A stretch of DNA of 64,000 bases from Candidatus Thorarchaeota archaeon (GTDB lineage: Archaea > Asgardarchaeota > Thorarchaeia > Thorarchaeales > Thorarchaeaceae): the NCBI GenBank assembly GCA_019057475.1, contig DXJO01000008.1, positions 1 to 64,000 of the forward strand, in the 5' to 3' direction. The position numbers and the translations under genes were made by a program. Positions within the stretch are counted from its first letter, which is position 1. Each line of letters begins with the position of its first letter. Positions 1 to 64,000 of this stretch are shown here, piece after piece. The notes beneath the pieces are model-generated. The model did no database searches and was not told where the DNA came from. It was given only the letters and a program-made list of their open reading frames with translations.

Positions 1-260
1 CGGCGAACAGAAGTAAGTTCTCTCTCGTTCATGCTAGTGATATTGACGCCATCGATTGTGACAGTTCCCGCGGTAGGCCTGTCGAGAGCGCCGATAAGAT
101 TCAACAGTGTTGTTTTACCTGATCCTGATGGCCCCATGATCCCGATGGCATCACCCTGCTTGACCTGCAGGCTTACGCCTCGAAGGGCTGGAACTGAGAG
201 TTCACCCATCCTGTAGATTCGCGTCACTGAATCGAGGTCTACGATGACATGGTCTTTCAT
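1..260 (-). CDS. ABC transporter ATP-binding protein (LolD/MacB type), 3' end outside window
   Basis: Reading the minus strand from ATG at 260 gives an open frame to the window edge, starting MKDHVIVDLDSVTRIYRMG. The Walker A motif GPSGSGKTT follows at about residues 38-46, then LLNLIGALDRPTAGTV, the wording typical of the LolD/MacB/FtsE branch of ABC ATPases that work with FtsX-like permeases. A purine-rich GAGAAGGA lies just upstream of the ATG and supports this start. The Q-loop, signature motif and Walker B lie outside the window, so the partner permease and substrate cannot be seen. Confidence 0.88.
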   Translation of the reverse strand, partial: MKDHVIVDLDSVTRIYRMGELSVPALRGVSLQVKQGDAIGIMGPSGSGKTTLLNLIGALDRPTAGTVTIDGVNITSMNERELTSVR

Positions 261-588
261 ATGTTCCTTCTCAGTCACAGGTACTATCTATGAATTGGAG
301 CGCCTATAACGATATCCCTCTCCGTATTATAATCTCTAAGGTTGAAGAAGTGTACTGAACATGAAGAAAAAAAGCGGCGCGATGGAATGTTGGCAGAAAG
401 GGTTCGTATGGAGGGAATGTATCGTATGTAACGGGGGATAAAGAGAGCCCGCCAACCCGCACCATTGTTTTCAAGTGCCCCCTGACATGTTTGAGCCCCT
501 GCATTCCTGACAAGGGGCTACAACGACAAGAAAAGAGGGGGCAGGGTCAAAAGAAGTCCTTGCTGGTCGTTGGGATGCTCTGGCCACC
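261..588. other. Intergenic region, no gene recognised
   Basis: This is the spacer between the divergent ABC ATPase and the winged-helix regulator gene. It must carry both promoters. A short open frame on the minus strand (304-513) has no recognisable domain and an atypical composition, so I do not call it. No repeat or RNA structure stood out. Confidence 0.5.
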
Positions 589-1338
589 TTGGCTATCCCT
601 GACAATGATAAGAGCATTAGAGCTCTCCTGAGGTTTCTGCATCTTATGGATAAGTGGGGCTATACAACATCCTTGATTGAGGTTGCATCTTCTGGAACTG
701 TGAACTGCTTCGACTACTATGACAGTAGGAATGGAGCGTGGGCAATACCGTGGGAACTGCTGGAGATTCAGATTCGCAAGGTATACAACGATGAGCTGGG
801 GTCAGCGTTTCCTCGAATTGACCATCCCACCTCAAGGACACAAATTCATCTTGATCGACTTGATTTGCAGATACTTGGCCAGGTCAGACATGGTAGTTCG
901 TCGATAGCTAAGGTAAGAACTGCACTCCATATTGGACAACAGAGAGCGGCTAAGAAATTGAAGCGGATGAGAGAAGCAGGCTTGATTCTCTCGACTTGGG
1001 AAATTCACAATATTGGCTTGGATGAGAGTGTGATTGTTGTTACTGATGACAAGAGAACCGCTGAGTCGATCACGGCATGGACACAGCGTCTCCCAAGAAG
1101 CATTGTATCGTTCGATGAGAATCGTAGGCTTTGCCTTGTGATGCAGTTGCTCAGTGGTGGAAGCTTTGGAATGGCGAGGGCTCTTTCCTCACTGTCAGGA
1201 AGAGTTACTGTTGATATGCTTGGCATAAAGATCTATGGCGCCTGGGGTTTCCCAACCAGCCTTTGGAATGTAAGCGAGCAAAGATGGCGGACACCCGACG
1301 ACGGACTTAGGGAATGGTTTGAGAAGCTGAATGCTTGA
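589..1338 (+). CDS. Winged-helix (Lrp/ArsR-like) DNA-binding protein
   Basis: A 249-residue protein beginning at a TTG; no ATG or GTG lies in frame between this and the preceding stop at 508. Residues about 88-135 (LDRLDLQILGQVRHG, then KVRTALHIGQQRAAKKLKRM and EAGLI) form a winged helix-turn-helix of the Lrp/AsnC or MarR kind, in which two-state wording such as RMREAGLILS ends the recognition helix and wing. The flanking regions have no motif I recognise: the N-terminal 85 residues are probably a separate small domain and the C-terminal half may be a ligand or dimerisation domain. It is presumably a local transcription regulator; its target is unknown. It stands alone. Confidence 0.65.
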   Translation: MAIPDNDKSIRALLRFLHLMDKWGYTTSLIEVASSGTVNCFDYYDSRNGAWAIPWELLEIQIRKVYNDELGSAFPRIDHPTSRTQIHLDRLDLQILGQVRHGSSSIAKVRTALHIGQQRAAKKLKRMREAGLILSTWEIHNIGLDESVIVVTDDKRTAESITAWTQRLPRSIVSFDENRRLCLVMQLLSGGSFGMARALSSLSGRVTVDMLGIKIYGAWGFPTSLWNVSEQRWRTPDDGLREWFEKLNA

Positions 1339-1565
1339 AACTTGTCATGGATGATTTGAACGTATCATGCACAGAAGAAGACTCGATGCACAACGAATTC
1401 CAGTTCTTCCGGGAAGATTCGCATTTACAAGTTCATCATAGATGAGTGGAAACGAGTTCAAGGATGACTCGCAGAAAGCGACATTGTCATGCAAAGCCAG
1501 CAGAGAAGCCGGAATCAAAGGGGACGGGGTCAAGCGTGTGAAAAACATAGTTGCCAGTGGAGATC

Positions 1566-2180
1566 CTAATCCAGTCGCCAGGTGTACCTAGGTTGATCTG
1601 AAGGCCTTAATCTTGTCCAGAGAAGATACAATCCAAAAGGGAATATGTCAACAAGAACTGGCACGACCAAGAACCAAGGGAACACCGACGGACCGGGATC
1701 ATCTGGCTTGTTGTAGAGAATCAACAAGGGATACACCGATGATGAGGACATGTGTCCGAGGGTATCATTCGCAAAGAACTGGACATCAAACCAGGTTTCC
1801 GTTCTGCTGACGTTGACTGTGAACCGACCAACGTAGGTGTTTCCCTCGCCCGGTGGTAGTAGACTCATTGATTGATTCGTCCAGCTAGTTTCATTGGCGC
1901 GCTTATAGCTCAGCCAGACCGCATCCACGCCGTCAGGATCGTAGACATCTATGTCTACTGACGGAGTGCATTGATTGTAAAATGTGGATGTCAGGTCTGT
2001 GCTATAATTCCCAAATACTGGTCCTTCGCTTGAATTCGAAATAAGGGCACTCTGACTATCATTCAGGTTTGGCATGTCACACACAACAGGTGTCTGTGGG
2101 ATTACTAGAAGAATGAACACCAGAAAGACTGTGCGACCATTCAAGCGGTCACAACAGAGTCTGAAAGAGTTCTTCATCAT
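1566..2180 (-). CDS. Secreted, membrane-anchored protein with one Ig-like domain
   Basis: About 204 residues. The N-terminus has a basic stretch followed by a hydrophobic signal segment (RTVFLVFILLVIPQTPVVC). The exterior part has several N-x-S/T sites and an Ig/fibronectin-like pattern (VDIDVYDPDGVDAVWLSYK, then YVGRFTVNVSRTETWFDVQF). A C-terminal hydrophobic segment (FPWFLVVPVLVDIFPFGLYLLW) is followed by positive charge, which is the usual anchor. I place the start at the tandem ATG at 2180 because a TTG six codons upstream adds only polar residues before the signal peptide. Specific function unknown. Confidence 0.7.
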   Translation of the reverse strand: MMKNSFRLCCDRLNGRTVFLVFILLVIPQTPVVCDMPNLNDSQSALISNSSEGPVFGNYSTDLTSTFYNQCTPSVDIDVYDPDGVDAVWLSYKRANETSWTNQSMSLLPPGEGNTYVGRFTVNVSRTETWFDVQFFANDTLGHMSSSSVYPLLILYNKPDDPGPSVFPWFLVVPVLVDIFPFGLYLLWTRLRPSDQPRYTWRLD

Positions 2181-2411
2181 AGCTACCAGCTGTTCCAACT
2201 ATAGCTGAACCTAATCCAGGTCGGATGAAGATGATGTTTCTGCTCCCAGTCAGCCGACCAAGCATCACGGAATTCCAGCAGTAGATATACTGTTGAACCG
2301 GTGAGGTATATGTTTCTCATCATATTCTGTACTGTACCGGTTCAATGGGCTCCACACTCACCAGTTCGAGGGGCTCGGTCTCTTCGTTAAGCTTGGACAA
2401 CATGACCCAAC

Positions 2412-3761
2412 TCATTGAAACACATTCCATGGTTTTGGCCTCAAAGTGACTACCAAAGCAACAACAACTATCCCAACCACTCCTGTTAGAATTATGGCAT
2501 TCAGATTTTGATAGTTGATGTCATGAGTAGTAGAAACTTGCCCTCTAAATCGTGTAAGAGTAAGATTGGCATCAGCTTCGGGTAAAGAAAAACTGCCTTC
2601 AGCATAAATCACACCATCACCAACTGCTGCAATAGAGTTGATTCTGTAAGTAGTTTCAATCTCATTCAACACAGGCGACCACTCAGGAATACTGTCTAGA
2701 TTTGCATTAAGTTTCATGATTATGTATGGCTGCTCATAAACAGATAGCAAAGAGTAGACATCACCCTCAGGAGATACAACAAGATCAACTGCTGTAACAT
2801 AGAGAATTTCAGTATCATTCTGAACAATGAGTCTTCTTGTGATGAGTTCATCCCCATCTCGGCTCCATTTTGAGATATTGCAGTAGAAGTTCATCGAAAT
2901 CGCAGAATCTTTCAAAATGGAGTGGGAATTGCCAGTAGCCAAGATGACTATGTCTGGACGGGTCATGGAATATATTGACCCATCTGAAGAGGGTGAGATA
3001 CTGTGAAAGCTACCTTCGATATTCCAAATGACGTTTCCGTCTTCATCCCACTTTGTGAGGTATTGGCTTGTTAGAGTATATACAGACCCATCAGGAGAAA
3101 TGCCGAGCTGTCGACTACTATGAAATTCCGGACTATTTATGATTCTGTCCCAGATGAGGGATCCATTGCTACTCAATTTCACCAGAACCGGAAGTGGTCC
3201 AGTTGGTGCAATGAGTACATACACTGAGCCATCTTCAGACACCACAACATCCCTGGCTGTTTCATATTCTCCATAGTCAAGTGTTTGAATCCACGATACA
3301 GTACCAGATTGATTAACCTTCAACACCAGAGAGTCGCTACCACTTGACGATGGAGTACTTCCTATGAGGTACACGAAATGTGAATCAGCAGTGACAGCAT
3401 GAACGAGACTACTTCCAGCTTCATTGATTGTTTTCCCCCAAATCAGACCAGCAGTTGCGTTCCACTTTGCGAGCAGGATCCCATATGTAACACCTGGCAG
3501 ATATGAAGTCCCAATAGTGAAGATTTGATTCAGGTGAGGAACCGCTATCCCTTTTCCTTGGTCTGAATAATCAGTCCCCCACTCACCAGAATTAGTGATA
3601 TTGAAATCTCCACGCGGGTTTGCTAAATCAAGAACTATATCATCAACAACAGTTGATGAAGATACAGCTCCTCCAGATTGAATATAGAATGGTAGCATAA
3701 GTAATGCACAAAGGAAAACGGTCAGTAATGGTTGACAACCATTCCTCTTCAAAATGGACAA
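2412..3761 (-). CDS. Secreted beta-propeller surface protein with C-terminal membrane anchor
   Basis: 449 residues. Signal peptide at 1-32 (LLTVFLCALLMLPFYIQSGGA). The body consists of repeated blades of about 45-50 residues with patterns such as VVSEDGSVYVL, GISPDGSVYTL, SPSSDGSIYSM and VVSPEGDVYSL alternating with W-D/W-N strands; this is the PQQ/SBBP-type propeller pattern. A single transmembrane segment near the C-terminus (IILTGVVGIVVVALVV) is followed by a short basic tail. It is probably displayed on the cell surface and may bind ligands or other surface proteins. It lies 200 bp upstream (in transcription order) of the other secreted protein at 1566-2180. Confidence 0.8.
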   Translation of the reverse strand: MSILKRNGCQPLLTVFLCALLMLPFYIQSGGAVSSSTVVDDIVLDLANPRGDFNITNSGEWGTDYSDQGKGIAVPHLNQIFTIGTSYLPGVTYGILLAKWNATAGLIWGKTINEAGSSLVHAVTADSHFVYLIGSTPSSSGSDSLVLKVNQSGTVSWIQTLDYGEYETARDVVVSEDGSVYVLIAPTGPLPVLVKLSSNGSLIWDRIINSPEFHSSRQLGISPDGSVYTLTSQYLTKWDEDGNVIWNIEGSFHSISPSSDGSIYSMTRPDIVILATGNSHSILKDSAISMNFYCNISKWSRDGDELITRRLIVQNDTEILYVTAVDLVVSPEGDVYSLLSVYEQPYIIMKLNANLDSIPEWSPVLNEIETTYRINSIAAVGDGVIYAEGSFSLPEADANLTLTRFRGQVSTTHDINYQNLNAIILTGVVGIVVVALVVTLRPKPWNVFQ

Positions 3762-3961
3762 CTCCTCATATATTGCATCTAACGGTTAAGATTCACTAAA
3801 AATTCAGATATCTTTTTCGATTTCTACAGGCACAGGTGATTAGACCGATAAACGGCAGGACACAAGAGTTCGCAATCGGTGACGATGCGAGGGATTTAAC
3901 AATATTTCTCCCATCACACATCTCTTGCCTGAGACCAGATGACGAACTGAACTGATAGGAG

Positions 3962-4249
3962 GTGATTGAAACGACAGAGATTGATACGACCTCGAAACGT
4001 CCGCCACCAGATAAGGATAAGAGAGAGTTCAGAGCCGCAGTACGCTCTCTCTGTGTCTGGGTCGTTGTATTTGCTTTCTGTTTCGTCTTTGGCTTCATGG
4101 GAGACCTTGTTGTTGACTTTGGCTCAGCAGTTGCCTTCATGGTGATATTGCCTTTCGCGGCAGTCTATCTCTTCGTGTCCATCTACAAGATAGGAAAGGC
4201 AATTTTTAATCTCTACAAACATAGGCGAAGTGATTCTTCGCCTTCGTGA
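3962..4249 (+). CDS. Small two-helix membrane protein
   Basis: About 95 residues: a charged N-terminal 28 residues, two hydrophobic helices (VWVVVFAFCFVFGFMGDLVV and AVAFMVILPFAAVYLFVSIY), and a basic tail. A very strong ribosome-binding site, GATAGGAGGTGA, overlaps the GTG used here as the start. Because an SD normally sits 5-9 bases before the start, the true initiation codon may be slightly downstream, but no ATG, GTG or TTG follows in frame before the membrane segment. The opposite strand is also open (3796-4140) but has no SD and looks like a shadow. Function unknown. Confidence 0.6.
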   Translation: MIETTEIDTTSKRPPPDKDKREFRAAVRSLCVWVVVFAFCFVFGFMGDLVVDFGSAVAFMVILPFAAVYLFVSIYKIGKAIFNLYKHRRSDSSPS

Positions 4250-4349
4250 TACTGTTTACCCCTGGCTGGAGGACACGAACATGCTCAAGGATTCTCAATC
4301 ACCACTGGGAGAGTCCACGCACAGGGCGAATTGAACAATGTTGAGATGC

Positions 4350-4474
4350 AATCCGTAACGTTACGGATTCTTTCGATTTATCGAGAGACCCTGCACTAGT
4401 GCAGAATGAAAGGACTCATTCACAAAGGCCAGACAGTCTTCTTTGTCTTCTTGGATATTAACACACTGTTAATA
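4350..4474. promoter_or_regulatory. Cluster of three palindromes upstream of the ABC exporter operon
   Basis: Three inverted repeats lie within 125 bases: a perfect 20-bp palindrome AATCCGTAACGTTACGGATT at 4350-4369, a perfect 14-bp palindrome CTGCACTAGTGCAG at 4391-4404, and TATTAACA-CAC-TGTTAATA at 4456-4474. They have different sequences, so they are not copies of one operator. The region 4250-4723 holds no convincing gene. Dimeric repressor binding is the obvious reading; the distance to the exporter start (330 bp or more) leaves open that they serve an unrecognised transcript. Confidence 0.45.
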
Positions 4475-4804
4475 CTGGGCTTTTTGGGCTCATTCCCCAA
4501 CTCCGATGTGTCTTCCAGACTCCCATATCAGGTGTAAAGTGTGAACTGGGTAAAAACGTGGCAGTCCATTGTAGGTTGAACCAATGATATGCTGCTTTAC
4601 TACTTAGTTTGTAGCAGGGAACCCACAAGACCCTCGAAGAGGGCGTGTCTGGCTCACCTCTGAATTTTTGTATTATCTGACAGGGCCTCGACTTGCAGAA
4701 AAGTTAAAATTCCCAGAGCATAGATGTGGATTATACTGAGTGGCGGCAGAGAACCCGTAGCCGAAGGCTGTCCAGATTTTGAACTGCCGAGAGGGTCTAG
4801 CAGA

Positions 4805-5722
4805 ATGGGTGAGAGTGTTGTTTCTGTTCGAGGACTAACGAAGCATTTCAATGGTGTACAGGCTCTGGCGGATGTTCATCTTGAGGTGGCGCCTGGAGTC
4901 TTTGGACTCATTGGACCCAATGGCGCAGGAAAGACAACCCTTCTTCGAGTACTTCTGGGCCTGATAAGACCAGACAAGGGACAAGCCAAGGTTCTTGGTT
5001 TGGACATATCAAGCCAATCCCTGCAGATTAGGCAGAGAGTAGGTGTGCTACATGAGAAACCCACCTATCCACCATTCATGAGGATTGATAATTACTTGAA
5101 GATGGTGACTGAGCTGTATGGGAGTGCGAAAACAACTCAGAAGCTACTTGACTTGGTGGGCCTTTCCGATGTGGGGTGGAGGCAGATCCGGACCCTCTCA
5201 GCAGGCATGAATCAACGGCTTGGAATAGCTCAGAGTCTTGCTGGAGACCCTGAGTTGGTGTTCATGGACGAACCGACTTCGAACCTTGATGTCATAGGAA
5301 GAGATGAGATTATCAAGCTATTAGTTGAGCTATACCATGAAACAGGGATCAGTTTCTTCATATCTTCACACAATCTCTCACAGCTTGAGAAATTATGTCA
5401 TAATGTTGCCTTCATTGACGCTGGACGTGTGATAGAGAAAGGACCAACTGGTCAGATTATAGATAAGCATACTTCTGGGCTCTACAATGTTGTGTGTTCG
5501 GATCCAAAATCGTTAATCTATGCCTTTGAAAGTGACCCTGACATACTCGTCGTTGGCACATCTGGAATTGATGCCGTCACTCTCTGCGTCAAGAATCTTG
5601 ATTTTACATCAGCGAGAGAACAGATATACCATACTGCAGCACAACACGACATCGAGCTTCGGACCTTCACGAAAGCTAACACCCTTGAAGATGCATATAG
5701 GGAGGTTATCCGTAATGCGTGA
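4805..5722 (+). CDS. ABC-2 type exporter, ATP-binding subunit
   Basis: 305 residues from ATG 4805 (MGESVVSVRGLTKHFNG); an in-frame ATG at 4724 would add 27 residues before the conserved first strand and is less likely. The ATPase motifs are complete: Walker A GPNGAGKTT, signature LSAGMNQRL, Walker B LVFMDEPTSNLD, and the H-loop ISSHN. The LGLIRPDKGQAKVLG wording and the C-terminal extension of about 90 residues are typical of the CcmA/NatA/DrrA branch. The stop overlaps the permease start by 8 bases (5715-5722), so the two are translationally coupled. Substrate not inferable. Confidence 0.93.
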   Translation: MGESVVSVRGLTKHFNGVQALADVHLEVAPGVFGLIGPNGAGKTTLLRVLLGLIRPDKGQAKVLGLDISSQSLQIRQRVGVLHEKPTYPPFMRIDNYLKMVTELYGSAKTTQKLLDLVGLSDVGWRQIRTLSAGMNQRLGIAQSLAGDPELVFMDEPTSNLDVIGRDEIIKLLVELYHETGISFFISSHNLSQLEKLCHNVAFIDAGRVIEKGPTGQIIDKHTSGLYNVVCSDPKSLIYAFESDPDILVVGTSGIDAVTLCVKNLDFTSAREQIYHTAAQHDIELRTFTKANTLEDAYREVIRNA

Positions 5723-6524
5723 GCGATTATCTGAACTGAGGAAACTGTCCTGTCTTGAATTGACTCTCTCCTATCGATTCCCGACGATAGAGTTTCTGGT
5801 CGCCATCTTAGTGTTCTCTTCTGGCCTTGGTGTCTTGTCAATCGGCATGACAAGTATTGGAATGAATCTTAATCCCGATCCATACTACAACGCGACACAG
5901 ACAACTGAACATTACACAGAGCACATGGTGCAGAAAAAGACTCTCGCCTATGTTCAGGCCCTTGTAACTTGTACTAACGTACTCTTCTTTCTGATTCCTC
6001 TTTTTGTTGCCTTCACTGTGGCTCGACCCTTTGAAGATGGGACCTTGAAAACTATTCTTTCTTACCCTGTTAATCGCTCCACCTTGATGTCTGTAAGGAC
6101 GCTCTTGCTGCTTTCACTTACGAGTATTCCCACCATTGCATTATCTGCTGTTTGGACGAGTACTCTCATTCCATCTGATCTGAACATTGGTTATGCAATG
6201 ATTGCATCAATCGCCACTCTAGTGTCAATATTGATGATGTATGCAATCTCGCAGTTTGCTGCGATAATCTCCAAGAAGTCATCAGCTACAGTGATCGTTG
6301 GGATGATATTCTGGATTATGGTTACTACACTTATCTATGGCCCATTCTTACCGATCACTCTAGTTGCTACTTTAAATCCAGTCTCTGCAGTTTTCAATTT
6401 TATAGTTGGAGGAGAATATGCTCCAACAATTAGCGATCTGGTAGTAGGCATATCCTCTGCACTAGTAATCGCATTGTGTCTGATTGCGACTAGTCTGAAG
6501 TTATTCTTCAAGGCGGAGGTGTAG
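5715..6524 (+). CDS. ABC-2 type exporter, permease subunit
   Basis: 269 residues from ATG 5715 inside the end of the ATPase gene. About six membrane helices are visible: TIEFLVAILVFSSGLGVLSIG; VTCTNVLFFLIPLFVAFTVA; LLLLSLTSIPTIALSAVW; AMIASIATLVSILMMYAIS; TVIVGMIFWIMVTTLIYGP; and VVGISSALVIALCLIA. The segment FEDGTLKTILSYPVNRSTLM is the hallmark of ABC-2 permeases (the conserved E-x-G-T-x-x-x-x-L-S-x-P-V). A large external loop after helix 1 contains N-x-T. It forms the exporter with the upstream ATPase. Confidence 0.9.
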   Translation: MRERLSELRKLSCLELTLSYRFPTIEFLVAILVFSSGLGVLSIGMTSIGMNLNPDPYYNATQTTEHYTEHMVQKKTLAYVQALVTCTNVLFFLIPLFVAFTVARPFEDGTLKTILSYPVNRSTLMSVRTLLLLSLTSIPTIALSAVWTSTLIPSDLNIGYAMIASIATLVSILMMYAISQFAAIISKKSSATVIVGMIFWIMVTTLIYGPFLPITLVATLNPVSAVFNFIVGGEYAPTISDLVVGISSALVIALCLIATSLKLFFKAEV

Positions 6525-6529
6525 ATGAC

Positions 6530-7024
6530 ATGCGAGTCCTGCGCTTTGGTACTCTGCTGATGGTCATTGGTCTTTCCATTGTGGCTATTGCTGCTTTCCC
6601 TCCTAGAACCGGAATGGGTGGAGGTGGACCATTGGAACCCGGCGGATATCAGGGTGGTCTGTATATGTTCACCAGTAACATCCACGTGACCATTGATGTT
6701 AGAGATAACCTAACAATCTCACTGTACCTCCTTGATTGGGATGATACTCTGACGCTGTTGCAGACAGGTTCCTTGGATCACACAAGTCCCCACATTGCGT
6801 ATCATAACATCACATCATTCAGCGGCATCATAGAGGTTCCTGCTCCGGGAGTTTACTCGCTTGTTGCGGATTCGACACATAACGAAACTGTATTCTTGGA
6901 TATTGATATGTACACGATTCTGCCTCAGACCCACATACTCGCACCTGGATTAGTCTTCATATGCCTTGGAGCATCCATAATTATACTGAGGATAATGTAC
7001 ACTAAATACACCGCCGGTCAATGA
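6530..7024 (+). CDS. Membrane-anchored accessory protein of the ABC exporter operon
   Basis: 164 residues from ATG 6530, only 5 bases after the permease stop, with SD GGAGGTG at about 6515. An N-terminal hydrophobic segment (LLMVIGLSIVAIAAF) and a C-terminal one (HILAPGLVFICLGASIIIL) bracket an external beta-rich domain of about 110 residues with several N-x-T sites. Thorarchaeal and other archaeal ABC-2 operons commonly carry such a small bitopic protein, but I do not recognise a named family. Operon position suggests a role in export or substrate capture. Confidence 0.75.
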   Translation: MRVLRFGTLLMVIGLSIVAIAAFPPRTGMGGGGPLEPGGYQGGLYMFTSNIHVTIDVRDNLTISLYLLDWDDTLTLLQTGSLDHTSPHIAYHNITSFSGIIEVPAPGVYSLVADSTHNETVFLDIDMYTILPQTHILAPGLVFICLGASIIILRIMYTKYTAGQ

Positions 7025-7047
7025 AATCGTGTAGCCAGAGGAAAACT

Positions 7048-7071
7048 GCTCTTTGCCTTCTGGCAAGGAGC
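7048..7071 (+). terminator. Hairpin after the ABC exporter operon
   Basis: A 10-bp stem (GCTCTTTGCC pairing with GGCAAGGAGC, one G-U pair) around the loop TTCT, 24 bases past the last stop of the operon. It is followed by GTGC and six A residues rather than a T-run, so it is more likely a 3'-end stabilising or processing hairpin than a classical intrinsic terminator. Confidence 0.45.
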
Positions 7072-7111
7072 GTGCGAAAAAACATCTCGACACGCACCAT
7101 TCTAGTTAGCC

Positions 7112-7552
7112 ATGCTCCTCCTGCATGTATGGTATTTCGGTGATACTCCATACGCTATTTGCGACTACCGATATCAGCAAAGCAGCATCTGGATACGCAG
7201 AAACCTGACATGGCTTCTGCGATTCAGAACAACAAGAACGAATATCTTTGGAACAACAGTCATAAGTAATCGCGATTATCTGGTAAGTCTCTTCAAGGAT
7301 GGGGATACACTTGTGGAGTACGAGCACACAGAGGTGATTGGCAACAGCCTGATGGCCCACATAACCGTTCAATTTCCAGTCCTGAAATCTATTGACAAGT
7401 GCCTCACCGTACACGTCATTAACACAAGTTCCGCGACTACTACAGGGGCGGTGTCCAACATAAAGGTGAGCGGCACAGTAGTCGGCTTCACTCTAGAAAA
7501 TCTCGGAATTTCTACGACTCTCTCGTGTAATCTAGCATGCGTCGGATTTTAG
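7112..7552 (+). CDS. Doubtful open reading frame, possibly a decayed gene
   Basis: 146 codons starting TTG or ATG near 7112 without a clear SD. The first 55 residues are compositionally odd (many W, R and Y) and look like a shifted frame. The last 90 (SLFKDGDTLVEYEHTEVIGN, then TVQFPVLKSIDKCLTVHVIN) look more protein-like, with beta-strand patterning. Open frames also exist on the other strand over the same bases. It may be the remnant of a gene whose 5' half has lost its frame. No family recognised. Confidence 0.25.
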   Translation: MLLLHVWYFGDTPYAICDYRYQQSSIWIRRNLTWLLRFRTTRTNIFGTTVISNRDYLVSLFKDGDTLVEYEHTEVIGNSLMAHITVQFPVLKSIDKCLTVHVINTSSATTTGAVSNIKVSGTVVGFTLENLGISTTLSCNLACVGF

Positions 7553-7935
7553 ATCTGAGGCGACACTATGGCTAAATCAAGGGTGAGAAAACGGCATAGA
7601 TTAGTTACACCTAACGAGTCGTTTTTTGGCGTTGTTTCACCCACCTTCTGCGGTGATAGAAAATGAAGAAACAAATTGTGCCCATAATCCTTCAGTTACC
7701 CTTTGATGGAAAAATACTTCAAGCAATGAGTCTGTGGAACTTAATGCGTACCATTCGGCTGCTACTGCTAGGGTTGTGAAGACACGCGACAGGCCTTCGA
7801 GCAACCCCCTTTTGGAGATCTAGCTGCATTTTCCTGCATTGCTCTTTGAGAAAGTCGAAGGCCCGCGAAATCTAGGATGATGTACATGCCAATTGTAGTG
7901 AGCAGAGAGAGGAATACGAGAGGTTCACAGCGGCG
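7553..7935. other. Region without a supported gene; two overlapping tiny ORFs
   Basis: Two very short open frames are linked by ATGA at 7663-7666: 32 codons from ATG 7568 (SD-like GAGG upstream, basic start MAKSRVRKRHR) and 38 codons from 7663. The overlap is typical of coupled genes, but neither has recognisable content, so I leave them as possible small proteins or debris. Nothing else stands out. Confidence 0.3.
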
Positions 7936-8259
7936 ATGAATAAGAAACGCGGGGTCAGTCCCCAGCCCAAGGCATCTAAGCCTGAACTGAGATATCTGTA
8001 CATAAGATACAAAAAGAATGGTAGGTTTCGGGCCAAGCGGTTGACAGTGAGGGACAAGGGCTTAAGGACCCACCATTGTGAAGTTGTGGGGGACTACAAA
8101 ATGTCTCAGGTGCTTAAAGCACGAAGCCGGCATGGGCTCATTCTGGAATTAGACAAACCCGAACACCTAGAGGTGTTGGTCGAATGCGCGTTTCAGTACC
8201 TAGGAGCAGATCCCGACAATCGGAGATGGTACTGGGATGATGATGCCATCAAGGCATAG
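7936..8259 (+). CDS. Small basic protein of unknown function, possibly truncated before an HTH
   Basis: 107 residues from ATG 7936 with a weak SD (GAGAGG) upstream. It is rich in K and R in its first half (MNKKRGVSPQPKASKPEL, YIRYKKNGRFRAKRLTVRDK) and acidic at the end (WYWDDDAIKA). The frame stops at TAG 8257-8259, and the same frame continues for 29 codons (8260-8349) as a good helix-turn-helix, IAKETGISEGRVSQVLS, before TGA. The HTH resembles those of sigma-like or phage/transposon DNA-binding proteins. Either the TAG split a longer DNA-binding protein or the two pieces were joined by chance. Confidence 0.45.
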   Translation: MNKKRGVSPQPKASKPELRYLYIRYKKNGRFRAKRLTVRDKGLRTHHCEVVGDYKMSQVLKARSRHGLILELDKPEHLEVLVECAFQYLGADPDNRRWYWDDDAIKA

Positions 8260-8380
8260 TGCATCGCTAAAGAAACTGGTATTTCTGAGGGTCGAGTCAG
8301 CCAGGTCTTAAGTGATATTAAAATCAATGTTGCTAAAAGATTGTTGTGATTGTTTCATAGTAAAGAAAAAGGTAATTAAA

Positions 8381-8689
8381 ATGGAAAGAAATGAGAAATT
8401 GATATTGGTTTTAATGTTAATTGGTATTATTGGAATTGGCAGTGTGGCGGTAATTCAGAGTAATTATGATTTGTTTGTAGATCTCTTAAAATCTTTGCTT
8501 ACTCCAAATGACATATTGCTTGTAGTGCTTGTTATAATTGGAATACTCCTTGTAAGTCTTGGTATAGCAGTGTGGTATTTGTGGTTAGGAATAGATAAAA
8601 AAAGAAAGGAAAGGCGGGAGACTAATATAGTTACAAAAGTGTTACTAAGGAAACACCATTGCCCCACCAGAATCACTACAGATTTTTGA
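8381..8689 (+). CDS. Small two-helix membrane protein in an AT-rich stretch
   Basis: 102 residues from ATG 8381 (AAAAGGTAATT upstream acts as a weak SD). Two hydrophobic helices (LILVLMLIGIIGIGSVAVI and ILLVVLVIIGILLVSLGIAVWYLW) are separated by about 25 residues and followed by a strongly basic segment DKKRKERRE. The region 8320-8640 is clearly more AT-rich than its neighbours, with codons such as TTA, ATA and AAA dominant, which suggests separate origin. Function unknown. Confidence 0.5.
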   Translation: MERNEKLILVLMLIGIIGIGSVAVIQSNYDLFVDLLKSLLTPNDILLVVLVIIGILLVSLGIAVWYLWLGIDKKRKERRETNIVTKVLLRKHHCPTRITTDF

Positions 8690-8789
8690 TGGACTTCGAT
8701 CCCCCGCGCTATAGGTAAACCAAGTCACGGGGCGATGAAACGTGAAAGTACTTATTTATGCGGGAGAATGACCTGTCGGAGGAATCAAG

Positions 8790-9008
8790 TTGGTCTGGGT
8801 GCTAATCGCTTTCTTTGGATTAATTGCCATGTTCGCGTATATTCTAGACTGGAAATTAAGCAGGCGAAAACGTTCCTTTCAAACCAGTGTTGCGAGAGAA
8901 ACCAATACCCAAAAACTTTTTGCGTCAAAGACAATTGATTCGGCCTTCTTCGATGGAGAGAGCCCAGACTACGCAGAGGCCCTTTCAAGGGTTCGCGGAA
9001 GATGCTAA
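8790..9008 (+). CDS. Small single-helix membrane protein
   Basis: 72 residues starting at TTG 8790. The choice is supported by SD GGAGGA at about 8778-8783, seven bases upstream, and a TATA-like TTATTTATG at 8752-8760. Residues 1-20 are hydrophobic (VWVLIAFFGLIAMFAYIL), followed by DWKLSRRKR and a polar tail that would lie in the cytoplasm. No family recognised. Confidence 0.5.
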   Translation: MVWVLIAFFGLIAMFAYILDWKLSRRKRSFQTSVARETNTQKLFASKTIDSAFFDGESPDYAEALSRVRGRC

Positions 9009-9165
9009 CGCCTAGAACGGAGCGCCACGGCTTTCACGTGAATCGGTTTACTTGACTATGGGGCTTCTGTGGACCTTCAAGGCCCACACTACTTTTCACG
9101 CTTAGCATTGTATGTCTTTTGGTCGGCGCGCTAGGGTAGACGACATTTCTAGACAATGAATACAC

Positions 9166-9189
9166 CTTTTAGTAACCCGTTACTAAAAG
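9166..9189. promoter_or_regulatory. Inverted repeat upstream of the Roadblock operon
   Basis: CTTTTAGTAA, four bases CCCG, then TTACTAAAAG: a perfect 10-bp inverted repeat. It sits 117 bases before the ATG at 9306 and about 75 bases before a TATA-like TTTAATA (9264-9270) whose expected start site is about 10 bases before that ATG. The layout fits an operator for the operon. A longer reading frame that starts at 9156 runs across it, which is one reason I place the protein start at 9306. Confidence 0.5.
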
Positions 9190-9305
9190 AAGTCCAGCTA
9201 GGCACCATATTAGACCAAGAGAACGTTTCTGCAAATCAAAGCTTAATAGTTTCTAACCTATCATTTAATAGGAACGTGCCTGACGTGCTGCTCGAGTGTT
9301 CACGA

Positions 9306-9689
9306 ATGGAACGACCCGATTACCGCCAACTCGCCAAGCTTTTGGAGGAGATGAACAAGGAAGGCGGTTTCTTTGCATCAATTCTGTCAAGGAATGACGG
9401 TCTTCTGATGGCTTCAGCAGTCGCTCCCACCTCAAACAGAGACCTCATAGCAGCAATGTCGGGTTTTCTCACAGACACGGCAGAGCGAGTGCGCGAGGAG
9501 CTCTCTCTGGGGGCTCTCAAGGACATCAGCATTCGTTGCAATGAGGGGAAAGCTGTTTTCCGGAAAATCGGATCCAAAGCTGAGCAGAGCTTGATACTGG
9601 CTGCACTCATGCCGCGCAATGTTCGCTACCACAACAGGCCTCTCGGCAAGGCCGCCACTCGCATTCGTATCCTCATGGGCTACCGCTGA
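9306..9689 (+). CDS. Roadblock/LC7-domain protein
   Basis: 127 residues from ATG 9306. The pattern FFASILSRNDGLLMASAVAP, then LIAAMSGFLTDTAERV, IRCNEGKAVFRKIG and LILAALMP is the Roadblock/LC7 alpha-beta fold: central helix, first strands with DGL, and the later R-K-I-G strand. Roadblock proteins partner small GTPases of the MglA, Rag or Ras-like type and are abundant in Asgard archaea. An upstream in-frame ATG (9156) would add 50 residues with atypical codons (several TTA and CTA) across a palindrome and TATA box, so I prefer 9306. It heads an apparent operon with a thioredoxin-like protein, two KaiC-like ATPases and a TPR-like protein. No GTPase gene is adjacent. Confidence 0.85.
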   Translation: MERPDYRQLAKLLEEMNKEGGFFASILSRNDGLLMASAVAPTSNRDLIAAMSGFLTDTAERVREELSLGALKDISIRCNEGKAVFRKIGSKAEQSLILAALMPRNVRYHNRPLGKAATRIRILMGYR

Positions 9690-9790
9690 AGAATCCACGA
9701 CACAACCTTCGCGAGTTGGCAATACAAAACATTCAAGAGATGCGACACATTCTGGACTCTGTCATACCCCTAATTTAGGAGCGCTATCGA

Positions 9791-10126
9791 GTGGCAAACG
9801 CAAAGAGCGAGGATGAATCCAAGTCTGAAGATGACGATGGCTCATCGAAGATTGTGATTGTTCTCTTCAAGTCTGACACATGCGCTTTCTGTCCGCGAGC
9901 TGAAGAGGTTGTACGTGATACTATCCAGAATTTCTCGCCAGAGTCCTTTAAGCTCAGAATCGTCAATGTAAGCGAGAATCCAGAGGTCGCAGAAGAGTTC
10001 GGAATCGTGGCATTGCCTACGACGATGATCGGAGGCGTTTCAATCATAGGTATCCCCGAACCTGAGATGCTGATGAAGATGATTATGGGTGCTGGGGTTT
10101 CGAAGATGAGAGGTGCAAGAAAATGA
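9791..10126 (+). CDS. Thioredoxin-fold protein with CxxC motif
   Basis: 111 residues from GTG 9791. After an acidic N-terminal tail of about 18 residues the thioredoxin fold begins: IVIVLFKSDTCAFCPRAEEV (redox motif CAFC), FKLRIVNVSENPEVAEEFGI, the cis-proline loop VALPTTMIGG, and IIGIPEPEMLMKMI. This is the archaeal glutaredoxin-like/thioredoxin subtype. The stop overlaps the start of the next gene (ATGA at 10123), so it is co-translated with a KaiC-like ATPase. It could control the thiol state of that ATPase or of the TPR-like protein; that is inference. Confidence 0.85.
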   Translation: MANAKSEDESKSEDDDGSSKIVIVLFKSDTCAFCPRAEEVVRDTIQNFSPESFKLRIVNVSENPEVAEEFGIVALPTTMIGGVSIIGIPEPEMLMKMIMGAGVSKMRGARK

Positions 10127-10869
10127 GCAACTTTACCATAGAACGTGTGAATACGGGAGTTCCAGGCTTGGACGAGCTTGTGGAGGGTGGGTTTCCAAAG
10201 GGAGATACCATCCTTGTCGCGGGCAAAGCTGGAACCGGGAAGAGCGCGCTCGCAATCCAGTTTCTGTATAACGGTGCGCTGCAATACGGAGAGGCCGGCG
10301 TTTTAGTGACGTTGGAAGAACCCCCTCATCTCATCAAGCGGAATATGATGATTTTTGGAATGGACCTTGCGAAGCTGGAGAAGGAGCGCAAACTGGCAAT
10401 AGTTGACCTATCACCTTCCAAGGAAGTGACTCCTGTCACCATGGGCGAATTTCCAAGCTTTGACCTCTCGGGCTTGGAAGCAATCATCATGAGTCATGTG
10501 AAGAAACTGAAGGCAACGAGGGTTGTAATCGACACACTCTCAATCTTGGCATACAAATTCCGAAGCAGAGACATTCTTCGTGAGGAATTCTTCAAACTTA
10601 CAGCTAATATAACCAAGAGTGGTGTCACCCTACTCCTGACAAGTGAGATTCCTGAACACCACCTCGGGCTAGGAGTCTTTGATATCGAGGCCTTTATGGC
10701 TAGCGGTGTCTTAGTGCTATACTACGAGAAAATTAGCGATACTCTGCGGTCTAGATCAATAGAGGTGTTGAAGTTAAGAGGATCGAAGCACAGCTCTAGG
10801 ATACACCCGATGAGGATCACAGAAATAGGGGTCAGAGTGTTTCCGGGAGAGATAAGTCCCGGTGTTTAA
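10123..10869 (+). CDS. KaiC/RAD55-family RecA-like ATPase
   Basis: 248 residues. Typical KaiC-domain opening RVNTGVPGLDELVEGGFPKG, Walker A AGKAGTGKS at about 33-41, then LVTLEEPPHLIKRNM (the conserved E-E pair following strand 2), Walker B RVVIDTLSILAY, and a C-terminal half ending in a beta hairpin (IRITEIGVRVFPGE). It is a single-domain KaiC-like protein, the class common in archaea and used in signalling or regulation, unlike RadA recombinase. It overlaps the thioredoxin-like gene and precedes a second, more divergent ATPase of the same family. Confidence 0.88.
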   Translation: MSNFTIERVNTGVPGLDELVEGGFPKGDTILVAGKAGTGKSALAIQFLYNGALQYGEAGVLVTLEEPPHLIKRNMMIFGMDLAKLEKERKLAIVDLSPSKEVTPVTMGEFPSFDLSGLEAIIMSHVKKLKATRVVIDTLSILAYKFRSRDILREEFFKLTANITKSGVTLLLTSEIPEHHLGLGVFDIEAFMASGVLVLYYEKISDTLRSRSIEVLKLRGSKHSSRIHPMRITEIGVRVFPGEISPGV

Positions 10870-10888
10870 TGTATAAATCGAGTCTGAG

Positions 10889-11614
10889 GTGCCTATGTTG
10901 GGAAAGAACGAGTCCAAGAGTCCCTGCATTGGTAAGCCCAAAACAGCGCGTCCCATGATGGCTGATTTCGTCCAGTTCGGGCAATTGACACAGGTGTCTT
11001 GCATGCTTGTAGGCCCGCTTGGATCTGGGAAAACTACTTACGCCGAGGCATTTCTGGCAGACGGACTGAAGCTTGGTTTCCCCGCAGTCTACGTGACTAC
11101 TGATGTTTCTCCACGCGTAGTGAGAAATGACATGAGCCGGCATGGTTGGATTATCGAGCGCTGCGAATCATCTGGACATTTCGTATTCATCGATGGATAC
11201 TCGGAGCGGATGGGAGCTCCCATTGCCAGTGGTGCTCGCTCTCTTGCGAAGGTGGAAGACATCACGGAACTGGGTATAGTTCTCTCCGGGGTTCTAGAGA
11301 ACATGGTGTGCGCGCGAGTAGTCATCGACAGCCTCTCAACCTTGATACTGCATTCAAATCCTGCAACAATGCCCAGATCAGTTCAGCGACTTGGCGGACG
11401 TGTTACACAGAACTCTCACAGTATCATGTTCATTCTCGAGGATGGTGTCCACGACGAGAAGACATACGCAACCTACTCGTATCTTGTGGACGCAGTCCTA
11501 CGTTTCAGAATTGATGAAAGCGGCTCCGAACCCGCTCACCAAGTGAGGATGGATCGGATGCGGAGCACTGAAGCCTCAAGAGAATGGCATGACTTCGTTA
11601 TCGGTTCTCCGTGA
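10889..11614 (+). CDS. Divergent KaiC/RAD55-family ATPase
   Basis: About 241 residues from GTG 10889 (ATG 10895 is equally possible; SD-like GAGGTG overlaps the first). Walker A LVGPLGSGKTT at about 41-50, strand YVTTDVSPRVVRNDM, and Walker B RVVIDSLSTLILH match the KaiC-like fold. The usual N-terminal GVPGLDELLGGG signature is absent and replaced by a basic segment (KSPCIGKPKTARP), and the TLEE catalytic pair is replaced by TTDV. It may therefore bind but poorly hydrolyse ATP, and could form a mixed oligomer with the preceding ATPase. A TATA-like TTTAATGTATAAATC at 10865-10879 may give an internal promoter. Confidence 0.8.
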   Translation: MPMLGKNESKSPCIGKPKTARPMMADFVQFGQLTQVSCMLVGPLGSGKTTYAEAFLADGLKLGFPAVYVTTDVSPRVVRNDMSRHGWIIERCESSGHFVFIDGYSERMGAPIASGARSLAKVEDITELGIVLSGVLENMVCARVVIDSLSTLILHSNPATMPRSVQRLGGRVTQNSHSIMFILEDGVHDEKTYATYSYLVDAVLRFRIDESGSEPAHQVRMDRMRSTEASREWHDFVIGSP

Positions 11615-11667
11615 AAGCTTTTAATGGTGTAATGCCAGAGTCAGCCTGACCCATGGGAGAGGTGTAA

Positions 11668-13959
11668 GTGGAGTCTATTATAGTCGCTGCACTAAGGGAT
11701 ATTCTGTGTGCATCCATGTCCCTCGACGATGGTCTCTCCACAATTCAACAGATGGTCGGTGATGATGCGGTTACTGCTTTTGAAGTTGCACGTGCGATAG
11801 AGGAGATCATTCTCCGGCGCCCCAGCCTTGCGAGTAACAAACTTATGGAGATATCAATCAAGCTCGCTTCTGACAAGAATACTATGCTTCCGGATATGCT
11901 GATGCTCCTTGACACACGATACGTAAGTGCACACAGTCGTGTCGAAACTGAGATACTTCCCGACAAAGCTGCGATTCCGAAGTTGTTGGACCTCTTGGGA
12001 AACCTCTCGGATGCAATAGAGTCATCACTTAGGTTGAACCTGCGGCCGCTCCTTCCGTTTCTTGCTGATGAATTACTCGCGACACTTAACGCAGTTCATT
12101 CCCGCGCCCACAAGGCGTCAACCGCTCTTGCTCTGAGGGAAATTCATTACTTAACTTGGATTCTGACTAATGCAGGACTATTCGAAGAGGCCGAGGCTCT
12201 CCTGAATCGCCTAACAGTTCTCGCAAAGGAGATGAAAATCCACGACCTCTGGTTTGATGCATCTCTTGATGAGGCTGGAGCTCTTACGGAGTTGGCCATG
12301 TTCAATGAGGCTCGAGAAATTCTGCAGGAACTCAGGTCACTAGCTGATAAACAAAAGGATCCAGTTCGACAAGCCGCAGTTGCGTTGCAGCTCAGCATCA
12401 CCGAAACAAGAGATGATTCAGTTTCTCACGAAGAAGCCCGGAAATCGGGTGATAACGCAGCAGAATTGGTTCAGAAGATTCTGGATTCCGGGAGTGACGG
12501 CAGCGGGGGATTGGGTCTGGCGCAACTCATTATCGGCTCCAACATCTTGGCAAACGGCTGGCGATTAGCAGTTCCACAAGCACTCGAGAGACTTGAATCC
12601 GGACTAGAAGTGTTTGAACAGATTGAAGAACCTGATACAGCGCAGTCACTTCTCTTGGCCAAGTGCTTGTCGGATTTGGGATTCGCTCACGGACTTATGA
12701 GAGACCATGAGAGTGTCACCAAAAGCATAGAATATCTTGAGAGGGCCAAGACATGCCTTCGAAGCCTTGAGAAACACAGCTATGATTCCAGTGTGGATGT
12801 AGCTAGATGCGAGCATGCGATTGGATGGATCTGCCTTGGAACCGACTCTGATGAACTATGGCCAGTAGGACTGAAGGCATTTCAGAACGCAGTCAAAGCC
12901 AGAGAGAATCTACGGGATGAGGGTGCAGTTTCCGAGCTCGAGCTTGTTGGTAGCAAGATGGGACTAGCGCTCTCGCAGATGAGGCTTCTAGAACGTGCTG
13001 AGAGTGATGATGAGGACATCATTCGTGAAACCTTGGTCCAGTACATACCGCTTTTTCCCACAGATACTCGTTCAGTTGCTGAGGCTGCAATTACAACTTA
13101 CAATCTTGTATGGCTAGCAACTAGGCACGGAGCAGCACTGCCTGACAGGCTCCTGAGGTTGCTTGACGATTTGGACCGAATGTTCTCTGATGCGCGGACC
13201 CATTCCGACTCAATTTTCTTCCAAGGTGCTTTCCTCGTGGTGCCTTTCGTGAATGCATCTTGGCAAGCCCTCTATGATCGAGCTAGTCAGATGACCGAGG
13301 ACACATTCGAGCTCTCAGACGCATCTTTTGTCGTGGCAGCGCTGGCGAAATCGAAGATGAATATCGATGCACTGAGTCTTGAGTCAAGTGTTCGCATCCT
13401 GCAGCCCGTGACTGAGGATTTGCAGAGTGCCGACCCCCTCCTCGCGCAATACTGGACTGGTCAGACTTCGTTGGCAAGAACAGTGAAAGCGTTCTATCAA
13501 CAGAAGGATTTCTCAGAGCTTGCTAGTGGTCTTTATGAATCAGCGGTGAACCTAAGGATGGTTGACTTGGTGAAGCCGACCTCCGGAGAATCGGTGGAGT
13601 TCATCCGGGCAACATCACTCTCCCTTTCCAGAGTTTTGATGCGCTTTGCTATCGCCTTGGAGCATCGATACGATGTTAAGATTGACAAGAAGCAATACAA
13701 TGATGTGCCTGATGACGTTGTCTTTGATCAGATTGATTTCGTTCTTGCAGAAGACTGGCTTGGACTTATGAAGATCGCAGAAGCCTATCTTGAGATGGTT
13801 GAAACGTCTGAAACTGTGCGTGCCGAACCCTACCTCAATGCTGTCTTCTCGAACGTGGCCCGCGCGCTTAGAATGATGGACAAGGTAGCACTTGTTGATC
13901 GACGAGTACTTTCGTTTCTAGGCGATGCAATGAACAAACGTTACTACTTGCGAAGTTGA
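11668..13959 (+). CDS. Large helical-repeat (TPR-like) protein
   Basis: 763 residues from GTG 11668 with SD GGGAGAGGTG upstream. The sequence is almost entirely amphipathic helices. Paired-helix repeats are visible, for example LREIHYLTWILTNAGLFEEA, DEAGALTELAMFNEAREILQ and AKCLSDLGFAHGLMRDHESV, which fit TPR/SEL-like repeats. No enzyme motif, signal peptide or membrane segment. It ends the Roadblock-thioredoxin-KaiC-KaiC operon and probably acts as the scaffold of that module. It lies 21 bases from the converging EF-2-like gene. Confidence 0.75.
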   Translation: MESIIVAALRDILCASMSLDDGLSTIQQMVGDDAVTAFEVARAIEEIILRRPSLASNKLMEISIKLASDKNTMLPDMLMLLDTRYVSAHSRVETEILPDKAAIPKLLDLLGNLSDAIESSLRLNLRPLLPFLADELLATLNAVHSRAHKASTALALREIHYLTWILTNAGLFEEAEALLNRLTVLAKEMKIHDLWFDASLDEAGALTELAMFNEAREILQELRSLADKQKDPVRQAAVALQLSITETRDDSVSHEEARKSGDNAAELVQKILDSGSDGSGGLGLAQLIIGSNILANGWRLAVPQALERLESGLEVFEQIEEPDTAQSLLLAKCLSDLGFAHGLMRDHESVTKSIEYLERAKTCLRSLEKHSYDSSVDVARCEHAIGWICLGTDSDELWPVGLKAFQNAVKARENLRDEGAVSELELVGSKMGLALSQMRLLERAESDDEDIIRETLVQYIPLFPTDTRSVAEAAITTYNLVWLATRHGAALPDRLLRLLDDLDRMFSDARTHSDSIFFQGAFLVVPFVNASWQALYDRASQMTEDTFELSDASFVVAALAKSKMNIDALSLESSVRILQPVTEDLQSADPLLAQYWTGQTSLARTVKAFYQQKDFSELASGLYESAVNLRMVDLVKPTSGESVEFIRATSLSLSRVLMRFAIALEHRYDVKIDKKQYNDVPDDVVFDQIDFVLAEDWLGLMKIAEAYLEMVETSETVRAEPYLNAVFSNVARALRMMDKVALVDRRVLSFLGDAMNKRYYLRS

Positions 13960-13980
13960 TAACGCAAGTAGATGGAGCAA

Positions 13981-16068
13981 CTAGCTATTATTCATCGTGG
14001 CTTCTCTGTAGCCTCCGCTCTTGGCTCCCCAGGTGGCCCAGCCAGAAGTGGATGTTCTAATTTCGGTTGCCAGACCGAAGGACTCACGCACGGGAATTTC
14101 CGCGGTTATTCTATAGAGGCCCCTCTCCGAGTCTATCTCGAGAACTTGACCCTTGCGCCTTGCCAATATTGCAGTCAGATTACCAACATGTTCCTCCGGC
14201 GCGCTGATCTCTAGACGAGTCCAAGGTTCCAGAACAACTGGGTTTCCTGCTTGAATGCTCTTCCTTGTGGCCTGAAGTAGTGGCTGGGTTATCTCTCGCC
14301 ACGAAGATTCGGGACCTTCGACTCGAATCTTGGCTTCATCAATGACCACTACCAGTCTACGCATTCTCTCCCCTGCCACAGGCCCACTGCGGATGATTGC
14401 TCGGAACCCCTCCCTTATCCATTCCGCTTCGTCGGATGTTGGTTCAATCTTTCCTGTTGAATCAACCAAGTAACACCCAGAGATGTGTTGTGAATCCAGC
14501 AGTGTTCCGTACGCTGCAAGATCTTGTCCTTCCTTGAACAGCAGTGCACGCACGGTGAACTCACTCGTGGTGGCATCTCCATCTGAGCATCCATCTCCGT
14601 CTGCTGTTAGCTGTTCTTTGAGCAGGACCATCGGTTTGCCCAGCACAATTTCTATCCCTACGCGCGTAAGCTTCTCAACACTGATCTCGATGTGAAGCTC
14701 TCCAGCTCCTGACAGAAGCATCTCACCTGTTTCTGGATTCGTTTCGAACACAAGTGCTGGGTCCGTTTCCGCGAACTCAGCGATTGGTTGCTGTATTGAA
14801 CTTAGATTAGCCAGAGCCTTCGGCTCTATGGTATACGTGACCACAGGTTCCGTTGGGTACTGCAGCTCGCTCATCGGAATGATTCCTTCTTGGCCCTTCT
14901 CCACGAGAGTATCTCCGACAGCTAGGTTTCTCACGCCAGTTATGAATGCCAGATTCCCTGCTGGCACTGATGGTAGGGCTATCCGTAGCTTGGACATGAA
15001 GAGACCGACTTGCAGTGTCTTTCCATGTTCTTTTGTCCGAACATTCACGAGTGGACTTCCCCGTTGTAGAGTTCCCGAGAATACCCTAACAGCTGCAACT
15101 AATCCCGCATGTCTATCGGGTTGGACATCTCCTACGAGGAGAACGCAAGGACCTGCAGTGGAACACTTCACGAGACCTGTTCCCACCTTTGTTTTGACAT
15201 CGCCTTTCCAAAAGCTAGGAATGCGATATGCCTGTGCACGAACAGGGTTCGGGCAAACATCAACAACTGAGTCTAGTATAACTTCCGCGACCGGATATTT
15301 CTGAGAGAGGACTTGTCGATCCTCGCCTTGATAGACCTCGACAATCTCCTCAATGATTTCAACAAACGCATCTGCCAAATCTGCAGGCTTCGTGCTCCCT
15401 CCTGCTCTTGACTTCAGTGTGCCAAGACCCACGCCCCACTTGTCTAACGCGGAACCGACGCACAGAGACCCTCTACTGAAAGAGACCTCCCAACTCTCCA
15501 GAAGGTCGTCCCCGAGGTATTTACCGAGCATGGCATTAAACTCTCTGACGGTCTTGTTGATTTCTTCAGCCACTTTTCTGGGTCCGAGCCTTCTTTCTTT
15601 GATGAGTCGGTCAACCTTGTTTACAAACAACGTTGGTCGTACGAGTTCATCCATCGCCTGTCTTGTCACGGTCTCAGTCTGAACCATTATTCCTTCAACA
15701 ACATCGACAACGATGATTGCACCATCCGTCAGCCTCAGTCCTCTAGTGACGTGGCTTGAGAAGTCGATGTGTCCTGGCGTGTCTATCAGGTGGATAAGAT
15801 GCTCTTGGTCTTCCTTCTGGTGTATTAGTGTTATCCCGGATGCCTTGATGGTTATGCCTCTCTCTTGCTCTATCAAGTCGTAGTCCATCAGTCTGGCTGT
15901 TGCCGCGATATCTTTCGAGAGAAGACCGGAGGCTGCTATCAGGGAGTCCGTGAGAGTTGTCTTTCCATGATCGATATGTGCAATGATAGTACAGTTTCGA
16001 ATCTGCTCTGTGCCTTCAATGAGACCAACTGCGCGCTCATTAACGAATTTCTTGTAGATGCGAGACAA
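13981..16068 (-). CDS. Elongation factor 2 paralogue lacking the diphthamide histidine
   Basis: 695 residues from TTG 16068, a normal length for archaeal EF-2. GTPase motifs are intact: AHIDHGKTTL at 30-39, RGITI, DTPGH and NKVD. EF-2 domains II-V follow, with the C-terminal TEIRTSTSGWATWG matching the conserved R-T-S-T-S-G-x-A-x-W end. In domain IV the usual H-x-D-x-x-H-R-G-P-A-Q diphthamide loop is replaced by DEAKIRVEGPESSWREITQ (about residues 577-595), which contains no histidine and is about five residues longer. This is the pattern of the second EF-2 (aEF2p) described in Asgard archaea. It is likely a translation-related GTPase with altered function. It follows the acetyltransferase gene by 7 bases. 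Confidence 0.85.
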   Translation of the reverse strand: MSRIYKKFVNERAVGLIEGTEQIRNCTIIAHIDHGKTTLTDSLIAASGLLSKDIAATARLMDYDLIEQERGITIKASGITLIHQKEDQEHLIHLIDTPGHIDFSSHVTRGLRLTDGAIIVVDVVEGIMVQTETVTRQAMDELVRPTLFVNKVDRLIKERRLGPRKVAEEINKTVREFNAMLGKYLGDDLLESWEVSFSRGSLCVGSALDKWGVGLGTLKSRAGGSTKPADLADAFVEIIEEIVEVYQGEDRQVLSQKYPVAEVILDSVVDVCPNPVRAQAYRIPSFWKGDVKTKVGTGLVKCSTAGPCVLLVGDVQPDRHAGLVAAVRVFSGTLQRGSPLVNVRTKEHGKTLQVGLFMSKLRIALPSVPAGNLAFITGVRNLAVGDTLVEKGQEGIIPMSELQYPTEPVVTYTIEPKALANLSSIQQPIAEFAETDPALVFETNPETGEMLLSGAGELHIEISVEKLTRVGIEIVLGKPMVLLKEQLTADGDGCSDGDATTSEFTVRALLFKEGQDLAAYGTLLDSQHISGCYLVDSTGKIEPTSDEAEWIREGFRAIIRSGPVAGERMRRLVVVIDEAKIRVEGPESSWREITQPLLQATRKSIQAGNPVVLEPWTRLEISAPEEHVGNLTAILARRKGQVLEIDSERGLYRITAEIPVRESFGLATEIRTSTSGWATWGAKSGGYREATMNNS

Positions 16069-16075
16069 CTAATTT

Positions 16076-16675
16076 CTACCTGACCTTCTTCTCATAGTCC
16101 GAAACCGGTATGATCGTTTCTTCATTGCACTTACTGCATTGAAATGTGACTGCTTTCTTGGTCCTGTTCGCTTCCTTTCGTAGGGGTTGTCCACACTTGC
16201 ACACGAAACCAGCAAGGTATGCAGGATTACCCACGACAAGTCCATGCGGGGGAATATCCTTGGTCACCACTGCTCCACTGCCAATCATGCAGTATTCTCC
16301 CAGAGTTATGTTACAGATAATGACTGCATGAGCACCAATCGAGGCTCCGCGTTTTACCAGTGTCTTCGAGACCTCCCATGACTCGCCGAAGGCTCGAGGA
16401 TACATGTCATTGGTGAAGGTCATGTGAGGTCCAAGGAACACATCGTCTTCAATTGTCACTCCTTGGTACACAGAAACGCCATTCTGAATCTTCACGTTGC
16501 TGCCTATCTTGACTTCCGCATCGATGTACACTCCTTTGCTAAGGATGCAGTTCTGTCCAACAATGGCAGTTCCCCTGACATGTGCGAAGTGCCAGACCTT
16601 AGTTCCCTTTCCAATCTGAGCCCCATCATCGACTACAGCTAAGGGGTGAATGAAGACATCACTCATTTGATTCAC
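16076..16675 (-). CDS. Left-handed beta-helix N-acetyltransferase (WbpD/WlbB-like) with C-terminal zinc ribbon
   Basis: 199 residues from GTG 16675 (ATG 16666 also possible). Hexapeptide repeats run from IHPLAVVDDGAQIGKGTKVW to IGSGAVVTKDI. The segments VKIQNGVSVYQGVTIEDDVF and GPHMTFTND are diagnostic of UDP-2-acetamido-3-amino-glucuronate N-acetyltransferases, which act in nucleotide-sugar synthesis for surface polysaccharides or N-glycans. The end has CKCGQPL and CSKC, a four-cysteine zinc ribbon seen in archaeal versions. It sits between the Lrp-like regulator and the EF-2 paralogue, so the operon is functionally mixed. Confidence 0.85.
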   Translation of the reverse strand: MNQMSDVFIHPLAVVDDGAQIGKGTKVWHFAHVRGTAIVGQNCILSKGVYIDAEVKIGSNVKIQNGVSVYQGVTIEDDVFLGPHMTFTNDMYPRAFGESWEVSKTLVKRGASIGAHAVIICNITLGEYCMIGSGAVVTKDIPPHGLVVGNPAYLAGFVCKCGQPLRKEANRTKKAVTFQCSKCNEETIIPVSDYEKKVR

Positions 16676-16700
16676 AGCGCATGTTCAACCTTGGACGGAG

Positions 16701-17336
16701 TTAACTCTTGCTCTTTTTCTTCTTTTTGCGCTTCTCTTTCGTAAGCGGTGACGCCCAGAGCGTGCCCTTGTACACATCACTCGGGGGGCATCCCACGCAT
16801 TTGTCCGATATGTAGCGGGTACAATCACGGCAAACCCTGCCGCATGGGCTTGCACCGCTCTTCTTGCTCTTCGGTGATAGGTCGATTTGCAGATATTTCG
16901 GAACCACGGGGGCATTGCCGAACCAGCTCTCTGACCTTCTCACTCCGTCCTCCGTCCGCATGCTACAGGTTCCCAGTATTGACTCGAGCGAGAAGGTGTC
17001 CTCTGCCACCATGACCGCGAAGAGATTGTAACGCCCCGTCACTGGAGCAAGCATCAACAGTCGCGGGCAGTGCGCGTACCTCTTCTCTATTCGGTCCGCC
17101 ACTTCCATGCTCTCGGTTTCAAGACCTATGAACAGAACCTTGGCATCAACCTCCTCAGCATTCACTGCCGCAGTGACCTGCACCAGTTTCTTGCCTACTA
17201 GCTTGTCAAGTCGCTTGCTGACTGCGACATGTGACATCCCAAGTTTCTTACCAATCTCAGATAGACTGGTCCTACCGTTCTCCATCAGGATCGAAACCAG
17301 TTTCTTGTCCACGTTATCCATAGAGCTTCTTGGCAT
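16701..17336 (-). CDS. Lrp/AsnC-family transcription regulator with Cys-rich C-terminal tail
   Basis: 211 residues. Residues 6-55 are the AsnC-type helix-turn-helix (DNVDKKLVSILMENGRTSLS, EIGKKLGMSHVAVSKRLDKL). A RAM-like ligand domain follows (VDAKVLFIGLETES to GRYNLFAVMVAEDTFSLESIL). Residues 165-184 then hold C-x3-C-x2-C-x7-C-x2-C-P, a probable zinc or iron-sulfur knuckle, and the protein ends in a K-rich tail. ATG 17336 has SD GAGGAA seven bases upstream. An inverted repeat lies just upstream and may be its own operator. The metal cluster suggests redox or metal sensing; this is inference. Confidence 0.85.
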   Translation of the reverse strand: MPRSSMDNVDKKLVSILMENGRTSLSEIGKKLGMSHVAVSKRLDKLVGKKLVQVTAAVNAEEVDAKVLFIGLETESMEVADRIEKRYAHCPRLLMLAPVTGRYNLFAVMVAEDTFSLESILGTCSMRTEDGVRRSESWFGNAPVVPKYLQIDLSPKSKKSGASPCGRVCRDCTRYISDKCVGCPPSDVYKGTLWASPLTKEKRKKKKKSKS

Positions 17337-17381
17337 GTGATGTTCCTCTGAGGTTTTTGGGCTGCAAAAGGCAACCCCTTG

Positions 17382-17398
17382 AGTTACAAAGGGTAACT
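17382..17398. promoter_or_regulatory. Inverted repeat, possible operator for the Lrp-like regulator
   Basis: AGTTAC-AAAGG-GTAACT, 6-bp arms with a 5-base spacer, 46 bases upstream of the regulator start at 17336. Lrp-family proteins bind such short dyads and usually control their own genes, so autoregulation is plausible. It lies between the thyA stop and the regulator. Confidence 0.4.
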
Positions 17399-17453
17399 AG
17401 CTCTGTATTAATGGTTACGGTGGAATCAAGATTGGGGATATCGTGCTTCCATC

Positions 17454-18101
17454 TCAGAGAGTTCTTGCTTTATCCCAATCGTGGCTATAGACATGGGCGT
17501 TGACGGACAGAGTGGTTATTGTGCCTGTAGGAATTCCTGTTCCTTCAGACACGTGTCGTAGAAGCTCTCCCAATGCATACACATTTGCAGGCCATGCGCC
17601 GTACATGTCGTTGGACCGGATAGTCACAGACAGGTCCAGTACCCCTTCACGTTCCATGAAGACGAAGTGATTCAGACACGGAACCTCGTCAGCCTTGATG
17701 TCCTTCCTTGGGTCCCATGTGGAGGCAACGGCTCTCCTTGAGTGAGGACTCTTCTTGAGCTTGGAAATTATGAAATCAATCTGGTTGATGGTCTCTGAAC
17801 CCCATGCGTTCAGACGCTCACCATAGGTATACTCGAAGTCCATCCTGTCCGGGTTAAGCAATTGCGTGGCATACTTGTCGTGCAGCACTTTCTCGCTGAA
17901 GGGGTAGTCTTCGCTCACTCTCTCAGTGTATGGGTCGACCACATGGATGAGCATGTTCCCGTGCCATCGCGTTTCAATCCCCCTCTCATCAAGACGCGAC
18001 ATACCGCTCTCCATTATTTTCCTGATCGCTCGGCGCCATCCATCAACAGGTGTCTTGACTTTTAGATACACTGGCACAATGCTCATCTCGCTCTCTGACA
18101 T
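17454..18101 (-). CDS. thyA: Thymidylate synthase (ThyA family, archaeal type)
   Basis: 215 residues from ATG 18101, which has SD AGAGGGTG eight bases upstream; a longer frame from 18179 exists but lacks an SD. Landmarks: SPHSRRAVASTWDP (the phosphate-binding RR pair), DEVPCLNHF with the catalytic Cys at about 142, SNDMYGAWPANVYALGEL (dUMP-binding Asn and Trp region), and the C-terminal NAHVYSHDWDKA. It methylates dUMP to dTMP with methylene-folate (or a methanopterin analogue). It faces away from the nrdD operon; the two share the 18102-18513 spacer, and both serve dNTP supply. Confidence 0.9.
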   Translation of the reverse strand: MSESEMSIVPVYLKVKTPVDGWRRAIRKIMESGMSRLDERGIETRWHGNMLIHVVDPYTERVSEDYPFSEKVLHDKYATQLLNPDRMDFEYTYGERLNAWGSETINQIDFIISKLKKSPHSRRAVASTWDPRKDIKADEVPCLNHFVFMEREGVLDLSVTIRSNDMYGAWPANVYALGELLRHVSEGTGIPTGTITTLSVNAHVYSHDWDKARTL

Positions 18102-18411
18102 CCGAGTCGCACCCTCTATTCTAGGTTTTGCATCCTGTTTCGAGCTTCGCAAGGATACGATTCGGTCGACCGATAGCATTTCCCAAATCGCGCCAAATCC
18201 CCGGCCACTTCTGTTTCATATGTTGGTACCATTCACTAGAAAGATGTTCGTCTACTGCATCTCAAGTCGAACAAAACGCCCATGTTCGAGTTCACAGCGA
18301 AACAGGAATTTGTAGGAGTTTATGTGTAGCGTGACAGCACAATGGTGTGTGCATCATGACCTGCCCTAGACGCATTAGAATTCCACTAGAAGTTCATTCT
18401 CGATGCGACAA

Positions 18412-18421
18412 GCTTTTTATT
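18412..18421 (+). promoter_or_regulatory. TATA box of the redoxin-nrdD operon
   Basis: GCTTTTTATT about 100 bases before the redoxin start. A start site would be expected near 18446. An SD, GGGAGGA, lies at about 18486-18492. The rest of the 18102-18513 spacer between thyA and this operon holds no gene I can support. Confidence 0.45.
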
Positions 18422-18513
18422 CAGCGCCAACAAATTGGCAATGGCCCGTCGCTCTTGGGAGCGGAGGGTGTGTTGAGCAGCCGCCGGGAGGACTACTGAT
18501 TTCGCCATCTACA

Positions 18514-18780
18514 GTGTACTTGATAACTCAGGAGAATTGCGCTAACTGCCCAGCAGCAAAAGCGGTTGTTCACGAAGCCTTGTCTGATACTGATGTTCCT
18601 GTGAAGATCATCAATCTAGACGACATGGATCCTGACCTTGAGTTTCGACTTCTTGAGAATCAGTTGTTCGTCGCCTCCACTCCGAGCATCATCATTGAGA
18701 GAGGCAGCACCCTGAAGATGATTCACAGCGGCGAAGTGCCCACGATCGACCAAGTCCGTAGTGCAGCTGGAGTTAGCTAG
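18514..18780 (+). CDS. Glutaredoxin/thioredoxin-like protein, likely NrdD redox partner
   Basis: 88 residues from GTG 18514; the frame stays open upstream to 18403, but that part overlaps the TATA box and is unlike protein. The fold is TVYLITQENCANCPAAKAV (redox motif CANC), VPVKIINLDDMDPDLEFRL, cis-Pro loop VASTPSIIIERG, and a final helix. The exact start is uncertain because the SD is about 20 bases before the GTG. Two bases separate its stop from nrdD. Some class III ribonucleotide reductases use a NrdH-type redoxin instead of formate as reductant, and this context fits that role. Confidence 0.8.
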   Translation: MYLITQENCANCPAAKAVVHEALSDTDVPVKIINLDDMDPDLEFRLLENQLFVASTPSIIIERGSTLKMIHSGEVPTIDQVRSAAGVS

Positions 18781-18782
18781 GC

Positions 18783-20927
18783 ATGACCGACATCAACACG
18801 TCAATCACAGACGACCTAGCAAATCTTGGCGCTCGTGAGAAGAAGATGCCTAGGGTTCGTACTACTAGCAGTACCATGGAACCCTTTGCGGCACAGCGAA
18901 TCATTGAGAATCTGATGTTGGAGGCACGCCTGCTTCGCGCAGATGCACAGCTTGTGGCCATGAAGGTCATGGACCGAATCGTGGCGTCTGGCATCAAGTT
19001 CCTCTCAGGTCCGCTGATTCGTGAGATGTGCAACAGCGTGCTTGCAGAACTGGGACTTGAGAAGGAGCGCATACTGTACACTCGTGTCGGTATTCCTATG
19101 TATGACCTGAACCTTCTGATCAATGACCCTGGAGCACACACATCAAATGCTAATCTCATGCGAAACCCAGAGACCATCGCTAAACTCGTTCATGACCAGG
19201 TGATGGAGCAGCACACTTACCTCTCGATTCCTCCTCATCTTGCAGATGCGCACCTGAAGGGCGACATATACATCAAGGACCGCGAGTACTTCTCCACGCG
19301 CGATTATTGCGCGACCTGGGACATGAGGCAGGTTCTCCTCCTAGGGATTGCACCCGATGGGCTCGGCGGAATGCATTCCAGTGCTGCAGGACCCGCCCAG
19401 CATCTTCCAGTCGCAGTCAATCATTCAGCTATCTGGCTTGCCGCGGCGCAATCATCGTTTGCTGGCGGCCAAGGTTACTTCTACTTCAACACATTTCTCG
19501 CCCCCTACATGAAGGGCCTTTCCTACAAGAAGATCAAGCAGGCCGCGCAACAGCTAATCTTCACGCTCACGCAGCAGTATGTGGCCCGAGGCGGTCAGGT
19601 CATCTTCTCCAGCGTTGACCTCACACCAGGCATTCCCAAGATAATGAAGGATGTTCCTGCAGTCTTGCCTGGCGGAAAAGTCACCGAGCAGACCTATGGC
19701 GACTTTGAAGACGAGGCTCGCCAGTTCTTCAATGCGTTCATGGAGGTCATGATTAAGGGTGACATGAAGGGCAAGGGCTTCAACTTCCCGAAGCCGAACA
19801 TTGTCCTGCGTAAGGAGTTCATGAAGCCTGAGTTCGACGAGTCGTGGCGGCTTGTGGGCGAGCTGACTGCCAAGTTCGGGAGCCCGTACTTTGAGAACTA
19901 CCTTAACTGGAGATCCACAATTGAGGCTGGGTGCAGCAGTTGTTGTTCGCACCTGTGGACTGCCAGTAGCGACGAGGAGCTTGAGGAGTTCCTTTCAGGG
20001 AATATGGTCTTTGGGGCGTCTCAGATGGTCACGGCAAACTTCGGTCGCGCGGCGTGGGTTGGTCGGAGCGACGAGGACCACTTCTTTGCTAAGGTGGATG
20101 AGTATCTGGAGTTGAGCAAAGAGGTCATTCTGGAAAAGAAGCGCCTGATGGATAAGCTAATCGCCAGCGGAAGTGTGCCGTTCTACACTCAACCGAAACC
20201 CAATGGCGACCCGTTGATTGACATGAGCACGCGGGAGTTCTTGTTGGGAACAGTTGGCTTTACCGAGATGACGGAAATCGCCGTTGGCTCTCCCCTCCAC
20301 GAGCGTGAGGGCACTCGCTTCGGCATCAAGGTCCTGAAACATCTCAAGAAGCGAGCTAAGGAGTTTGAGAAAGAGACCGGTCTGAGCTTTGGGGTAACTC
20401 GTACACCAGCTGAGAGTGCCGCAGGTCGTCTGGCGTTGAAAGACTACAAGGCCTATCCCGGAATCAGGAAGTACCTCAAGGGCGAAAACCCGAATGTCTA
20501 CTACACCAACAGCACAACGTTGGATGTAGCCTCAGACTTGCCGCTGAGTGACCGAATCAAGAAGGAAGGGATGTTCCACCCGTACATGGACGGTGGCGCG
20601 CTGACACATGTCTATCTAGGTGAAGCTAATCCGGATCCCGACGCTCTGTGGGAGCTCACAAAGAAGATTGCCACATCGACACTTTCCTCTTACTGGAGTT
20701 TCACCAAGGATGTTTTGCAATGTCCGATGTGCAATTACCAGTCCGGTATCGACTGGAGAACCATGAAGTTCAACTCCGTTGAGGAACTGAATCAGATTCC
20801 CTGTCCTAGATGCGGATATGTTGGGGTGGAAATCTTCTCCAGAATTACTGGGTACGTCCAAGGAATTTCCACGTTCAACCCAGCAAAACAACAAGAGTTC
20901 CTGGACAGACACAGGTACACCCTCTAG
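18783..20927 (+). CDS. nrdD: Anaerobic (class III) ribonucleoside-triphosphate reductase
   Basis: 714 residues. The N-terminal ATP-cone-like region (MEPFAAQRIIENLMLEARLL) is followed by the glycyl-radical barrel, with FGVTRTPAESAAGRLALKDY and the cysteine-rich loop EAGCSSCCSHLW. The C-terminal zinc site CPMC...CPRCGYV precedes the glycyl-radical segment SRITGYVQG (glycine at about 692). The final EFLDRHRYTL is the usual end. It reduces NTPs to dNTPs anaerobically and needs an activating radical-SAM enzyme (NrdG), which is not in this window. A redoxin gene is directly upstream. A ten-codon match to its C-terminus recurs at 37138. Confidence 0.95.
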   Translation: MTDINTSITDDLANLGAREKKMPRVRTTSSTMEPFAAQRIIENLMLEARLLRADAQLVAMKVMDRIVASGIKFLSGPLIREMCNSVLAELGLEKERILYTRVGIPMYDLNLLINDPGAHTSNANLMRNPETIAKLVHDQVMEQHTYLSIPPHLADAHLKGDIYIKDREYFSTRDYCATWDMRQVLLLGIAPDGLGGMHSSAAGPAQHLPVAVNHSAIWLAAAQSSFAGGQGYFYFNTFLAPYMKGLSYKKIKQAAQQLIFTLTQQYVARGGQVIFSSVDLTPGIPKIMKDVPAVLPGGKVTEQTYGDFEDEARQFFNAFMEVMIKGDMKGKGFNFPKPNIVLRKEFMKPEFDESWRLVGELTAKFGSPYFENYLNWRSTIEAGCSSCCSHLWTASSDEELEEFLSGNMVFGASQMVTANFGRAAWVGRSDEDHFFAKVDEYLELSKEVILEKKRLMDKLIASGSVPFYTQPKPNGDPLIDMSTREFLLGTVGFTEMTEIAVGSPLHEREGTRFGIKVLKHLKKRAKEFEKETGLSFGVTRTPAESAAGRLALKDYKAYPGIRKYLKGENPNVYYTNSTTLDVASDLPLSDRIKKEGMFHPYMDGGALTHVYLGEANPDPDALWELTKKIATSTLSSYWSFTKDVLQCPMCNYQSGIDWRTMKFNSVEELNQIPCPRCGYVGVEIFSRITGYVQGISTFNPAKQQEFLDRHRYTL

Positions 20928-20934
20928 CTCGAGT

Positions 20935-21017
20935 GCTAAGCTGCAAGTGGGGGCTTATTCGCAGAAAGTCAACAGCAGAAGATTCCCATTCTTCGACAGG
21001 TTGATTCTGGTCTTCAG
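20935..21017 (+). repeat. Degenerate intergenic repeat R2, copy A
   Basis: These 83 bases align without gaps to 32220-32302; by eye 60 of 83 positions match, with the best blocks at both ends (TAAGCTGC...AGTGGGG and GATTCTGGTCTT). The translated frames also agree (KLxVG...FPF...ILVFS), so it may derive from a gene end. It starts 8 bases after the nrdD stop. Confidence 0.5.
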
Positions 21018-21067
21018 TGGTATCACCTAGATGGTGGGCATGCAGGAATAATCTGCTGCCCTTTCTC

Positions 21068-21173
21068 TGAGAGTGCGGGTCATCGATGAAAGTCCAAGGG
21101 TTGTGGGAGTGCGCTTCGTGGACGCTACTCCCGCAAGGACTTCCATCTCCAAGGGATGTCATGATTCAACCTT
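21068..21173 (+). repeat. Degenerate intergenic repeat R1, copy A
   Basis: This matches 22225-22330 at a constant offset of 1157 bases. Over 21081-21173 I count 83 of 93 identical bases. The two copies flank the TBP1 gene and its upstream small ORF. Both read VIDESPRVVG in one frame, but the differences are mostly amino-acid-changing, which argues against a conserved protein. No other gene is seen in 20928-21328. Confidence 0.6.
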
Positions 21174-21328
21174 TCATGCCCATTTCGGAGGTTCTAGTTG
21201 ACAGAGGGCGCATGTGGGTTTTCTAAGGGGTGCAGTTTATCGCATTTGGTTTCAGCTAATCACAACCTCTCTCTTTGGACGATACAAGAAATCTAGCCAA
21301 GAATGCACCGATCACGAGTACCGTGCAA

Positions 21329-21868
21329 CTATGACGGTTCCAATACATCTAGATATGTTAAGAAATGGCTTAGGAGATTCTCCAGGTCCTCTACTTTCTT
21401 TACTCCGGTAAGAACGAGCTTGCCTGAACCAAACGCTAGAACCGTCATTCGCGAGTTTCGCTTGTGGAAAATTAGTCCCGGAAAGGTTTCAGGGATATAG
21501 GTCATTTGATCATAATAGCATTCTGACAGCTTTTCAATGTCTAGCTCCCTTGCCAGGTTTGCAGTGGCTACAATATTCCATACTGCCAGCTTGAAATCGT
21601 ACTGTTCTATAATGCCAGCCTTCTCTAGTTCTCGAAGGACTGCTTTCTTTGCTTCATCTATTTCCTCAAAGCTCTTTGCCCCGGCAAACGCAATAATCCC
21701 GGATTGGTAGAATATGACAGCGATATCTGGACTCTCGAGCCGAAAGGATAGATTGCTGCTTACAAGGCTCTTTCTCTTTACGTGGAACAACCTACTAATA
21801 AGCCCTAAATCGAGTTGAAGCCCTGTCCTTATTGCTCCGAGGATGCTCTGTATCTCACATACAACCAT
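21329..21868 (-). CDS. TATA-binding protein paralogue with degenerate N-terminal lobe
   Basis: 179 residues. The C-terminal half is a clear TBP repeat: WNIVATANLARELDIEKL, YIPETFPGLIFHKRNSRMTV, LAFGSGKLVLTGVKKVEDL. The N-terminal half keeps the outline (FRLESPDIAVIF, SGIIAFAGAKSFEEIDEAKK) but is much diverged. Aligned by eye to other TBPs, the two DNA-kinking phenylalanines of the first lobe become Ser (about 37) and Tyr (54), while those of the second lobe (129 and 146) remain. It could bind TATA boxes differently, or act as a modulator of the second TBP, which is transcribed divergently 630 bases away. Confidence 0.85.
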   Translation of the reverse strand: MVVCEIQSILGAIRTGLQLDLGLISRLFHVKRKSLVSSNLSFRLESPDIAVIFYQSGIIAFAGAKSFEEIDEAKKAVLRELEKAGIIEQYDFKLAVWNIVATANLARELDIEKLSECYYDQMTYIPETFPGLIFHKRNSRMTVLAFGSGKLVLTGVKKVEDLENLLSHFLTYLDVLEPS

Positions 21869-21892
21869 GGTGAGAGTTCTCCAATTGGCTGG

Positions 21893-22099
21893 TCAATCCA
21901 AATATGTTTCTAATAGTCTGCCGGTGAAATGGCATTTTAAGGCGAATGAATGGTTCTGACCATTGATGTTCAGTTCTAGATGCAGGGCATCAGCTTGAAA
22001 AAAAACTCGAAATCGCGTTTCAGACATTCCTATATCAGGCAATGACTGTATCTCAAGAACCACACGCAAAAAGGAGTTTACATCATGGTAAAATGGCAT
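21893..22099 (-). CDS. Hypothetical small protein upstream of TBP1
   Basis: 68 residues, ATG 22099 to a stop 24 bases before the TBP1 start, same strand. The sequence has beta-strand alternation (ETRFRVFFQADALHLELNIN) and no oddities, but no recognised family and no clear SD. It could be a real co-transcribed gene or the remnant of a longer TBP-like region. Confidence 0.35.
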   Translation of the reverse strand: MPFYHDVNSFLRVVLEIQSLPDIGMSETRFRVFFQADALHLELNINGQNHSFALKCHFTGRLLETYLD

Positions 22100-22224
22100 C
22101 GCTGATGCTCCGAAACAGCATAAGCCGTTTATGGACGGATGCAGGAAATGATGAACTTAATGAAACATGTCTTCAAGGAGATTAGCAGATGGGAGCCAAC
22201 AGGGCTGGCTTGGTTCCCGTTTTC

Positions 22225-22330
22225 TGAGATTGGTGGTCATCGATGAGAGTCCAAGGGTTGTGGGAACGCACTTCGTGAACGCTACTCCCGCATGGACTTT
22301 CATCTCGAAGGGATGTCGTGATTCAGCCTT
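22225..22330 (+). repeat. Degenerate intergenic repeat R1, copy B
   Basis: Second copy of the repeat at 21068-21173, same orientation. It lies 170 bases before the start of TBP2. The spacer 22100-22500 holds no gene that I can support apart from this repeat. Confidence 0.6.
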
Positions 22331-22500
22331 ATGTTCTCATACAATGAAATCGATTTGGTCCTAGACTACTCACTAGACGCCATTCTCATGAAAACGGCCT
22401 AAGCTTGGAATTCTCCGGATCAAATCGGGGCAACAGAGATGCAGGAAGCTCTTTGAAGAAGGAAATCGTCAACAAGCATGCGCGAAAGTAGTGATTGCTG

Positions 22501-23022
22501 ATGAGGATTGAAATCGTCAACGTTGTGGCAACTTCAGACATTGGTGAAAGCATCGATCTTGATGAGATTTCTCGGATGCCACAAGTTATTTACAATCCTT
22601 CAAAGTATCGCTGTGCCTATTTCAAGGATGATGGAATGCAAGCCAAGGTTTCCATATTCCCCTCTGGGAAGATGATTGCGGTAGGAGCGAAGAGTGAAGA
22701 AACTGCGCGAAGAGATCTGCTACACGTAACTCAATTATTGGGCGTCAACATAGGTACGATAAAGGTCGAGATTCGAAATGTCGTTGCTACTGTGGATCTA
22801 GAAACTGCTATCAATCTTGAAGCTCTTCAAGACGTGGTTCCAGGAATTATCTATGAACCAGAACAGTTCCCTGGCGCAATCTTCAGGCCTGCGCGTCATC
22901 CTGTGACAGTCCTGATTTTTGGTTCAGGTAAGCTGGTCCTGGCAGGCTTGAAGACTTCTGAGTCGTTGTCTGATATAGTGCAGAATATTGTTCAAGAACT
23001 AAACCTAAGGGATTTCGCATAA
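22501..23022 (+). CDS. tbp: TATA-binding protein
   Basis: 173 residues from ATG 22501 (a TTG two codons earlier is also open). Two direct TBP repeats: IEIVNVVATSDIGESIDLDE with ISIF-like core VSIFPSGKMIAVGAKSEE, and VEIRNVVATVDLETAINLEA with YEPEQFPGAIFRP and VLIFGSGKLVLAGLKTSE. The second lobe has both kinking Phe; in the first lobe one position appears to be Tyr (KYRCAYF). It lacks the acidic C-terminal tail of many archaeal TBPs. It binds TATA boxes and recruits TFB and RNA polymerase. Both TBPs here differ from a textbook sequence, so the main housekeeping TBP may be elsewhere. Confidence 0.9.
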   Translation: MRIEIVNVVATSDIGESIDLDEISRMPQVIYNPSKYRCAYFKDDGMQAKVSIFPSGKMIAVGAKSEETARRDLLHVTQLLGVNIGTIKVEIRNVVATVDLETAINLEALQDVVPGIIYEPEQFPGAIFRPARHPVTVLIFGSGKLVLAGLKTSESLSDIVQNIVQELNLRDFA

Positions 23023-23086
23023 ATTATGACTTGATTCGCGAGATCCCCACACATACTATTCACTTTGACCTGACAGCTAATGTGAA

Positions 23087-24556
23087 CTAATCGTTTGAAA
23101 GTTCTTCTTGAATTGATCTAAACTGATCCAAAGCAGATTCCAGGTTTTCAATAATGTCAGCGGCTATTACCTCAGGTTCAGGTAAGCTATCAATATCCTC
23201 AAGACTCTCATCCTTTATCCAGAGAATGTCAAGGTTCGCCTTGTCTCGTTGGATGATTTCATCATATGTGAATCTTCTAAAGCGTTCTGTTTCAGTACGA
23301 TTATATCTGTTGGATGGATTATAACACTCTATGAACTCTACAAGGTCCTCATACACCAAGGGACTGACTATCAACGTAAAGTGTTTGTTTGTTCTCAAAT
23401 CGTATATCCATAGTTCTTTGGTCCATGGTGTTTCACTAGCTGGTTTTCTATCGAAGAATAGGACATTCGCTTTCACACCTTGCGCATAGAACACCCCTGT
23501 AGGGAGTCTTATCAGCGTATGCACATCACATTCAGCAAGTAATTTGCGTCTGACTGTTTCTCCTGCTCCTCCCTCAAATAGTACGTTATCCGGCACAACA
23601 ATTGCTGCCTTACCCCCTATCTTCAATAAACTCTTGACATGCTGCAGAAAATTGAGTTGCTTATTTGTCGTTGTAGCCCAGAAATCTGGTCTTTCATAAG
23701 TCAGTGATGTCTTAGTGGCCTGCCCTTCTGCATTCATGATTTTGATACTACTTTTTCTACCAAAAGGCGGATTAGTTAGAACGATGTCGAAATGCTCTCC
23801 AGGATGCGACATGAGACTATCCTTAACAGCAATAGGTCCTTTATTCTCATAATACCCACCAATTCCGTGCAAATACAAGTTCATGAGGCAGAGTCTAGCT
23901 GTTTCTGGTACAAGCTCCCATCCCTTGAATGTCTTCATCTTTAAGAACTCTTTCTGGTCCTTGTCTAGCTTATATTGTGAAGAAAGAAATCCATGACCTG
24001 CCAGAAAGAAGCCTCCTGTACCACAAGCTGGATCACATATTGTCCTATTTGGCTCTGGTTGTATTACTTCAACAATGGCTTTAATGAGTGGTCTAGGAGT
24101 GAAATACTGACCTGCCCCACTCTTAATATCCTCTGCATTCTTTTGAAGCAGACCCTCATAGATATCGCCCTTAACATCTACCTTCAAACCCATCCAGACT
24201 TCTCCATCGATTAGATTATTCAGTCGTTTCAACTTTGCTGGATCTTGAATCTTGTTTGATGCACGTCTGAAAATATCTCCTAAAATTCCAGCCTCTTTGC
24301 CTAGTTTGTCAAGAACATGTCTATAATGTTGTTCAAGATCAACACCATCAAGATTTCTTAATGACTCCCAATTAAAACCTGAAGGAATAATGGATTTTCT
24401 ATTGTATGGAGGCTTAGTCTGTTCATCAGCCATCTTGAGGAATAGGAGATACGTCAGTTGTTCCACATAGGCGCCATAACTAACTCCATCATCTCTTAAG
24501 ACATCACAATAATTCCATAATCTTTGAACAATTGAACTCGCATTATTTCGACTCAT
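23087..24556 (-). CDS. hsdM: Type I restriction-modification, DNA methyltransferase subunit
   Basis: 489 residues. An N-terminal HsdM_N helical bundle (IVQRLWNYCDVLRDDGVSYG) precedes the N6-adenine methylase domain: SAM-binding motif ICDPACGTGGFFLAG, and catalytic NPPF in VLTNPPFGRKSS. GQYFTPRPLIKAI is the usual linker motif of this family. It methylates adenines in the sequence chosen by HsdS, protecting host DNA. It directly abuts hsdS (24556/24557), last in the operon hsdR-hsdS-hsdM. Confidence 0.96.
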   Translation of the reverse strand: MSRNNASSIVQRLWNYCDVLRDDGVSYGAYVEQLTYLLFLKMADEQTKPPYNRKSIIPSGFNWESLRNLDGVDLEQHYRHVLDKLGKEAGILGDIFRRASNKIQDPAKLKRLNNLIDGEVWMGLKVDVKGDIYEGLLQKNAEDIKSGAGQYFTPRPLIKAIVEVIQPEPNRTICDPACGTGGFFLAGHGFLSSQYKLDKDQKEFLKMKTFKGWELVPETARLCLMNLYLHGIGGYYENKGPIAVKDSLMSHPGEHFDIVLTNPPFGRKSSIKIMNAEGQATKTSLTYERPDFWATTTNKQLNFLQHVKSLLKIGGKAAIVVPDNVLFEGGAGETVRRKLLAECDVHTLIRLPTGVFYAQGVKANVLFFDRKPASETPWTKELWIYDLRTNKHFTLIVSPLVYEDLVEFIECYNPSNRYNRTETERFRRFTYDEIIQRDKANLDILWIKDESLEDIDSLPEPEVIAADIIENLESALDQFRSIQEELSND

Positions 24557-25897
24557 TCACACTAACCTCTTTTGCACCGACTGCTTTTCTTTTTTGATTC
24601 TACTAAGTAAGGCTTCAGCTGGTTCATCCTTTGCATTCTGTTTAACCAACTGCCCTCGAAAAGCTGAGCGGAGAATTGAGTGTTTCAAATTCTCGGCATA
24701 CTGATGACTCTGTTCAAGATTTCTAAGAGAATTAGAGGCTACCGATAAGTGACGATCAAGAGTATCTACAATCACCTGCTGTTCTGCTTGTGGTGGAATT
24801 GGCACTTTCGTGCTACGAAGACGGTTACCTGTAATAGCATTAAATGTGGTTCCTGTGCTTTGTCGAATAAAATTGTTCTTTAGTGCACGAAATAGATTGA
24901 GGGTGAACGAGGTTTGAGTGCTGTCTTTTGGTCTAACAGCAGCTAATCCCCGTCCTATACAGGCTCTTTCAGGACAGATATTTGTATCTCCAACAGGAGC
25001 TCTTACTGAAAGGAGCACATCTCCTTTTTCAGCAATTCTTATCGGTTCACTACACCATCGGTCAATCTTCGGGTATAATAATCCAAATTCTTTGCTTCCT
25101 TGGAAGAAAGGTAGCCCAATCCCATCTTTGTTATAGGTTGAAGATGGTGGCGATTGGCCGAGTATGATATCAAACGCATCGCCAGCTCTTTTCCATTCCC
25201 ATGAATCCGGGAGCCGCTCTGGTGCTGATTCAGAATGCTGAACTGGTGGGTATTGATTCGATTTTCTCCATTTGGCTGTTAAATCTCCTCTGAATGCGCT
25301 TCGAAGAAGAGAACTTCTGTATTGCTCTGCATTCACCTTGCTTGCAGATAGTGATCTCACACCTGCATCCAATCTACCAAAGAGTTCGTCAATTTTGGAA
25401 ACGATGCGTCTTTGTACATTAAGGGGTGCTAAGGGAATTGAAAGGTTTGAGAGTTTTGTGGCATTCACATTGGGCTGTCCAATGCCTACCTTGCTTTGAC
25501 TGATTTGAATCCAATAGAGCTGGGACTGAAAGTAATAATAAACGTATTTTTTGGAAATCAAATCATTTAAGATAACGCGGATAAGATAAGAGGCGAATAC
25601 AGACTCTGGAATGTGTGATGGGATCATATAGCTTTTGCCAACGGTAGCTCCTGTTCTCGCAAATACTATATCCCCTTCATCAAGCAGGTATTTTGAGATT
25701 TTGTCATCATCTATACTGCAATATGGAACAGTTTTCCAATTCACTTTTCCATCTTGGATGTCTGTAATCCTAAGCATATGTGGTCCTATTGGTTTTTCAT
25801 CTGCACTTGCTGTGTAACCATAATGAATCTTATTTGAAATTTCTCCAATGCGTGTCCATATCCATGAATTTGGAATATCATATTCCTCGGAACTCAT
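24557..25897 (-). CDS. hsdS: Type I restriction-modification, specificity subunit
   Basis: 446 residues with the classic two-fold layout: TRD1 opens with YDIPNSWIWTRIGEI, followed by the first conserved helical region (IPLAPLNVQRRIVSKIDELF, LRSAFRGDLTAKW). TRD2 opens with ERLPDSWEWKRAGDAF, followed by the second conserved helices (VPIPPQAEQQVIVDTL, LRSAFRGQLV). Each TRD reads one half of a bipartite DNA target; the target sequence cannot be deduced. Its start overlaps the hsdR stop by ATGA (25894-25897). Confidence 0.96.
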   Translation of the reverse strand: MSSEEYDIPNSWIWTRIGEISNKIHYGYTASADEKPIGPHMLRITDIQDGKVNWKTVPYCSIDDDKISKYLLDEGDIVFARTGATVGKSYMIPSHIPESVFASYLIRVILNDLISKKYVYYYFQSQLYWIQISQSKVGIGQPNVNATKLSNLSIPLAPLNVQRRIVSKIDELFGRLDAGVRSLSASKVNAEQYRSSLLRSAFRGDLTAKWRKSNQYPPVQHSESAPERLPDSWEWKRAGDAFDIILGQSPPSSTYNKDGIGLPFFQGSKEFGLLYPKIDRWCSEPIRIAEKGDVLLSVRAPVGDTNICPERACIGRGLAAVRPKDSTQTSFTLNLFRALKNNFIRQSTGTTFNAITGNRLRSTKVPIPPQAEQQVIVDTLDRHLSVASNSLRNLEQSHQYAENLKHSILRSAFRGQLVKQNAKDEPAEALLSRIKKEKQSVQKRLV

Positions 25898-28695
25898 TGC
25901 ACCAGCACCTCATTAAGGTCTTCCAAAATTCTATTGAACTCCTCGCCAAATATCTGAAAGGCACGATATGCACCGCCTTTATGTTGAAATGGAACATTCT
26001 CGAAATCTTCAATTTCAATACTCAACGATTGAGCGACATGGTCCCTTATCATCTCTAACCATTCCAACTGCTCAGAAGTAAACTCTTTTCCACGACGTTC
26101 TTGCTCAGTCAACCAGTCATTGAACCTCTCTTCAACTCCTTCGTAGAATGGAGCTAAATCTTCACTTTCACCCAATGCATATCTGATGAGCGATATGATA
26201 TCTGTCAATAGCTTCCTAGCACCGGCCCCATGCACTCTTGACTTCTCAATCCTTTCATAAGCATCCCAGAGAAGTTTAGAAGTTAGACTGTATGGAGGCT
26301 TCTGCAATACCTCTGCAAGTTCTTTGATTGCTTCATAGGTCAGGTTTCTCTGTCCATATGGCTTACTGTATATAATCTGAAGTGCAAGTAATTCGTCCTT
26401 GTTTTCTTCAATGAAATTCTTGAAGCTGCTAACGATTTCTTTTGCTCGTTCTGTCGAAGCCTCATTAAATCCTGCATAGAGTACTTCGTCTCGACTTATA
26501 GTGTCAATAGTTTGTTCACTTCGCTTCTTAATCTCAATCAATATATGTCGAAGTTTGGGCCTGTCAAATGGTTTGCACCCTATTTTCACAAGGGCTTCTT
26601 TTGCCGCTTCTTGTTGTCCCTCATCTGGTTCAACTACATCAAACATTTCTTGAGCCTTTTCTATATGCTTGTCAGGGTCTATTGCATCAAGAAGACCATT
26701 AACAAGATCATTGAGGGATCTACCATCAGATGCTTTCGCCATTTCCTTTTCATCATTAGATGAAATCTTCTCATCTAACCGAGAAAGTCTACTTGCTAAT
26801 GATGATATACTGTCTTCATCCCTCTTTCCTAAAGCGATATGATTCAGAAGCTGCTCAAACGAAACATACGGTTTCCTTTCCAAAGAACGTGAATCGGTCT
26901 TATCATGCTCTGTTACTCCCACCGCATCAACTATCACAAAGTGTGTCTTGTGTGAAGTATCAGGTGTCACACTCTTCATTTCAGTGGTTGGTATGACACG
27001 TGTACCTCGCCCTTTCATCTGTTCAAAATACACTCGGGATTTCACATCTCGCATGAATAATAGACACTCAACGGGTTTGATATCAGTCCCAGTTGATATC
27101 ATGTCTACTGAAACAACAATGCGAGGGTTGTATGAATTTCTAAAGCTCGCAATTAATCGCTCAGGGCTTTCTCCTGTTGTCTTGTACGTGATTTTCTTGC
27201 AGAATTCATTCCCCTTTCCGAATTCCTCTCTGACGATATGTAGAATATCTTCAGCATGAGAGTCATCTTTAGCGAAGATGATGGTCTTTGGGACATGAGT
27301 TCTTCCTGGAAAGATCTCAGTGAACAACCTGTCTTTGAATGTCTTGATTATCAAACGAATTTGATCTGGTGCCACCACATCTCTGTCGAGCTGTTTCGAA
27401 TCATATTCTAGGTCTTCATCCAGTTGCTCCCATCTCAATTTCCGTGTCAGTTTATCTCGCTTATCGATATACTGCTTGGCCTCAACCTTACTTCCTTTTT
27501 CAGAGATCTGTGTTGAAATCCTGTAGATATCATAGTCCACATTCACTCCATCGGCGACAGCCCTTTCATGTGAGTATTCAGTAACCAGATTCTGTTTGAA
27601 GAATCCGAGAGTCTGCTTGGAAGGTGTTGCTGTCAATCCGATCAGGAATGCATCAAAGTATTCTAGAACCTGGCGCCAAAGGTTGTAGATTGATCTATGA
27701 CATTCGTCAGTGATAATGAAATCGAAGGTTTCTATTGGAATATCTGGATTGTAGACAACATCTCGTGGATCGCCATCAAGAGCCATTTCGAATTGGGATT
27801 CTTCTTCATTCTCAGGATCCAATTCTTCCCCTCGTAACATCGAGTATACTCTTTGGATGGTTGATATGCATACACGACTCACCTTGTCAATCGTGTTGGA
27901 TTTAAGATGTTGAACATTGTACAGTTCGGTGAACTTTCTCCCATCATCCGGAGTTTTATACTGTTGAAACTCTTGATACGTTTTTATACCCAAATTCGTT
28001 CTGTCAACAAGGAATAGAATTCGTTTCGCTTTAGCGAATTTTACTAGTCGGTAGCATGATGTGACAGCTGCGAAAGTCTTACCACTCCCTGTAGCCATCT
28101 GGATTAATGCTCTGGGTTTGGACTCGGAGAAAGACGTTTCCAAATTTGTTATTGCATCAATCTGGCAGTTCCAAAGGCCAGTTTCGATTAAATCAGGTAG
28201 CTCCTGTAACCTACCTCGAAGTGTGTCCTCTTGGGAAACCCATTCCTGGAGAGTTGCAGGTCTGTGAAATGCAAAAACTCGTCGTGATCGTGATTCAGGG
28301 TCTCGGATATCCCGGAAGAAGGTTTCTACACCTGTACTCTCGTAAGAGATGGGTAAGGGCTTTTGAAGGCAAGCAACATAATCTGGAATATTGTCCATGT
28401 ACTTCTTGGACTGGATTGCTACTCCCCCAAGAGTAGTACCAACGGGCTTGGCCTCCACTACTCCGACAGCCTTGCGTTCGACGAAGAGCAAGTAGTCTGC
28501 GGCATCCCTGCCGAGTGGAAACTCCCTGACTGCAACTCCTAGGGCGGCTCCCAGGTTTAATTCCCTGTAATCCTGAATGACCCACCCCGCGGTTGCTAGG
28601 AGTGTGTCAATATTTTGCCTTGCCTTCTCTTCGGGTTTCAGTGTTTTGCCATCCCCCGTATGGAGATACTCTCGTTTACCTATGTCTGAGAACAC
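25894..28695 (-). CDS. hsdR: Type I restriction-modification, restriction/translocase subunit
   Basis: 933 residues from GTG 28695. An N-terminal PD-(D/E)XK nuclease (RDAADYLLFVERKAVGVVEAK) is followed by SF2 helicase motors: Walker A ALIQMATGSGKTFAA, DEAD-like DECHRSI, TATP in GLTATPSK, and motif VI region QMKGRGTRV. The C-terminal part matches the EcoEI-type R subunit (GFNEASTERAKEIVSSF and IRDHVAQSLSIE). It translocates and cuts unmethylated DNA. A TATA box lies immediately upstream, giving a nearly leaderless transcript. All subunits are intact, so the system looks functional. Confidence 0.96.
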   Translation of the reverse strand: MFSDIGKREYLHTGDGKTLKPEEKARQNIDTLLATAGWVIQDYRELNLGAALGVAVREFPLGRDAADYLLFVERKAVGVVEAKPVGTTLGGVAIQSKKYMDNIPDYVACLQKPLPISYESTGVETFFRDIRDPESRSRRVFAFHRPATLQEWVSQEDTLRGRLQELPDLIETGLWNCQIDAITNLETSFSESKPRALIQMATGSGKTFAAVTSCYRLVKFAKAKRILFLVDRTNLGIKTYQEFQQYKTPDDGRKFTELYNVQHLKSNTIDKVSRVCISTIQRVYSMLRGEELDPENEEESQFEMALDGDPRDVVYNPDIPIETFDFIITDECHRSIYNLWRQVLEYFDAFLIGLTATPSKQTLGFFKQNLVTEYSHERAVADGVNVDYDIYRISTQISEKGSKVEAKQYIDKRDKLTRKLRWEQLDEDLEYDSKQLDRDVVAPDQIRLIIKTFKDRLFTEIFPGRTHVPKTIIFAKDDSHAEDILHIVREEFGKGNEFCKKITYKTTGESPERLIASFRNSYNPRIVVSVDMISTGTDIKPVECLLFMRDVKSRVYFEQMKGRGTRVIPTTEMKSVTPDTSHKTHFVIVDAVGVTEHDKTDSRSLERKPYVSFEQLLNHIALGKRDEDSISSLASRLSRLDEKISSNDEKEMAKASDGRSLNDLVNGLLDAIDPDKHIEKAQEMFDVVEPDEGQQEAAKEALVKIGCKPFDRPKLRHILIEIKKRSEQTIDTISRDEVLYAGFNEASTERAKEIVSSFKNFIEENKDELLALQIIYSKPYGQRNLTYEAIKELAEVLQKPPYSLTSKLLWDAYERIEKSRVHGAGARKLLTDIISLIRYALGESEDLAPFYEGVEERFNDWLTEQERRGKEFTSEQLEWLEMIRDHVAQSLSIEIEDFENVPFQHKGGAYRAFQIFGEEFNRILEDLNEVLVQ

Positions 28696-28705
28696 ATTGC
28701 TTTGC

Positions 28706-28715
28706 CTTTAATATA
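28706..28715 (-). promoter_or_regulatory. TATA box of the hsdRSM operon
   Basis: On the minus strand the sequence reads CCCAGATATATTAAAGG; TATATTAAAG fits the archaeal TATA consensus and the preceding CCCAGA could serve as BRE. Its spacing to GTG 28695 implies a transcript that starts at or very near the first codon. Confidence 0.55.
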
Positions 28716-28848
28716 TCTGGGATTCTTTGGAGTAATGATTTGGTTGTTAACTGCAGGTCTGGGAGTAGGTGATGCTCGCATCGAATTCCTGGAATAATTC
28801 GGTTGATGCGCTGCTCTGGTCCAAGTCTACCACGCCCTGTGTTCCTAA

Positions 28849-29169
28849 TTCACCACGAAGGCGGACAAACGACTGAGGGAGAGAGTTGAACTGCATTTCC
28901 CAAGGGTCGGCAACGAACCGGCTGGGTTTATTGTCAAGAACCAGATGAAGAGATGGGGGAGCTGCACGAAGGACGGAATCCTTAATCTGAACTGGAAGAT
29001 AATCATGGCGCCGATGTCCGTTGTGGACTATGTGGTAGTTCATGAGTTGGTCCATCTTGGTGTACAGGATCACTCGCGGGAGTTTTGGCAGAAGATGAGA
29101 GTTGTGCTTCCTGACTATGAACGCAGGAAGGAATGGCTTCGTATACGTGGACCAACATTGGAGTTCTAA
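28849..29169 (+). pseudogene. 5'-truncated DUF45/YgjP-like zinc metallopeptidase
   Basis: From 28849 an open frame without a start codon reads RLRERVELHFPRVGN and IVKNQM, then from ATG 28945 MKRWGSCTKDGILNLNWKII, VVDYVVVHELVHLGVQDHSR and VLPDYERRKEWL. This is the YgjP (DUF45, SprT-like) family with the zinc motif HELVH and the downstream His in DHSREFW. The usual N-terminal 80-100 residues are missing, cut off by TAA at 28846-28848. DUF45 genes often travel with type I restriction systems; here the fragment is divergent from hsdR. A 74-residue product from 28945 remains possible. Confidence 0.75.
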
Positions 29170-29334
29170 GAATTCCCTCCTCTCAGAGTACGAAAAACAT
29201 TGTTGAATTCAGCACGTAGGCATACTCTGTAGTGGTTCATGTTTCTTCCTCCAAGTTTCTGTCAAGTGATGATTCGAGGGGGCCTGCAGAGACGATGTAG
29301 AAGACCTTGCGAAACATGTGCTTCAAGAGAATTG

Positions 29335-31017
29335 CTAGATTCGGATGTATCCGGAATACCACAGCAGGAAGAGTGACACTAGTGACAGGATTATCATTAT
29401 GGCCATGACAATTAGGTTCGTAAACTTCTTGTCCATGAACTCTTTTTTGATTTCATCCTTGCTGACAATCCCTGCAATAGCCTTGACTGCGTCTTCACCT
29501 AGCACTGCTCCGTAGTACGCAATGCTTCGCATATGCTGCTCAAGATATGATTGAAACACTCCGGTCAAATGAGATATCCTTATGATACCAAGCACCAGGT
29601 AAAGAATGAACAAGACCGGAAACGAAATTAGAATGATGTTCGCCGTAGCAGGACTTAGCGGTTGCGCGACTATTCCGACCAATGCGCCTAGAATTGCTCC
29701 GAAACCACCGTATGTCGCGCTATAGAGAACCTGGTTTAGGCTTAGTCTCAAATTAATATCCTTGTCAGTCCAGTCCTGCAGGAATTCCATGAACTTCTGC
29801 CTTGTTTCCAAGATTGCGGATACGACCCGTTCGACATATAGATTGAAGGCTGCTTCGGCTGACTTCCTCACGGATTCGACGTTATTCAAGAAGTCTAGAA
29901 TGGACGAGGAGTTGAGTGCAACGGTCTTCCTCGACATCAGCACCTTGGCCGCGTTCATGTCGTCAAATGTCCAGTGATAGAAATCGATGACAGGTTTGAG
30001 GATATCTTCAACATGTCGACCTTCAGCTTTGACTTCTCCATCTTCAAAGACCACAATACCTTCAATGGTCTTTGCGCCGATGAATTTGATGTTCCAGCTA
30101 TTCCAGTCCCCTGTGTTTGCCCTATATGAGGCTAGAGCCAGGAGAGCATAGAGCATTTCCAAGGATTGGAATAGATCCTTAACGGCGTTGAGGTCGTCCC
30201 TTGTTTCGTCGAAATCAACCTCGAACAGGTCCGGAATCACAGCGCCTTCCTGGAGGTTGGCTGAAACGACCTGTGAGAAAAATCGGTACCTCTCATGCAT
30301 TTCTTCCAAGGGTCCCAATCTAATAACTTCAGCCTTGACCTCTTCGTCTGTCAACCAGATGTCTGTAACAATGAGGTGTCTGCTGGCTCCTGTGTATTCC
30401 AACTCACCAACCGCTAGGATTAGTTTTCCCGATCCATTCAGAGATCGAGATGCTATCTCAGTATGCCTGCTTGATTTCATATACTGCAGAAGACCATCCA
30501 CTGAAACGAATGTAAGGACCTCTGCATTAATTCCAGCGGATTCCCAGCGTTCCTTGACAAAGTCCTCAATTGGCTTCTTGGATATTGAAGTCACGACTCT
30601 CCATTCCACTCCAAGACCTGACAGCTGGCTTGAATCGTTCCTAAGCAAGTTTGCCCATTTCTGAGGCCTATGAATAGCTCGCCTGTCAACCACTGAAAGC
30701 AGCAGTTTTACTGAATCGAATCCTACAGCATCACTGATATCTTCTCTTGCCCGTGCTGACAGTGTATCGACACTGATGGCATTGAGTGTTGGAGTTAGAG
30801 AAACAGTAAGTACTATGTTTTGATCGAGTATCATGTGCGCGTTGAATTCAACGCTTAGTTCGTCCATCTCCTTGTGCAACGATAATAGCCCATCCACTTG
30901 GTCGGCTAGAGTCATGGAGTCAGCTTCAAGCACGGCTGTGAACCTCTTGTCATCTTCTGTTAGTTCGGCCCATTCAATTGCGATATACTCGCGAATCGCC
31001 TCCAGTTTCGTCATCAT
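29335..31017 (-). CDS. Membrane protein of a two-gene operon, candidate defence component
   Basis: 560 residues. The first 400 are soluble, mixed alpha-beta, with no recognised motif (for example SGKLILAVGELEYTGASRHL, IKFIGAKTIEGIVVFEDG). Three hydrophobic helices follow: VLYSATYGGFGAILGALVGI, ATANIILISFPVLFILYLVL and, at the very end, FTNLIVMAIMIILSLVSLFL. A Met-Met start at 31017 directly follows the stop of 31023-32027 by 5 bases. The arrangement, a large cytosolic sensor-like region tethered to the membrane beside an NdpA-like protein and a type I restriction system, resembles membrane-effector defence operons. That role is inference. Confidence 0.75.
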   Translation of the reverse strand: MMTKLEAIREYIAIEWAELTEDDKRFTAVLEADSMTLADQVDGLLSLHKEMDELSVEFNAHMILDQNIVLTVSLTPTLNAISVDTLSARAREDISDAVGFDSVKLLLSVVDRRAIHRPQKWANLLRNDSSQLSGLGVEWRVVTSISKKPIEDFVKERWESAGINAEVLTFVSVDGLLQYMKSSRHTEIASRSLNGSGKLILAVGELEYTGASRHLIVTDIWLTDEEVKAEVIRLGPLEEMHERYRFFSQVVSANLQEGAVIPDLFEVDFDETRDDLNAVKDLFQSLEMLYALLALASYRANTGDWNSWNIKFIGAKTIEGIVVFEDGEVKAEGRHVEDILKPVIDFYHWTFDDMNAAKVLMSRKTVALNSSSILDFLNNVESVRKSAEAAFNLYVERVVSAILETRQKFMEFLQDWTDKDINLRLSLNQVLYSATYGGFGAILGALVGIVAQPLSPATANIILISFPVLFILYLVLGIIRISHLTGVFQSYLEQHMRSIAYYGAVLGEDAVKAIAGIVSKDEIKKEFMDKKFTNLIVMAIMIILSLVSLFLLWYSGYIRI

Positions 31018-31022
31018 TTAGT

Positions 31023-32027
31023 TTACTCCAGTGTGAACTCCCTTACCTCTCCCTCTATGACATGTCTATGAGGTCCCATTTCGTTCTCATTGAATCTATC
31101 TGAGAAGCTTCTGAAAGACCCGAAAAGCCGAATGTCGCCAACATAGAATTTCGCTCTCAACCCGTCAACATCGTCCGCCCGCACAAGCCCTTTTAAATTC
31201 AGGTCACCTCGAACAAGATCACGTATTTGGGGTTGAGGTGTTCGTACAACTTGGGCTATGATTTCAGTCACCTGTTCCTCTTCGATGACCCTTTGCGAAT
31301 CACCTACATGACTCGAGAACGCCTCGTACAGGCTTATGCTCTGGTCCACGGGCAGTGTTCCTCCCGTTAGTTTCAAGGCAAGCCGTCTAATCTCCGCCAT
31401 CATGTCTCTGGCGTCAACTGGTGGAACGCCTCCGAGGAAGCCGTTGAAGTACTTGGAATACGAGTTCTCTTGATACACCTTCATGTAGTAGTGAGTTGGT
31501 GCGGTTGGATGTGGATATATAGCTCCCTTCTGGTGTTTTCCAGCAAGTGGCAGCTTCTCAACTAAGTGCTCTGCTGTCAGTTCCGCGTTGTCGCCCATTA
31601 ACTCGGCGTATGATTCATCCACCCATCTAAGTTTGAAGAGTCCGATATGTCTTCGCCCAGAACGTTCAAAGCGTCCGACGAATAGGACCCCCGGGTAATT
31701 TCCTCTCATCTTCTCCGTCAGATTCTGTGCCAACCATTGACCTGTGTCGCGAAACTCCTCGGATTGATCTGGAATTATGAACCGCTGCAGCTGCTCCAGT
31801 CTGGTTCTAACACTGTTTCCATATGCATCTATAGGGTCAGATAAACCATAGGCTTTCCGAGATATGGACTGGTCAACTACTTCGGAGAAGTAGTCACTAT
31901 ATGCTTCGATTATGCTAGCATCAGATAGGAGATGCGTTCCACCGTGCTGGAGATTGTCGAAATCCCTGTTCTTATCTATGTAGTGGAAGTATAGGTACTC
32001 TATGTTCAACGAGTTCTGATTGGCCAT
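31023..32027 (-). CDS. NdpA-like (nucleoid-associated) protein
   Basis: 334 residues. The middle matches the outline of the NdpA/YejK family (37-kDa nucleoid-associated proteins): VLFVGRFERSGRRHIGLFKL, LPLAGKHQKGAIYPHP (family pattern LP...K.QKAA), then YMKVYQENSYSKYFNGFLGG (family pattern D..S..AKYF..FL.C). The C-terminal third, IRDLVRGDLNLKGLVRADDV, is less typical. NdpA proteins bind DNA, and relatives recur in defence islands. It is first in a two-gene operon with the membrane protein. Family assignment is by eye and moderately sure. Confidence 0.7.
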   Translation of the reverse strand: MANQNSLNIEYLYFHYIDKNRDFDNLQHGGTHLLSDASIIEAYSDYFSEVVDQSISRKAYGLSDPIDAYGNSVRTRLEQLQRFIIPDQSEEFRDTGQWLAQNLTEKMRGNYPGVLFVGRFERSGRRHIGLFKLRWVDESYAELMGDNAELTAEHLVEKLPLAGKHQKGAIYPHPTAPTHYYMKVYQENSYSKYFNGFLGGVPPVDARDMMAEIRRLALKLTGGTLPVDQSISLYEAFSSHVGDSQRVIEEEQVTEIIAQVVRTPQPQIRDLVRGDLNLKGLVRADDVDGLRAKFYVGDIRLFGSFRSFSDRFNENEMGPHRHVIEGEVREFTLE

Positions 32028-32219
32028 TCATGCGCCCCCAATTGCATTCTTTCGTGTCACACACGACAGTGTCTAAATACTCAAAGAACTGTCTTATCAA
32101 CATTTCGAAGGTTCGCGAGTACCTTTTCTTATAGAATGGGATCAACCTCCAAATTGTGCAGATTCAGGGACTTCTGCTTTTCCAAGAGCAAGCTTTGGTT
32201 GACCTCCAACCAAATGGAT

Positions 32220-32302
32220 GTTAAGCTGCCAGTGGGGACGCCCTCGTACCAAGCCAGCAGAAGAAGTTTCCCTTTCGCCCGCGGGCGGATTCTGGTCTTT
32301 AG
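32220..32302 (+). repeat. Degenerate intergenic repeat R2, copy B
   Basis: 83 bases aligned without gaps to 20935-21017 (about 72 percent by my count). It lies in the 415-base spacer between the divergent NdpA-like gene and alkA; I see no gene there. Copy A follows nrdD, and a scrap resembling the nrdD end lies near the alkA fragment at 37 kb, so these pieces may share a history. Confidence 0.45.
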
Positions 32303-32442
32303 CATCCTAGCTCCATCCGCAGACATATTGCGGGCACTCCTTTTCGTGCGAATTTGCAGCTAGACTTCTGTGCTCATATTCAAGCACAAAGATTGCATCA
32401 GGAGTCGCCAGCGTTATTAGGGCCCCCTGCAGATATGACCTA

Positions 32443-33063
32443 ATGCCAAACATCCTCAGTGCAAGGGTTCTCAATCGGTTCGCAAAGCAAGTTCCTGAAC
32501 TCAGAGAGGCACTACAAGCGGCAAGAATGGAACTAGAGCACACGATGACACCGCCATTCGAGATGCTGATCAGATCAATCGTCTACCAGCAGTTGTCAGG
32601 AAAAGCCGCACGAACAATCCACGACCGAATGCTCGAACTCATTGGCAACCTGACACCCAAATCCGTTCTCGCGAAGACGCAAGAAGAGCTTCGAAGCGTG
32701 GGTCTCTCTAGGCAGAAGGCTTCCTACCTCCACAACATAGCTGAAGCGTTCGACAAGAAGGGGTTCCTTGAGAAGTACAAGAACGCTGAATCACTTAACG
32801 GACTGTCATCAGACGAGATCGTCAAGCTCTTTGTTGACATCAAGGGCGTGGGCGAGTGGACCGTGCAGATGTACATGATATTCGCGCTCGGGCGACTTGA
32901 TGTACTGGCTCCAAATGATCTTGGTGTACGCAAGGGGGTCATGAATCTCTATGGGCTGGAGGAGATGCCGAACCCGAAACAGGTCAAGAATCTAGCTGAG
33001 AAGTGGCATCCATTGGAAACCGTTGGCACGATTCTTGCTTGGCGTGTGCTGGAATTTGAGTAG
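32443..33063 (+). CDS. alkA: DNA-3-methyladenine glycosylase (AlkA-like, HhH-GPD family)
   Basis: 206 residues. FEMLIRSIVYQQLSGKAART is the conserved helix of the family, IKGVGEWTVQMY (about 133-144) the helix-hairpin-helix, and LAPNDLGVRKG carries the catalytic Asp (about 159). It excises alkylated bases such as 3-methyladenine, starting base-excision repair. The gene is complete. The last 168 bases are present a second time at 36885-37052, on the far side of a group of nuclease genes. Confidence 0.93.
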   Translation: MPNILSARVLNRFAKQVPELREALQAARMELEHTMTPPFEMLIRSIVYQQLSGKAARTIHDRMLELIGNLTPKSVLAKTQEELRSVGLSRQKASYLHNIAEAFDKKGFLEKYKNAESLNGLSSDEIVKLFVDIKGVGEWTVQMYMIFALGRLDVLAPNDLGVRKGVMNLYGLEEMPNPKQVKNLAEKWHPLETVGTILAWRVLEFE

Positions 33064-33176
33064 TACACATCTAGTCTGACTGATACCAGCAGGACCTCGT
33101 CTAGGGGGACTGTAGTCGCACATAGTGACTTCTTGGGGCTTACGATGATGCCAAGGGACATGGAAATATCATCTAA

Positions 33177-34289
33177 TTAATACTCAAGATGGAGAAGGTC
33201 ACCAGAATACGCATACTTCTCAAGAAGTCTTCTTGCCATACGTTCTGTTTCGCCTATGTTATAGCTAGTTTCGATATAGAGTTCATTAGTTAGCCTTTGT
33301 GGGCCTCTGAATTTCTCACCATTTTGATGGACTGGTTTGGTGTTTACCAAATATCGTATTTGACCTGTGGTTACTCTCACGGGGCAGTCCCTTTTAGTAA
33401 GATGGCCTCTTTTGATGAGCCACTCTGCAGTACAAGTAAGTATTCTATGCACACGCCCCCCTTCGAACTTTTCAGAATCAACTCGAATGATCTTTGGAGG
33501 GTTGCTTGATTTCGGTGTTTTTCTTCTGCCAGATGACATCCTTTGAGTTTCTTCCGTCATAGGCTGCATCCTTGCAAACAATGGAGTGCCTTTGTAGCGC
33601 TTAAGAAGAAAATGCTTGGTTTCCTCAACTTGAATATCAAGATCTTGAAATGACATCTTCACCTCATCTTGTAGGATTCTAGATGCTGCGAGAACCTGCC
33701 TTTCTTCATCAGCAATCAATGCCTGCCAAGTGGAATGGATTGCGCCTTGCTTCCTCTTCGTTAATTCGATCTGCCTTTCTAAATGCTCAATACTCTCACT
33801 ACGTATCTGCATCATTTTCTCAGCGCATTCTTCAGGATTCATGTCTATAAGGCTAATACTCCAAATAGGATCTCTAGACCATCCCTGAAACCTGTACAGA
33901 TTCCAGCACGCACCATCGGTCGTTATACCAAGATTGATGTCAAGGGCAATCAAATAGTCAGCCAATTGCATGGTTGCATTGGAATCAATGTCAACTCTTT
34001 CTCCAAGGCGTTTTACTTCAAATGCAAGGAGATTTGTTTTCCCCTTACTGAGAGTTATGTCAATCTCACCTTTTGAATTCTTCAGCTTCACTTCAATCTC
34101 TTTCATAGAGATGTATGGTGGAGAATTCCATCCAAGTTTGTGTAGAAGGGGAATGACGAGATTATCTCTTACATTATCCTCTCGTTTTTTGCCTTTTCTG
34201 AAATCATTGGGGCGCTGCTTGATCAACTCTCTGATTTTCCTAATCTCACCAACAAGTTCTGCTTTCAAGTTTCGGGATCTCCTAAACAA
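33177..34289 (-). CDS. PD-(D/E)XK nuclease-like protein with HsdR N-terminal-type domain
   Basis: 370 residues. Residues about 40-150 resemble the N-terminal nuclease domain of type I HsdR: NVRDNLVIPLLHKLGW, KGEIDITLSKGKTNLLAFEV (acidic D, then E-x-K in FEVKRL), MQLADYLIALDINLGITTDG and WNLYRF. Then comes a coiled segment (residues 170-240), and a basic C-terminal part without motif. Standalone proteins of this type occur in defence islands and may be restriction-like nucleases. The 5' end (34289) overlaps the truncated Endonuc_Holl gene by 25 bases on the same strand. Confidence 0.75.
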   Translation of the reverse strand: MFRRSRNLKAELVGEIRKIRELIKQRPNDFRKGKKREDNVRDNLVIPLLHKLGWNSPPYISMKEIEVKLKNSKGEIDITLSKGKTNLLAFEVKRLGERVDIDSNATMQLADYLIALDINLGITTDGACWNLYRFQGWSRDPIWSISLIDMNPEECAEKMMQIRSESIEHLERQIELTKRKQGAIHSTWQALIADEERQVLAASRILQDEVKMSFQDLDIQVEETKHFLLKRYKGTPLFARMQPMTEETQRMSSGRRKTPKSSNPPKIIRVDSEKFEGGRVHRILTCTAEWLIKRGHLTKRDCPVRVTTGQIRYLVNTKPVHQNGEKFRGPQRLTNELYIETSYNIGETERMARRLLEKYAYSGDLLHLEY

Positions 34290-34615
34290 TGAATTCCCAA
34301 ATACGCACTAATCAGTTCAAATAGATATGTCTTATTCTTATTCAAATTTCCTTGGAGCGGGAACGGCCTAGGACCATCAAGGAGAATTGCATCAGACATG
34401 GAAAAAGTGTTTCCACAAGATGGACATTCTGCAACAAGCCTTGGAGATTTCAGTTCTATCTCTTGATGTTGGCGGCAACCACGGTCATTACACTGGTCGC
34501 TGTAGCGTGTATCGAGGACTAATATCGAGAATCTCAGTACGGCTGCCAGAAAGACAAATATGCCGCCTAGGACTACGTTGACGGAGAGGTTAGAGGACAG
34601 TGAGCGAAGTCCCAA
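34265..34615 (-). pseudogene. Truncated Endonuc_Holl family gene (nuclease domain missing)
   Basis: 116 codons from TTG 34615. An N-terminal membrane segment (VNVVLGGIFVFLAAVLRFSI) is followed by KSPRLVAECPSCGNTFSMSD and AILLDGPRPFP, nearly identical to the start of the gene at 36368-36841 (KSPELVAECPSCGDTFSMSD, AVLFDGTKPFP). After this point the homology ends and the frame runs 30 more codons into the overlapping nuclease gene. The nuclease domain with its catalytic E-x-K is absent. It looks like a 3'-truncated paralogue left by rearrangement. Confidence 0.65.
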
Positions 34616-34724
34616 TGTCTGGCGGTCTCGAAATTCCCGAACTGCCGAAGGAAAAGCGTCCTTGTTTCAGAAACCCGATTGTCTGTGTGGCGCTTATTAT
34701 CATTGTACCTATTGGAGGTAAGAG

Positions 34725-34793
34725 ATGAAAAATGCCAGAGAGAAAACGCGCTTATCATGGTTTTGTTATCCCATCAAGGGTTTATGTGGGTGA
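34725..34793 (+). CDS. Possible 22-codon leader ORF before the PD-(D/E)XK gene
   Basis: ATG 34725 is preceded, at 5 bases, by SD GGAGGT (34714-34719), the best SD in this region. The 22 codons (MKNAREKTRLSWFCYPIKGL, then CG) end at TGA 34791-34793, five bases before the nuclease ATG at 34799 and in a different frame. It could couple translation of the nuclease to the leader, or be the relic of a frameshifted original N-terminus. Confidence 0.35.
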   Translation: MKNAREKTRLSWFCYPIKGLCG

Positions 34794-34798
34794 GAAAA

Positions 34799-35836
34799 AT
34801 GTCATATGACGGCAGCGGTTTGACTCCCTTATTCCATGCAGAGATCTCTTCTTCACATCTTTTGTATGACATTTTCGATAAGCATAAAGCTGTTACTGCA
34901 GCTTTTATCAAAGAGTATTATGGTTTGGAGGCGGATATTCTTCTGGTAATCAGGGAGAAGTTTTATCCGAAGAAAGGCTCAATAGACTTGTTCATAACGT
35001 TCAATGCCAACGACCGCAGGTGTGCCCTTCTAATTGAAGCCAAAGTTCACGACTATTCAAGCGTAACAGATTATCAGATCAGCACTTATTATCAGGCGGT
35101 TTCAGAAGACCAAAGCTATGATGAACTCTACTTCATTTACCTGACCCAATTCAATGAAAAAACGAATTTCGATGAAACTGTGCCACCGAAGAGCCTGGTT
35201 GAAGCGGCCAGAGGTAGGGAGTTGATTGGAGAACGTTTTCTTCATCTGACCTGGGTAGATGTGCATGCGTTTCTAGAGAAACATCGAGCCAAGCTCAGCA
35301 AGGAACAGCAGCTAATGGTTGATTTGCATAGAAGTTGGATTGTAGACAAAGGGAGGACCGATTTGGCTACGAATGTAGTTGAAACAGGTGAAAGAAGCTT
35401 GGAAGATTATCTGGGTGATGTGTCGGTAGCTCTTACAGTGCTTGAACCTCTGAGGAAGAAAGTACCGAAAAAAGGGGGGCTTAGGTTGCGCATCGATTTG
35501 ACTGGATTGGATGATGCAAAACGCGATGCCGTGCTTAAGGTAATTCGCGATCTTGCCAATTCGGAATCTGTGAACCGAAAAAAGCAATTTCGGACTGATG
35601 AACTTACCCGGCAGGCTGCGGCTGATTTTTTGTCGGAAATGGCGGTCAAGTATGAATGGGATCTTCTAAGATTTTACACTGGTTTGTTTCATTTCGCTTA
35701 TGAAACGAGCTTTCTGCGGTTGTATGGAAAAGGAACCAGGGGTTTTTCAATCAAGCTGGAAGTGATTGACAAGGGCGAGATCAGCCTCTGCACGCTTTGG
35801 AGGAATAAGCTTGTTGAGTTTATGTTGAGAAGGTAA
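34799..35836 (+). CDS. PD-(D/E)XK nuclease superfamily protein
   Basis: 345 residues from ATG 34799 (SD GGGTGAG upstream). The nuclease core is KGSIDLFITFNANDRRCALL followed by IEAKVHDYSS: D in SIDLF and E-x-K in IEAK fit the PD-(D/E)XK pattern, then YQISTYYQAV. The rest (residues 120-345) is helical, with several Trp and aromatic positions near the end, and is not recognised; it may be a sensor or target-binding part. Defence-type nucleases commonly show this N-terminal layout. It converges with the Endonuc_Holl pair. Confidence 0.75.
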   Translation: MSYDGSGLTPLFHAEISSSHLLYDIFDKHKAVTAAFIKEYYGLEADILLVIREKFYPKKGSIDLFITFNANDRRCALLIEAKVHDYSSVTDYQISTYYQAVSEDQSYDELYFIYLTQFNEKTNFDETVPPKSLVEAARGRELIGERFLHLTWVDVHAFLEKHRAKLSKEQQLMVDLHRSWIVDKGRTDLATNVVETGERSLEDYLGDVSVALTVLEPLRKKVPKKGGLRLRIDLTGLDDAKRDAVLKVIRDLANSESVNRKKQFRTDELTRQAAADFLSEMAVKYEWDLLRFYTGLFHFAYETSFLRLYGKGTRGFSIKLEVIDKGEISLCTLWRNKLVEFMLRR

Positions 35837-35855
35837 GTATTGACCTCTTCGAGTA

Positions 35856-36365
35856 CTATCCTAGGTCAATCTCCCCCGCGGACGAAACCCGAGCCAATTG
35901 CCAGTCATAGTCCCCTCTTTCAATTGTCTTCCTGATAGATTGACGGAGTTTCCCATAACCCGGCAGTTTCGACTGGTTGGAAAGCATCACAATCTTGTCA
36001 ATACGGTCTTTCCTCGCCATTCCGGAAAACACCACACAATCCACAGGGTAAAGGAGTGCCTTGATATCTTTCGGATGATAGCTACATCCCGGGAAAGTTT
36101 CCTTGATGACCTTGCGAACCTTTCTTGCGGCAAGTCTTCGGCCCTTTTCTCTTGAAGCTTCTCTGATTTCAGACTCCTTGTCCTTGAAAGATTCCAACCT
36201 CTTATCAAACAAATCTACTCGGTGTTCGTATTCGTCAAGCCACGTTCGTGGAGTTTCTCCCTCATAGTGAAGAGTTAGATCACTAAGACGAACAATGTCG
36301 CCACAACAAGGACAGAGGCAAAGGATCGTTCGCCCATACTGGAATAGCTGAACAGGCTTAACCAC
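35856..36365 (-). CDS. Endonuc_Holl-family paralogue with lost catalytic residues
   Basis: 169 residues from GTG 36365, two bases after the stop of its paralogue. It keeps the family plan: CLCPCCGDIVRLSDLTLHYE (zinc knuckle), basic coiled helix (ASREKGRRLAARKVRK), then CSYHPKDIKALLYPVDCVVF. Where the active paralogue has FLEIKTG, this one has VMLSNQSKLPG, so the E-x-K pair that binds the metal is gone; the preceding Asp (in YPVD) remains. A catalytically dead subunit that pairs with the active one is the simplest explanation. Confidence 0.7.
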   Translation of the reverse strand: MVKPVQLFQYGRTILCLCPCCGDIVRLSDLTLHYEGETPRTWLDEYEHRVDLFDKRLESFKDKESEIREASREKGRRLAARKVRKVIKETFPGCSYHPKDIKALLYPVDCVVFSGMARKDRIDKIVMLSNQSKLPGYGKLRQSIRKTIERGDYDWQLARVSSAGEIDLG

Positions 36366-36367
36366 TG

Positions 36368-36841
36368 TCAGACCTCCTCAAAGAAGACCCTCTCCCGGTC
36401 TATTGCCTCGAATACCATCTTCTGGTGCCGATTTGCACGAGCTTGTCCAGTCTTAATCTCCAAGAAGGTAATCGAATCAACTTTGGATTGCGTCAAACCT
36501 TTGAAGATAATAACGTCAATCGGGTCGAATAGGGCACGGCAGTCAGCAGTTTCATAGCTGAATCCTTCGAGCACGGGGACAATGTGCTCAATCATCTGTC
36601 CGATGTTCACCGCTTCCGCTGTCTTAGCAGCCCTTTTAGTAGCCCTGTCCTTCTTCTTTTTCAAGTCATCATGAGAATCTATTAGATCTTGCTCACGCTC
36701 ATCTCTTCTACCTTCAGCTTCGGGCGGGAACGGTTTTGTCCCATCAAAGAGAACCGCATCAGACATAGAAAAAGTGTCTCCACAAGATGGACATTCTGCA
36801 ACGAGCTCTGGAGATTTCATCGAACGAATTAGGCGCTCCAT
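36368..36841 (-). CDS. Holliday-junction-resolvase-like endonuclease (Endonuc_Holl family)
   Basis: 157 residues from ATG 36841, nine bases after SD GAGGAGG (an earlier ATG at 36850 abuts the SD). Layout: zinc knuckle region AECPSCGDTFSMSDAVLFDG, a charged coiled segment (KKKKDRATKRAAKTAEAVNI), then EHIVPVLEGFSYETADCRAL, FDPIDVIIFKGL and ITFLEIKTGQA, which match the COG4741/PF10107 family related to archaeal Holliday junction resolvase. The acidic D in PID and the E-x-K in FLEIK should form the active site. It is co-transcribed with an inactive-looking paralogue, and a truncated third copy lies at 34265. Confidence 0.8.
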   Translation of the reverse strand: MERLIRSMKSPELVAECPSCGDTFSMSDAVLFDGTKPFPPEAEGRRDEREQDLIDSHDDLKKKKDRATKRAAKTAEAVNIGQMIEHIVPVLEGFSYETADCRALFDPIDVIIFKGLTQSKVDSITFLEIKTGQARANRHQKMVFEAIDRERVFFEEV

Positions 36842-36884
36842 TTTACACATCCTCCTCTAGCCTGAGTCCTCCTCTGTATTAACT

Positions 36885-37052
36885 CTTGATGCGCCTGTTC
36901 CAAATGACCTTGGTGTACGCAAGGGAGTCATGAATCTCTATGGACTGGACGAGATGCCGACCCCGAAACAGGTCAAGAATCTGGCTAAGAAGTGGCATCC
37001 ATTGGAGACCGTTGGCACAGTTCTTGCCTGGCGTGTGCTGGAGTCTGAGTAG
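36885..37052 (+). pseudogene. Duplicated 3' end of alkA
   Basis: 168 bases equal in length to the end of alkA (32896-33063), ending at the same TAG. I count 150 of 168 identical bases. The translated frame reads VPNDLGVRKGVMNLYG and LAWRVLESE with mostly silent or conservative changes. There is no 5' part, so it is not functional. It marks the far boundary of the nuclease group that starts just after alkA. Confidence 0.85.
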
Positions 37053-37137
37053 GTCGCTATTGGCTCTATTAATCTGGCACATGGGTGACCAATGTGTTGT
37101 CCGGCCGTTGTTGAGATGGAATCCTTCCATGCGCTAG

Positions 37138-37170
37138 GAGTTCTTGGACAGACACAGGTATTCACTTTGA
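37138..37170 (+). pseudogene. Scrap resembling the C-terminal end of nrdD
   Basis: 33 bases reading EFLDRHRYSL and then TGA, against EFLDRHRYTL and TAG at the end of nrdD (20895-20927). 22 of the first 24 bases match. An in-frame TAG stands directly before it, so it is a relic. It lies 85 bases after the alkA fragment. Confidence 0.45.
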
Positions 37171-37213
37171 TTCGCTATTCGCTGAAATCTCCTAACTTGG
37201 ACCACCTGTGCTG

Positions 37214-37223
37214 ATTTATAAGT
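37214..37223 (+). promoter_or_regulatory. TATA box of the beta-helix surface protein gene
   Basis: ATTTATAAGT, a good archaeal TATA box. The expected start site is near 37245 and the ATG at 37352 has its own SD (GGAGGAGAG). The spacer 37053-37351 otherwise holds only the nrdD-like scrap. Confidence 0.5.
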
Positions 37224-37351
37224 AAGCAGAGCTACAATTTGGGGCGTGCTGCGAGGGAGATTATAAACAGCGTCGTTACATCGATTTCATTTAACTGGAC
37301 TTGCATGAGCAGACCTCGACCGCGTTCGTCGCAGCGGAGGAGAGAGTGTTC

Positions 37352-39796
37352 ATGCGTAAGAAGAATGGTGTCAATTGGCTTGTTGTTTTTCTCAGTTTCA
37401 TCCTGTTTCTATTGTGTTTAACACCAGTAGCTGAATTAGATGATACTGACTTGCATTCAACTATGAGTGGTACAGAGCCGTTCAGAAATATACTTCATGG
37501 CGGTATTCCGCATGCCCCCATAGTTATCGATGGGGACACCGACTTCTCTGCTACAGCATCAAATGAGAGCTGGATAGGAGATGGCTCATCAGGAAATCCA
37601 TACATCATCACTGGGTTTGACATCGACCGTGGTGGTGCCGCCGGATCCTGCATAAACATCACCAACACACGAGTGAATTTCACCGTCAGCAACTGCAATC
37701 TCACAAGTGCAAATGTGAATCCGGGTTCGGGGATCTGGTTGAGCAATGTCACTAATGGCAAGATCATCGACAATATCTTCCTAAGTGATTCCTATGCCAT
37801 CCGCCTCATTGATTCTGACAACAACACAATATCAGACAATATATGCGATGCAAACACCTGGGGCATCGCTCTTCATGCTTCTGATAGCAACCTGGTGAAT
37901 AACAACACCTGCAGCAACAACACCGATTATGGCATTTACATCACGTCCTCTAGTTCCAATACTTTAGCTAACAACACCTGCAACAGCAACAGCTATGGCA
38001 TCTTCATCATGTCCTCTAGTTCCAACACATTGGAAAACAACACCTGCAACAGCAACAGCGATCTTGGCATCTACATCACGTCCTCTAGTTCCAACACATT
38101 GGAAAACAACACCTGCTACAGCAACGGCAATTATGGCATCTTCCTTAGATACTCTGATTCCAGCACATTGAAAAACAACACCTGCAGCAGCAACAGCTAT
38201 GGCATCTACTTCCACCAATCAGATTCCAACAACGTGACCAACAACATCTGCAGTAGTAACAGATATGGTATCAGCCTGAAATATTCCTCATCTAACAATA
38301 TCATAGCTGGCAACAACTGCTCACTCAATACCAACAGAGGAATCAATCTTGAATTCGGATCAATACTCAACACAGTGGTGAACAACACCTGCAGCAGCAA
38401 CATCTATGGTATCGTTCTTTTCCGAGCTAATAACAACACCGTTGTGGACAACATGTTCACTGACAATGGTGAAGATGGCATTCATGCTAATGATGCGGAT
38501 TATAATTCATTTACCAACAACACCTGCAACACATGCCGTCAGGGCATCTATATCTTCTCTTTGTCCATCTTCAACACTGTAACCAACAACACCTGCACAA
38601 ACAATGAATGCGGGATCCACATCGGTCCGGGTGCTGACAACAATGACCTCCTGTGGAACGTCTTCGTGAACAACACTGAGAATGCTTTAGACAATGCTTC
38701 GAACAATTTCTTCGACTATAACTACTGGTCAGACTACGCTGGTTATGATGCAGACGAGGATGGTATCGGCGACATTCCTTACTTATTTCTAGGAAATCAA
38801 GACCCACATCCTCTCATGGCTCCCCCAGGTTCACTCCCTTTTTGGTTGGAATCTCCAATCGACCAAGTTATTCTTATTGGTGAAACCTTCCGTTATGATT
38901 TGAATGCTTCAGTATATGGTGGTTTTGATTATTGGTGGATAGATGACACAGTGAACTTTGCTGTCGATCAATCAGGAGTTATTACAAACATCACGTTCTT
39001 GCTTTCAGTAGACTATGGTCTTTGTGTATTTGTTAATGATACAGAGGGCAATATTCTATCGGGCAGTTTTACGGTGATTGTTGAGGATTGGTCTATCCCT
39101 ATTTGGCTCGAAGCGCCTAATGATCAGCTTGTTGAGTGTGGAGTGATGCTACATTATTACCTGAATGCTTCAGACGTTTCTGGATTGGACTATTGGTGGT
39201 TGAATGATACTGTTCGCTTTTCAATTGATGAGGATGGACATGTTACCACAATAGGTATAGTTCCAGTTGGAACCTATGGAGTACAGGTCTGGGTGAATGA
39301 CACGTGGGGAAACACTCTAACTGATGCCTTCACGGTGACTGTAGTCGACACCTTGGCTCCCACTTGGGTTGAACAACCGCAAAATCAGACAATTGAGCAC
39401 GGTACCACCTTCATTTGCGATTTGAATGCTACAGACCCTTCAGGAATTGGAGTGTGGTGGGTTGATGACACTCTTCGGTTCACAGTCGACTGGACCGGGA
39501 GAGTCCGCACAGTAGATATTCTTGCTCCAGGGACTTATGGACTGCGAGTCTACGTCAGTGACATCCATGGAAACACACTGTCGGTGGCCATTCTCGTTGA
39601 GGTGACACCTGCCACTACGACAACAACAACAACTACAACAACAACTACAACAACAACTACAACAACAACTACAACAACGACCACCACTACAACGGCTGAT
39701 GAAATGGATCCGCTCCTTGCGCTTGTTTTGGGTGCAGGAATCGGAGGTGCAGCTGTGGTCGTCATTATCATTGTATATCTAAGGAAGCGGTCGTGA
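37352..39796 (+). CDS. NosD-type beta-helix surface protein with Ig-like repeats, Thr-rich stalk and membrane anchor
   Basis: 814 residues from ATG 37352 (SD GGAGGAGAG). Signal peptide KNGVNWLVVFLSFILFLLCL, then HAPIVIDGDTDFSATASNES and the start of a right-handed parallel beta-helix. About 18 turns follow with the repeated NNTCxSNSYGIY pattern, Cys in most turns, as in NosD/periplasmic copper-binding-type repeats. Three Ig/cadherin-like modules start PFWLESPIDQ, PIWLEAPNDQ and PTWVEQPQNQ. A run of about 27 Thr precedes one membrane helix and RKRS. Many N-x-T sites suggest heavy glycosylation. It probably forms part of the cell envelope or binds polysaccharide. Confidence 0.9.
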   Translation: MRKKNGVNWLVVFLSFILFLLCLTPVAELDDTDLHSTMSGTEPFRNILHGGIPHAPIVIDGDTDFSATASNESWIGDGSSGNPYIITGFDIDRGGAAGSCINITNTRVNFTVSNCNLTSANVNPGSGIWLSNVTNGKIIDNIFLSDSYAIRLIDSDNNTISDNICDANTWGIALHASDSNLVNNNTCSNNTDYGIYITSSSSNTLANNTCNSNSYGIFIMSSSSNTLENNTCNSNSDLGIYITSSSSNTLENNTCYSNGNYGIFLRYSDSSTLKNNTCSSNSYGIYFHQSDSNNVTNNICSSNRYGISLKYSSSNNIIAGNNCSLNTNRGINLEFGSILNTVVNNTCSSNIYGIVLFRANNNTVVDNMFTDNGEDGIHANDADYNSFTNNTCNTCRQGIYIFSLSIFNTVTNNTCTNNECGIHIGPGADNNDLLWNVFVNNTENALDNASNNFFDYNYWSDYAGYDADEDGIGDIPYLFLGNQDPHPLMAPPGSLPFWLESPIDQVILIGETFRYDLNASVYGGFDYWWIDDTVNFAVDQSGVITNITFLLSVDYGLCVFVNDTEGNILSGSFTVIVEDWSIPIWLEAPNDQLVECGVMLHYYLNASDVSGLDYWWLNDTVRFSIDEDGHVTTIGIVPVGTYGVQVWVNDTWGNTLTDAFTVTVVDTLAPTWVEQPQNQTIEHGTTFICDLNATDPSGIGVWWVDDTLRFTVDWTGRVRTVDILAPGTYGLRVYVSDIHGNTLSVAILVEVTPATTTTTTTTTTTTTTTTTTTTTTTTTTTADEMDPLLALVLGAGIGGAAVVVIIIVYLRKRS
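37880..38600 (+). repeat. Tandem repeats coding for beta-helix turns
   Basis: Units of about 66-72 bases, built around AACAACACCTGCAGCAGCAA and TATGGCATCT, recur at least ten times inside the surface protein gene. The near-identity at 37930-38130 suggests recent unit duplication, so the number of turns may vary between strains. Confidence 0.8.
39614..39697 (+). repeat. Threonine-codon microsatellite (ACA/ACT)n
   Basis: About 27 threonine codons, nearly all ACA or ACT with a few ACG and ACC, forming the stalk before the membrane anchor. Such a run is prone to slippage, so its length is probably variable. The opposite strand is open for a poly-valine frame with no meaning. Confidence 0.85.
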
Positions 39797-39895
39797 CATC
39801 TACAGCAGCTTTCTAAATGGCAAAAACAGTCGCGGCAAATGTGCGTCGGGAAAGCCTGGGACTTTCCTTCGATGAGATGCATTAGTCCAAAAAAG

Positions 39896-39919
39896 AAGGG
39901 GTGGCCCCCCGAAGGGGGC
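39896..39919 (-). terminator. UUCG-loop hairpin terminator, minus strand
   Basis: On the minus strand GCCCCC-TTCG-GGGGGC forms a 6-bp GC stem with the exceptionally stable UUCG loop, and is followed by CACCCCTTCTTTTTT. It would end leftward transcription beyond the surface-protein remnant at 39951, and lies 100 bases past the end of the rightward surface protein gene. Confidence 0.6.
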
Positions 39920-39950
39920 ACAATTAGAATCTGCTTTCGTCGTTTAATCA

Positions 39951-40168
39951 CTATGATATTACAACAACAGCTAATCCAAGTCCACCCAGAATGACTATGG
40001 TCATTGGGATCTCTTGTACTCCATCAGGACCTGTCGTCGTCGGTGTTGTGTCAGTTGGTGTTGCTGGTTCAGTGACTACTTCCTCTAGTACTGTCACAAT
40101 GACAGTATCAGAAACGCTGTTTCCTCCCGCATCTGTTACAATTATGGTGAAGCTGCAAATTGGATTTT
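39951..40168 (-). pseudogene. C-terminal remnant of a surface protein with PKD/Ig-like end and membrane anchor
   Basis: The minus strand reads FTIIVTDAGGNSVSDTVIVT, a Thr/Pro linker (TPTDTTPTTTGPDG), a membrane helix MTIVILGGLGLAVVVIS and a stop. This is the normal end of the secreted beta-sandwich proteins seen elsewhere in the window. Upstream in frame a TAA occurs at once and the DNA turns very AT-rich, so the gene's body is missing. The rest of the spacer up to 40301 holds nothing I can support. Confidence 0.65.
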
Positions 40169-40301
40169 ATTGTTGACGAAATCATTCAACTATCATTTAA
40201 TTTTTAGAATATACAAAAAAAAATCATTAAAAAGACAAAGATATCGCTAAAAGACTTCGATATGGATTGCTAAATTAGAGTCTGCTTCCTCACGATATTC
40301 C

Positions 40302-40937
40302 CTATTCTTGTGAATGGTCCAGAAATGTCACTACTTTATCAAGCAGATAGCATGGTGTCTTACTCAGCGACTTGCTGATATTCCCCTTTGAAGTCTTTAC
40401 AGCTTCCGCAATCTCGGAAATTCGTTTTTTCTCCCAAATGTAATAAAAGCAATGTCGCAATTGTGCTGGACTTAGACCCAAAAGAGTCGTGAGAAAGAGG
40501 ATAGAATTGATCACAGCATTGGTTTCATTGCTTGAGGTCTTCTTGTCAAGTTTAAAACCTACAAGGCTTTTCATGTATTTTGCCCGTTTTATCTCATCTA
40601 TGGCTTGTCTTGCATTCCAGAAGACCGGTCCATCACACTCATCTGCGCTCTCATTGTGGACTATGACCTTTCCTGTCCCAAGTCCAACTCGCAAGTCAAA
40701 GTTCTCCATTAGAAGACTATGAAAGACAAATATAATTGGAAGCCAATTGGTGACCAGCAGCTCGACACTATCGCCTTGGGTGAGAGTGGGGATGGCTGGA
40801 CAGTATTCTTTGAAGCGATCATATGCTTTGAGCAACAGATTCCGTATCTCTCTATCCATTTTTTTCCTATCGCGAGCAGTGACCTCTCTTGATGCCACGA
40901 TGTCAATAACGGCAGCAATCATTGCCAACTCACCCAA
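40302..40937 (-). CDS. SatD-like protein with C-terminal helix-turn-helix
   Basis: 211 residues. The N-terminal 140 follow the SatD family: IAAVIDIVASREVTARDRKK, IPTLTQGDSVELLVTNW, FDLRVGLGTGKVIVHNESAD, and CDGPVFWNARQAIDEI. The conserved G-D and R-x-G-x-G elements resemble those of nucleotide-cyclase-fold proteins, though activity is unproven. The end (ISEIAEAVKTSKGNISKSLS) is a helix-turn-helix. Its start overlaps the upstream membrane gene by 8 bases. SatD was named from a Streptococcus suis restriction-modification locus, where a membrane protein SatE follows. Confidence 0.75.
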   Translation of the reverse strand: MGELAMIAAVIDIVASREVTARDRKKMDREIRNLLLKAYDRFKEYCPAIPTLTQGDSVELLVTNWLPIIFVFHSLLMENFDLRVGLGTGKVIVHNESADECDGPVFWNARQAIDEIKRAKYMKSLVGFKLDKKTSSNETNAVINSILFLTTLLGLSPAQLRHCFYYIWEKKRISEIAEAVKTSKGNISKSLSKTPCYLLDKVVTFLDHSQE

Positions 40938-41421
40938 TTAGCAGAAATCTGAAGATTCCCCATGTCAACGCCAGAGCCATGCCAATGCTCATGAGCGTGC
41001 CTAGAATATACCAGTCGGCACAGGCACGATCATTTGTTTCCTTGCTCGAATACCGGAAAATCGCTTTTCCAGCAACAATAACCGAGAGAAAGCTAAGAAT
41101 TGACGCATATGATAACGCACTGTCATAGTAAGTGATCATAAGGGACAGAAAGACCAAACTCCTCTCTGTATATCCAATGAGATAGCCTCCGGATGGCAAG
41201 CCGCCGCAGAGAATCCCAATGTCATCCTCACTCCCTTCTCCAAGCTGTGCAAAAACCAAATCAATAAGCAAGCCTGGCAAGAATAGGGTCAATAGGTAGC
41301 CAAAGAGAATTGTGAAGAACTGAACATACAAAGTGGGTATTGGAACGACCTGTATTAGATACAGAGCAATGATGCTGGTCAGTATTATTAGCAGCCCGAG
41401 AATTCTTAGAAGCCTCTTCAT
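40930..41421 (-). CDS. Membrane protein paired with the SatD-like gene
   Basis: 163 residues with four to five hydrophobic helices (LLRILGLLIILTSIIALYLI, YVQFFTILFGYLLTLFLPGL, YDSALSYASILSFLSVIVAG, DWYILGTLMSIGMALALTWG) and a loop containing GLPSGGYLIGY. It overlaps the SatD-like gene, so the pair is co-translated. Membrane proteins commonly accompany SatD genes, and this one may be the local equivalent; direct homology to SatE is not shown by the sequence alone. Confidence 0.7.
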   Translation of the reverse strand: MKRLLRILGLLIILTSIIALYLIQVVPIPTLYVQFFTILFGYLLTLFLPGLLIDLVFAQLGEGSEDDIGILCGGLPSGGYLIGYTERSLVFLSLMITYYDSALSYASILSFLSVIVAGKAIFRYSSKETNDRACADWYILGTLMSIGMALALTWGIFRFLLIG

Positions 41422-41477
41422 TGGAACACCACGTACAAGTATGAGATTAAATCCTCATAATAAGTTTACCATTATCA

Positions 41478-41514
41478 TTAACAATGGACATTGTTCACCA
41501 AATTCGTTAACAAT
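41478..41514. promoter_or_regulatory. Repeated TTAACAAT sites upstream of the SatD-like operon
   Basis: TTAACAAT occurs at 41478-41485 and 41507-41514, 29 bases apart. The first copy forms the inverted repeat AACAAT-GGAC-ATTGTT (41480-41495). They lie 57-93 bases before the operon start at 41421. The helix-turn-helix of the SatD-like protein could bind here and regulate its own operon. Confidence 0.45.
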
Positions 41515-41650
41515 AAGTTATGTTTACTAATACGGTTGAAATTATCGCGGCTGTGTTCTAAACCACAATAGGTGCCTTAGAAAACGTGCCATTCGACTTT
41601 TATCCTAAATGTCATATTACTCTGTATAGCTCTGTAAGAAACATGAATGA

Positions 41651-43183
41651 GTGTGCCTTCTTGTGAGAGTCAAAACAGCTCTGCTCCTGTTCCTCCTATC
41701 TATGTCGTTTTCAGTCATAATAGCTTCTGATGCATCTGCAGCCGCTACGACCGATGTTCTTCCTGTTACGGTCATTGACATAAGCAGCGATATTCCAACG
41801 TACTACGCTGTAGATATTCCTTGGTTCGAACAAGAAACGCCGGGTAGTTGTGGTGCGGCAGCTCTGAGGACTGCTTTTGGACAGCTAGGCGACCATCTGA
41901 TTGAAGGCGAGATACGAACAGCGGCACAGACCACTAGTACAACCACGCTCTCAGGCGACATGATTAGGGCTGCACATTTCAGCAATGCAAGTGAGGAGGG
42001 TAGTGGTACTCCGATACAGGGATACACGGGAAAGCCATTTGGGACAGACTCTTATGAAATTGCATTTTATGTCGGTACTCCAAGTGGTAAAACTGCGGCG
42101 AATGAGTTCCTCAAACAGCGTCTATTGGAGGGTAAACCTGTAATCCTCTTGATGTCATATGGTTCAGGAGGCAGTTCGGGACACTACCGCGTTCTGAGAG
42201 GCTACGATGACCGCAAAGGGACCGTCATATTTACGGACTCATTAGGATCCCACCCTGTTTCGGGGTCTCAGTGGACTGTTCATTCAGACACGCTGTATGC
42301 AAACTTCTGGGACTACTCAGGTTGTTGGGCACAAATCATCAGCCCCTGGAGCATATCATTGACTCCTGCTGAGAGTCCAACTCCTGGAGGCGATTTCCAG
42401 CTGGACGCACTCATTGACTCAGGAGTTCCAAGTAGCGGCAGGTCTGCTCCGTGGAGTCTTCAGAATGCCTCGATTAGTCTTGAGCTCCCAGAGGGCTACT
42501 CCTTGTCAAGCGGCACTGGGAATACCGTATTCGGATTCAATTCATCTGGTCAAGCCTTGGTATCATGGCAGATCCAAGTACCATTGACAATTGAGAACAC
42601 CGACATGATCACTGCAGGCGTCACCGGATGGATTAATGGCACTGGGACTCATCCATGGCAGGTCAAACCATACGGCTATTGTGATGTTGTCTATCATGAA
42701 ACAAATCTGAACCTGACAGATTGGAGTCCACCTGAGATGGCCGAATTTGTAGTGTCATCAGATGATGAAGGGGTATTGACAGTGAATGCCTCATTGACTG
42801 ACGACGGGTCTCTACAGAATGTTAGGCTTCACTGGCGGATGTCAGCAACGAACTGGACAGTCGCTAACATGCAGTATGTCGATGGGTCAACGTGGCAAAC
42901 TAGGGGAATTGCTCCTATTAATCCCTCAGGAGATGAGGTACTTCAATTCCAGGTCCATGCTGACGACGATTCTGGAAATTCACTTGTTAGTTCCATCTAT
43001 GAGTGTGATTATGATTATACTACCGAAACATCCACAACCGGAACTGTCACTGAAACACAGACCACTACAACAGGGCCTACGTCAAGTCCTCCAGAACCTA
43101 TCCCTTTCGAAGTGATGGTTCTTGTGATACTCGGAGCTGTTTCCGTCATCATAATAGTTGTGATAATTCAGAGGCGCCAATAG
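41651..43183 (+). CDS. Secreted C39-like papain-fold cysteine peptidase, membrane-anchored
   Basis: 510 residues from GTG 41651. Signal peptide TALLLFLLSMSFSVIIASDA. The peptidase domain shows IPWFEQETPGSCGAAALRTA (Gln oxyanion and Cys67), GKPVILLMSYGSGGSSGHYR with the catalytic His in GHYRV, and GTVIFTDSLGSHP with the Asp; this is the Peptidase_C39_2 pattern. Two beta-sandwich domains follow (LTPAESPTPGGDFQLDALID; DWSPPEMAEFVVSSDDEGVL), then a Thr/Pro linker and a membrane helix (VMVLVILGAVSVIIIVVII). It probably cleaves peptides or surface proteins outside the cell. Confidence 0.85.
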   Translation: MCLLVRVKTALLLFLLSMSFSVIIASDASAAATTDVLPVTVIDISSDIPTYYAVDIPWFEQETPGSCGAAALRTAFGQLGDHLIEGEIRTAAQTTSTTTLSGDMIRAAHFSNASEEGSGTPIQGYTGKPFGTDSYEIAFYVGTPSGKTAANEFLKQRLLEGKPVILLMSYGSGGSSGHYRVLRGYDDRKGTVIFTDSLGSHPVSGSQWTVHSDTLYANFWDYSGCWAQIISPWSISLTPAESPTPGGDFQLDALIDSGVPSSGRSAPWSLQNASISLELPEGYSLSSGTGNTVFGFNSSGQALVSWQIQVPLTIENTDMITAGVTGWINGTGTHPWQVKPYGYCDVVYHETNLNLTDWSPPEMAEFVVSSDDEGVLTVNASLTDDGSLQNVRLHWRMSATNWTVANMQYVDGSTWQTRGIAPINPSGDEVLQFQVHADDDSGNSLVSSIYECDYDYTTETSTTGTVTETQTTTTGPTSSPPEPIPFEVMVLVILGAVSVIIIVVIIQRRQ

Positions 43184-43188
43184 GTCGA

Positions 43189-43440
43189 TTATGACAGCTT
43201 ATCTAGCTCTGAAGCCATCTCATTATGGTCGTAAGCCCATCCACAGATACTTGGATCGAAGAGCCTCTCATAGTCGAAGGGGACAATCCGTGTAGTAGTA
43301 ACTAAGTGCATCGACTTGAAGCAGTCAAAGAAATAGAGCTTCTCAACATCTGATTCAGCTAATGAGGACTCGTCAGAGTGTGCAAGGTGGTGACACCAGG
43401 CAGGGGTGGAATACAGGAGTTTCTTGCAGTTGAGGTTCAC
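43189..43440 (-). CDS. Hypothetical small protein
   Basis: 83 residues from GTG 43440 (GGTGA-like SD near), ending 5 bases from the converging protease gene. Sequence has an acidic and aromatic character (EKLYFFDCFKSMHLVTTTRI, FDYERLFDPSICGWAYDHNE) with no recognised family. The composition is protein-like, but homology is needed to accept it. Confidence 0.35.
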   Translation of the reverse strand: MNLNCKKLLYSTPAWCHHLAHSDESSLAESDVEKLYFFDCFKSMHLVTTTRIVPFDYERLFDPSICGWAYDHNEMASELDKLS

Positions 43441-43493
43441 TCACCATCATATGTAGGAAATGGGTTGTTCTCAAGCCTTATCTACGGGGATAT

Positions 43494-44312
43494 ATGCCGT
43501 CATATCCACCCAATGAACAGGAGAACCAGCATTTGCAGACAATTTGCCTCATGAATGACGATGGCCCGCAAAGTGCAGGTCTGCTGCAGCTAGCGGACGC
43601 CTTGGCCGACTTCGCGAACCTGACTGTGATTGTCCCTGATGGCCAGCGCAGCGGAACCGGGAAGGCTCTGACGTTGGACCGACCAATTAGGATTACAGAG
43701 AGCACTGATTCCGATAACTACAAGCTCATTGTCCATGATGGGCTTCCAGCAGACTCTGTCATAATCGCCCTATCCATGATTGAGAATGTGGATCTGTTCG
43801 TTTCCGGGATAAATGCCGGAGCCAATCTCGGCTATCATCGAATGCTGACTAGTGGAACGGTCGGAGCGGTGTTCGAGGCCGCTCTTCAGGGATATCCTGC
43901 GGTTGCAGTCTCCATGGTTGTTAGCCCGGAATACTGGTTCGCTAACATGAAGAATGACATTGACTTGGAGCAGACTTGCACCATCACAAAAGGTATCATT
44001 GAACGAGTGCTCGATAAGGGCCTACCCCGGGGGATAAGTGCACTGAACGTCAATTTTCCCGCGAAACTGCTCAAGGAGAGCAGGCTGGTTGTTTCAGAGC
44101 CCACTACAGTTGCAGTTTCGAATCGCTTGGAAGAGAGAACCGATCCTTACGGTAGCTCGTACTACTGGATTTGTGGCGGTGAGGTTGAGTCACAAGTTTC
44201 TGGCGATGCCCTTGAGGTCATGGAGCGCGGCAACATCTCAATCTCACCCATTGTGATTGAGGGCGTCAGGAAAGAAGACATGGAGCACCTACGTCAGTTC
44301 TTGGAGGACTGA
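43494..44312 (+). CDS. surE: SurE-type 5'/3'-nucleotidase
   Basis: 272 residues from ATG 43494. The SurE pattern is clear: ICLMNDDGPQSAGLLQLADA (metal-binding D-D), VIVPDGQRSGTGKALTLDRP, DLFVSGINAGANLGYHRMLT, SGTVGAVFEAALQGYPAVAV, and LNVNFPA. It dephosphorylates nucleoside mono-phosphates and, in studied members, short oligo- or polyphosphate. It is the first of three same-strand genes with gaps of 64 and 76 bases, before the beta-CASP protein and the CARF-PIN protein, which raises the possibility that it clears nucleotide signals or their breakdown products. Confidence 0.9.
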   Translation: MPSYPPNEQENQHLQTICLMNDDGPQSAGLLQLADALADFANLTVIVPDGQRSGTGKALTLDRPIRITESTDSDNYKLIVHDGLPADSVIIALSMIENVDLFVSGINAGANLGYHRMLTSGTVGAVFEAALQGYPAVAVSMVVSPEYWFANMKNDIDLEQTCTITKGIIERVLDKGLPRGISALNVNFPAKLLKESRLVVSEPTTVAVSNRLEERTDPYGSSYYWICGGEVESQVSGDALEVMERGNISISPIVIEGVRKEDMEHLRQFLED

Positions 44313-44376
44313 AAGGTGACCTTTTATGCGACCTGACCAATCGTCCATCACATCACTTGTGTGAGAGGTCTGTGCG

Positions 44377-45894
44377 GTGGTAGAGCTTACATTCTATGGC
44401 GGAGTGAACGAGATTGGTGGAAACAAGATCCTGTTGAAGGATCAGGACACACGGATATTCCTCGACTTCGGAAAGAGCTTTCAGATTCAAAAAAAGTATT
44501 TCGACAGTTTTCTGAACCCGCGAAAGCTGAACATGATTGACGAGCTGGTGAGTTTTGGTCAAATCCCCAGAATCAAAGGGCTCTATCGTGAGGACTACTT
44601 GAAACACGTTGACCCTAACCATTCTCTCCTCAGCGGTGGAAATGAACCGCCTACCGATGCTGTACTAATAACTCACTCCCACCAAGACCATATCGGGATG
44701 ATCCCATGGCTTCGACCAGACATACATCTTCTTGGGTCGGAAACTACAAAGAACATACTGCAATACTGGCAGGTCACCACTAGTGGCGATGGGAGCGAGT
44801 ATCTTGATTGGTATCCTTCATTCCAGACAAAACCTAGGAAGACCAAGCCCAAGAAGGGACAATCCTCATTCATCCGGGTCAGAACAAAGGCGAAATATCT
44901 GAAGGATGAGAAGAGGACACGCGAGTTCACATGTCTATCACCCCAAAAAACGGTTCAAGTCGGTGACGTAGAGGTCGAGTCATATCCGGTTGACCATAGT
45001 CTACCTGGAGCATATGCCTACATCGTTAAGACAAGCTCAGGAAACATAGGATACACGGGAGACCTACGGTTTCATGGTCATGCCCCGGAGCTGTCAAATC
45101 GGTTTGTCAAGGCCCTTGAGGACACAGACATCAAGGTGCTACTCTGTGAAGGCACAAGGGCGGAAGATAAGAAGAGCTTTGGAGAATCGAAGCTGAAAGA
45201 GAAACTGGCCACTGCTTTTGCTTCGACAAAGGGCCTCATCCTTGTCAACTACCCCGCTCGTGATGTCAGCCGAGTCTCCACCATGTGCAGAGCGGCCGCA
45301 GAATCTGGAAGAACTCTGCTCGTGAGTCCGAAGCAAGCATACTATTTCAGTGTCATTGCAGGCGAAAAGGACTTGCCCGTTCCTTCTGATGATGACTTCC
45401 GTGTTCTATTGCCTCGAAAGGATTGGGGAATCTGGGGCAATCAGAGATTCGATGAACTTCTGTGGGCGCAAGACTACAGATATCCCGACCCAGTGGAGAA
45501 AATTATCTTCGAGGGGTCTGACTTACTAACACCCTCAGACGTAGTAAAATCGCCATCTGAATACGTCGTCACATGCAGTTTCTTCGAGTTTGGCCTTCTG
45601 CACGACCTGAATCCCCAATCAGATACATCCTACATCTGGTCACGTTCAGAACCGTTTGATGAAGAAGGCCAGATTGAGTATGATAGAGTATTGAACTGGC
45701 TGTCGCATTTCGGAATAGACGAGCCTGTCACGATGCACTGCTCCGGACACTTGGCTGGGTCAGAAATCCAAGACCTAATCGAGAGAGCGCAGCCAGAGAT
45801 TGTTGTCCCAATTCATACTGAACGACCTGATCTATTCACTGACTGGCACAAGGACGTGAGAATCCTCGAGCAGAATGACACGCTGTCGCTTTAG
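44377..45894 (+). CDS. Beta-CASP metallo-beta-lactamase nuclease (RNase J type)
   Basis: 505 residues from GTG 44377 (SD GAGAGGT). MBL metal motif AVLITHSHQDHIGMIPWLRP (H100, H102, D104, H105), VDHSLPGAYAYIV, GYTGDLRFHGHAPE, then the beta-CASP part and closing motifs MHCSGHLAGSEIQDLIERAQ and VVPIHTERP, as in RNase J exonucleases. Insertions at residues 120-190 (KTKPKKGQSS and RVRTKAKYLKDEK) and the N-terminal NEIGGNKILL match the archaeal RNase J-like group. It should degrade RNA. The following gene is a CARF-PIN fusion, so the pair may act together. Confidence 0.88.
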   Translation: MVELTFYGGVNEIGGNKILLKDQDTRIFLDFGKSFQIQKKYFDSFLNPRKLNMIDELVSFGQIPRIKGLYREDYLKHVDPNHSLLSGGNEPPTDAVLITHSHQDHIGMIPWLRPDIHLLGSETTKNILQYWQVTTSGDGSEYLDWYPSFQTKPRKTKPKKGQSSFIRVRTKAKYLKDEKRTREFTCLSPQKTVQVGDVEVESYPVDHSLPGAYAYIVKTSSGNIGYTGDLRFHGHAPELSNRFVKALEDTDIKVLLCEGTRAEDKKSFGESKLKEKLATAFASTKGLILVNYPARDVSRVSTMCRAAAESGRTLLVSPKQAYYFSVIAGEKDLPVPSDDDFRVLLPRKDWGIWGNQRFDELLWAQDYRYPDPVEKIIFEGSDLLTPSDVVKSPSEYVVTCSFFEFGLLHDLNPQSDTSYIWSRSEPFDEEGQIEYDRVLNWLSHFGIDEPVTMHCSGHLAGSEIQDLIERAQPEIVVPIHTERPDLFTDWHKDVRILEQNDTLSL

Positions 45895-45970
45895 TATGAA
45901 GATGACCTTACGCGATTCCAGGTGAGAACAGAATGCGCGACCCGGACGAATGCACAGGGAGGTTCGAGCC

Positions 45971-47560
45971 ATGAGCAATAGCCAGGCATACATTACACTG
46001 ATGGGGCGCAGCGGATGGGCTGTCGTCAACTCGTTCCATGCGTCTGTGATTGAAACTGATTATCGGCCAGAGGAAGTCATCCTTCTCTACGAGGCTCAGT
46101 ACACCGACGGGATCAAGCCAGTTGTGGAGGGCTTAGAAATAGTACAGGGGACATACTCCACTCCAAACGTCGTACAAGTTGAGGTTCCCACCTCGGATGC
46201 GCATGCCGCTGGCCAAGTGGCACTGGATCTTGTGCGACAGCTGAAGACGAAAGGCTCCAAAGTTGCGCTAGATATCACAGGCGGACGAAAGGCGCTTGTG
46301 GCTGGCAGTCTACTCGCTCTGAAAGACCAAGGTCTTGACCATGTCTACTATCTTGCAATCGAAACAGTTGAGGGAGTAGCTAAGCCCTATCTGATGATTC
46401 CAAAAAGAATCCAGAAACTCATTGACCTAGTCACAAATGAAGTCCAGAGCGCTACTGTTGAATTCGAGTCCGAGAGCAAGCTCACCGATGTGCTCTTGTC
46501 AAGGGATTGTGTCATGATTGTTCTCAATCAGGCCTACAGGCGCGGCGAGCCGATCAGAGTGAAGGCACCATTGATTGGTGTCGACCTTCTCGAACTGAAC
46601 CTTCGGGATGGTAAAGTCACGATGCTGACAGACTCGATGGACTACGGTGAGAAGCGCGACACTAGTGGCTATCGCGGATGGGATCATCCGACCTACTCGG
46701 ACCTCCGAAGATGCCTGTGCTTCTGTGGTCTCGTAGACTATCAGAACAGAGATAGATTTGACAATCTATTGACGAAGAAACTCTGCAAGTCCCGCGACCT
46801 CACTAGTGGAGCACGAAAATCCGTTCTCTCGCTTGACTCAAATATGTACTACAATGGATTTCCCTCCTACTTGGAGAAACTGGAAATACAGTTTGGTATA
46901 CCACCGAAAGATGTAGTCTGCATTACTCCCTTCCCAGTTGTGAAGGAGATTCAGAATAAAATCAAATGGAAATACAAGTTGCAAGAAATCCGTGACGCGC
47001 AGAACCACTATGATTCTTACCAGCTGGGCTCCATAATTGATGAGTTCATTGGTCAGAATACTCTCGAAACAAGGGTTGCCAAGATGGCCAAGTCCGAACT
47101 GACCAAATTCATGAGAAGGCCAACACACGAGAAGACGCGCCGAGTAGATCTCCCCAAGGACAAGGAAGATGTTGACCATCTGATCGTCGATGAACTGGAG
47201 AAATTTGCTGATGAACGTGGTGTGAGCGTGAATCTTGTATCCGCGGACAAGAACATGCACGATTTCTGTGAGTTGGCCCGAGATGTAGGCGTGCAGATTC
47301 TTGTGCTTCCTAGTAAGATACCCCGGACCATGGAGGTGACAGACAGAACTTTCGTTAACCTTCTAGTTGGCCTGTCATTGCTGTACGGGGTTGTGGAGCT
47401 TGAGAAGATCGGGTACCTGTTCGGTGAGTACAGAGGGAAAAGGTCCGAGGTGTACACAGATGAGGTTAAGCTTCGTTTCAGAAATTCACACCGTGCGAGG
47501 ATAGTTGAGGAACGGACTGAAACATGCATGAAACTTAAGCAGCTTGACATAATCAGGTAG
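45971..47560 (+). CDS. CARF-domain protein fused to a PIN nuclease (stand-alone, no CRISPR nearby)
   Basis: 529 residues from ATG 45971, with SD AGGGAGGT eight to ten bases upstream. Residues 1-145: AYITLMGRSGWAVVNSFHAS, EVILLYEAQYTDG, VALDITGGRKALVAGSLLAL and DHVYYLAIE form the Rossmann-like CARF fold; the I-T-G-G-x-K segment is its ligand-binding signature. A middle region (150-280) is unassigned. Residues 283-450 fit PIN: SVLSLDSNMYYN (Asp289), VVKEIQNKI (Glu326), DVDHLIVDELEKFA (Asp400-402) and VNLVSADKNMHDFC (Asp426). CARF domains bind cyclic oligoadenylates made by type III CRISPR; PIN domains cut RNA. Both assignments are by eye. Confidence 0.8.
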   Translation: MSNSQAYITLMGRSGWAVVNSFHASVIETDYRPEEVILLYEAQYTDGIKPVVEGLEIVQGTYSTPNVVQVEVPTSDAHAAGQVALDLVRQLKTKGSKVALDITGGRKALVAGSLLALKDQGLDHVYYLAIETVEGVAKPYLMIPKRIQKLIDLVTNEVQSATVEFESESKLTDVLLSRDCVMIVLNQAYRRGEPIRVKAPLIGVDLLELNLRDGKVTMLTDSMDYGEKRDTSGYRGWDHPTYSDLRRCLCFCGLVDYQNRDRFDNLLTKKLCKSRDLTSGARKSVLSLDSNMYYNGFPSYLEKLEIQFGIPPKDVVCITPFPVVKEIQNKIKWKYKLQEIRDAQNHYDSYQLGSIIDEFIGQNTLETRVAKMAKSELTKFMRRPTHEKTRRVDLPKDKEDVDHLIVDELEKFADERGVSVNLVSADKNMHDFCELARDVGVQILVLPSKIPRTMEVTDRTFVNLLVGLSLLYGVVELEKIGYLFGEYRGKRSEVYTDEVKLRFRNSHRARIVEERTETCMKLKQLDIIR

Positions 47561-47652
47561 AGCCTAAGGACCCACTCCGGACCAGTGAACGCAGAACGCC
47601 AGTAAGGGGTTCAAGTTGATTCAACGGACGAGAAGTCAGTCGGGGATGCAAG

Positions 47653-47748
47653 ATGAGTAACTACCCGGACTACGACGAGAGGCTGAGAAGGCCATAGAAA
47701 CTGGTTTCAGACTTGCAGGATGAGATTAGCAATCTATCTCAGAAGTAA
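47653..47748 (+). other. Possible tiny ORF interrupted by an in-frame TAG
   Basis: ATG 47653 follows GGGGATGCAAG. 14 codons (MSNYPDYDERLRRP) lead to TAG at 47695-47697, and 16 further codons in the same frame (KLVSDLQDEISNLSQK) reach TAA. The second part looks like a short coiled coil. It may be a pseudogene of a small protein or chance. The spacer 47561-47786 holds nothing else recognisable. Confidence 0.25.
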
Positions 47749-47786
47749 GACATATTAGACTTTTTTGTATGTGCGGCATAAATGAC

Positions 47787-50700
47787 TTATTGAGATGCCT
47801 GTTTCTTAGCCCGAAATTGGGCGAAGAGGAAGCCAATAGCAATTCCACCAACGATACCAATTCCAAGTAGACTCACTATTACAATTAATGAGTCAGAAGT
47901 TATCGGTTCGTAATGAGATGGTGGACTTGGATACACAATCACATTGGAGTCAGACATTCCTGGCCAGATGAACCTATCAAATTCCAAATAGAATTGTAAA
48001 GATGTGTTCCATGGAATGACGAAACAAAATGTTGCATTGTCAATGGTGGAATATGGCTGTACAAATATCCAAGTACTACTATTTTCAGCTCTCCAAACCA
48101 GAACCATTTCGCTTTCCAACACTGGTTCTATCGAAACAATAACTTCCAATGTGTTGTTCCATTCATGTGGGATCAGAATGAGTTTAGGTGAGCTAAATAC
48201 TACGACTTCGATATCAGACCTAGTCGCTGGGCAATTTGATGCATCAGTTTCAAGAGTAAGAACATACTTACCTGAATTCCAAAATGTGATGTTCCACGTC
48301 TTAGTCTTCATCGATTCAGGACTAATGTCTCCCCATTCTACGATTGGATCTGGGGAAATCTCAACTCCTTGCGGAACTAGAAGTGTGGATACCACATCTT
48401 CGGCATATGCTGATCCTCGTGAATCAAGATTGAGCTGCAAGTTTGTGGACTCACCTACCATGAAAGTGGTGTGAGCGATTGACAACGAAGATTCCACCAC
48501 AACATCCACTATCCGAATCTCTAGGTCTACTACGACCATATAGTCATCACCTGAAAAGACCGTCAGATGATACCAACCCACTTCACCCGGCACAGGGTCA
48601 GTTAGATGTACTTCCAGCCCCACATGTGTCACTTCTCCAGGGACAATTAGATTACTCAGATTGAGCACCCATCCAGGATTGCCCCACACATACCCCCACA
48701 CAAGATGATCTACGGAAACTGTTTCAATAGGATGTTGCCCATAACAGTTGATATACAAATCAATCGTGACCGGGTTTCCGGGCAATACATGAACGACTGA
48801 TTCCTTCACACTAGCAGATAGTCTTCCTGGATTAACACCTATTTTCAGTGTCGCGTTGTAAATTGGACAGTTTGTACCTGTCGCATGGATTGCAATCTCA
48901 AAATTTCCTGACTGTAACGCTTGGACCAACCATGCATAGTTCTTTGGTTGGTTAGGAGCCAAATTTCCTAGATTGGACAACTGGTATGGATTGCTATCCA
49001 CGATTTCTATATTATTCGGCAATGAAATGCTCACATTCAAGTTGGCAATCTCTGTACCTCCCAGTTCACAGAAGAACTGCACTCCAACTGGAAAAGTTTC
49101 GCCAACAGCAATTGTGTAATCAATCTGCTGAGGGACTACTCTGATTCTTGGCATTGGTTCTTCAGGGCCCAACATTAGATATGCGATTGAGTCAGCGAAG
49201 AACTCGTCAGCTGTATGAAAGAATCCATCAATGTTAGAAGTCGTGTCGAGATATATAGCTGAAGTTGTATCAAGGTACCTGACACGATAAGTATTCAATC
49301 GGGATGGAACTGCTCCACCCCAATAGTTCTCAGAGATAGGCACACTAATTATTCGCTGTTCAGCCTCGTTGATTATGCCGCATATCACTTCATCGAATGA
49401 ATTTTTCCCAATACCAATAATCATCTCCCTTGTGTCATCACTCGATATCCCCTCTTGTAACCCTCTGCTATGAGCAAAGGCAGCAACCAGCTTATCTAGA
49501 AAGAGTTCTTCTGTGCTACTCAAACCACAATAGAACACCTGTCCCGCCATGGGGTTGGATTGGTTTTGGTAAATGAACATCGAATATTGACCATCAGTAT
49601 CTTCTTCCGGGAAAGATGTGTCTAGCAATGTGAAATCCTCTGTCAACGTGAAATTCACAGCAGTACGCAAGACACCTTCTTCTGATTCAACATGAAGGTC
49701 AAACGCGTTGGGTCTATCCAGATAGAGTCTTTCTCCATCGTGATACGCTTGATAGGTGACATCAAAGGTCTCATACTCCAAGAGGTTCTTACGTAGGTGT
49801 CCAGTTTCATTTTCCAATGAGCCACTTGTTGACCCGAGAAGTACTAGGTTTCCGCCACTTGCGACATACTCGTTTAACTCAGCTACTAAGTTCTCCCAAA
49901 GAAGGACTTGGTGGTCTACAACCACGAGGTCGTAGTCACTAAGATTAACACTCCCTGATATCACGAGGCGTTGGTTGGTGATGTCCCATGAAGTAAGTCC
50001 AGCACCCTTAGTTGTAGCAAATCCTCGTTCTGCACCTATCACTAGTATCGGGGGACTGCAATCAATAGGTCTAAGATTCTTTCCTTCCTCATACAATTGG
50101 GAGATAAAATCGTAGTACTGTGCCTCAAGATTCTGATCAGTTGACCCGCTTTGTGCAATGTTTTCCCATCCCTGATTAAAGAATGAAATCATATCTGCTC
50201 CGGCGAAGTATGATAACCAAAAGCTCTTTTCTAGGTCATCAGGCGAGGTATATCCTCCTAAAAGATATGGATAGCCAAAAAGCCCAGCCTCAACAGGGGT
50301 TTCAGGTGCATAAGTTTTGTAGAATCGAATGGTTGAGTATGCGTGCATCGGAACAGAAGAGAAAGATTGCGCATAGATCCTATCACTCTTCCATAGTCCT
50401 GGCTCATTTCCCACCCATGGTATGGTACTCCAAAGGACCTCTCTCGATGGATTAATGCCCTTCACATAGTCGTAAATCGTGTTCATCGCACTGGCAGTGC
50501 GGTTACAAATCCACTCATGGAACCAGAAGAGTTCTGTACGATTCATCTCAAAGATGCTCTTGAACCAGAAGCCAGTCTCAGAATGGTAAGTAGAATTATA
50601 CTTGGTTAAGTGCAAAGGCCATGTATTACTTCCGAAGGAGAACCAATCATAAGCTCCACTGGCTGGTTCTTCATCACCCAATATCACACTGTCCATATGC

Positions 50701-51194
50701 TCAGACCATGAGTGATTCTCTATGTCATTGCCTAATATTGCAAGCTGTTCTGCTCTAAAGCTTGTATTATAGTAACTGTCCAGAGGGGAGTTGCCGTAGC
50801 GCCAGGGCCAGAATACGCCTCCCAAACTTACTCCTCGATCATGAAGCCAACGGAATTGGAAAATGGAGTTATGAGCTCCATACGAAGTATACTCAGCTGC
50901 AGACGGTCCCCAGATTACAAGGTCTGATACGTAGTTGGGTAGCTCTTCCCAGCGATGTCTAAGCTGACTTGCCCAGCAAGCAAAAGATGTTCTAAGGAAT
51001 TGGTCAGGATTATTGCCGTCTGCCAGTGAATCCAGAGCTCTCATTTTAGGGAATTGCTCTGTACCCATTCTCAAGTCTACAGATTCAGCCAAATCAGTCC
51101 GGACATTCTGCTCTGGGCTACAGGAGGGCTTAGTGGTGAGGAAGAGTATGATTGCAAGTGTTATGACCAGAATAACTCTGAACTGACGCTGCAT
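47787..51194 (-). CDS. Large secreted surface protein with glycosidase-like barrel, paralogue A
   Basis: 1135 residues, signal peptide VILVITLAIILFLTTKPSC. Residues 90-400 look like a (beta/alpha)8 glycoside-hydrolase barrel (LHDRGVSLGGVFWPWRYGNS, DSVILGDEEPASGAYDWFSF, YHSETGFWFKSIFEMNRTEL, LSYFAGADMISFFNQGW). Residues 405-500 look like the GATase-like domain of beta-galactosidase relatives (PPILVIGAERGFATTKGAG, YDLVVVDHQVLLW, EYVASGGNLVLLGSTSG). Several CARDB-type beta domains and one membrane helix (LIVIVSLLGIGIVGGIAIGF) follow. The adjacent paralogue shares the barrel. Acidic residues at the DEE and HEW positions could be catalytic. It faces away from paralogue B with ATGs that nearly overlap. 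Confidence 0.8.
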   Translation of the reverse strand: MQRQFRVILVITLAIILFLTTKPSCSPEQNVRTDLAESVDLRMGTEQFPKMRALDSLADGNNPDQFLRTSFACWASQLRHRWEELPNYVSDLVIWGPSAAEYTSYGAHNSIFQFRWLHDRGVSLGGVFWPWRYGNSPLDSYYNTSFRAEQLAILGNDIENHSWSEHMDSVILGDEEPASGAYDWFSFGSNTWPLHLTKYNSTYHSETGFWFKSIFEMNRTELFWFHEWICNRTASAMNTIYDYVKGINPSREVLWSTIPWVGNEPGLWKSDRIYAQSFSSVPMHAYSTIRFYKTYAPETPVEAGLFGYPYLLGGYTSPDDLEKSFWLSYFAGADMISFFNQGWENIAQSGSTDQNLEAQYYDFISQLYEEGKNLRPIDCSPPILVIGAERGFATTKGAGLTSWDITNQRLVISGSVNLSDYDLVVVDHQVLLWENLVAELNEYVASGGNLVLLGSTSGSLENETGHLRKNLLEYETFDVTYQAYHDGERLYLDRPNAFDLHVESEEGVLRTAVNFTLTEDFTLLDTSFPEEDTDGQYSMFIYQNQSNPMAGQVFYCGLSSTEELFLDKLVAAFAHSRGLQEGISSDDTREMIIGIGKNSFDEVICGIINEAEQRIISVPISENYWGGAVPSRLNTYRVRYLDTTSAIYLDTTSNIDGFFHTADEFFADSIAYLMLGPEEPMPRIRVVPQQIDYTIAVGETFPVGVQFFCELGGTEIANLNVSISLPNNIEIVDSNPYQLSNLGNLAPNQPKNYAWLVQALQSGNFEIAIHATGTNCPIYNATLKIGVNPGRLSASVKESVVHVLPGNPVTIDLYINCYGQHPIETVSVDHLVWGYVWGNPGWVLNLSNLIVPGEVTHVGLEVHLTDPVPGEVGWYHLTVFSGDDYMVVVDLEIRIVDVVVESSLSIAHTTFMVGESTNLQLNLDSRGSAYAEDVVSTLLVPQGVEISPDPIVEWGDISPESMKTKTWNITFWNSGKYVLTLETDASNCPATRSDIEVVVFSSPKLILIPHEWNNTLEVIVSIEPVLESEMVLVWRAENSSTWIFVQPYSTIDNATFCFVIPWNTSLQFYLEFDRFIWPGMSDSNVIVYPSPPSHYEPITSDSLIVIVSLLGIGIVGGIAIGFLFAQFRAKKQASQ

Positions 51195-51306
51195 GTATTA
51201 TCATACGCGTAATCTTTTGATATACTCTTGCAGAAAACAATTCCCCGCTACTGAGGTCTGCGAAGTCTTAAATTCATCAGAATGCTATACTAAAAGGGGT
51301 TCAAGG

Positions 51307-53586
51307 TTGCGGAGATTTGCTCTTGCTCTATTCTTGGTTGTTGTCATAGCTTCTATGCCGGTTGCAGTAGTGCAGGCTATTCCCACATGGCAAGGTGGCG
51401 AGCCGGGTGTTCGGTGGTATATCTTAATGGGATATGACCCCACTCATTTTGCAACCAGCACTATTTTGCGGCAAGATGTGAGAGCACTCCACCAGTTCGC
51501 GGAGAGAGGTGTTAAGATTGGTGTTGGAGTGGGTATATGGGATGCATTTCCCAGTGAGAGTATACTTGACATATACTACGATGAGTCATGTCTGAGAAGA
51601 CTAGAGCGTCTTATAGATACAGTCTTCGAAGTGGATCCTGGACAGGGACCTGGAGTGAACCCAGAGAGAGTGTGGAGTATGACTCTCGGTGGGGAAGAAC
51701 CATACTGGCCAGCAGGTTACCCTGGTGAGAATCCGATATTCTTCCGTTTCAACGAAACATACCATACTGAGGTGGGATTCTGGTTCAAGCCTTTCGACGA
51801 CATGAATGCTACAGAGAGAATGGTTTTAGTGGAATGGACGAACGAGAAAGGAAATTGGGTTTTCAATCATATGTACGACTATGTCAAGGCAAAGTGGCCT
51901 CACATAGTGGTGTTCCAGTCCTTTTTCCCACCACACCCGATGAACTTTGGTGCAGTTATATTTGAGTTGAAAGCGGATGCTCTATCAATAGATGCCTACC
52001 TAGCTGGAGAGCGTGACAATCCTTGGTTAATCTACAATCCCCATCGGTGGTATACTACATTTGCCCCGGACAAAGAGTTTCACATGGTGCTTTGGGGGCA
52101 AGAAGCAGATGCGCCTCCATGGCTCTTCGAGGGAGAGCTTGGAGGATTTGAGCACATCAGGCGCAATGCTTGGGTTTCCTATCTTGCTGGAGCAAATGCA
52201 CTTGCATGGTTCGATTGGCACCCCTTATACGGGAATGGTTGGCTGAGGACTGATACAATGGGCAAAAGACTGTTCCTGTATGTGAACAGAATTGCTAATG
52301 AGTTACACAAACTGCCACTCTTCAGGGCAAGACCGAAAGTCCTCGTAATTGGTACAGATAATGAGTTCACTGGTCCAGAGGTTGGATGGCCCACTGAGCT
52401 TGGACTATTCACCGAGTATGATATAATGGATCATAGATACTTTGCAAAAGAGGAAGTCGACCTATCACAATATGAACTAGTGATTCATGGTGCCATAACA
52501 CGACGCGAAGAGTTCGTCGAAAAACTCAATGACTATGTGAGTGCTGGTGGTAATGTCGTTTTTTTGGGTGGCATTGGAAGTCGGCTGAATATCTATGAGA
52601 ATGCTACACGTGAAACACTAATTTCCATTGAAGAAGATTCAACAGAATACTGGATTGGAGAACACGTCAATATCAGCATTTCACTCCCGAATCTACTTGG
52701 ACTAGAACTAGAGTATGATGCTCACGATTTCGAGGGAAAAAAGCTCAAGACCCTTAATCTGACTGGAGACTACCATCCGGTTGGCGAATTCCACAGAATC
52801 TTGCCTGATAACAGCACAATACCAGTTGATGGATATCCTCTATTACTATATCATAACTCGTCACAACCAAACTCGGGATGGATTCTCTATTGGGGGATGC
52901 TTAAGGCTTCAGATAATGCAAAGTTCAACTGGATGAACAAGAACGATACGGCTCTTGTGAGGTTTCTAATACATGAAGTGGTCCAATCTTATGCGGTGAA
53001 CTTCCTAAACATGAATGGGTCGGTTTCGACTCCTGATACGGAACAGATGCTAATTACCCAATCGATGGTGGAGGAAGGGACAATCTTAGCGGCTCTCTCA
53101 AACTTCATGGTTGATTCATGGGAACAATACATGCCAGTGGACAAGGATGTGAATTACACTCTGGACTTAGAGCAATTCGACTTACCTGATGGAGAATACT
53201 GGGTTCATTCAGTGGACAAGAATCAATCGCTTGGTAGCTTCACATCAGACAATGCATTACTTGAGATTCCAGTTCATGTGGCTGCGAACGACACACGCCT
53301 CCTTCTAATATCCCAAGATAGACCACAACCGAATTACACTATCAACATTTTTCCACCTGTTCCTACACCTGAAGAAGTGGAACCCGCCACGTTGCTCTCT
53401 GAAGATACAGAAATCGTCAAATCTCCTTACACACGTCCTGTGGCTGGTGAAGCGGATCTATCAGATGCCGCAGTCAATAATCCAGTAATTGATGCCTTAA
53501 GGAACCCCGGTGTCGTCGTACTTATCGCCACTTTCTTGCTAGTTCAGCAACATTACCGTAAGAAACGGTTGGGAGTGGGGCGATGA
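51307..53586 (+). CDS. Secreted surface protein with glycosidase-like barrel, paralogue B
   Basis: 759 residues from TTG 51307 (GGGGTTCAAGG just upstream), which gives a proper signal peptide RRFALALFLVVVIASMPVAV; an ATG at 51193 would add 38 polar residues and overlaps the ATG of paralogue A. Barrel and GATase-like domains match paralogue A: LGGEEPYWPAGYPGEN, YHTEVGFWFKPFDDMNATER, VSYLAGANALAWFDWHPLYG, PKVLVIGTDNEF, YELVIHGAITRREE, YVSAGGNVVFLGGIG. The C-terminus has a membrane helix (GVVVLIATFLLVQQ). The CARDB domains of paralogue A are missing. A substrate cannot be named. It overlaps the beta-propeller gene by ATGA. Confidence 0.8.
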   Translation: MRRFALALFLVVVIASMPVAVVQAIPTWQGGEPGVRWYILMGYDPTHFATSTILRQDVRALHQFAERGVKIGVGVGIWDAFPSESILDIYYDESCLRRLERLIDTVFEVDPGQGPGVNPERVWSMTLGGEEPYWPAGYPGENPIFFRFNETYHTEVGFWFKPFDDMNATERMVLVEWTNEKGNWVFNHMYDYVKAKWPHIVVFQSFFPPHPMNFGAVIFELKADALSIDAYLAGERDNPWLIYNPHRWYTTFAPDKEFHMVLWGQEADAPPWLFEGELGGFEHIRRNAWVSYLAGANALAWFDWHPLYGNGWLRTDTMGKRLFLYVNRIANELHKLPLFRARPKVLVIGTDNEFTGPEVGWPTELGLFTEYDIMDHRYFAKEEVDLSQYELVIHGAITRREEFVEKLNDYVSAGGNVVFLGGIGSRLNIYENATRETLISIEEDSTEYWIGEHVNISISLPNLLGLELEYDAHDFEGKKLKTLNLTGDYHPVGEFHRILPDNSTIPVDGYPLLLYHNSSQPNSGWILYWGMLKASDNAKFNWMNKNDTALVRFLIHEVVQSYAVNFLNMNGSVSTPDTEQMLITQSMVEEGTILAALSNFMVDSWEQYMPVDKDVNYTLDLEQFDLPDGEYWVHSVDKNQSLGSFTSDNALLEIPVHVAANDTRLLLISQDRPQPNYTINIFPPVPTPEEVEPATLLSEDTEIVKSPYTRPVAGEADLSDAAVNNPVIDALRNPGVVVLIATFLLVQQHYRKKRLGVGR

Positions 53587-55484
53587 GGTTGAGGGTTTCA
53601 GGTCCGTTGATTGCAATCCTTGCGATTCTGCTATTCGGGCAAGTCGTGACGCTATTTGCTTTGTCCACCGATAGCAACGAATCTTCCTCTTCTGATTCCC
53701 AGTTGACAGCATACTCCCTACCTGATTTGAATCTACGAATCCCCTCTCTTTCAGAGGGTGATTGGAGTCCTATCTGGAACTCCACCTACGGAGGCTCAGA
53801 TTGGGAGGAAGCTTACTCAGTTGTAGAATGCGCTGGGGGCGGCTATGCAATGGCGGGCTATACATACAGCTATGCTGCCGGTGGATGTGATATGTGGCTG
53901 CTAAGAGTTGACGCGGCTGGTCGTCTTCTGTGGAATCGTACATTTGGTGGGACCAATGATGAAAGGGCTTACGATTTAGTAGAATGTAGTGACGGCGGCT
54001 TTGCACTAATAGGAATCACTGCCAGCTATGGACAAGGCGGCTGGGATGCTTGGTTATTGCGTACAGATTCAACGGGTACTAGTCTGTGGAACAAGACATT
54101 CGGTGGGGAGAACTATGATGAAGCTCGGTCCATAGTTCTGTGTGATGATGGAGGTTTTGCCATCGCTGGTACATACAGTCATGGTGTTGCTGGCTGGGAC
54201 TTCTGGTTGATACGTACGGATGTAAGTGGCAACCATATGTGGAACCGTACTTACGGTGGAATGTGGGACGATATGGGCTATTCATTGGTGGAGTGTAGTG
54301 ACGGTGGTTTTGCGGTTGCAGGAAGCACCGAGAGCTACGGTGCTGGAGAGTACGATTACTGGCTTGTAAGAACAGGTCCCAGTGGAGAACATGTTTGGAA
54401 TCAAACATATGGAGGGTTGGGTTATGAGGAATGCTGGTCAGTGCTGGAAAGCAAAGGTGGTGGCTTCGTCTTGACAGGAGATACAACAAGCTTTGCTACC
54501 CTTGACCCCTGTCCTTGGGTGGTTCGTACTGATGCAAGTGGGAATCACTTTTGGAATTACACTTATACATCTGGCCGACGGAGCCTCTCTCTAACCGAAA
54601 CTGGAAACGGGCACATTATCTTCACAACTACACGCGCTGGTGTAACGTTGGTTCGCCTTGACTTGGAAGGTCACCTTGTGTGGGATCATGATTCTTTCGA
54701 ATATACTTGGCCTCAGTCGTTGATTGAGTGTTCTAACGGAGGATTCGTAGTCGCAGGGCACAACGTCATTCACTTAGGTGGACCAAAGAACTACGAGTAC
54801 AACTTGTCGCTAGTACGGCTCTCTGACCCACCTTTTTGGGCTGAAAAACCCTGCAACCAAACAGTTGAGCTCGGCGATGTTTTTGAATATGAATTGAATG
54901 TTTCCGCAACTCATGGGGTCGATGCATGGTGGTTGGAGGAAGGAGAATCCCGCTTCTCCATTGATAACGAAGGCATAATAACCAATTATACTCAGCTTGG
55001 GATTGCAGGCTTCACAATCATAGCAGTTGTTAATGACACCCTAGGAAATGTGCTTAAGGGGAAATTTGACGTTCTAGTACAGGACACTACTCCACCTCTT
55101 TGGATAGAAACTCCAACAGACCAGACCATGGAACAGGGTCAGAGATTCTATTATGACCTAAATGCAACAGATCTAGCAGACCTGGATTCTTGGTGGGTGA
55201 ACGATTCCGCTCACTTCATTGTAGATCACTTAGGAGTCATTAGAGATAACGATGTACTAGATGTAGGAATTTATGGTCTTGAAGTATCTGTGAATGACAC
55301 TAGTGGTAATACGTTGTCAGCGAGTTTTGCCCTTGAAGTGCTTGAGATTACTACCCCCACGCCTACGACAACCACCATAACAATAGAGGATGAAGGCTTT
55401 TTGCTAGTAATCGCTGTCGTGTTAATCTCTTTCATTGCGATTGTCATTATATCGTCTTTCCTTCGTAAGAAACGGATTTCATGA
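53583..55484 (+). CDS. Secreted beta-propeller protein with Ig-like modules and membrane anchor
   Basis: 633 residues from ATG 53583, overlapping the previous stop. Signal peptide GPLIAILAILLFGQVVTLFA. At least five propeller blades of about 48 residues follow the pattern WNRTFGGTNDERAYDLVECS, DGGFALIGITASYGQGGWD, AWLLRTDSTG. Two Ig/cadherin-like modules follow (PFWAEKPCNQTVELGDVFEY; PLWIETPTDQTMEQGQRFYY), of the same type as in the beta-helix protein at 37352. It ends with a Thr-Pro linker and a membrane helix (GFLLVIAVVLISFIAIVIIS). Likely a surface-displayed binding protein, co-expressed with paralogue B. Confidence 0.88.
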   Translation: MRLRVSGPLIAILAILLFGQVVTLFALSTDSNESSSSDSQLTAYSLPDLNLRIPSLSEGDWSPIWNSTYGGSDWEEAYSVVECAGGGYAMAGYTYSYAAGGCDMWLLRVDAAGRLLWNRTFGGTNDERAYDLVECSDGGFALIGITASYGQGGWDAWLLRTDSTGTSLWNKTFGGENYDEARSIVLCDDGGFAIAGTYSHGVAGWDFWLIRTDVSGNHMWNRTYGGMWDDMGYSLVECSDGGFAVAGSTESYGAGEYDYWLVRTGPSGEHVWNQTYGGLGYEECWSVLESKGGGFVLTGDTTSFATLDPCPWVVRTDASGNHFWNYTYTSGRRSLSLTETGNGHIIFTTTRAGVTLVRLDLEGHLVWDHDSFEYTWPQSLIECSNGGFVVAGHNVIHLGGPKNYEYNLSLVRLSDPPFWAEKPCNQTVELGDVFEYELNVSATHGVDAWWLEEGESRFSIDNEGIITNYTQLGIAGFTIIAVVNDTLGNVLKGKFDVLVQDTTPPLWIETPTDQTMEQGQRFYYDLNATDLADLDSWWVNDSAHFIVDHLGVIRDNDVLDVGIYGLEVSVNDTSGNTLSASFALEVLEITTPTPTTTTITIEDEGFLLVIAVVLISFIAIVIISSFLRKKRIS

Positions 55485-55646
55485 ACAACCACGCAGAGTT
55501 CTCAAGTCTGGTTTCTACTCTTTCATCTCTCCGTAGGTCCTCTCATACGTTGAGGAGTCTGAGTTGAAGAATGCCACATTGAAGACCATGTTATCAAGAA
55601 CAGACATGACTGCTGGAGACGCACTGTTCGCTGAACTGCAGGTAAA

Positions 55647-58600
55647 TTAGACTAGGTACTTCAACATCTTCTGTAAATCTTCAAGTACGTCATAGCTTGG
55701 TGGGTCAACAAAGAGACACATGCGAACAGTATGTCCTTCACCCGGTTTCAACCATGTCGAGAAGTCCATTGCTCCACCGATAATCATTGTATTAAGATGA
55801 AGAGCTAATGACTTGTTGACTGGACTGTCCACGAGAATTCCGACACCATCTTCACCTCTGTTAAGCAGAATTGCATTCGATTTAGGCATAATCACAGCAG
55901 GAACAGGACTAGGACGAGTTGTAGTTACCCTGTCGTTCCATCTTGCAGTCATAATTGTGTCCTTAAGGTCACTACCAATGACAGGATCTACAAGAAGCGA
56001 AGGAAAGAACCTCATTGGTGCCTTGGTGTCGTTACGGATATTCAAGTCAATCAAAATGAGAGGGCTACCCGGCGCGGTGAGATACCTAAGTCTGAAATCA
56101 GCACCACGACAAGTCTGCTGGATTGTCCCCTTCCATCGAAGTTCCACACCTTTCCAGGTGCCTCTAATCTCGCATGATTTCGCATCCATTTCTTCATGGT
56201 TTGTCAGAGCTTTGGTGAGATCCTCGTCCATGTCTTCATCCCAAGCAAGGGGCTGCACACCACCAAAGTAGTTCTCAAGAAACTCCTTTGGTCTTGGTGT
56301 TGGAAAACTCGATGCAAGAAGGTCAACTGACCGGCTATTCTTCAAAGAGAAAAGGCACCCACCGTAATCCGGGGACACCTTGAATTCACATTCCCCATTA
56401 GAGACTCTGAAGACCTTGAGCCCCTCTTCCTCGGTCTCCTCTATGCTAATGGATTTACTTGAGTCACCAAGTTGTATCAATGCGAATTGACCCACAACGT
56501 CAGTCGCTGTGAAGAAACGCAGAGTACCCTTGTGAATTCCAAACCCAGATGGGATATGTTTTGCAGGCCTCAAACCTATTGAATATGTGAGTTCATCATC
56601 CACGACTATTTCATGTACACCCGATACTGGGGCCGCATCACCTAGGCTCTTACCGTCAGGTCCTTTGAGCTCGACAAGCCAACCATCTGGTGCCTCAACC
56701 ATTAGACCTCCAGGAATTGGTGGAACAGGAATCTTTCTGATTCTGAATTCGCCAGCAGCCTCCATTGCATGTGGAAGAACTATTGGCTTGGCTTCAAAAC
56801 CAAGGGGGTCATTTGCTTCGACATAATCTGACATCTCAGAAGGAATCATCACGCGACCGTCAACGAGTGACATCCAAGCACGACGGATAGCTCGCCAATG
56901 AGGTGCACCTAAGATGTTCCAGACTCGTGATACACATCTGGACTCACCAGGTTCGATTATGACTGGCTTGTATAGAATCCGATTGATCTGACCACTTGAG
57001 ATGTTTATTTCTTCGATTCCCTCTGGACTCCAGATTTGACCCACAGTGGTCATTTCATCCTGAATAGCTACCCATTGTTCTCTGAAAGAATCAGGACTGT
57101 TCGAGATACTTGGATAATTTAGCATGAAACTTGTTCCTGGAGCTCTAGCAATTCCAGTTTCTAGAGGTATGTAAACACTGGCTGTACCTCCAGCTAAAGA
57201 GAAACCACCGCCACCACCATTCATCCTTTGCTGCATTAAATGACTCTCAGTACTTGTATTAGTGACCCAAATTTCATGCGTTACAATATCTGAATCGTGT
57301 CTGAAGATTATCCGGTCTTCAACAGTCAAGGGGCGTTCTGGATGTTCAGCTTTCAAGGAAACATATGTTTTAAGGCTATCAGCATCAACACTGACTTCAC
57401 GCTCAGCATCTCTGAAGGGATTGAGACCGAAAGGTGGACCTATCTCACCAGCCATTCGGAGTGTAAGTACCACACCTCCACTCTGTCTATCGGATAGCCG
57501 CACGTAACCACCCTCACGAGAGATCGATGCTGTATACTTGTTTCCAACAACGACAACTCGCTTAAGCCGATCATCATGACCCACTGCCACATGGTTCCCC
57601 TCAATGCAATAAACAGGAACTCTAAACTTCCTGGTTGTGAGATCAACACTTTTCCCACTATCATCCTTAAAATCCAGAGTCATTGAAACCCAGAGATCGT
57701 GTGCTCCAACGCCTAGAGATTCATCAGCTTCTACATCTAGAATAACACCACTCAGACCCTCAGGTGACATCTCAATATTGATTTCTGCAGGAGTCACTTC
57801 GAGTGGTACACCATCTTTCTCAACACGAAGCTTGCCCTTCATCGGTTTCCCAAATCTACTGACTACTGTGATGGGTAAGGAAGCCCGCCCACCAGGATTT
57901 ACCACACACTGGCCCCAGCGTGTACGGATCTCAGCAGCAGGACGTATCTTGAGTCCAGTTGTGAGTGTGGAGTCATTGCCATTCACATTCAATCTGGTAG
58001 TAATTGCAGGAGTCTTTAGCTCCTTTCTGAACAGCTCTGCTGTTGAGTCAAGATGAAATGGCACAGACCATTCTGCTGAATCAGATGCTGCAAGTTTGAT
58101 CTTTTTCTTGGGAGCTGCTCCAAAGCGTAGACCAGAGAAGCCTTCCAGTTCGACCTCAATCGCAAGGGCATCATCAGTTTCATTCTCTATTTGCAGTGTA
58201 TAAACAGATGGAACACCACAAACTGTGAGGTGTTCTTTCACTCTTGCCTGAACTTTGAGTCGTTTCCCATCTATAGTGCGGCAAATTCCAGCTATTGATT
58301 TGCAGAGTCTGTCTATCGTGACTTCTAACGAATTCTCTCCGTCCTGAAACTCATATTTGTAGACTAGCATCCCGTCTTCGTTGATATCATCAGGAGCCTG
58401 TGCAAGGTCACGCTTTTGCAGGTCATACCAGACATTTGGTCGGTTGTATTTTGAGAAGAATGGCTCACTCAGAGGATGCTTCAGGATTTGAGGAATGAAT
58501 CCCTCAAGATGTACACCATCAGCTTCGGGGTTCCACATGAGACCTATCTTCTTGTACAACGGAACAGCACGGATATTGCCTGCCCATGTGTGGAGGTCTA

Positions 58601-58970
58601 CTCTGGTGAATCCTCTCTCTATAGCAATGGACATTGCCTCTAGCAGTAGCCGCTTACCAACCTTCTTGCCAATTGCTTCAGGCGAAACTCCGAGTAATCC
58701 GACATATGCAGCCTCAGTGTCCACCCAATGTTGAAGGAGCGAACATAACCCAACAGGGTGCTTGGATTGTGTATCCACAGCAACCAGGATTGCCTCTGAT
58801 CTCATCTTACTATAGGTCTTCTTGACACGCTCCTCGGTGTAGGGAACACCCTGTGTGAATCCACCAATCCATAATTCATCCCACGAATTGAACATAGCAG
58901 CAATTCCTGCTGCAATACCGTCAGAGTATTCCACAATCTCAATGTCTGACTCTTCGCTCATCTTATTCAC
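55647..58970 (-). CDS. GNAT acetyltransferase fused to a very long beta-rich (mutarotase-like) region
   Basis: 1107 residues; start ATG 58970 or 58961. Residues 10-160 form a GNAT domain: EAILVAVDTQSKHPVGLCSL, YVGLLGVSPEAIGKKVGKRL (acetyl-CoA loop), LLEAMSIAIERGFTRVDLHT, AVPLYKKIGLM. The remaining 900 residues have no membrane or signal segment and consist of beta domains: two Ig-like (residues 210-430) and two regions that resemble galactose-mutarotase-like sandwiches (KYTASISREGGYVRLSDRQS; CEFKVSPDYGGCLFSLKNSR). It may acetylate a sugar or peptide bound by the beta part. I know no named family of this architecture. The gene is single. Confidence 0.75.
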   Translation of the reverse strand: MNKMSEESDIEIVEYSDGIAAGIAAMFNSWDELWIGGFTQGVPYTEERVKKTYSKMRSEAILVAVDTQSKHPVGLCSLLQHWVDTEAAYVGLLGVSPEAIGKKVGKRLLLEAMSIAIERGFTRVDLHTWAGNIRAVPLYKKIGLMWNPEADGVHLEGFIPQILKHPLSEPFFSKYNRPNVWYDLQKRDLAQAPDDINEDGMLVYKYEFQDGENSLEVTIDRLCKSIAGICRTIDGKRLKVQARVKEHLTVCGVPSVYTLQIENETDDALAIEVELEGFSGLRFGAAPKKKIKLAASDSAEWSVPFHLDSTAELFRKELKTPAITTRLNVNGNDSTLTTGLKIRPAAEIRTRWGQCVVNPGGRASLPITVVSRFGKPMKGKLRVEKDGVPLEVTPAEINIEMSPEGLSGVILDVEADESLGVGAHDLWVSMTLDFKDDSGKSVDLTTRKFRVPVYCIEGNHVAVGHDDRLKRVVVVGNKYTASISREGGYVRLSDRQSGGVVLTLRMAGEIGPPFGLNPFRDAEREVSVDADSLKTYVSLKAEHPERPLTVEDRIIFRHDSDIVTHEIWVTNTSTESHLMQQRMNGGGGGFSLAGGTASVYIPLETGIARAPGTSFMLNYPSISNSPDSFREQWVAIQDEMTTVGQIWSPEGIEEINISSGQINRILYKPVIIEPGESRCVSRVWNILGAPHWRAIRRAWMSLVDGRVMIPSEMSDYVEANDPLGFEAKPIVLPHAMEAAGEFRIRKIPVPPIPGGLMVEAPDGWLVELKGPDGKSLGDAAPVSGVHEIVVDDELTYSIGLRPAKHIPSGFGIHKGTLRFFTATDVVGQFALIQLGDSSKSISIEETEEEGLKVFRVSNGECEFKVSPDYGGCLFSLKNSRSVDLLASSFPTPRPKEFLENYFGGVQPLAWDEDMDEDLTKALTNHEEMDAKSCEIRGTWKGVELRWKGTIQQTCRGADFRLRYLTAPGSPLILIDLNIRNDTKAPMRFFPSLLVDPVIGSDLKDTIMTARWNDRVTTTRPSPVPAVIMPKSNAILLNRGEDGVGILVDSPVNKSLALHLNTMIIGGAMDFSTWLKPGEGHTVRMCLFVDPPSYDVLEDLQKMLKYLV

Positions 58971-59233
58971 TCCGATGTCAAAGCCCCAGTTGGCACGAAG
59001 GTTGAGTAGATATAGGTTGGATGGTCACAGCATATTATAGTTATGAAAACTTGTGACCAGAAGAGTGACCACAATAAAGATTCAGGCACACACTATAGGC
59101 GGCCCAACGGAGCTATTCCCATCCCTGGCTCCGCTCCCTCTCCAAGATGCCCATGGGAAACCTTCTTGACTATCGGACGGTATTGAAGTTGCGGCGCTCG
59201 CAGTGAGCAGCGTGTCTAGAAGAGGGATAGGCG

Positions 59234-60199
59234 TTGTCTAGTAGTAAGTTGATGTCGGCATCCGAATCCGTGAAGCGTTTCGTCAATGGTGGCGACTGTC
59301 TTTCCGTTGGAGGCTTCACGATAAACCGAAACCCAATGGCCTTGGTCTATGAAGTACTCAGACAACGGACCAAGGACCTCCACGTTGTGATGCACTCCGG
59401 TAGTCAGGCACTGGACCTGCTCATAGGTGCCGGTCGAGTCAGTCTACTGGAGATTGCATATGGGGCAAATGGGCGGTTGGCACCCACTTGTGTCAGATTC
59501 AGGAAAGCCATAGAGCAAGGAACTCTGAAGGTCGAGGATTACACCAACTACCAGATGACTCTCAGGTTCATGGCTGGAGTCATGGGTGTTCCCTTCCTTC
59601 CAACCTATTCCTCCTTGGGCACGGACATCATAGAACGATGGGGGTTCAGTACCGACATGAGGTCGTCCAATCCTCAGCTTCCAAGGAAGAAGCTCGCCGT
59701 TACTGAAGATCCCTTCAGCGATAAGGCCAGTCAAGTTGTCCTTGTGCCAGCGGTGAACCCTGATGTCGCTCTAATCCATGCACAGAAGGCAGCTGAGGAT
59801 GGCACAGTCCGTCTGGAGGGATTGACCTTTGCAGACATTGAGCAGGCGAGGGCATCGAAGCATGTGATAGTATCGTGTGAGGAACTGGTATCTCCTGCTG
59901 AGCTCCGCAAGGAGCCGTGGAACAACAGCATTCCGCATGTTCTAGTCGATGCTGTGGTGCATCAACCCCTTGGAGCACATCCCACTGCATGCTACCTGCA
60001 TTATGACTACGACATGGAGCATCTCCTCAAATACAAGGAACTTGCAGACGATGATTACCAGTTCGAGAACTACCTGAAGGAGTTCGTGCTCGATGTCGAC
60101 TGCCATGATGACTATCTGAAACTGATAGGAACCAAGCGGCTGAAGAGCATCAAAGCTACTCCAGAACTGGGCTATGCGAGGAGGGACAGCGACCTTTGA
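59234..60199 (+). CDS. gctA: CoA-transferase, subunit A (glutaconate CoA-transferase-like)
   Basis: 321 residues from TTG 59234 (an ATG at 59252 is an alternative; SD GAGGGAT). Type I CoA-transferase alpha-subunit features: VNGGDCLSVGGFTINRNPMA, LHVVMHSGSQALDLLIGAGR, LEIAYGANGRLAPTCVRFRK, and PDVALIHAQKAAEDGTVRLE. Members move CoA between acyl-CoAs and dicarboxylic or short-chain acids, for example in glutaconate or aromatic-ring degradation. Its stop overlaps the TTG of subunit B (60196-60199). Precise substrate unknown. Confidence 0.88.
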   Translation: MSSSKLMSASESVKRFVNGGDCLSVGGFTINRNPMALVYEVLRQRTKDLHVVMHSGSQALDLLIGAGRVSLLEIAYGANGRLAPTCVRFRKAIEQGTLKVEDYTNYQMTLRFMAGVMGVPFLPTYSSLGTDIIERWGFSTDMRSSNPQLPRKKLAVTEDPFSDKASQVVLVPAVNPDVALIHAQKAAEDGTVRLEGLTFADIEQARASKHVIVSCEELVSPAELRKEPWNNSIPHVLVDAVVHQPLGAHPTACYLHYDYDMEHLLKYKELADDDYQFENYLKEFVLDVDCHDDYLKLIGTKRLKSIKATPELGYARRDSDL

Positions 60200-60966
60200 A
60201 GATAGAATACTCGCCGCTTGAGATGATGGCCATTGCCTGTTCGCGCAGAATCCAGGACGACGATATCGTGTTCTGTGGAACTGGCCTTCCTCTTCTGGGG
60301 GCCATGACTGCGAAGAAGACGCACGCACCCAACTGTGTCGTGTTCTTCGAAACCGGTGCCTTGGATCCTGTACTGCTTGAGATTCCGCTGTCGGTGGCTG
60401 ATTCCAGAGTTATGCACGGAGCATCCCATAACGGGGGTCTCGCAGATGCGTTCGCTTTCATGCAGAATCGATTCTCTGGTCCCAAGGTCTTAGGGTTGCT
60501 TTCAGGGGCGCAAATCGACATGTATGGCAACCTGAACAGCACGGTCATTGGTGATTCCAACAAACCTACAACTCGCTTGCCCGGAAGCGGTGGTGCTTGC
60601 GATGTTGCCAGCCTTGTGGGCCGCACAATGATCTTTATGAAACATGAGCGAAGGCGATTTGTCGAACACCTTGATTACTTGACGAGCCCCGGCTGGTTGC
60701 AAGGAGGCACCTCACGTCAAGAAGCAGGTCTCATCCGCGGAGGTCCTGTGGCTGTAGTCACCACGCTCGGTGTCTTGGAGTTCGATGAGAAGACAAAGCG
60801 AATGTATCTCTCGACGTACTACGCGAATGCGTCTGTTGAAGAGACCGTTAAGAACACGGGCTTCAAGCTGAGTGTTTCAAGAGCCAGACAAGAACCAAGT
60901 CCAACTCCCGAAGAGCTGGATGTTCTCAGGACCGCGGTGGATCCCTTTGGACTGATTCTTGATTAA
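60196..60966 (+). CDS. gctB: CoA-transferase, subunit B (glutaconate CoA-transferase-like)
   Basis: 256 residues from TTG 60196. Beta-subunit features: DDIVFCGTGLPLLGAMTAKK, THAPNCVVFFETGALDP (the Glu in FETG is the likely CoA-thioester-forming residue), GAQIDMYGNLNSTVIGD, PGSGGACDVASL and AVVTTLGVLEFDEKTKRMYL. It forms the heteromer with subunit A. Its last third is repeated in degenerate form at 62036-62258, and a dead ferredoxin follows directly after its stop. Confidence 0.88.
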   Translation: MKIEYSPLEMMAIACSRRIQDDDIVFCGTGLPLLGAMTAKKTHAPNCVVFFETGALDPVLLEIPLSVADSRVMHGASHNGGLADAFAFMQNRFSGPKVLGLLSGAQIDMYGNLNSTVIGDSNKPTTRLPGSGGACDVASLVGRTMIFMKHERRRFVEHLDYLTSPGWLQGGTSRQEAGLIRGGPVAVVTTLGVLEFDEKTKRMYLSTYYANASVEETVKNTGFKLSVSRARQEPSPTPEELDVLRTAVDPFGLILD

Positions 60967-60969
60967 TAG

Positions 60970-61215
60970 TCCTGCACGCCTTGTAATCTGACAGGGGGTC
61001 ACTGGACAGATACAAGTGCAGCCTGTATGGACTGTGGAATGTACGAACACATGTATCTGGTTGGAGCTATCCATCTTATCGATCGAACTCCTCGCGTCAA
61101 CGCTCATCAATACATCAGATGTAGAACCCGTGTGACCGCTTGTCCGCAGGGAGCAATCCGTGTCGGGGAATGCGACAGGAATGCTTCGTTTGGTAAAGGC
61201 GCAGGCACGGATTGA
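60970..61215 (+). pseudogene. Decayed two-cluster [4Fe-4S] ferredoxin
   Basis: An open frame with no good start reads WTDTSAACMDCGMYEHMYLV, GAI, then TPRVNAHQYIRCRTRVTACP and QGAIRVGE. This is a bacterial-type 2[4Fe-4S] ferredoxin with most ligands lost: C-x2-C-x2-C-x3-CP has become C-MD-C-GM-Y-EHM-YL, and the second set has become Y-IR-C-RT-R-VTA-CP. The changes Cys to Tyr and Cys to Arg are single-base. It follows gctB by 3 bases and may once have been its redox partner. Confidence 0.75.
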
Positions 61216-61278
61216 AGCGGCTTCTCTCAAGCGAAACATCACGAATGTTTTTTACGCATACAATCCAGGACTGACAGC

Positions 61279-61950
61279 ATGGCTGATGACTTTGGATTGA
61301 ATGTCAATCCCGAGGACGAATTGCAGGATGGCATCGTAACAGAAGACGAGCTCAGGAATCAAATGCAAAGAAAGCGAAACCGCAGCATACCTTTGGTCTT
61401 TGCTCTCGTACTGGTTTTTATTACGCCGTTTCTAGTCCCGCCTGTAGCAAGTGACATTACGTTCATCAGCACGATAGTTGTCGCTTACCCGATTTTCATG
61501 GTGGGCGTCTATCGACTAGCGAAGAGCTCGATTCTAAAGAACTTCCTTTTTGGTATCAAGATTCTGCGACGTGTGGGCCTCCCAGAACCGGTGATCACAG
61601 AGCAGTACGCCGCGACAAAGCGAGGAGCTACCCATCTGTTTGTTCTCCAGAATACGAGTTGTCTATACTTCGTCACGTTCACGCAGACTGAAATGGCTCT
61701 AACAGGGAAGATTGACGTACCCAAAACATTCTGGAAGTGGAATCCAACCGTGAGTATTGCTGGTCTGAAACTCCACAAGAGAGAAGGCCTTTTCTCAATT
61801 CCTACCCTTGAAAGGCAGTGCATCTCCGGTGAAGGGATTCTCTATGCTAGTCCATACTTGGGTACGGCGTACATGCTGCACGTTCCTGAATTCTCAAGGG
61901 AACAGCTTCTCGCCGTCGCGGAATATGTTTCTCAGCAGGTTTCAAGCTAG
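61279..61950 (+). CDS. Membrane protein of unknown family, paralogue 1
   Basis: 223 residues from ATG 61279. Acidic N-terminus (VNPEDELQDGIVTEDELRNQ), two hydrophobic helices (IPLVFALVLVFITPFLVPPV; FISTIVVAYPIFMVGVYRL), then a cytosolic beta-rich domain (ATHLFVLQNTSCLYFVTFTQ, HKREGLFSIPTLERQCISGE GILY) reminiscent of PH-like domains that follow two helices (bPH style). Its paralogue lies at 62633, and both follow gctB sequence, so the unit was duplicated in tandem. Confidence 0.75.
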   Translation: MADDFGLNVNPEDELQDGIVTEDELRNQMQRKRNRSIPLVFALVLVFITPFLVPPVASDITFISTIVVAYPIFMVGVYRLAKSSILKNFLFGIKILRRVGLPEPVITEQYAATKRGATHLFVLQNTSCLYFVTFTQTEMALTGKIDVPKTFWKWNPTVSIAGLKLHKREGLFSIPTLERQCISGEGILYASPYLGTAYMLHVPEFSREQLLAVAEYVSQQVSS

Positions 61951-62035
61951 GAAGATTTGCCGAATTCAACGAGTTCGATTGGACCGCGAGGTGATGTACT
62001 ATTCATTCTCAGGTGCATAGAGCAGTCGAGGGTTT

Positions 62036-62258
62036 GAAATCGGTCTCATTCGGGGCGGCCCCGTAACATTGGTCACCACACTCGGTGTCTTGGAATTCGA
62101 TGGGACGACAAATCGAATGCATCTCTCGACGTACTATGAGAATGTGTCTGTTGAAGAGATTGCAAGGAACACGGGATTCAAGCTGGATGTAACAAGGGCC
62201 AAGCAGGAGCCAAGTCCAACCCCCGAAGAGGTGGATGTTCTCAGAACCGATGTGGACC
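62036..62258 (+). pseudogene. Duplicated 3' part of gctB
   Basis: Reads GLIRGGPVTLVTTLGVLEFD, RMHLSTYYENVSVEEIARNT, GFKLDVTRAKQEPSPTPEEV and DVLRT, closely matching gctB residues from GLIRGGPVAVVTTLGVLEFD on. It has no 5' part, and the frame goes astray after VDRC. Many differences are silent, so the copy was probably under selection for some time. It precedes paralogue 2 of the membrane protein. Confidence 0.8.
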
Positions 62259-62275
62259 GTTGCCCGAAACTTATA

Positions 62276-62632
62276 CAATCCTGGACATCAATATCATTGA
62301 CTGATGTTCGGTTCCTGATTCATTGAGGTCTGCTCTGCAGATCCTACTGAATCTGCGACAAGTCTTACGTCCTCTCCACAGGCGTTTTCTGTCTCCGTCC
62401 AACTGGCGGCGACCAAATTACATGGAGGCCCTAGCACTCTGCATTGAACATCCACACCACTCAATCCTGAGCATATGTTATAACCACCTACAAAATGTCA
62501 AGAAGATTGTACAAGTTCTTGGCAACTGTTGCATACCCTCTTTTAGGAGGGCCTTGTGACCTCATCCATATCGACCACCTCCAGACACGCTTTTGTATTC
62601 ATTGCGTAGATGGATTAAGAGAGGGAACAGCT
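62276..62632. other. Spacer without a supported gene
   Basis: Between the gctB fragment and the second membrane-protein gene. A frame open from 62495 joins the membrane protein, but its first 46 codons have no SD and read unlike protein. TATA-like ATGTTATAACC lies at 62474-62484. Nothing else noticed. Confidence 0.35.
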
Positions 62633-63301
62633 ATGCACGATTTTTCAGATTCTTCATTCTCCCCCAAGGAGCAGGAGATTCGAAATGGATTACGATTAAG
62701 ACTTCGCTTGGGCCTTCTCTTGACTATCTTCGCAATCGCGTTGTTCGCTTCTCTCAACCTGATTCACGGTTTGGTTCCAGAGGCGATTGAGCTCTTGCTG
62801 TTTGTAGCATTCATGGTGATGATCCTTGTCGGATTCCTTGTCAGCGGTTACTACGGACTAGGCCGTATCCTCTTCTTCCATAGTCTAGACCTGATCAGGA
62901 TGATTGCCCCTGACGAGATGGTGGTGACTAGTAGATATGGAGTAGTCAGAAGAGGATCTGTTTACATCTTGGCGAAATGGGGTGCAGATGTCCTCACGTT
63001 CATCGCGTTCTTGCACTCTGAACCAGCTCTTACCCCGAAGATCAAGATACCGTCAATTATCTGGCGTTGGGAACACACAATTCCCATTGACAGTCTGAAA
63101 GTCACGCGACGAGAAGGGCACTTCACTGTGCCGACTTCAGAGAATTCATTCATCAGTGGAGAAGGCATCCTCTATTCGCTAATAATCGATCCTAGTCGGC
63201 ATTCTAGACAGACATCGGGCTTCTCGAGAGACCAGCTCCTGCGTATTGTCGATACGCTTAGTGAGGAAACGACAAGCTATGGCAGTGGCAGAGTAGAATG
63301 A
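62633..63301 (+). CDS. Membrane protein of unknown family, paralogue 2
   Basis: 222 residues from ATG 62633, with SD GAGAGGGA about 7 bases upstream. Same plan as the protein at 61279: charged N-terminus, two long hydrophobic helices (LGLLLTIFAIALFASLNLIH; IELLLFVAFMVMILVGFLVS), then a beta-rich domain ending in REGHFTVPTSENSFISGEGI, which aligns with REGLFSIPTLERQCISGEGI in paralogue 1. The extra C-terminal 20 residues are polar. Function unknown. Confidence 0.75.
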   Translation: MHDFSDSSFSPKEQEIRNGLRLRLRLGLLLTIFAIALFASLNLIHGLVPEAIELLLFVAFMVMILVGFLVSGYYGLGRILFFHSLDLIRMIAPDEMVVTSRYGVVRRGSVYILAKWGADVLTFIAFLHSEPALTPKIKIPSIIWRWEHTIPIDSLKVTRREGHFTVPTSENSFISGEGILYSLIIDPSRHSRQTSGFSRDQLLRIVDTLSEETTSYGSGRVE

Positions 63302-63534
63302 TATTTCCACAAAGGGTGGAGAGTTTGGTGTAACTTCCTGCAGCTTCATGATTCTCAGGGAAGAGGTGTAACTGCATTGAAACCACTCTCTCCCACCGTG
63401 GCATTTGATGCTGCAGTTACCAGTAGTGCCGTTCTCTCTCAGTATTGAAACGGAGCATAACATGAAGTTCGAAACACTAAATAGCTCAAACAGACATATG
63501 AATAGTGTTGCAGATTCCAGGGTTGAAATTGCTG

Positions 63535-64000
63535 ATGCAGAAACAGGCTGCCAGTCTAAAGGTTGAAAAGAAGTCGACATATCTATGGGTTCTCTTCGCG
63601 GTTTGTCTCCTCACTCTTACGGTCCCACCAGCAGGTAGTCTGGCTACACGCAGTCATGAGAGCGACGATCAGAATCCCCTGATCTGGCAGGGCCCGGGCA
63701 TGCCGGTGCAGAGAAGCGCCCCCTTGGCGGAAAGGCCAAGCTTTGAGTTGCTGAGAAGCTCTCTGCGTCAGCGCAGCAGACTTGAAGCCACTGTATCACT
63801 ATCTGGGTTTCATGGAAGCAGCCCAGGACGTTCACTAAGGGCGACGCAGCAGCAGGCCTTGCCGACCAGCTCGATGCTGGCTATGGCTGGATTGACACCA
63901 CATGGTCCCATTGTCATACTTAGCGACTCGGATTTCGCGGCTCAAGGATGGCCCGGCTCAGGCACATCGGGTGATCCGTATAGGATTGAGCATCTAGCAA
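63535..64000 (+). CDS. Beta-helix (NosD-type) surface protein, 5' part, continues past the window
   Basis: Open from ATG 63535 to the window end (155 residues). Signal peptide STYLWVLFAVCLLTLTVPPA, a polar linker of about 90 residues, then HGPIVILSDSDFAAQGWPGS, GTSGDPYRIEHLA. The last part equals the entry to the beta-helix in the protein at 37352 (HAPIVIDGDTDFSATASNES, GSSGNPYIITGFD). The rest of the helix lies outside. Confidence 0.85.
   Translation, partial: MQKQAASLKVEKKSTYLWVLFAVCLLTLTVPPAGSLATRSHESDDQNPLIWQGPGMPVQRSAPLAERPSFELLRSSLRQRSRLEATVSLSGFHGSSPGRSLRATQQQALPTSSMLAMAGLTPHGPIVILSDSDFAAQGWPGSGTSGDPYRIEHLA

Follow-up and report, generated by a model that had tools for sequence, protein, structure and literature searches.

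In type III CRISPR signalling, CARF effectors are regarded as the output arm. RtcR uses a CARF sensor outside CRISPR and acts as a sigma54 activator rather than as a nuclease, and in Panoptes or mCpol systems a minimal CRISPR polymerase has as its neighbour an effector of the CARF or S-2TM kind. Among the nucleases, the CARF-PIN architecture has already been described (Makarova 2014, PMC4012209), and one such protein, SiRe_0806 of Sulfolobus islandicus, has been solved (PDB 9jxw) and, according to its PDB title, also crystallised with cA4 (9jxx); our literature search on SiRe_0806 and on CARF-PIN found nothing else relevant. Here we analyse a CARF-PIN gene that lies beside genes for a beta-CASP protein and a SurE-type nucleotidase in a stretch of 64,000 nucleotides (the window) from a Thorarchaeota-type Asgard archaeon (G000), and compare it with a congener (G006), a member of another genus (G227) and further Asgard genomes, all of which are MAGs.

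The three genes of the cassette

The preliminary description had read three same-strand genes with short gaps, and the ORFs and domain matches agree with it: surE2, the beta-CASP gene and the CARF-PIN gene all lie on the + strand, with intergenic gaps of 64 and 76 bases. The CARF-PIN protein (45971..47560, +, 529 aa) was called as an ORF at 45950-47560 (+), and the start at 45971 (MSNSQ..) is preferred because the G227 orthologue begins there. Its N-terminal part is a CARF domain (45983..46444, +) with the motif ALDITGGRKALVAG, matched by PADLOC CARF_m1 at 2.5e-41 over residues 12-163 and, weakly, by Csx1/Csm6-type profiles; DITGGRK at residues 101-107, numbered from 45971, fits the DxT[G/P]GRK criterion. 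The remainder (46445..47557, +) comprises a linker and a PIN-type nuclease half. Pfam PIN models alone gave no match to this gene, either in the genome search or with the protein, and the PIN assignment was therefore tested by profile, alignment and fold. The composite PADLOC model CARF_m1--CARF_PIN (PDLC01973) agrees with the protein over its whole length (2e-33, residues 12-514 of 536), and the PIN half has profile matches to SiRe_0806 and to the SMG6/EST1A PIN. In an alignment of 40 sequences, the D/E/D/D columns are conserved across Asgard and haloarchaeal CARF-PINs; in the window these acids span 46835..47248 (+), with codons at 46835-46837 (D289), 46946-46948 (E326), 47174-47176 (D402) and 47246-47248 (D426). 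The acidic set proposed earlier (Asp289, Glu326, Asp400-402, Asp426) is thus exactly numbered from 45971, and of positions 400 and 402 it is Asp402 that is conserved. Judged from sequence, the PIN catalytic acids are intact. The AlphaFold model (pLDDT 89.5, pTM 0.87) has SiRe_0806 (9jxx) as its best Foldseek match (E 8e-17, TM 0.65 by target length), with further matches to Cam1, Can2, Csm6 and Card1. The structural comparison thus recovered both halves that had been proposed, and 45971-47560 encodes a fusion of a CARF domain with a PIN-type nuclease.

Upstream, 44377..45894 (+) encodes an intact RNase J-like beta-CASP metallo-beta-lactamase, as had been suggested from its sequence. It matches Lactamase_B_2 (6.7e-11), RMMBL (3.9e-5) and NCBIfam RNase J (2.7e-22), its metal ligand set is complete in the alignment (HxHxDH 100-105, H207, D229, H458, H480), and its AlphaFold model (pLDDT 83.9) retrieves 2az4 at 7e-30 and archaeal or bacterial RNase J at about 1e-22 to 1e-26 in Foldseek. 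In comparison with G006, dN/dS is 0.10-0.14 for the cassette nucleases, including 0.11 for CARF and 0.14 for the linker and PIN half, which indicates purifying selection on both nucleases. A 21-base intergenic element, TTTTATGCRACCTGACCAATC (44322..44342, +), lies upstream of the beta-CASP gene; 20/21 of its bases are identical in G227, full matches occur nowhere else among the loci compared, and it is possibly a promoter.

The first gene, surE2 (43494..44312, +), encodes an accessory SurE-type 5'/3'-nucleotidase (Pfam SurE 4.7e-44) which keeps the NDDG and SGIN active-site motifs when aligned to the SurE structure 1l5x. It is not the plain housekeeping gene, which is found as a second copy elsewhere in the genome (G000:C56). 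In the tree, SurE2 forms a clade of its own (100/100), within which the window copy pairs with that of the G227 module (95/87). DNA identity to G227 is 84-89% in surE2 and about 55-60% in both nuclease genes, and SurE2 also occurs in other surroundings without CARF-PIN in two genomes (G007, G011). The recent history of SurE2 therefore differs from that of the two nucleases, and the step in identity at the end of surE2 weakens the idea of a single co-inherited unit. The earlier view of SurE as part of the module stands insofar as a dedicated paralogue keeps its place in G227, but its co-inheritance with the nucleases is not tight.

Gene order, clades and signalling enzymes

The preliminary description had called for a search for conserved order in Asgard genomes, and the genes do recur as neighbours: order and strand of surE2, beta-CASP and CARF-PIN are kept in G227, so that chance adjacency can be rejected, and beta-CASP and CARF-PIN follow one another in G006, where the downstream genes are different. 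In family f1, the beta-CASP gene is present in 5/38 genomes tested, and window-type CARF-PIN accompanies it in 4/5 of these carriers versus 0/33 of the others (p=7e-5); in the fifth carrier, the contig stops inside the beta-CASP gene. In a distant Asgard family, G207 carries a beta-CASP gene next to its CARF and PIN genes, inserted between genes which in G204 and G205 are the direct flanks of CARF and PIN. In G016, a beta-CASP start and a CARF-PIN end lie at two contig ends, in orientations that would fit a candidate adjacency.

In the CARF-PIN tree, the window clade groups with its sister clade (100/99), away from Cas10-adjacent forms. Sister-clade neighbours are restriction and methylation genes matching IIG/DISARM/PglX methylases, not cas genes, while those of the other clade match Cmr/Csm. 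The genes around the window cassette are mostly non-defence genes, with a type I R-M system at a distance of 15 kb. Searches for relatives among viral contigs, phages and viral folds found none.

The absence of CRISPR machinery noted earlier around the locus holds over a wider range. No CRISPR-like repeat array was found in the window or in the 80 kb to its right, and no cas family was matched at E<=1e-8 in the remaining ORFs of the window and an additional 20 kb, among 25/31 families listed. The gene searches used single profiles for Cas10 (palm2, PF22335) and for Cas1 and covered two families of cyclases: Cas10 was found in none of G000, G006 and G227, Cas1 was not found in G000, and neither SMODS (PF18144) nor DAC had a match in eight carriers including these three genomes. 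CBASS and c-di-AMP signalling by DisA were rejected on these grounds. With regard to Panoptes or mCpol systems, PF22335, which is a Cas10 model rather than an mCpol-specific one, gave no Cas10-like palm, and the effector here is not a membrane protein. No type III machinery was found in the genome. The label CRISPR-independent is likely to be right, but it rests on MAGs, in which a plasmid-borne or unbinned Cas10 could escape detection.

Proposed function of the cassette and possible source of its signal

We consider it moderately probable that the locus is a small defence or stress cassette, namely a CARF-gated ribonuclease without its own type III CRISPR system, with the beta-CASP protein and SurE2 as partners. 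The CARF domain, probably dimeric, would bind a signal that is a small nucleotide or is derived from RNA, and would thereby switch on the PIN domain, which would cut a target that is presumably RNA. The beta-CASP protein would serve this pathway too; its likeliest task would be to trim the RNA after cutting or to clear the signal. SurE2 may dephosphorylate the nucleotides released.

Three other readings have to be weighed against this one. The protein may be a type III ancillary effector separated from its locus, still answering to cyclic oligoadenylate from a Cas10 whose gene sits on a mobile element or an unbinned plasmid, or in a region missing from the MAG. Cas10 is indeed strongly enriched in Asgard genomes with CARF-PIN (21/31 versus 30/197, p=4e-9), a split CARF-PIN adjoins cas2 and cas4 in G041, the typical CARF motif is retained and the nearest relative with a solved structure has been crystallised with cA4. 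The preferred reading is also weakened by clade members whose genomes do have Cas10 (G016, G205, G207); at 3/8 genomes versus 18/23 other CARF-PIN genomes, the difference in Cas10 content is not significant alone (p=0.07). Against the lost-locus reading, the three genomes with the linked cassette, which are 96, 87 and 99% complete, all lack a detectable Cas10, the whole clade and not one genome is located away from cas genes, and CARF is still under purifying selection. We regard this reading as unlikely. It is rather improbable that the CARF ligand would instead be RNA-derived, of the tRNA-fragment type, by analogy with RtcR, whose CARF binds 5' tRNA halves with a terminal cyclic phosphate (PMC7790460). 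Neighbouring genes for a nucleotidase and an RNase J-like protein would suit RNA decay, and the cyclase searches were empty; against this, the window CARF resembles CARF_m1 with no RtcR-type match seen, and both the patchy distribution and the defence-type neighbourhoods of the sister clade point to defence.

Finally, CARF-PIN could act alone, with surE2 and the beta-CASP gene as passengers, which we consider very unlikely. SurE2 does occur without CARF-PIN, members of the beta-CASP family that are not next to CARF genes are common in Asgards, and gaps of this size permit separate promoters; nevertheless, two genera share the order, the beta-CASP gene tracks window-type CARF-PIN, and the pairing recurs in the distant family.

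If the cassette of the preferred reading works without its own type III CRISPR system, something other than the host's Cas10 would have to supply its signal. It is conceivable, though doubtful, that in Asgard archaea a novel enzyme, which is not Cas10, a CD-NTase or DisA, makes this nucleotide signal, possibly made or released as restriction and methylation systems meet foreign DNA. A conserved cassette with a CARF-gated nuclease under purifying selection, in genomes in which Cas10 is not found, would mean another source of CARF ligands in archaea, for which the cassette offers a direct handle. The cassette also connects a CARF effector with a beta-CASP RNase.

Comparison with known systems

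The type III ancillary nucleases (Csm6/Csx1, Can2, Card1, Cam1) share the CARF sensor domain, but the effector here is PIN, not HEPN, PD-(D/E)xK or a membrane protein, and no type III locus was found. RtcR uses a CARF sensor outside CRISPR; CARF-PIN has no AAA+ or HTH domain, and a scan of ten neighbours showed no rtc gene. CARF and PIN genes with no cas gene annotated within 9 kb are also found on plasmids of haloarchaea (Halorientalis, Halomontanus, Halobaculum), adjoining BREX in Halobaculum, but these genes are separate, fall outside the window clade and have no beta-CASP or SurE annotated. With RNase J, including archaeal RNase J and Enterococcus EF2904 (2az4), the beta-CASP protein shares the fold, metal ligands and RMMBL motif, whereas it falls into a separate subgroup, which has an insertion at about residues 140-195, and is accessory, patchy in family f1 and paired with CARF-PIN. 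The CARF-PIN proteins (PDLC01973, SiRe_0806) have the same domain order, whole-length profile and fold match and catalytic acids, although identity to SiRe_0806 is about 13%. Most Asgard relatives split CARF and PIN into two genes, whereas the window protein is fused. Since the architecture is known, a PADLOC model exists and a cA4-bound relative is solved, it is standing alone, not CARF-PIN itself, that is unusual; compared with known CARF-PINs, the new part is a variant whose genome shows no Cas10 and whose linked genes encode SurE2 and a beta-CASP protein.

The CARF-PIN protein and its predicted fold

The genome that holds the window is a MAG of 3.34 Mb in 56 contigs (96.4% complete), and the window is part of its contig C40, of 146,620 bases. 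On the forward strand, a SurE ORF (surE2, 43494–44312; Pfam/NCBIfam SurE, 4.7e-44) is followed by a metallo-beta-lactamase with RMMBL that is nearest to RNase J (44377–45894; Pfam, NCBIfam), and by a CARF-PIN ORF (45950–47560) identified by PADLOC as CARF_m1 (2.5e-41) and, along its whole length, as CARF_m1--CARF_PIN (2e-33). The true start of this last ORF is probably 45971 rather than 45950, since the orthologue in G227, a genome of another genus, starts at the equivalent place.

Because Pfam PIN models give no match to the PIN half, it was tested by alignment, profile and predicted fold. Among 40 aligned Asgard CARF, PIN and CARF-PIN proteins, conservation is seen at D-[ST]-N, E, D..I and D, which correspond in the window protein to D289, E326, D402 and D426 (counted from 45971), the very acidic residues named in the preliminary description. 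A PDB profile search with the CARF-PIN alignment retrieved SiRe_0806, named a PIN domain-containing protein, and the PIN domain of SMG6/EST1A. The AlphaFold model (pLDDT 89.5, pTM 0.87) has SiRe_0806 of Sulfolobus islandicus as all of its top five PDB matches in Foldseek (E 8e-17 to 1e-14), in structures that are apo or contain cA4 (cA4 according to the PDB title; no paper was found), after which come matches of CARF type to Can2, Cam1, Csm6 and Cad1. The CARF and PIN halves proposed earlier are upheld by profile, alignment and predicted fold, and every feature of sequence and modeled fold tested places the window protein in the known CARF-PIN family.

Putative partners, conservation and possible exchange of the cassette

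The beta-CASP protein has a complete set of metal ligands in the alignment, and a Foldseek search with its model (pLDDT 83.9) returned EF2904 (2az4) and many RNases J. Its homologues are common across the Asgards; within the window's family, however, the gene occurs in only five of the 38 genomes tested (G000, which is the window's own, G006, G227, G016, where it is partial, and G036). Window-type CARF-PIN is present in four of these five and in none of the remaining 33 (Fisher p=7e-5), the contig of the fifth, G036, stopping within the beta-CASP gene; the beta-CASP gene is absent from G017 and G020, two genomes of the family whose only CARF-PIN is of the type III-linked form. In the genome G046, a beta-CASP homologue (37%; L037 5102–8132) is followed 44 bases downstream by the gene of a WD40 protein whose C-terminus, by eye only, resembles a TIR domain, and the beta-CASP protein may have different effectors as partners.

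The window's genome encodes two SurE proteins, the housekeeping copy (C56:13434–14225) being 54% identical to the window copy, and nearly all family members have one copy of housekeeping type. SurE2 pairs (82% over 107 aa) with the copy adjoining the G227 cassette, and forms with it and the second copies of G007 and G011, which have different gene surroundings, a clade apart from housekeeping SurE (support 100/100). The G007 contig (L144) has SurE2 without CARF-PIN, and by eye carries several ORFs of toxin-antitoxin type (PIN/VapC-like) and one resembling a DNA methylase.

The order surE-MBL-CARF-PIN, raised in the preliminary description, was found again on a single strand in G227, and a 21-base element 5' of the beta-CASP gene is kept between the two genomes. 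The congener G006 has beta-CASP and CARF-PIN at 90–92% identity, with different downstream genes and a contig that begins within the beta-CASP gene; neither nuclease was found in five congeners examined. DNA identity to G227 falls from 84–89% in the 3' portion of surE2 to about 55–60% over both nuclease genes, and the sharp drop at the surE2 end (window 43986–44310 vs the G227 locus L090) suggests recombination or exchange of the nuclease pair or cassette there. Values of dN/dS against G006 (beta-CASP 0.10, CARF 0.11, PIN part 0.14) indicate that all three are maintained. A second CARF-PIN copy in the window's genome (C47:11690–12997; L031 9188–10663), 86–87% identical to the first, is not a recent duplicate, given a synonymous divergence of 0.28; it has lost about 94 residues from the start of the CARF domain, and its sensor is probably broken.

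Other genes near the cassette include a complete type I R-M operon on the reverse strand (23087–28695), comprising hsdR (25894–28695), hsdS (24557–25897) and hsdM (23087–24556; PADLOC 8e-194); in this stretch, other scanned ORFs gave matches to mad2/mad3/mad8 and to a type II methylase. At 47787–53586, two divergent genes with overlapping starts encode large proteins of 1135 and 797 aa, both with weak GH42 trimerisation-domain matches.

Relation to CRISPR and the possible source of a signal

Of 228 Asgard genomes, 31 have matches to CARF-PIN, and the association with Cas10 is strong, with 21 of these 31 carrying it vs 30 of the 197 others (p=4e-9). In the tree, four Cas10-adjacent forms group together, elsewhere from the window clade, which is sister to G130, G204, G205 and G207 (100/99). 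Cas10 content differs in the expected direction, though not significantly (3/8 genomes of the window-plus-sister clade vs 18/23 other CARF-PIN genomes; p=0.07). Pooled PADLOC scans place Cmr and Csm proteins around the other clade; for the sister clade they give type IIG/DISARM/PglX-type methylases, and no cas family once these are removed; the window neighbourhood has no cas family among the matches listed. In the distant family of G204, G205 and G207, split CARF and PIN genes adjoin N6-methylases, and in G207 an inserted beta-CASP gene separates PIN from the gene that is its direct neighbour in the other two. Elsewhere, split CARF and PIN genes of G041 (L034, C73) adjoin cas2, cas4 and a Cas_NE0113 CARF gene, the PIN protein bearing a C-terminal HTH_17 (excisionase-like) domain.

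The earlier statement that array, Cas10 and other cas genes are missing nearby agrees with the searches: no CRISPR-like array was found across the window and the 80 kb that follow it, and genome profile searches found no Cas1 in G000 and no Cas10 in G000, G006 or G227. The search for cyclases likewise found neither SMODS nor DAC in eight carriers. The window protein may work like a type III ancillary effector, but is not classed as one because no Cas10 and no array were found. The data are read most economically as a CARF-gated RNase cassette, which would receive its signal from a source other than host Cas10, with an RNase J-like protein and an accessory nucleotidase as putative partners; the ligand, the activation, RNA as the target and the partners' roles are what we infer. 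The main alternative, cyclic oligoadenylate from a Cas10 missed in the MAGs, is less likely, as three carriers are without Cas10 at 87–99% completeness, although Cas10 on plasmids could escape MAGs. A damage-sensing role like that of RtcR (PMC7790460) is a second alternative.

Comparison with known systems

On haloarchaeal plasmids (L151–L153), a CARF gene is directly followed by a PIN gene, and the annotation shows no cas genes within 9 kb; the CARF gene is annotated as a CRISPR-associated ring nuclease in two of the three, and the pair adjoins an ADP-ribosylglycohydrolase or DUF4011 gene, with BREX nearby in one. CARF with PIN was published in 2014 (PMC4012209), and a 2025 classification places PIN among type III effectors (PMC12669027). 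A form that is free of Cas10 and linked to beta-CASP and SurE was not found described in the literature searched, in which coverage of CARF reviews was incomplete. What is known is the CARF-PIN family, and what is new, as far as found, is its Cas10-free form linked to beta-CASP and SurE.
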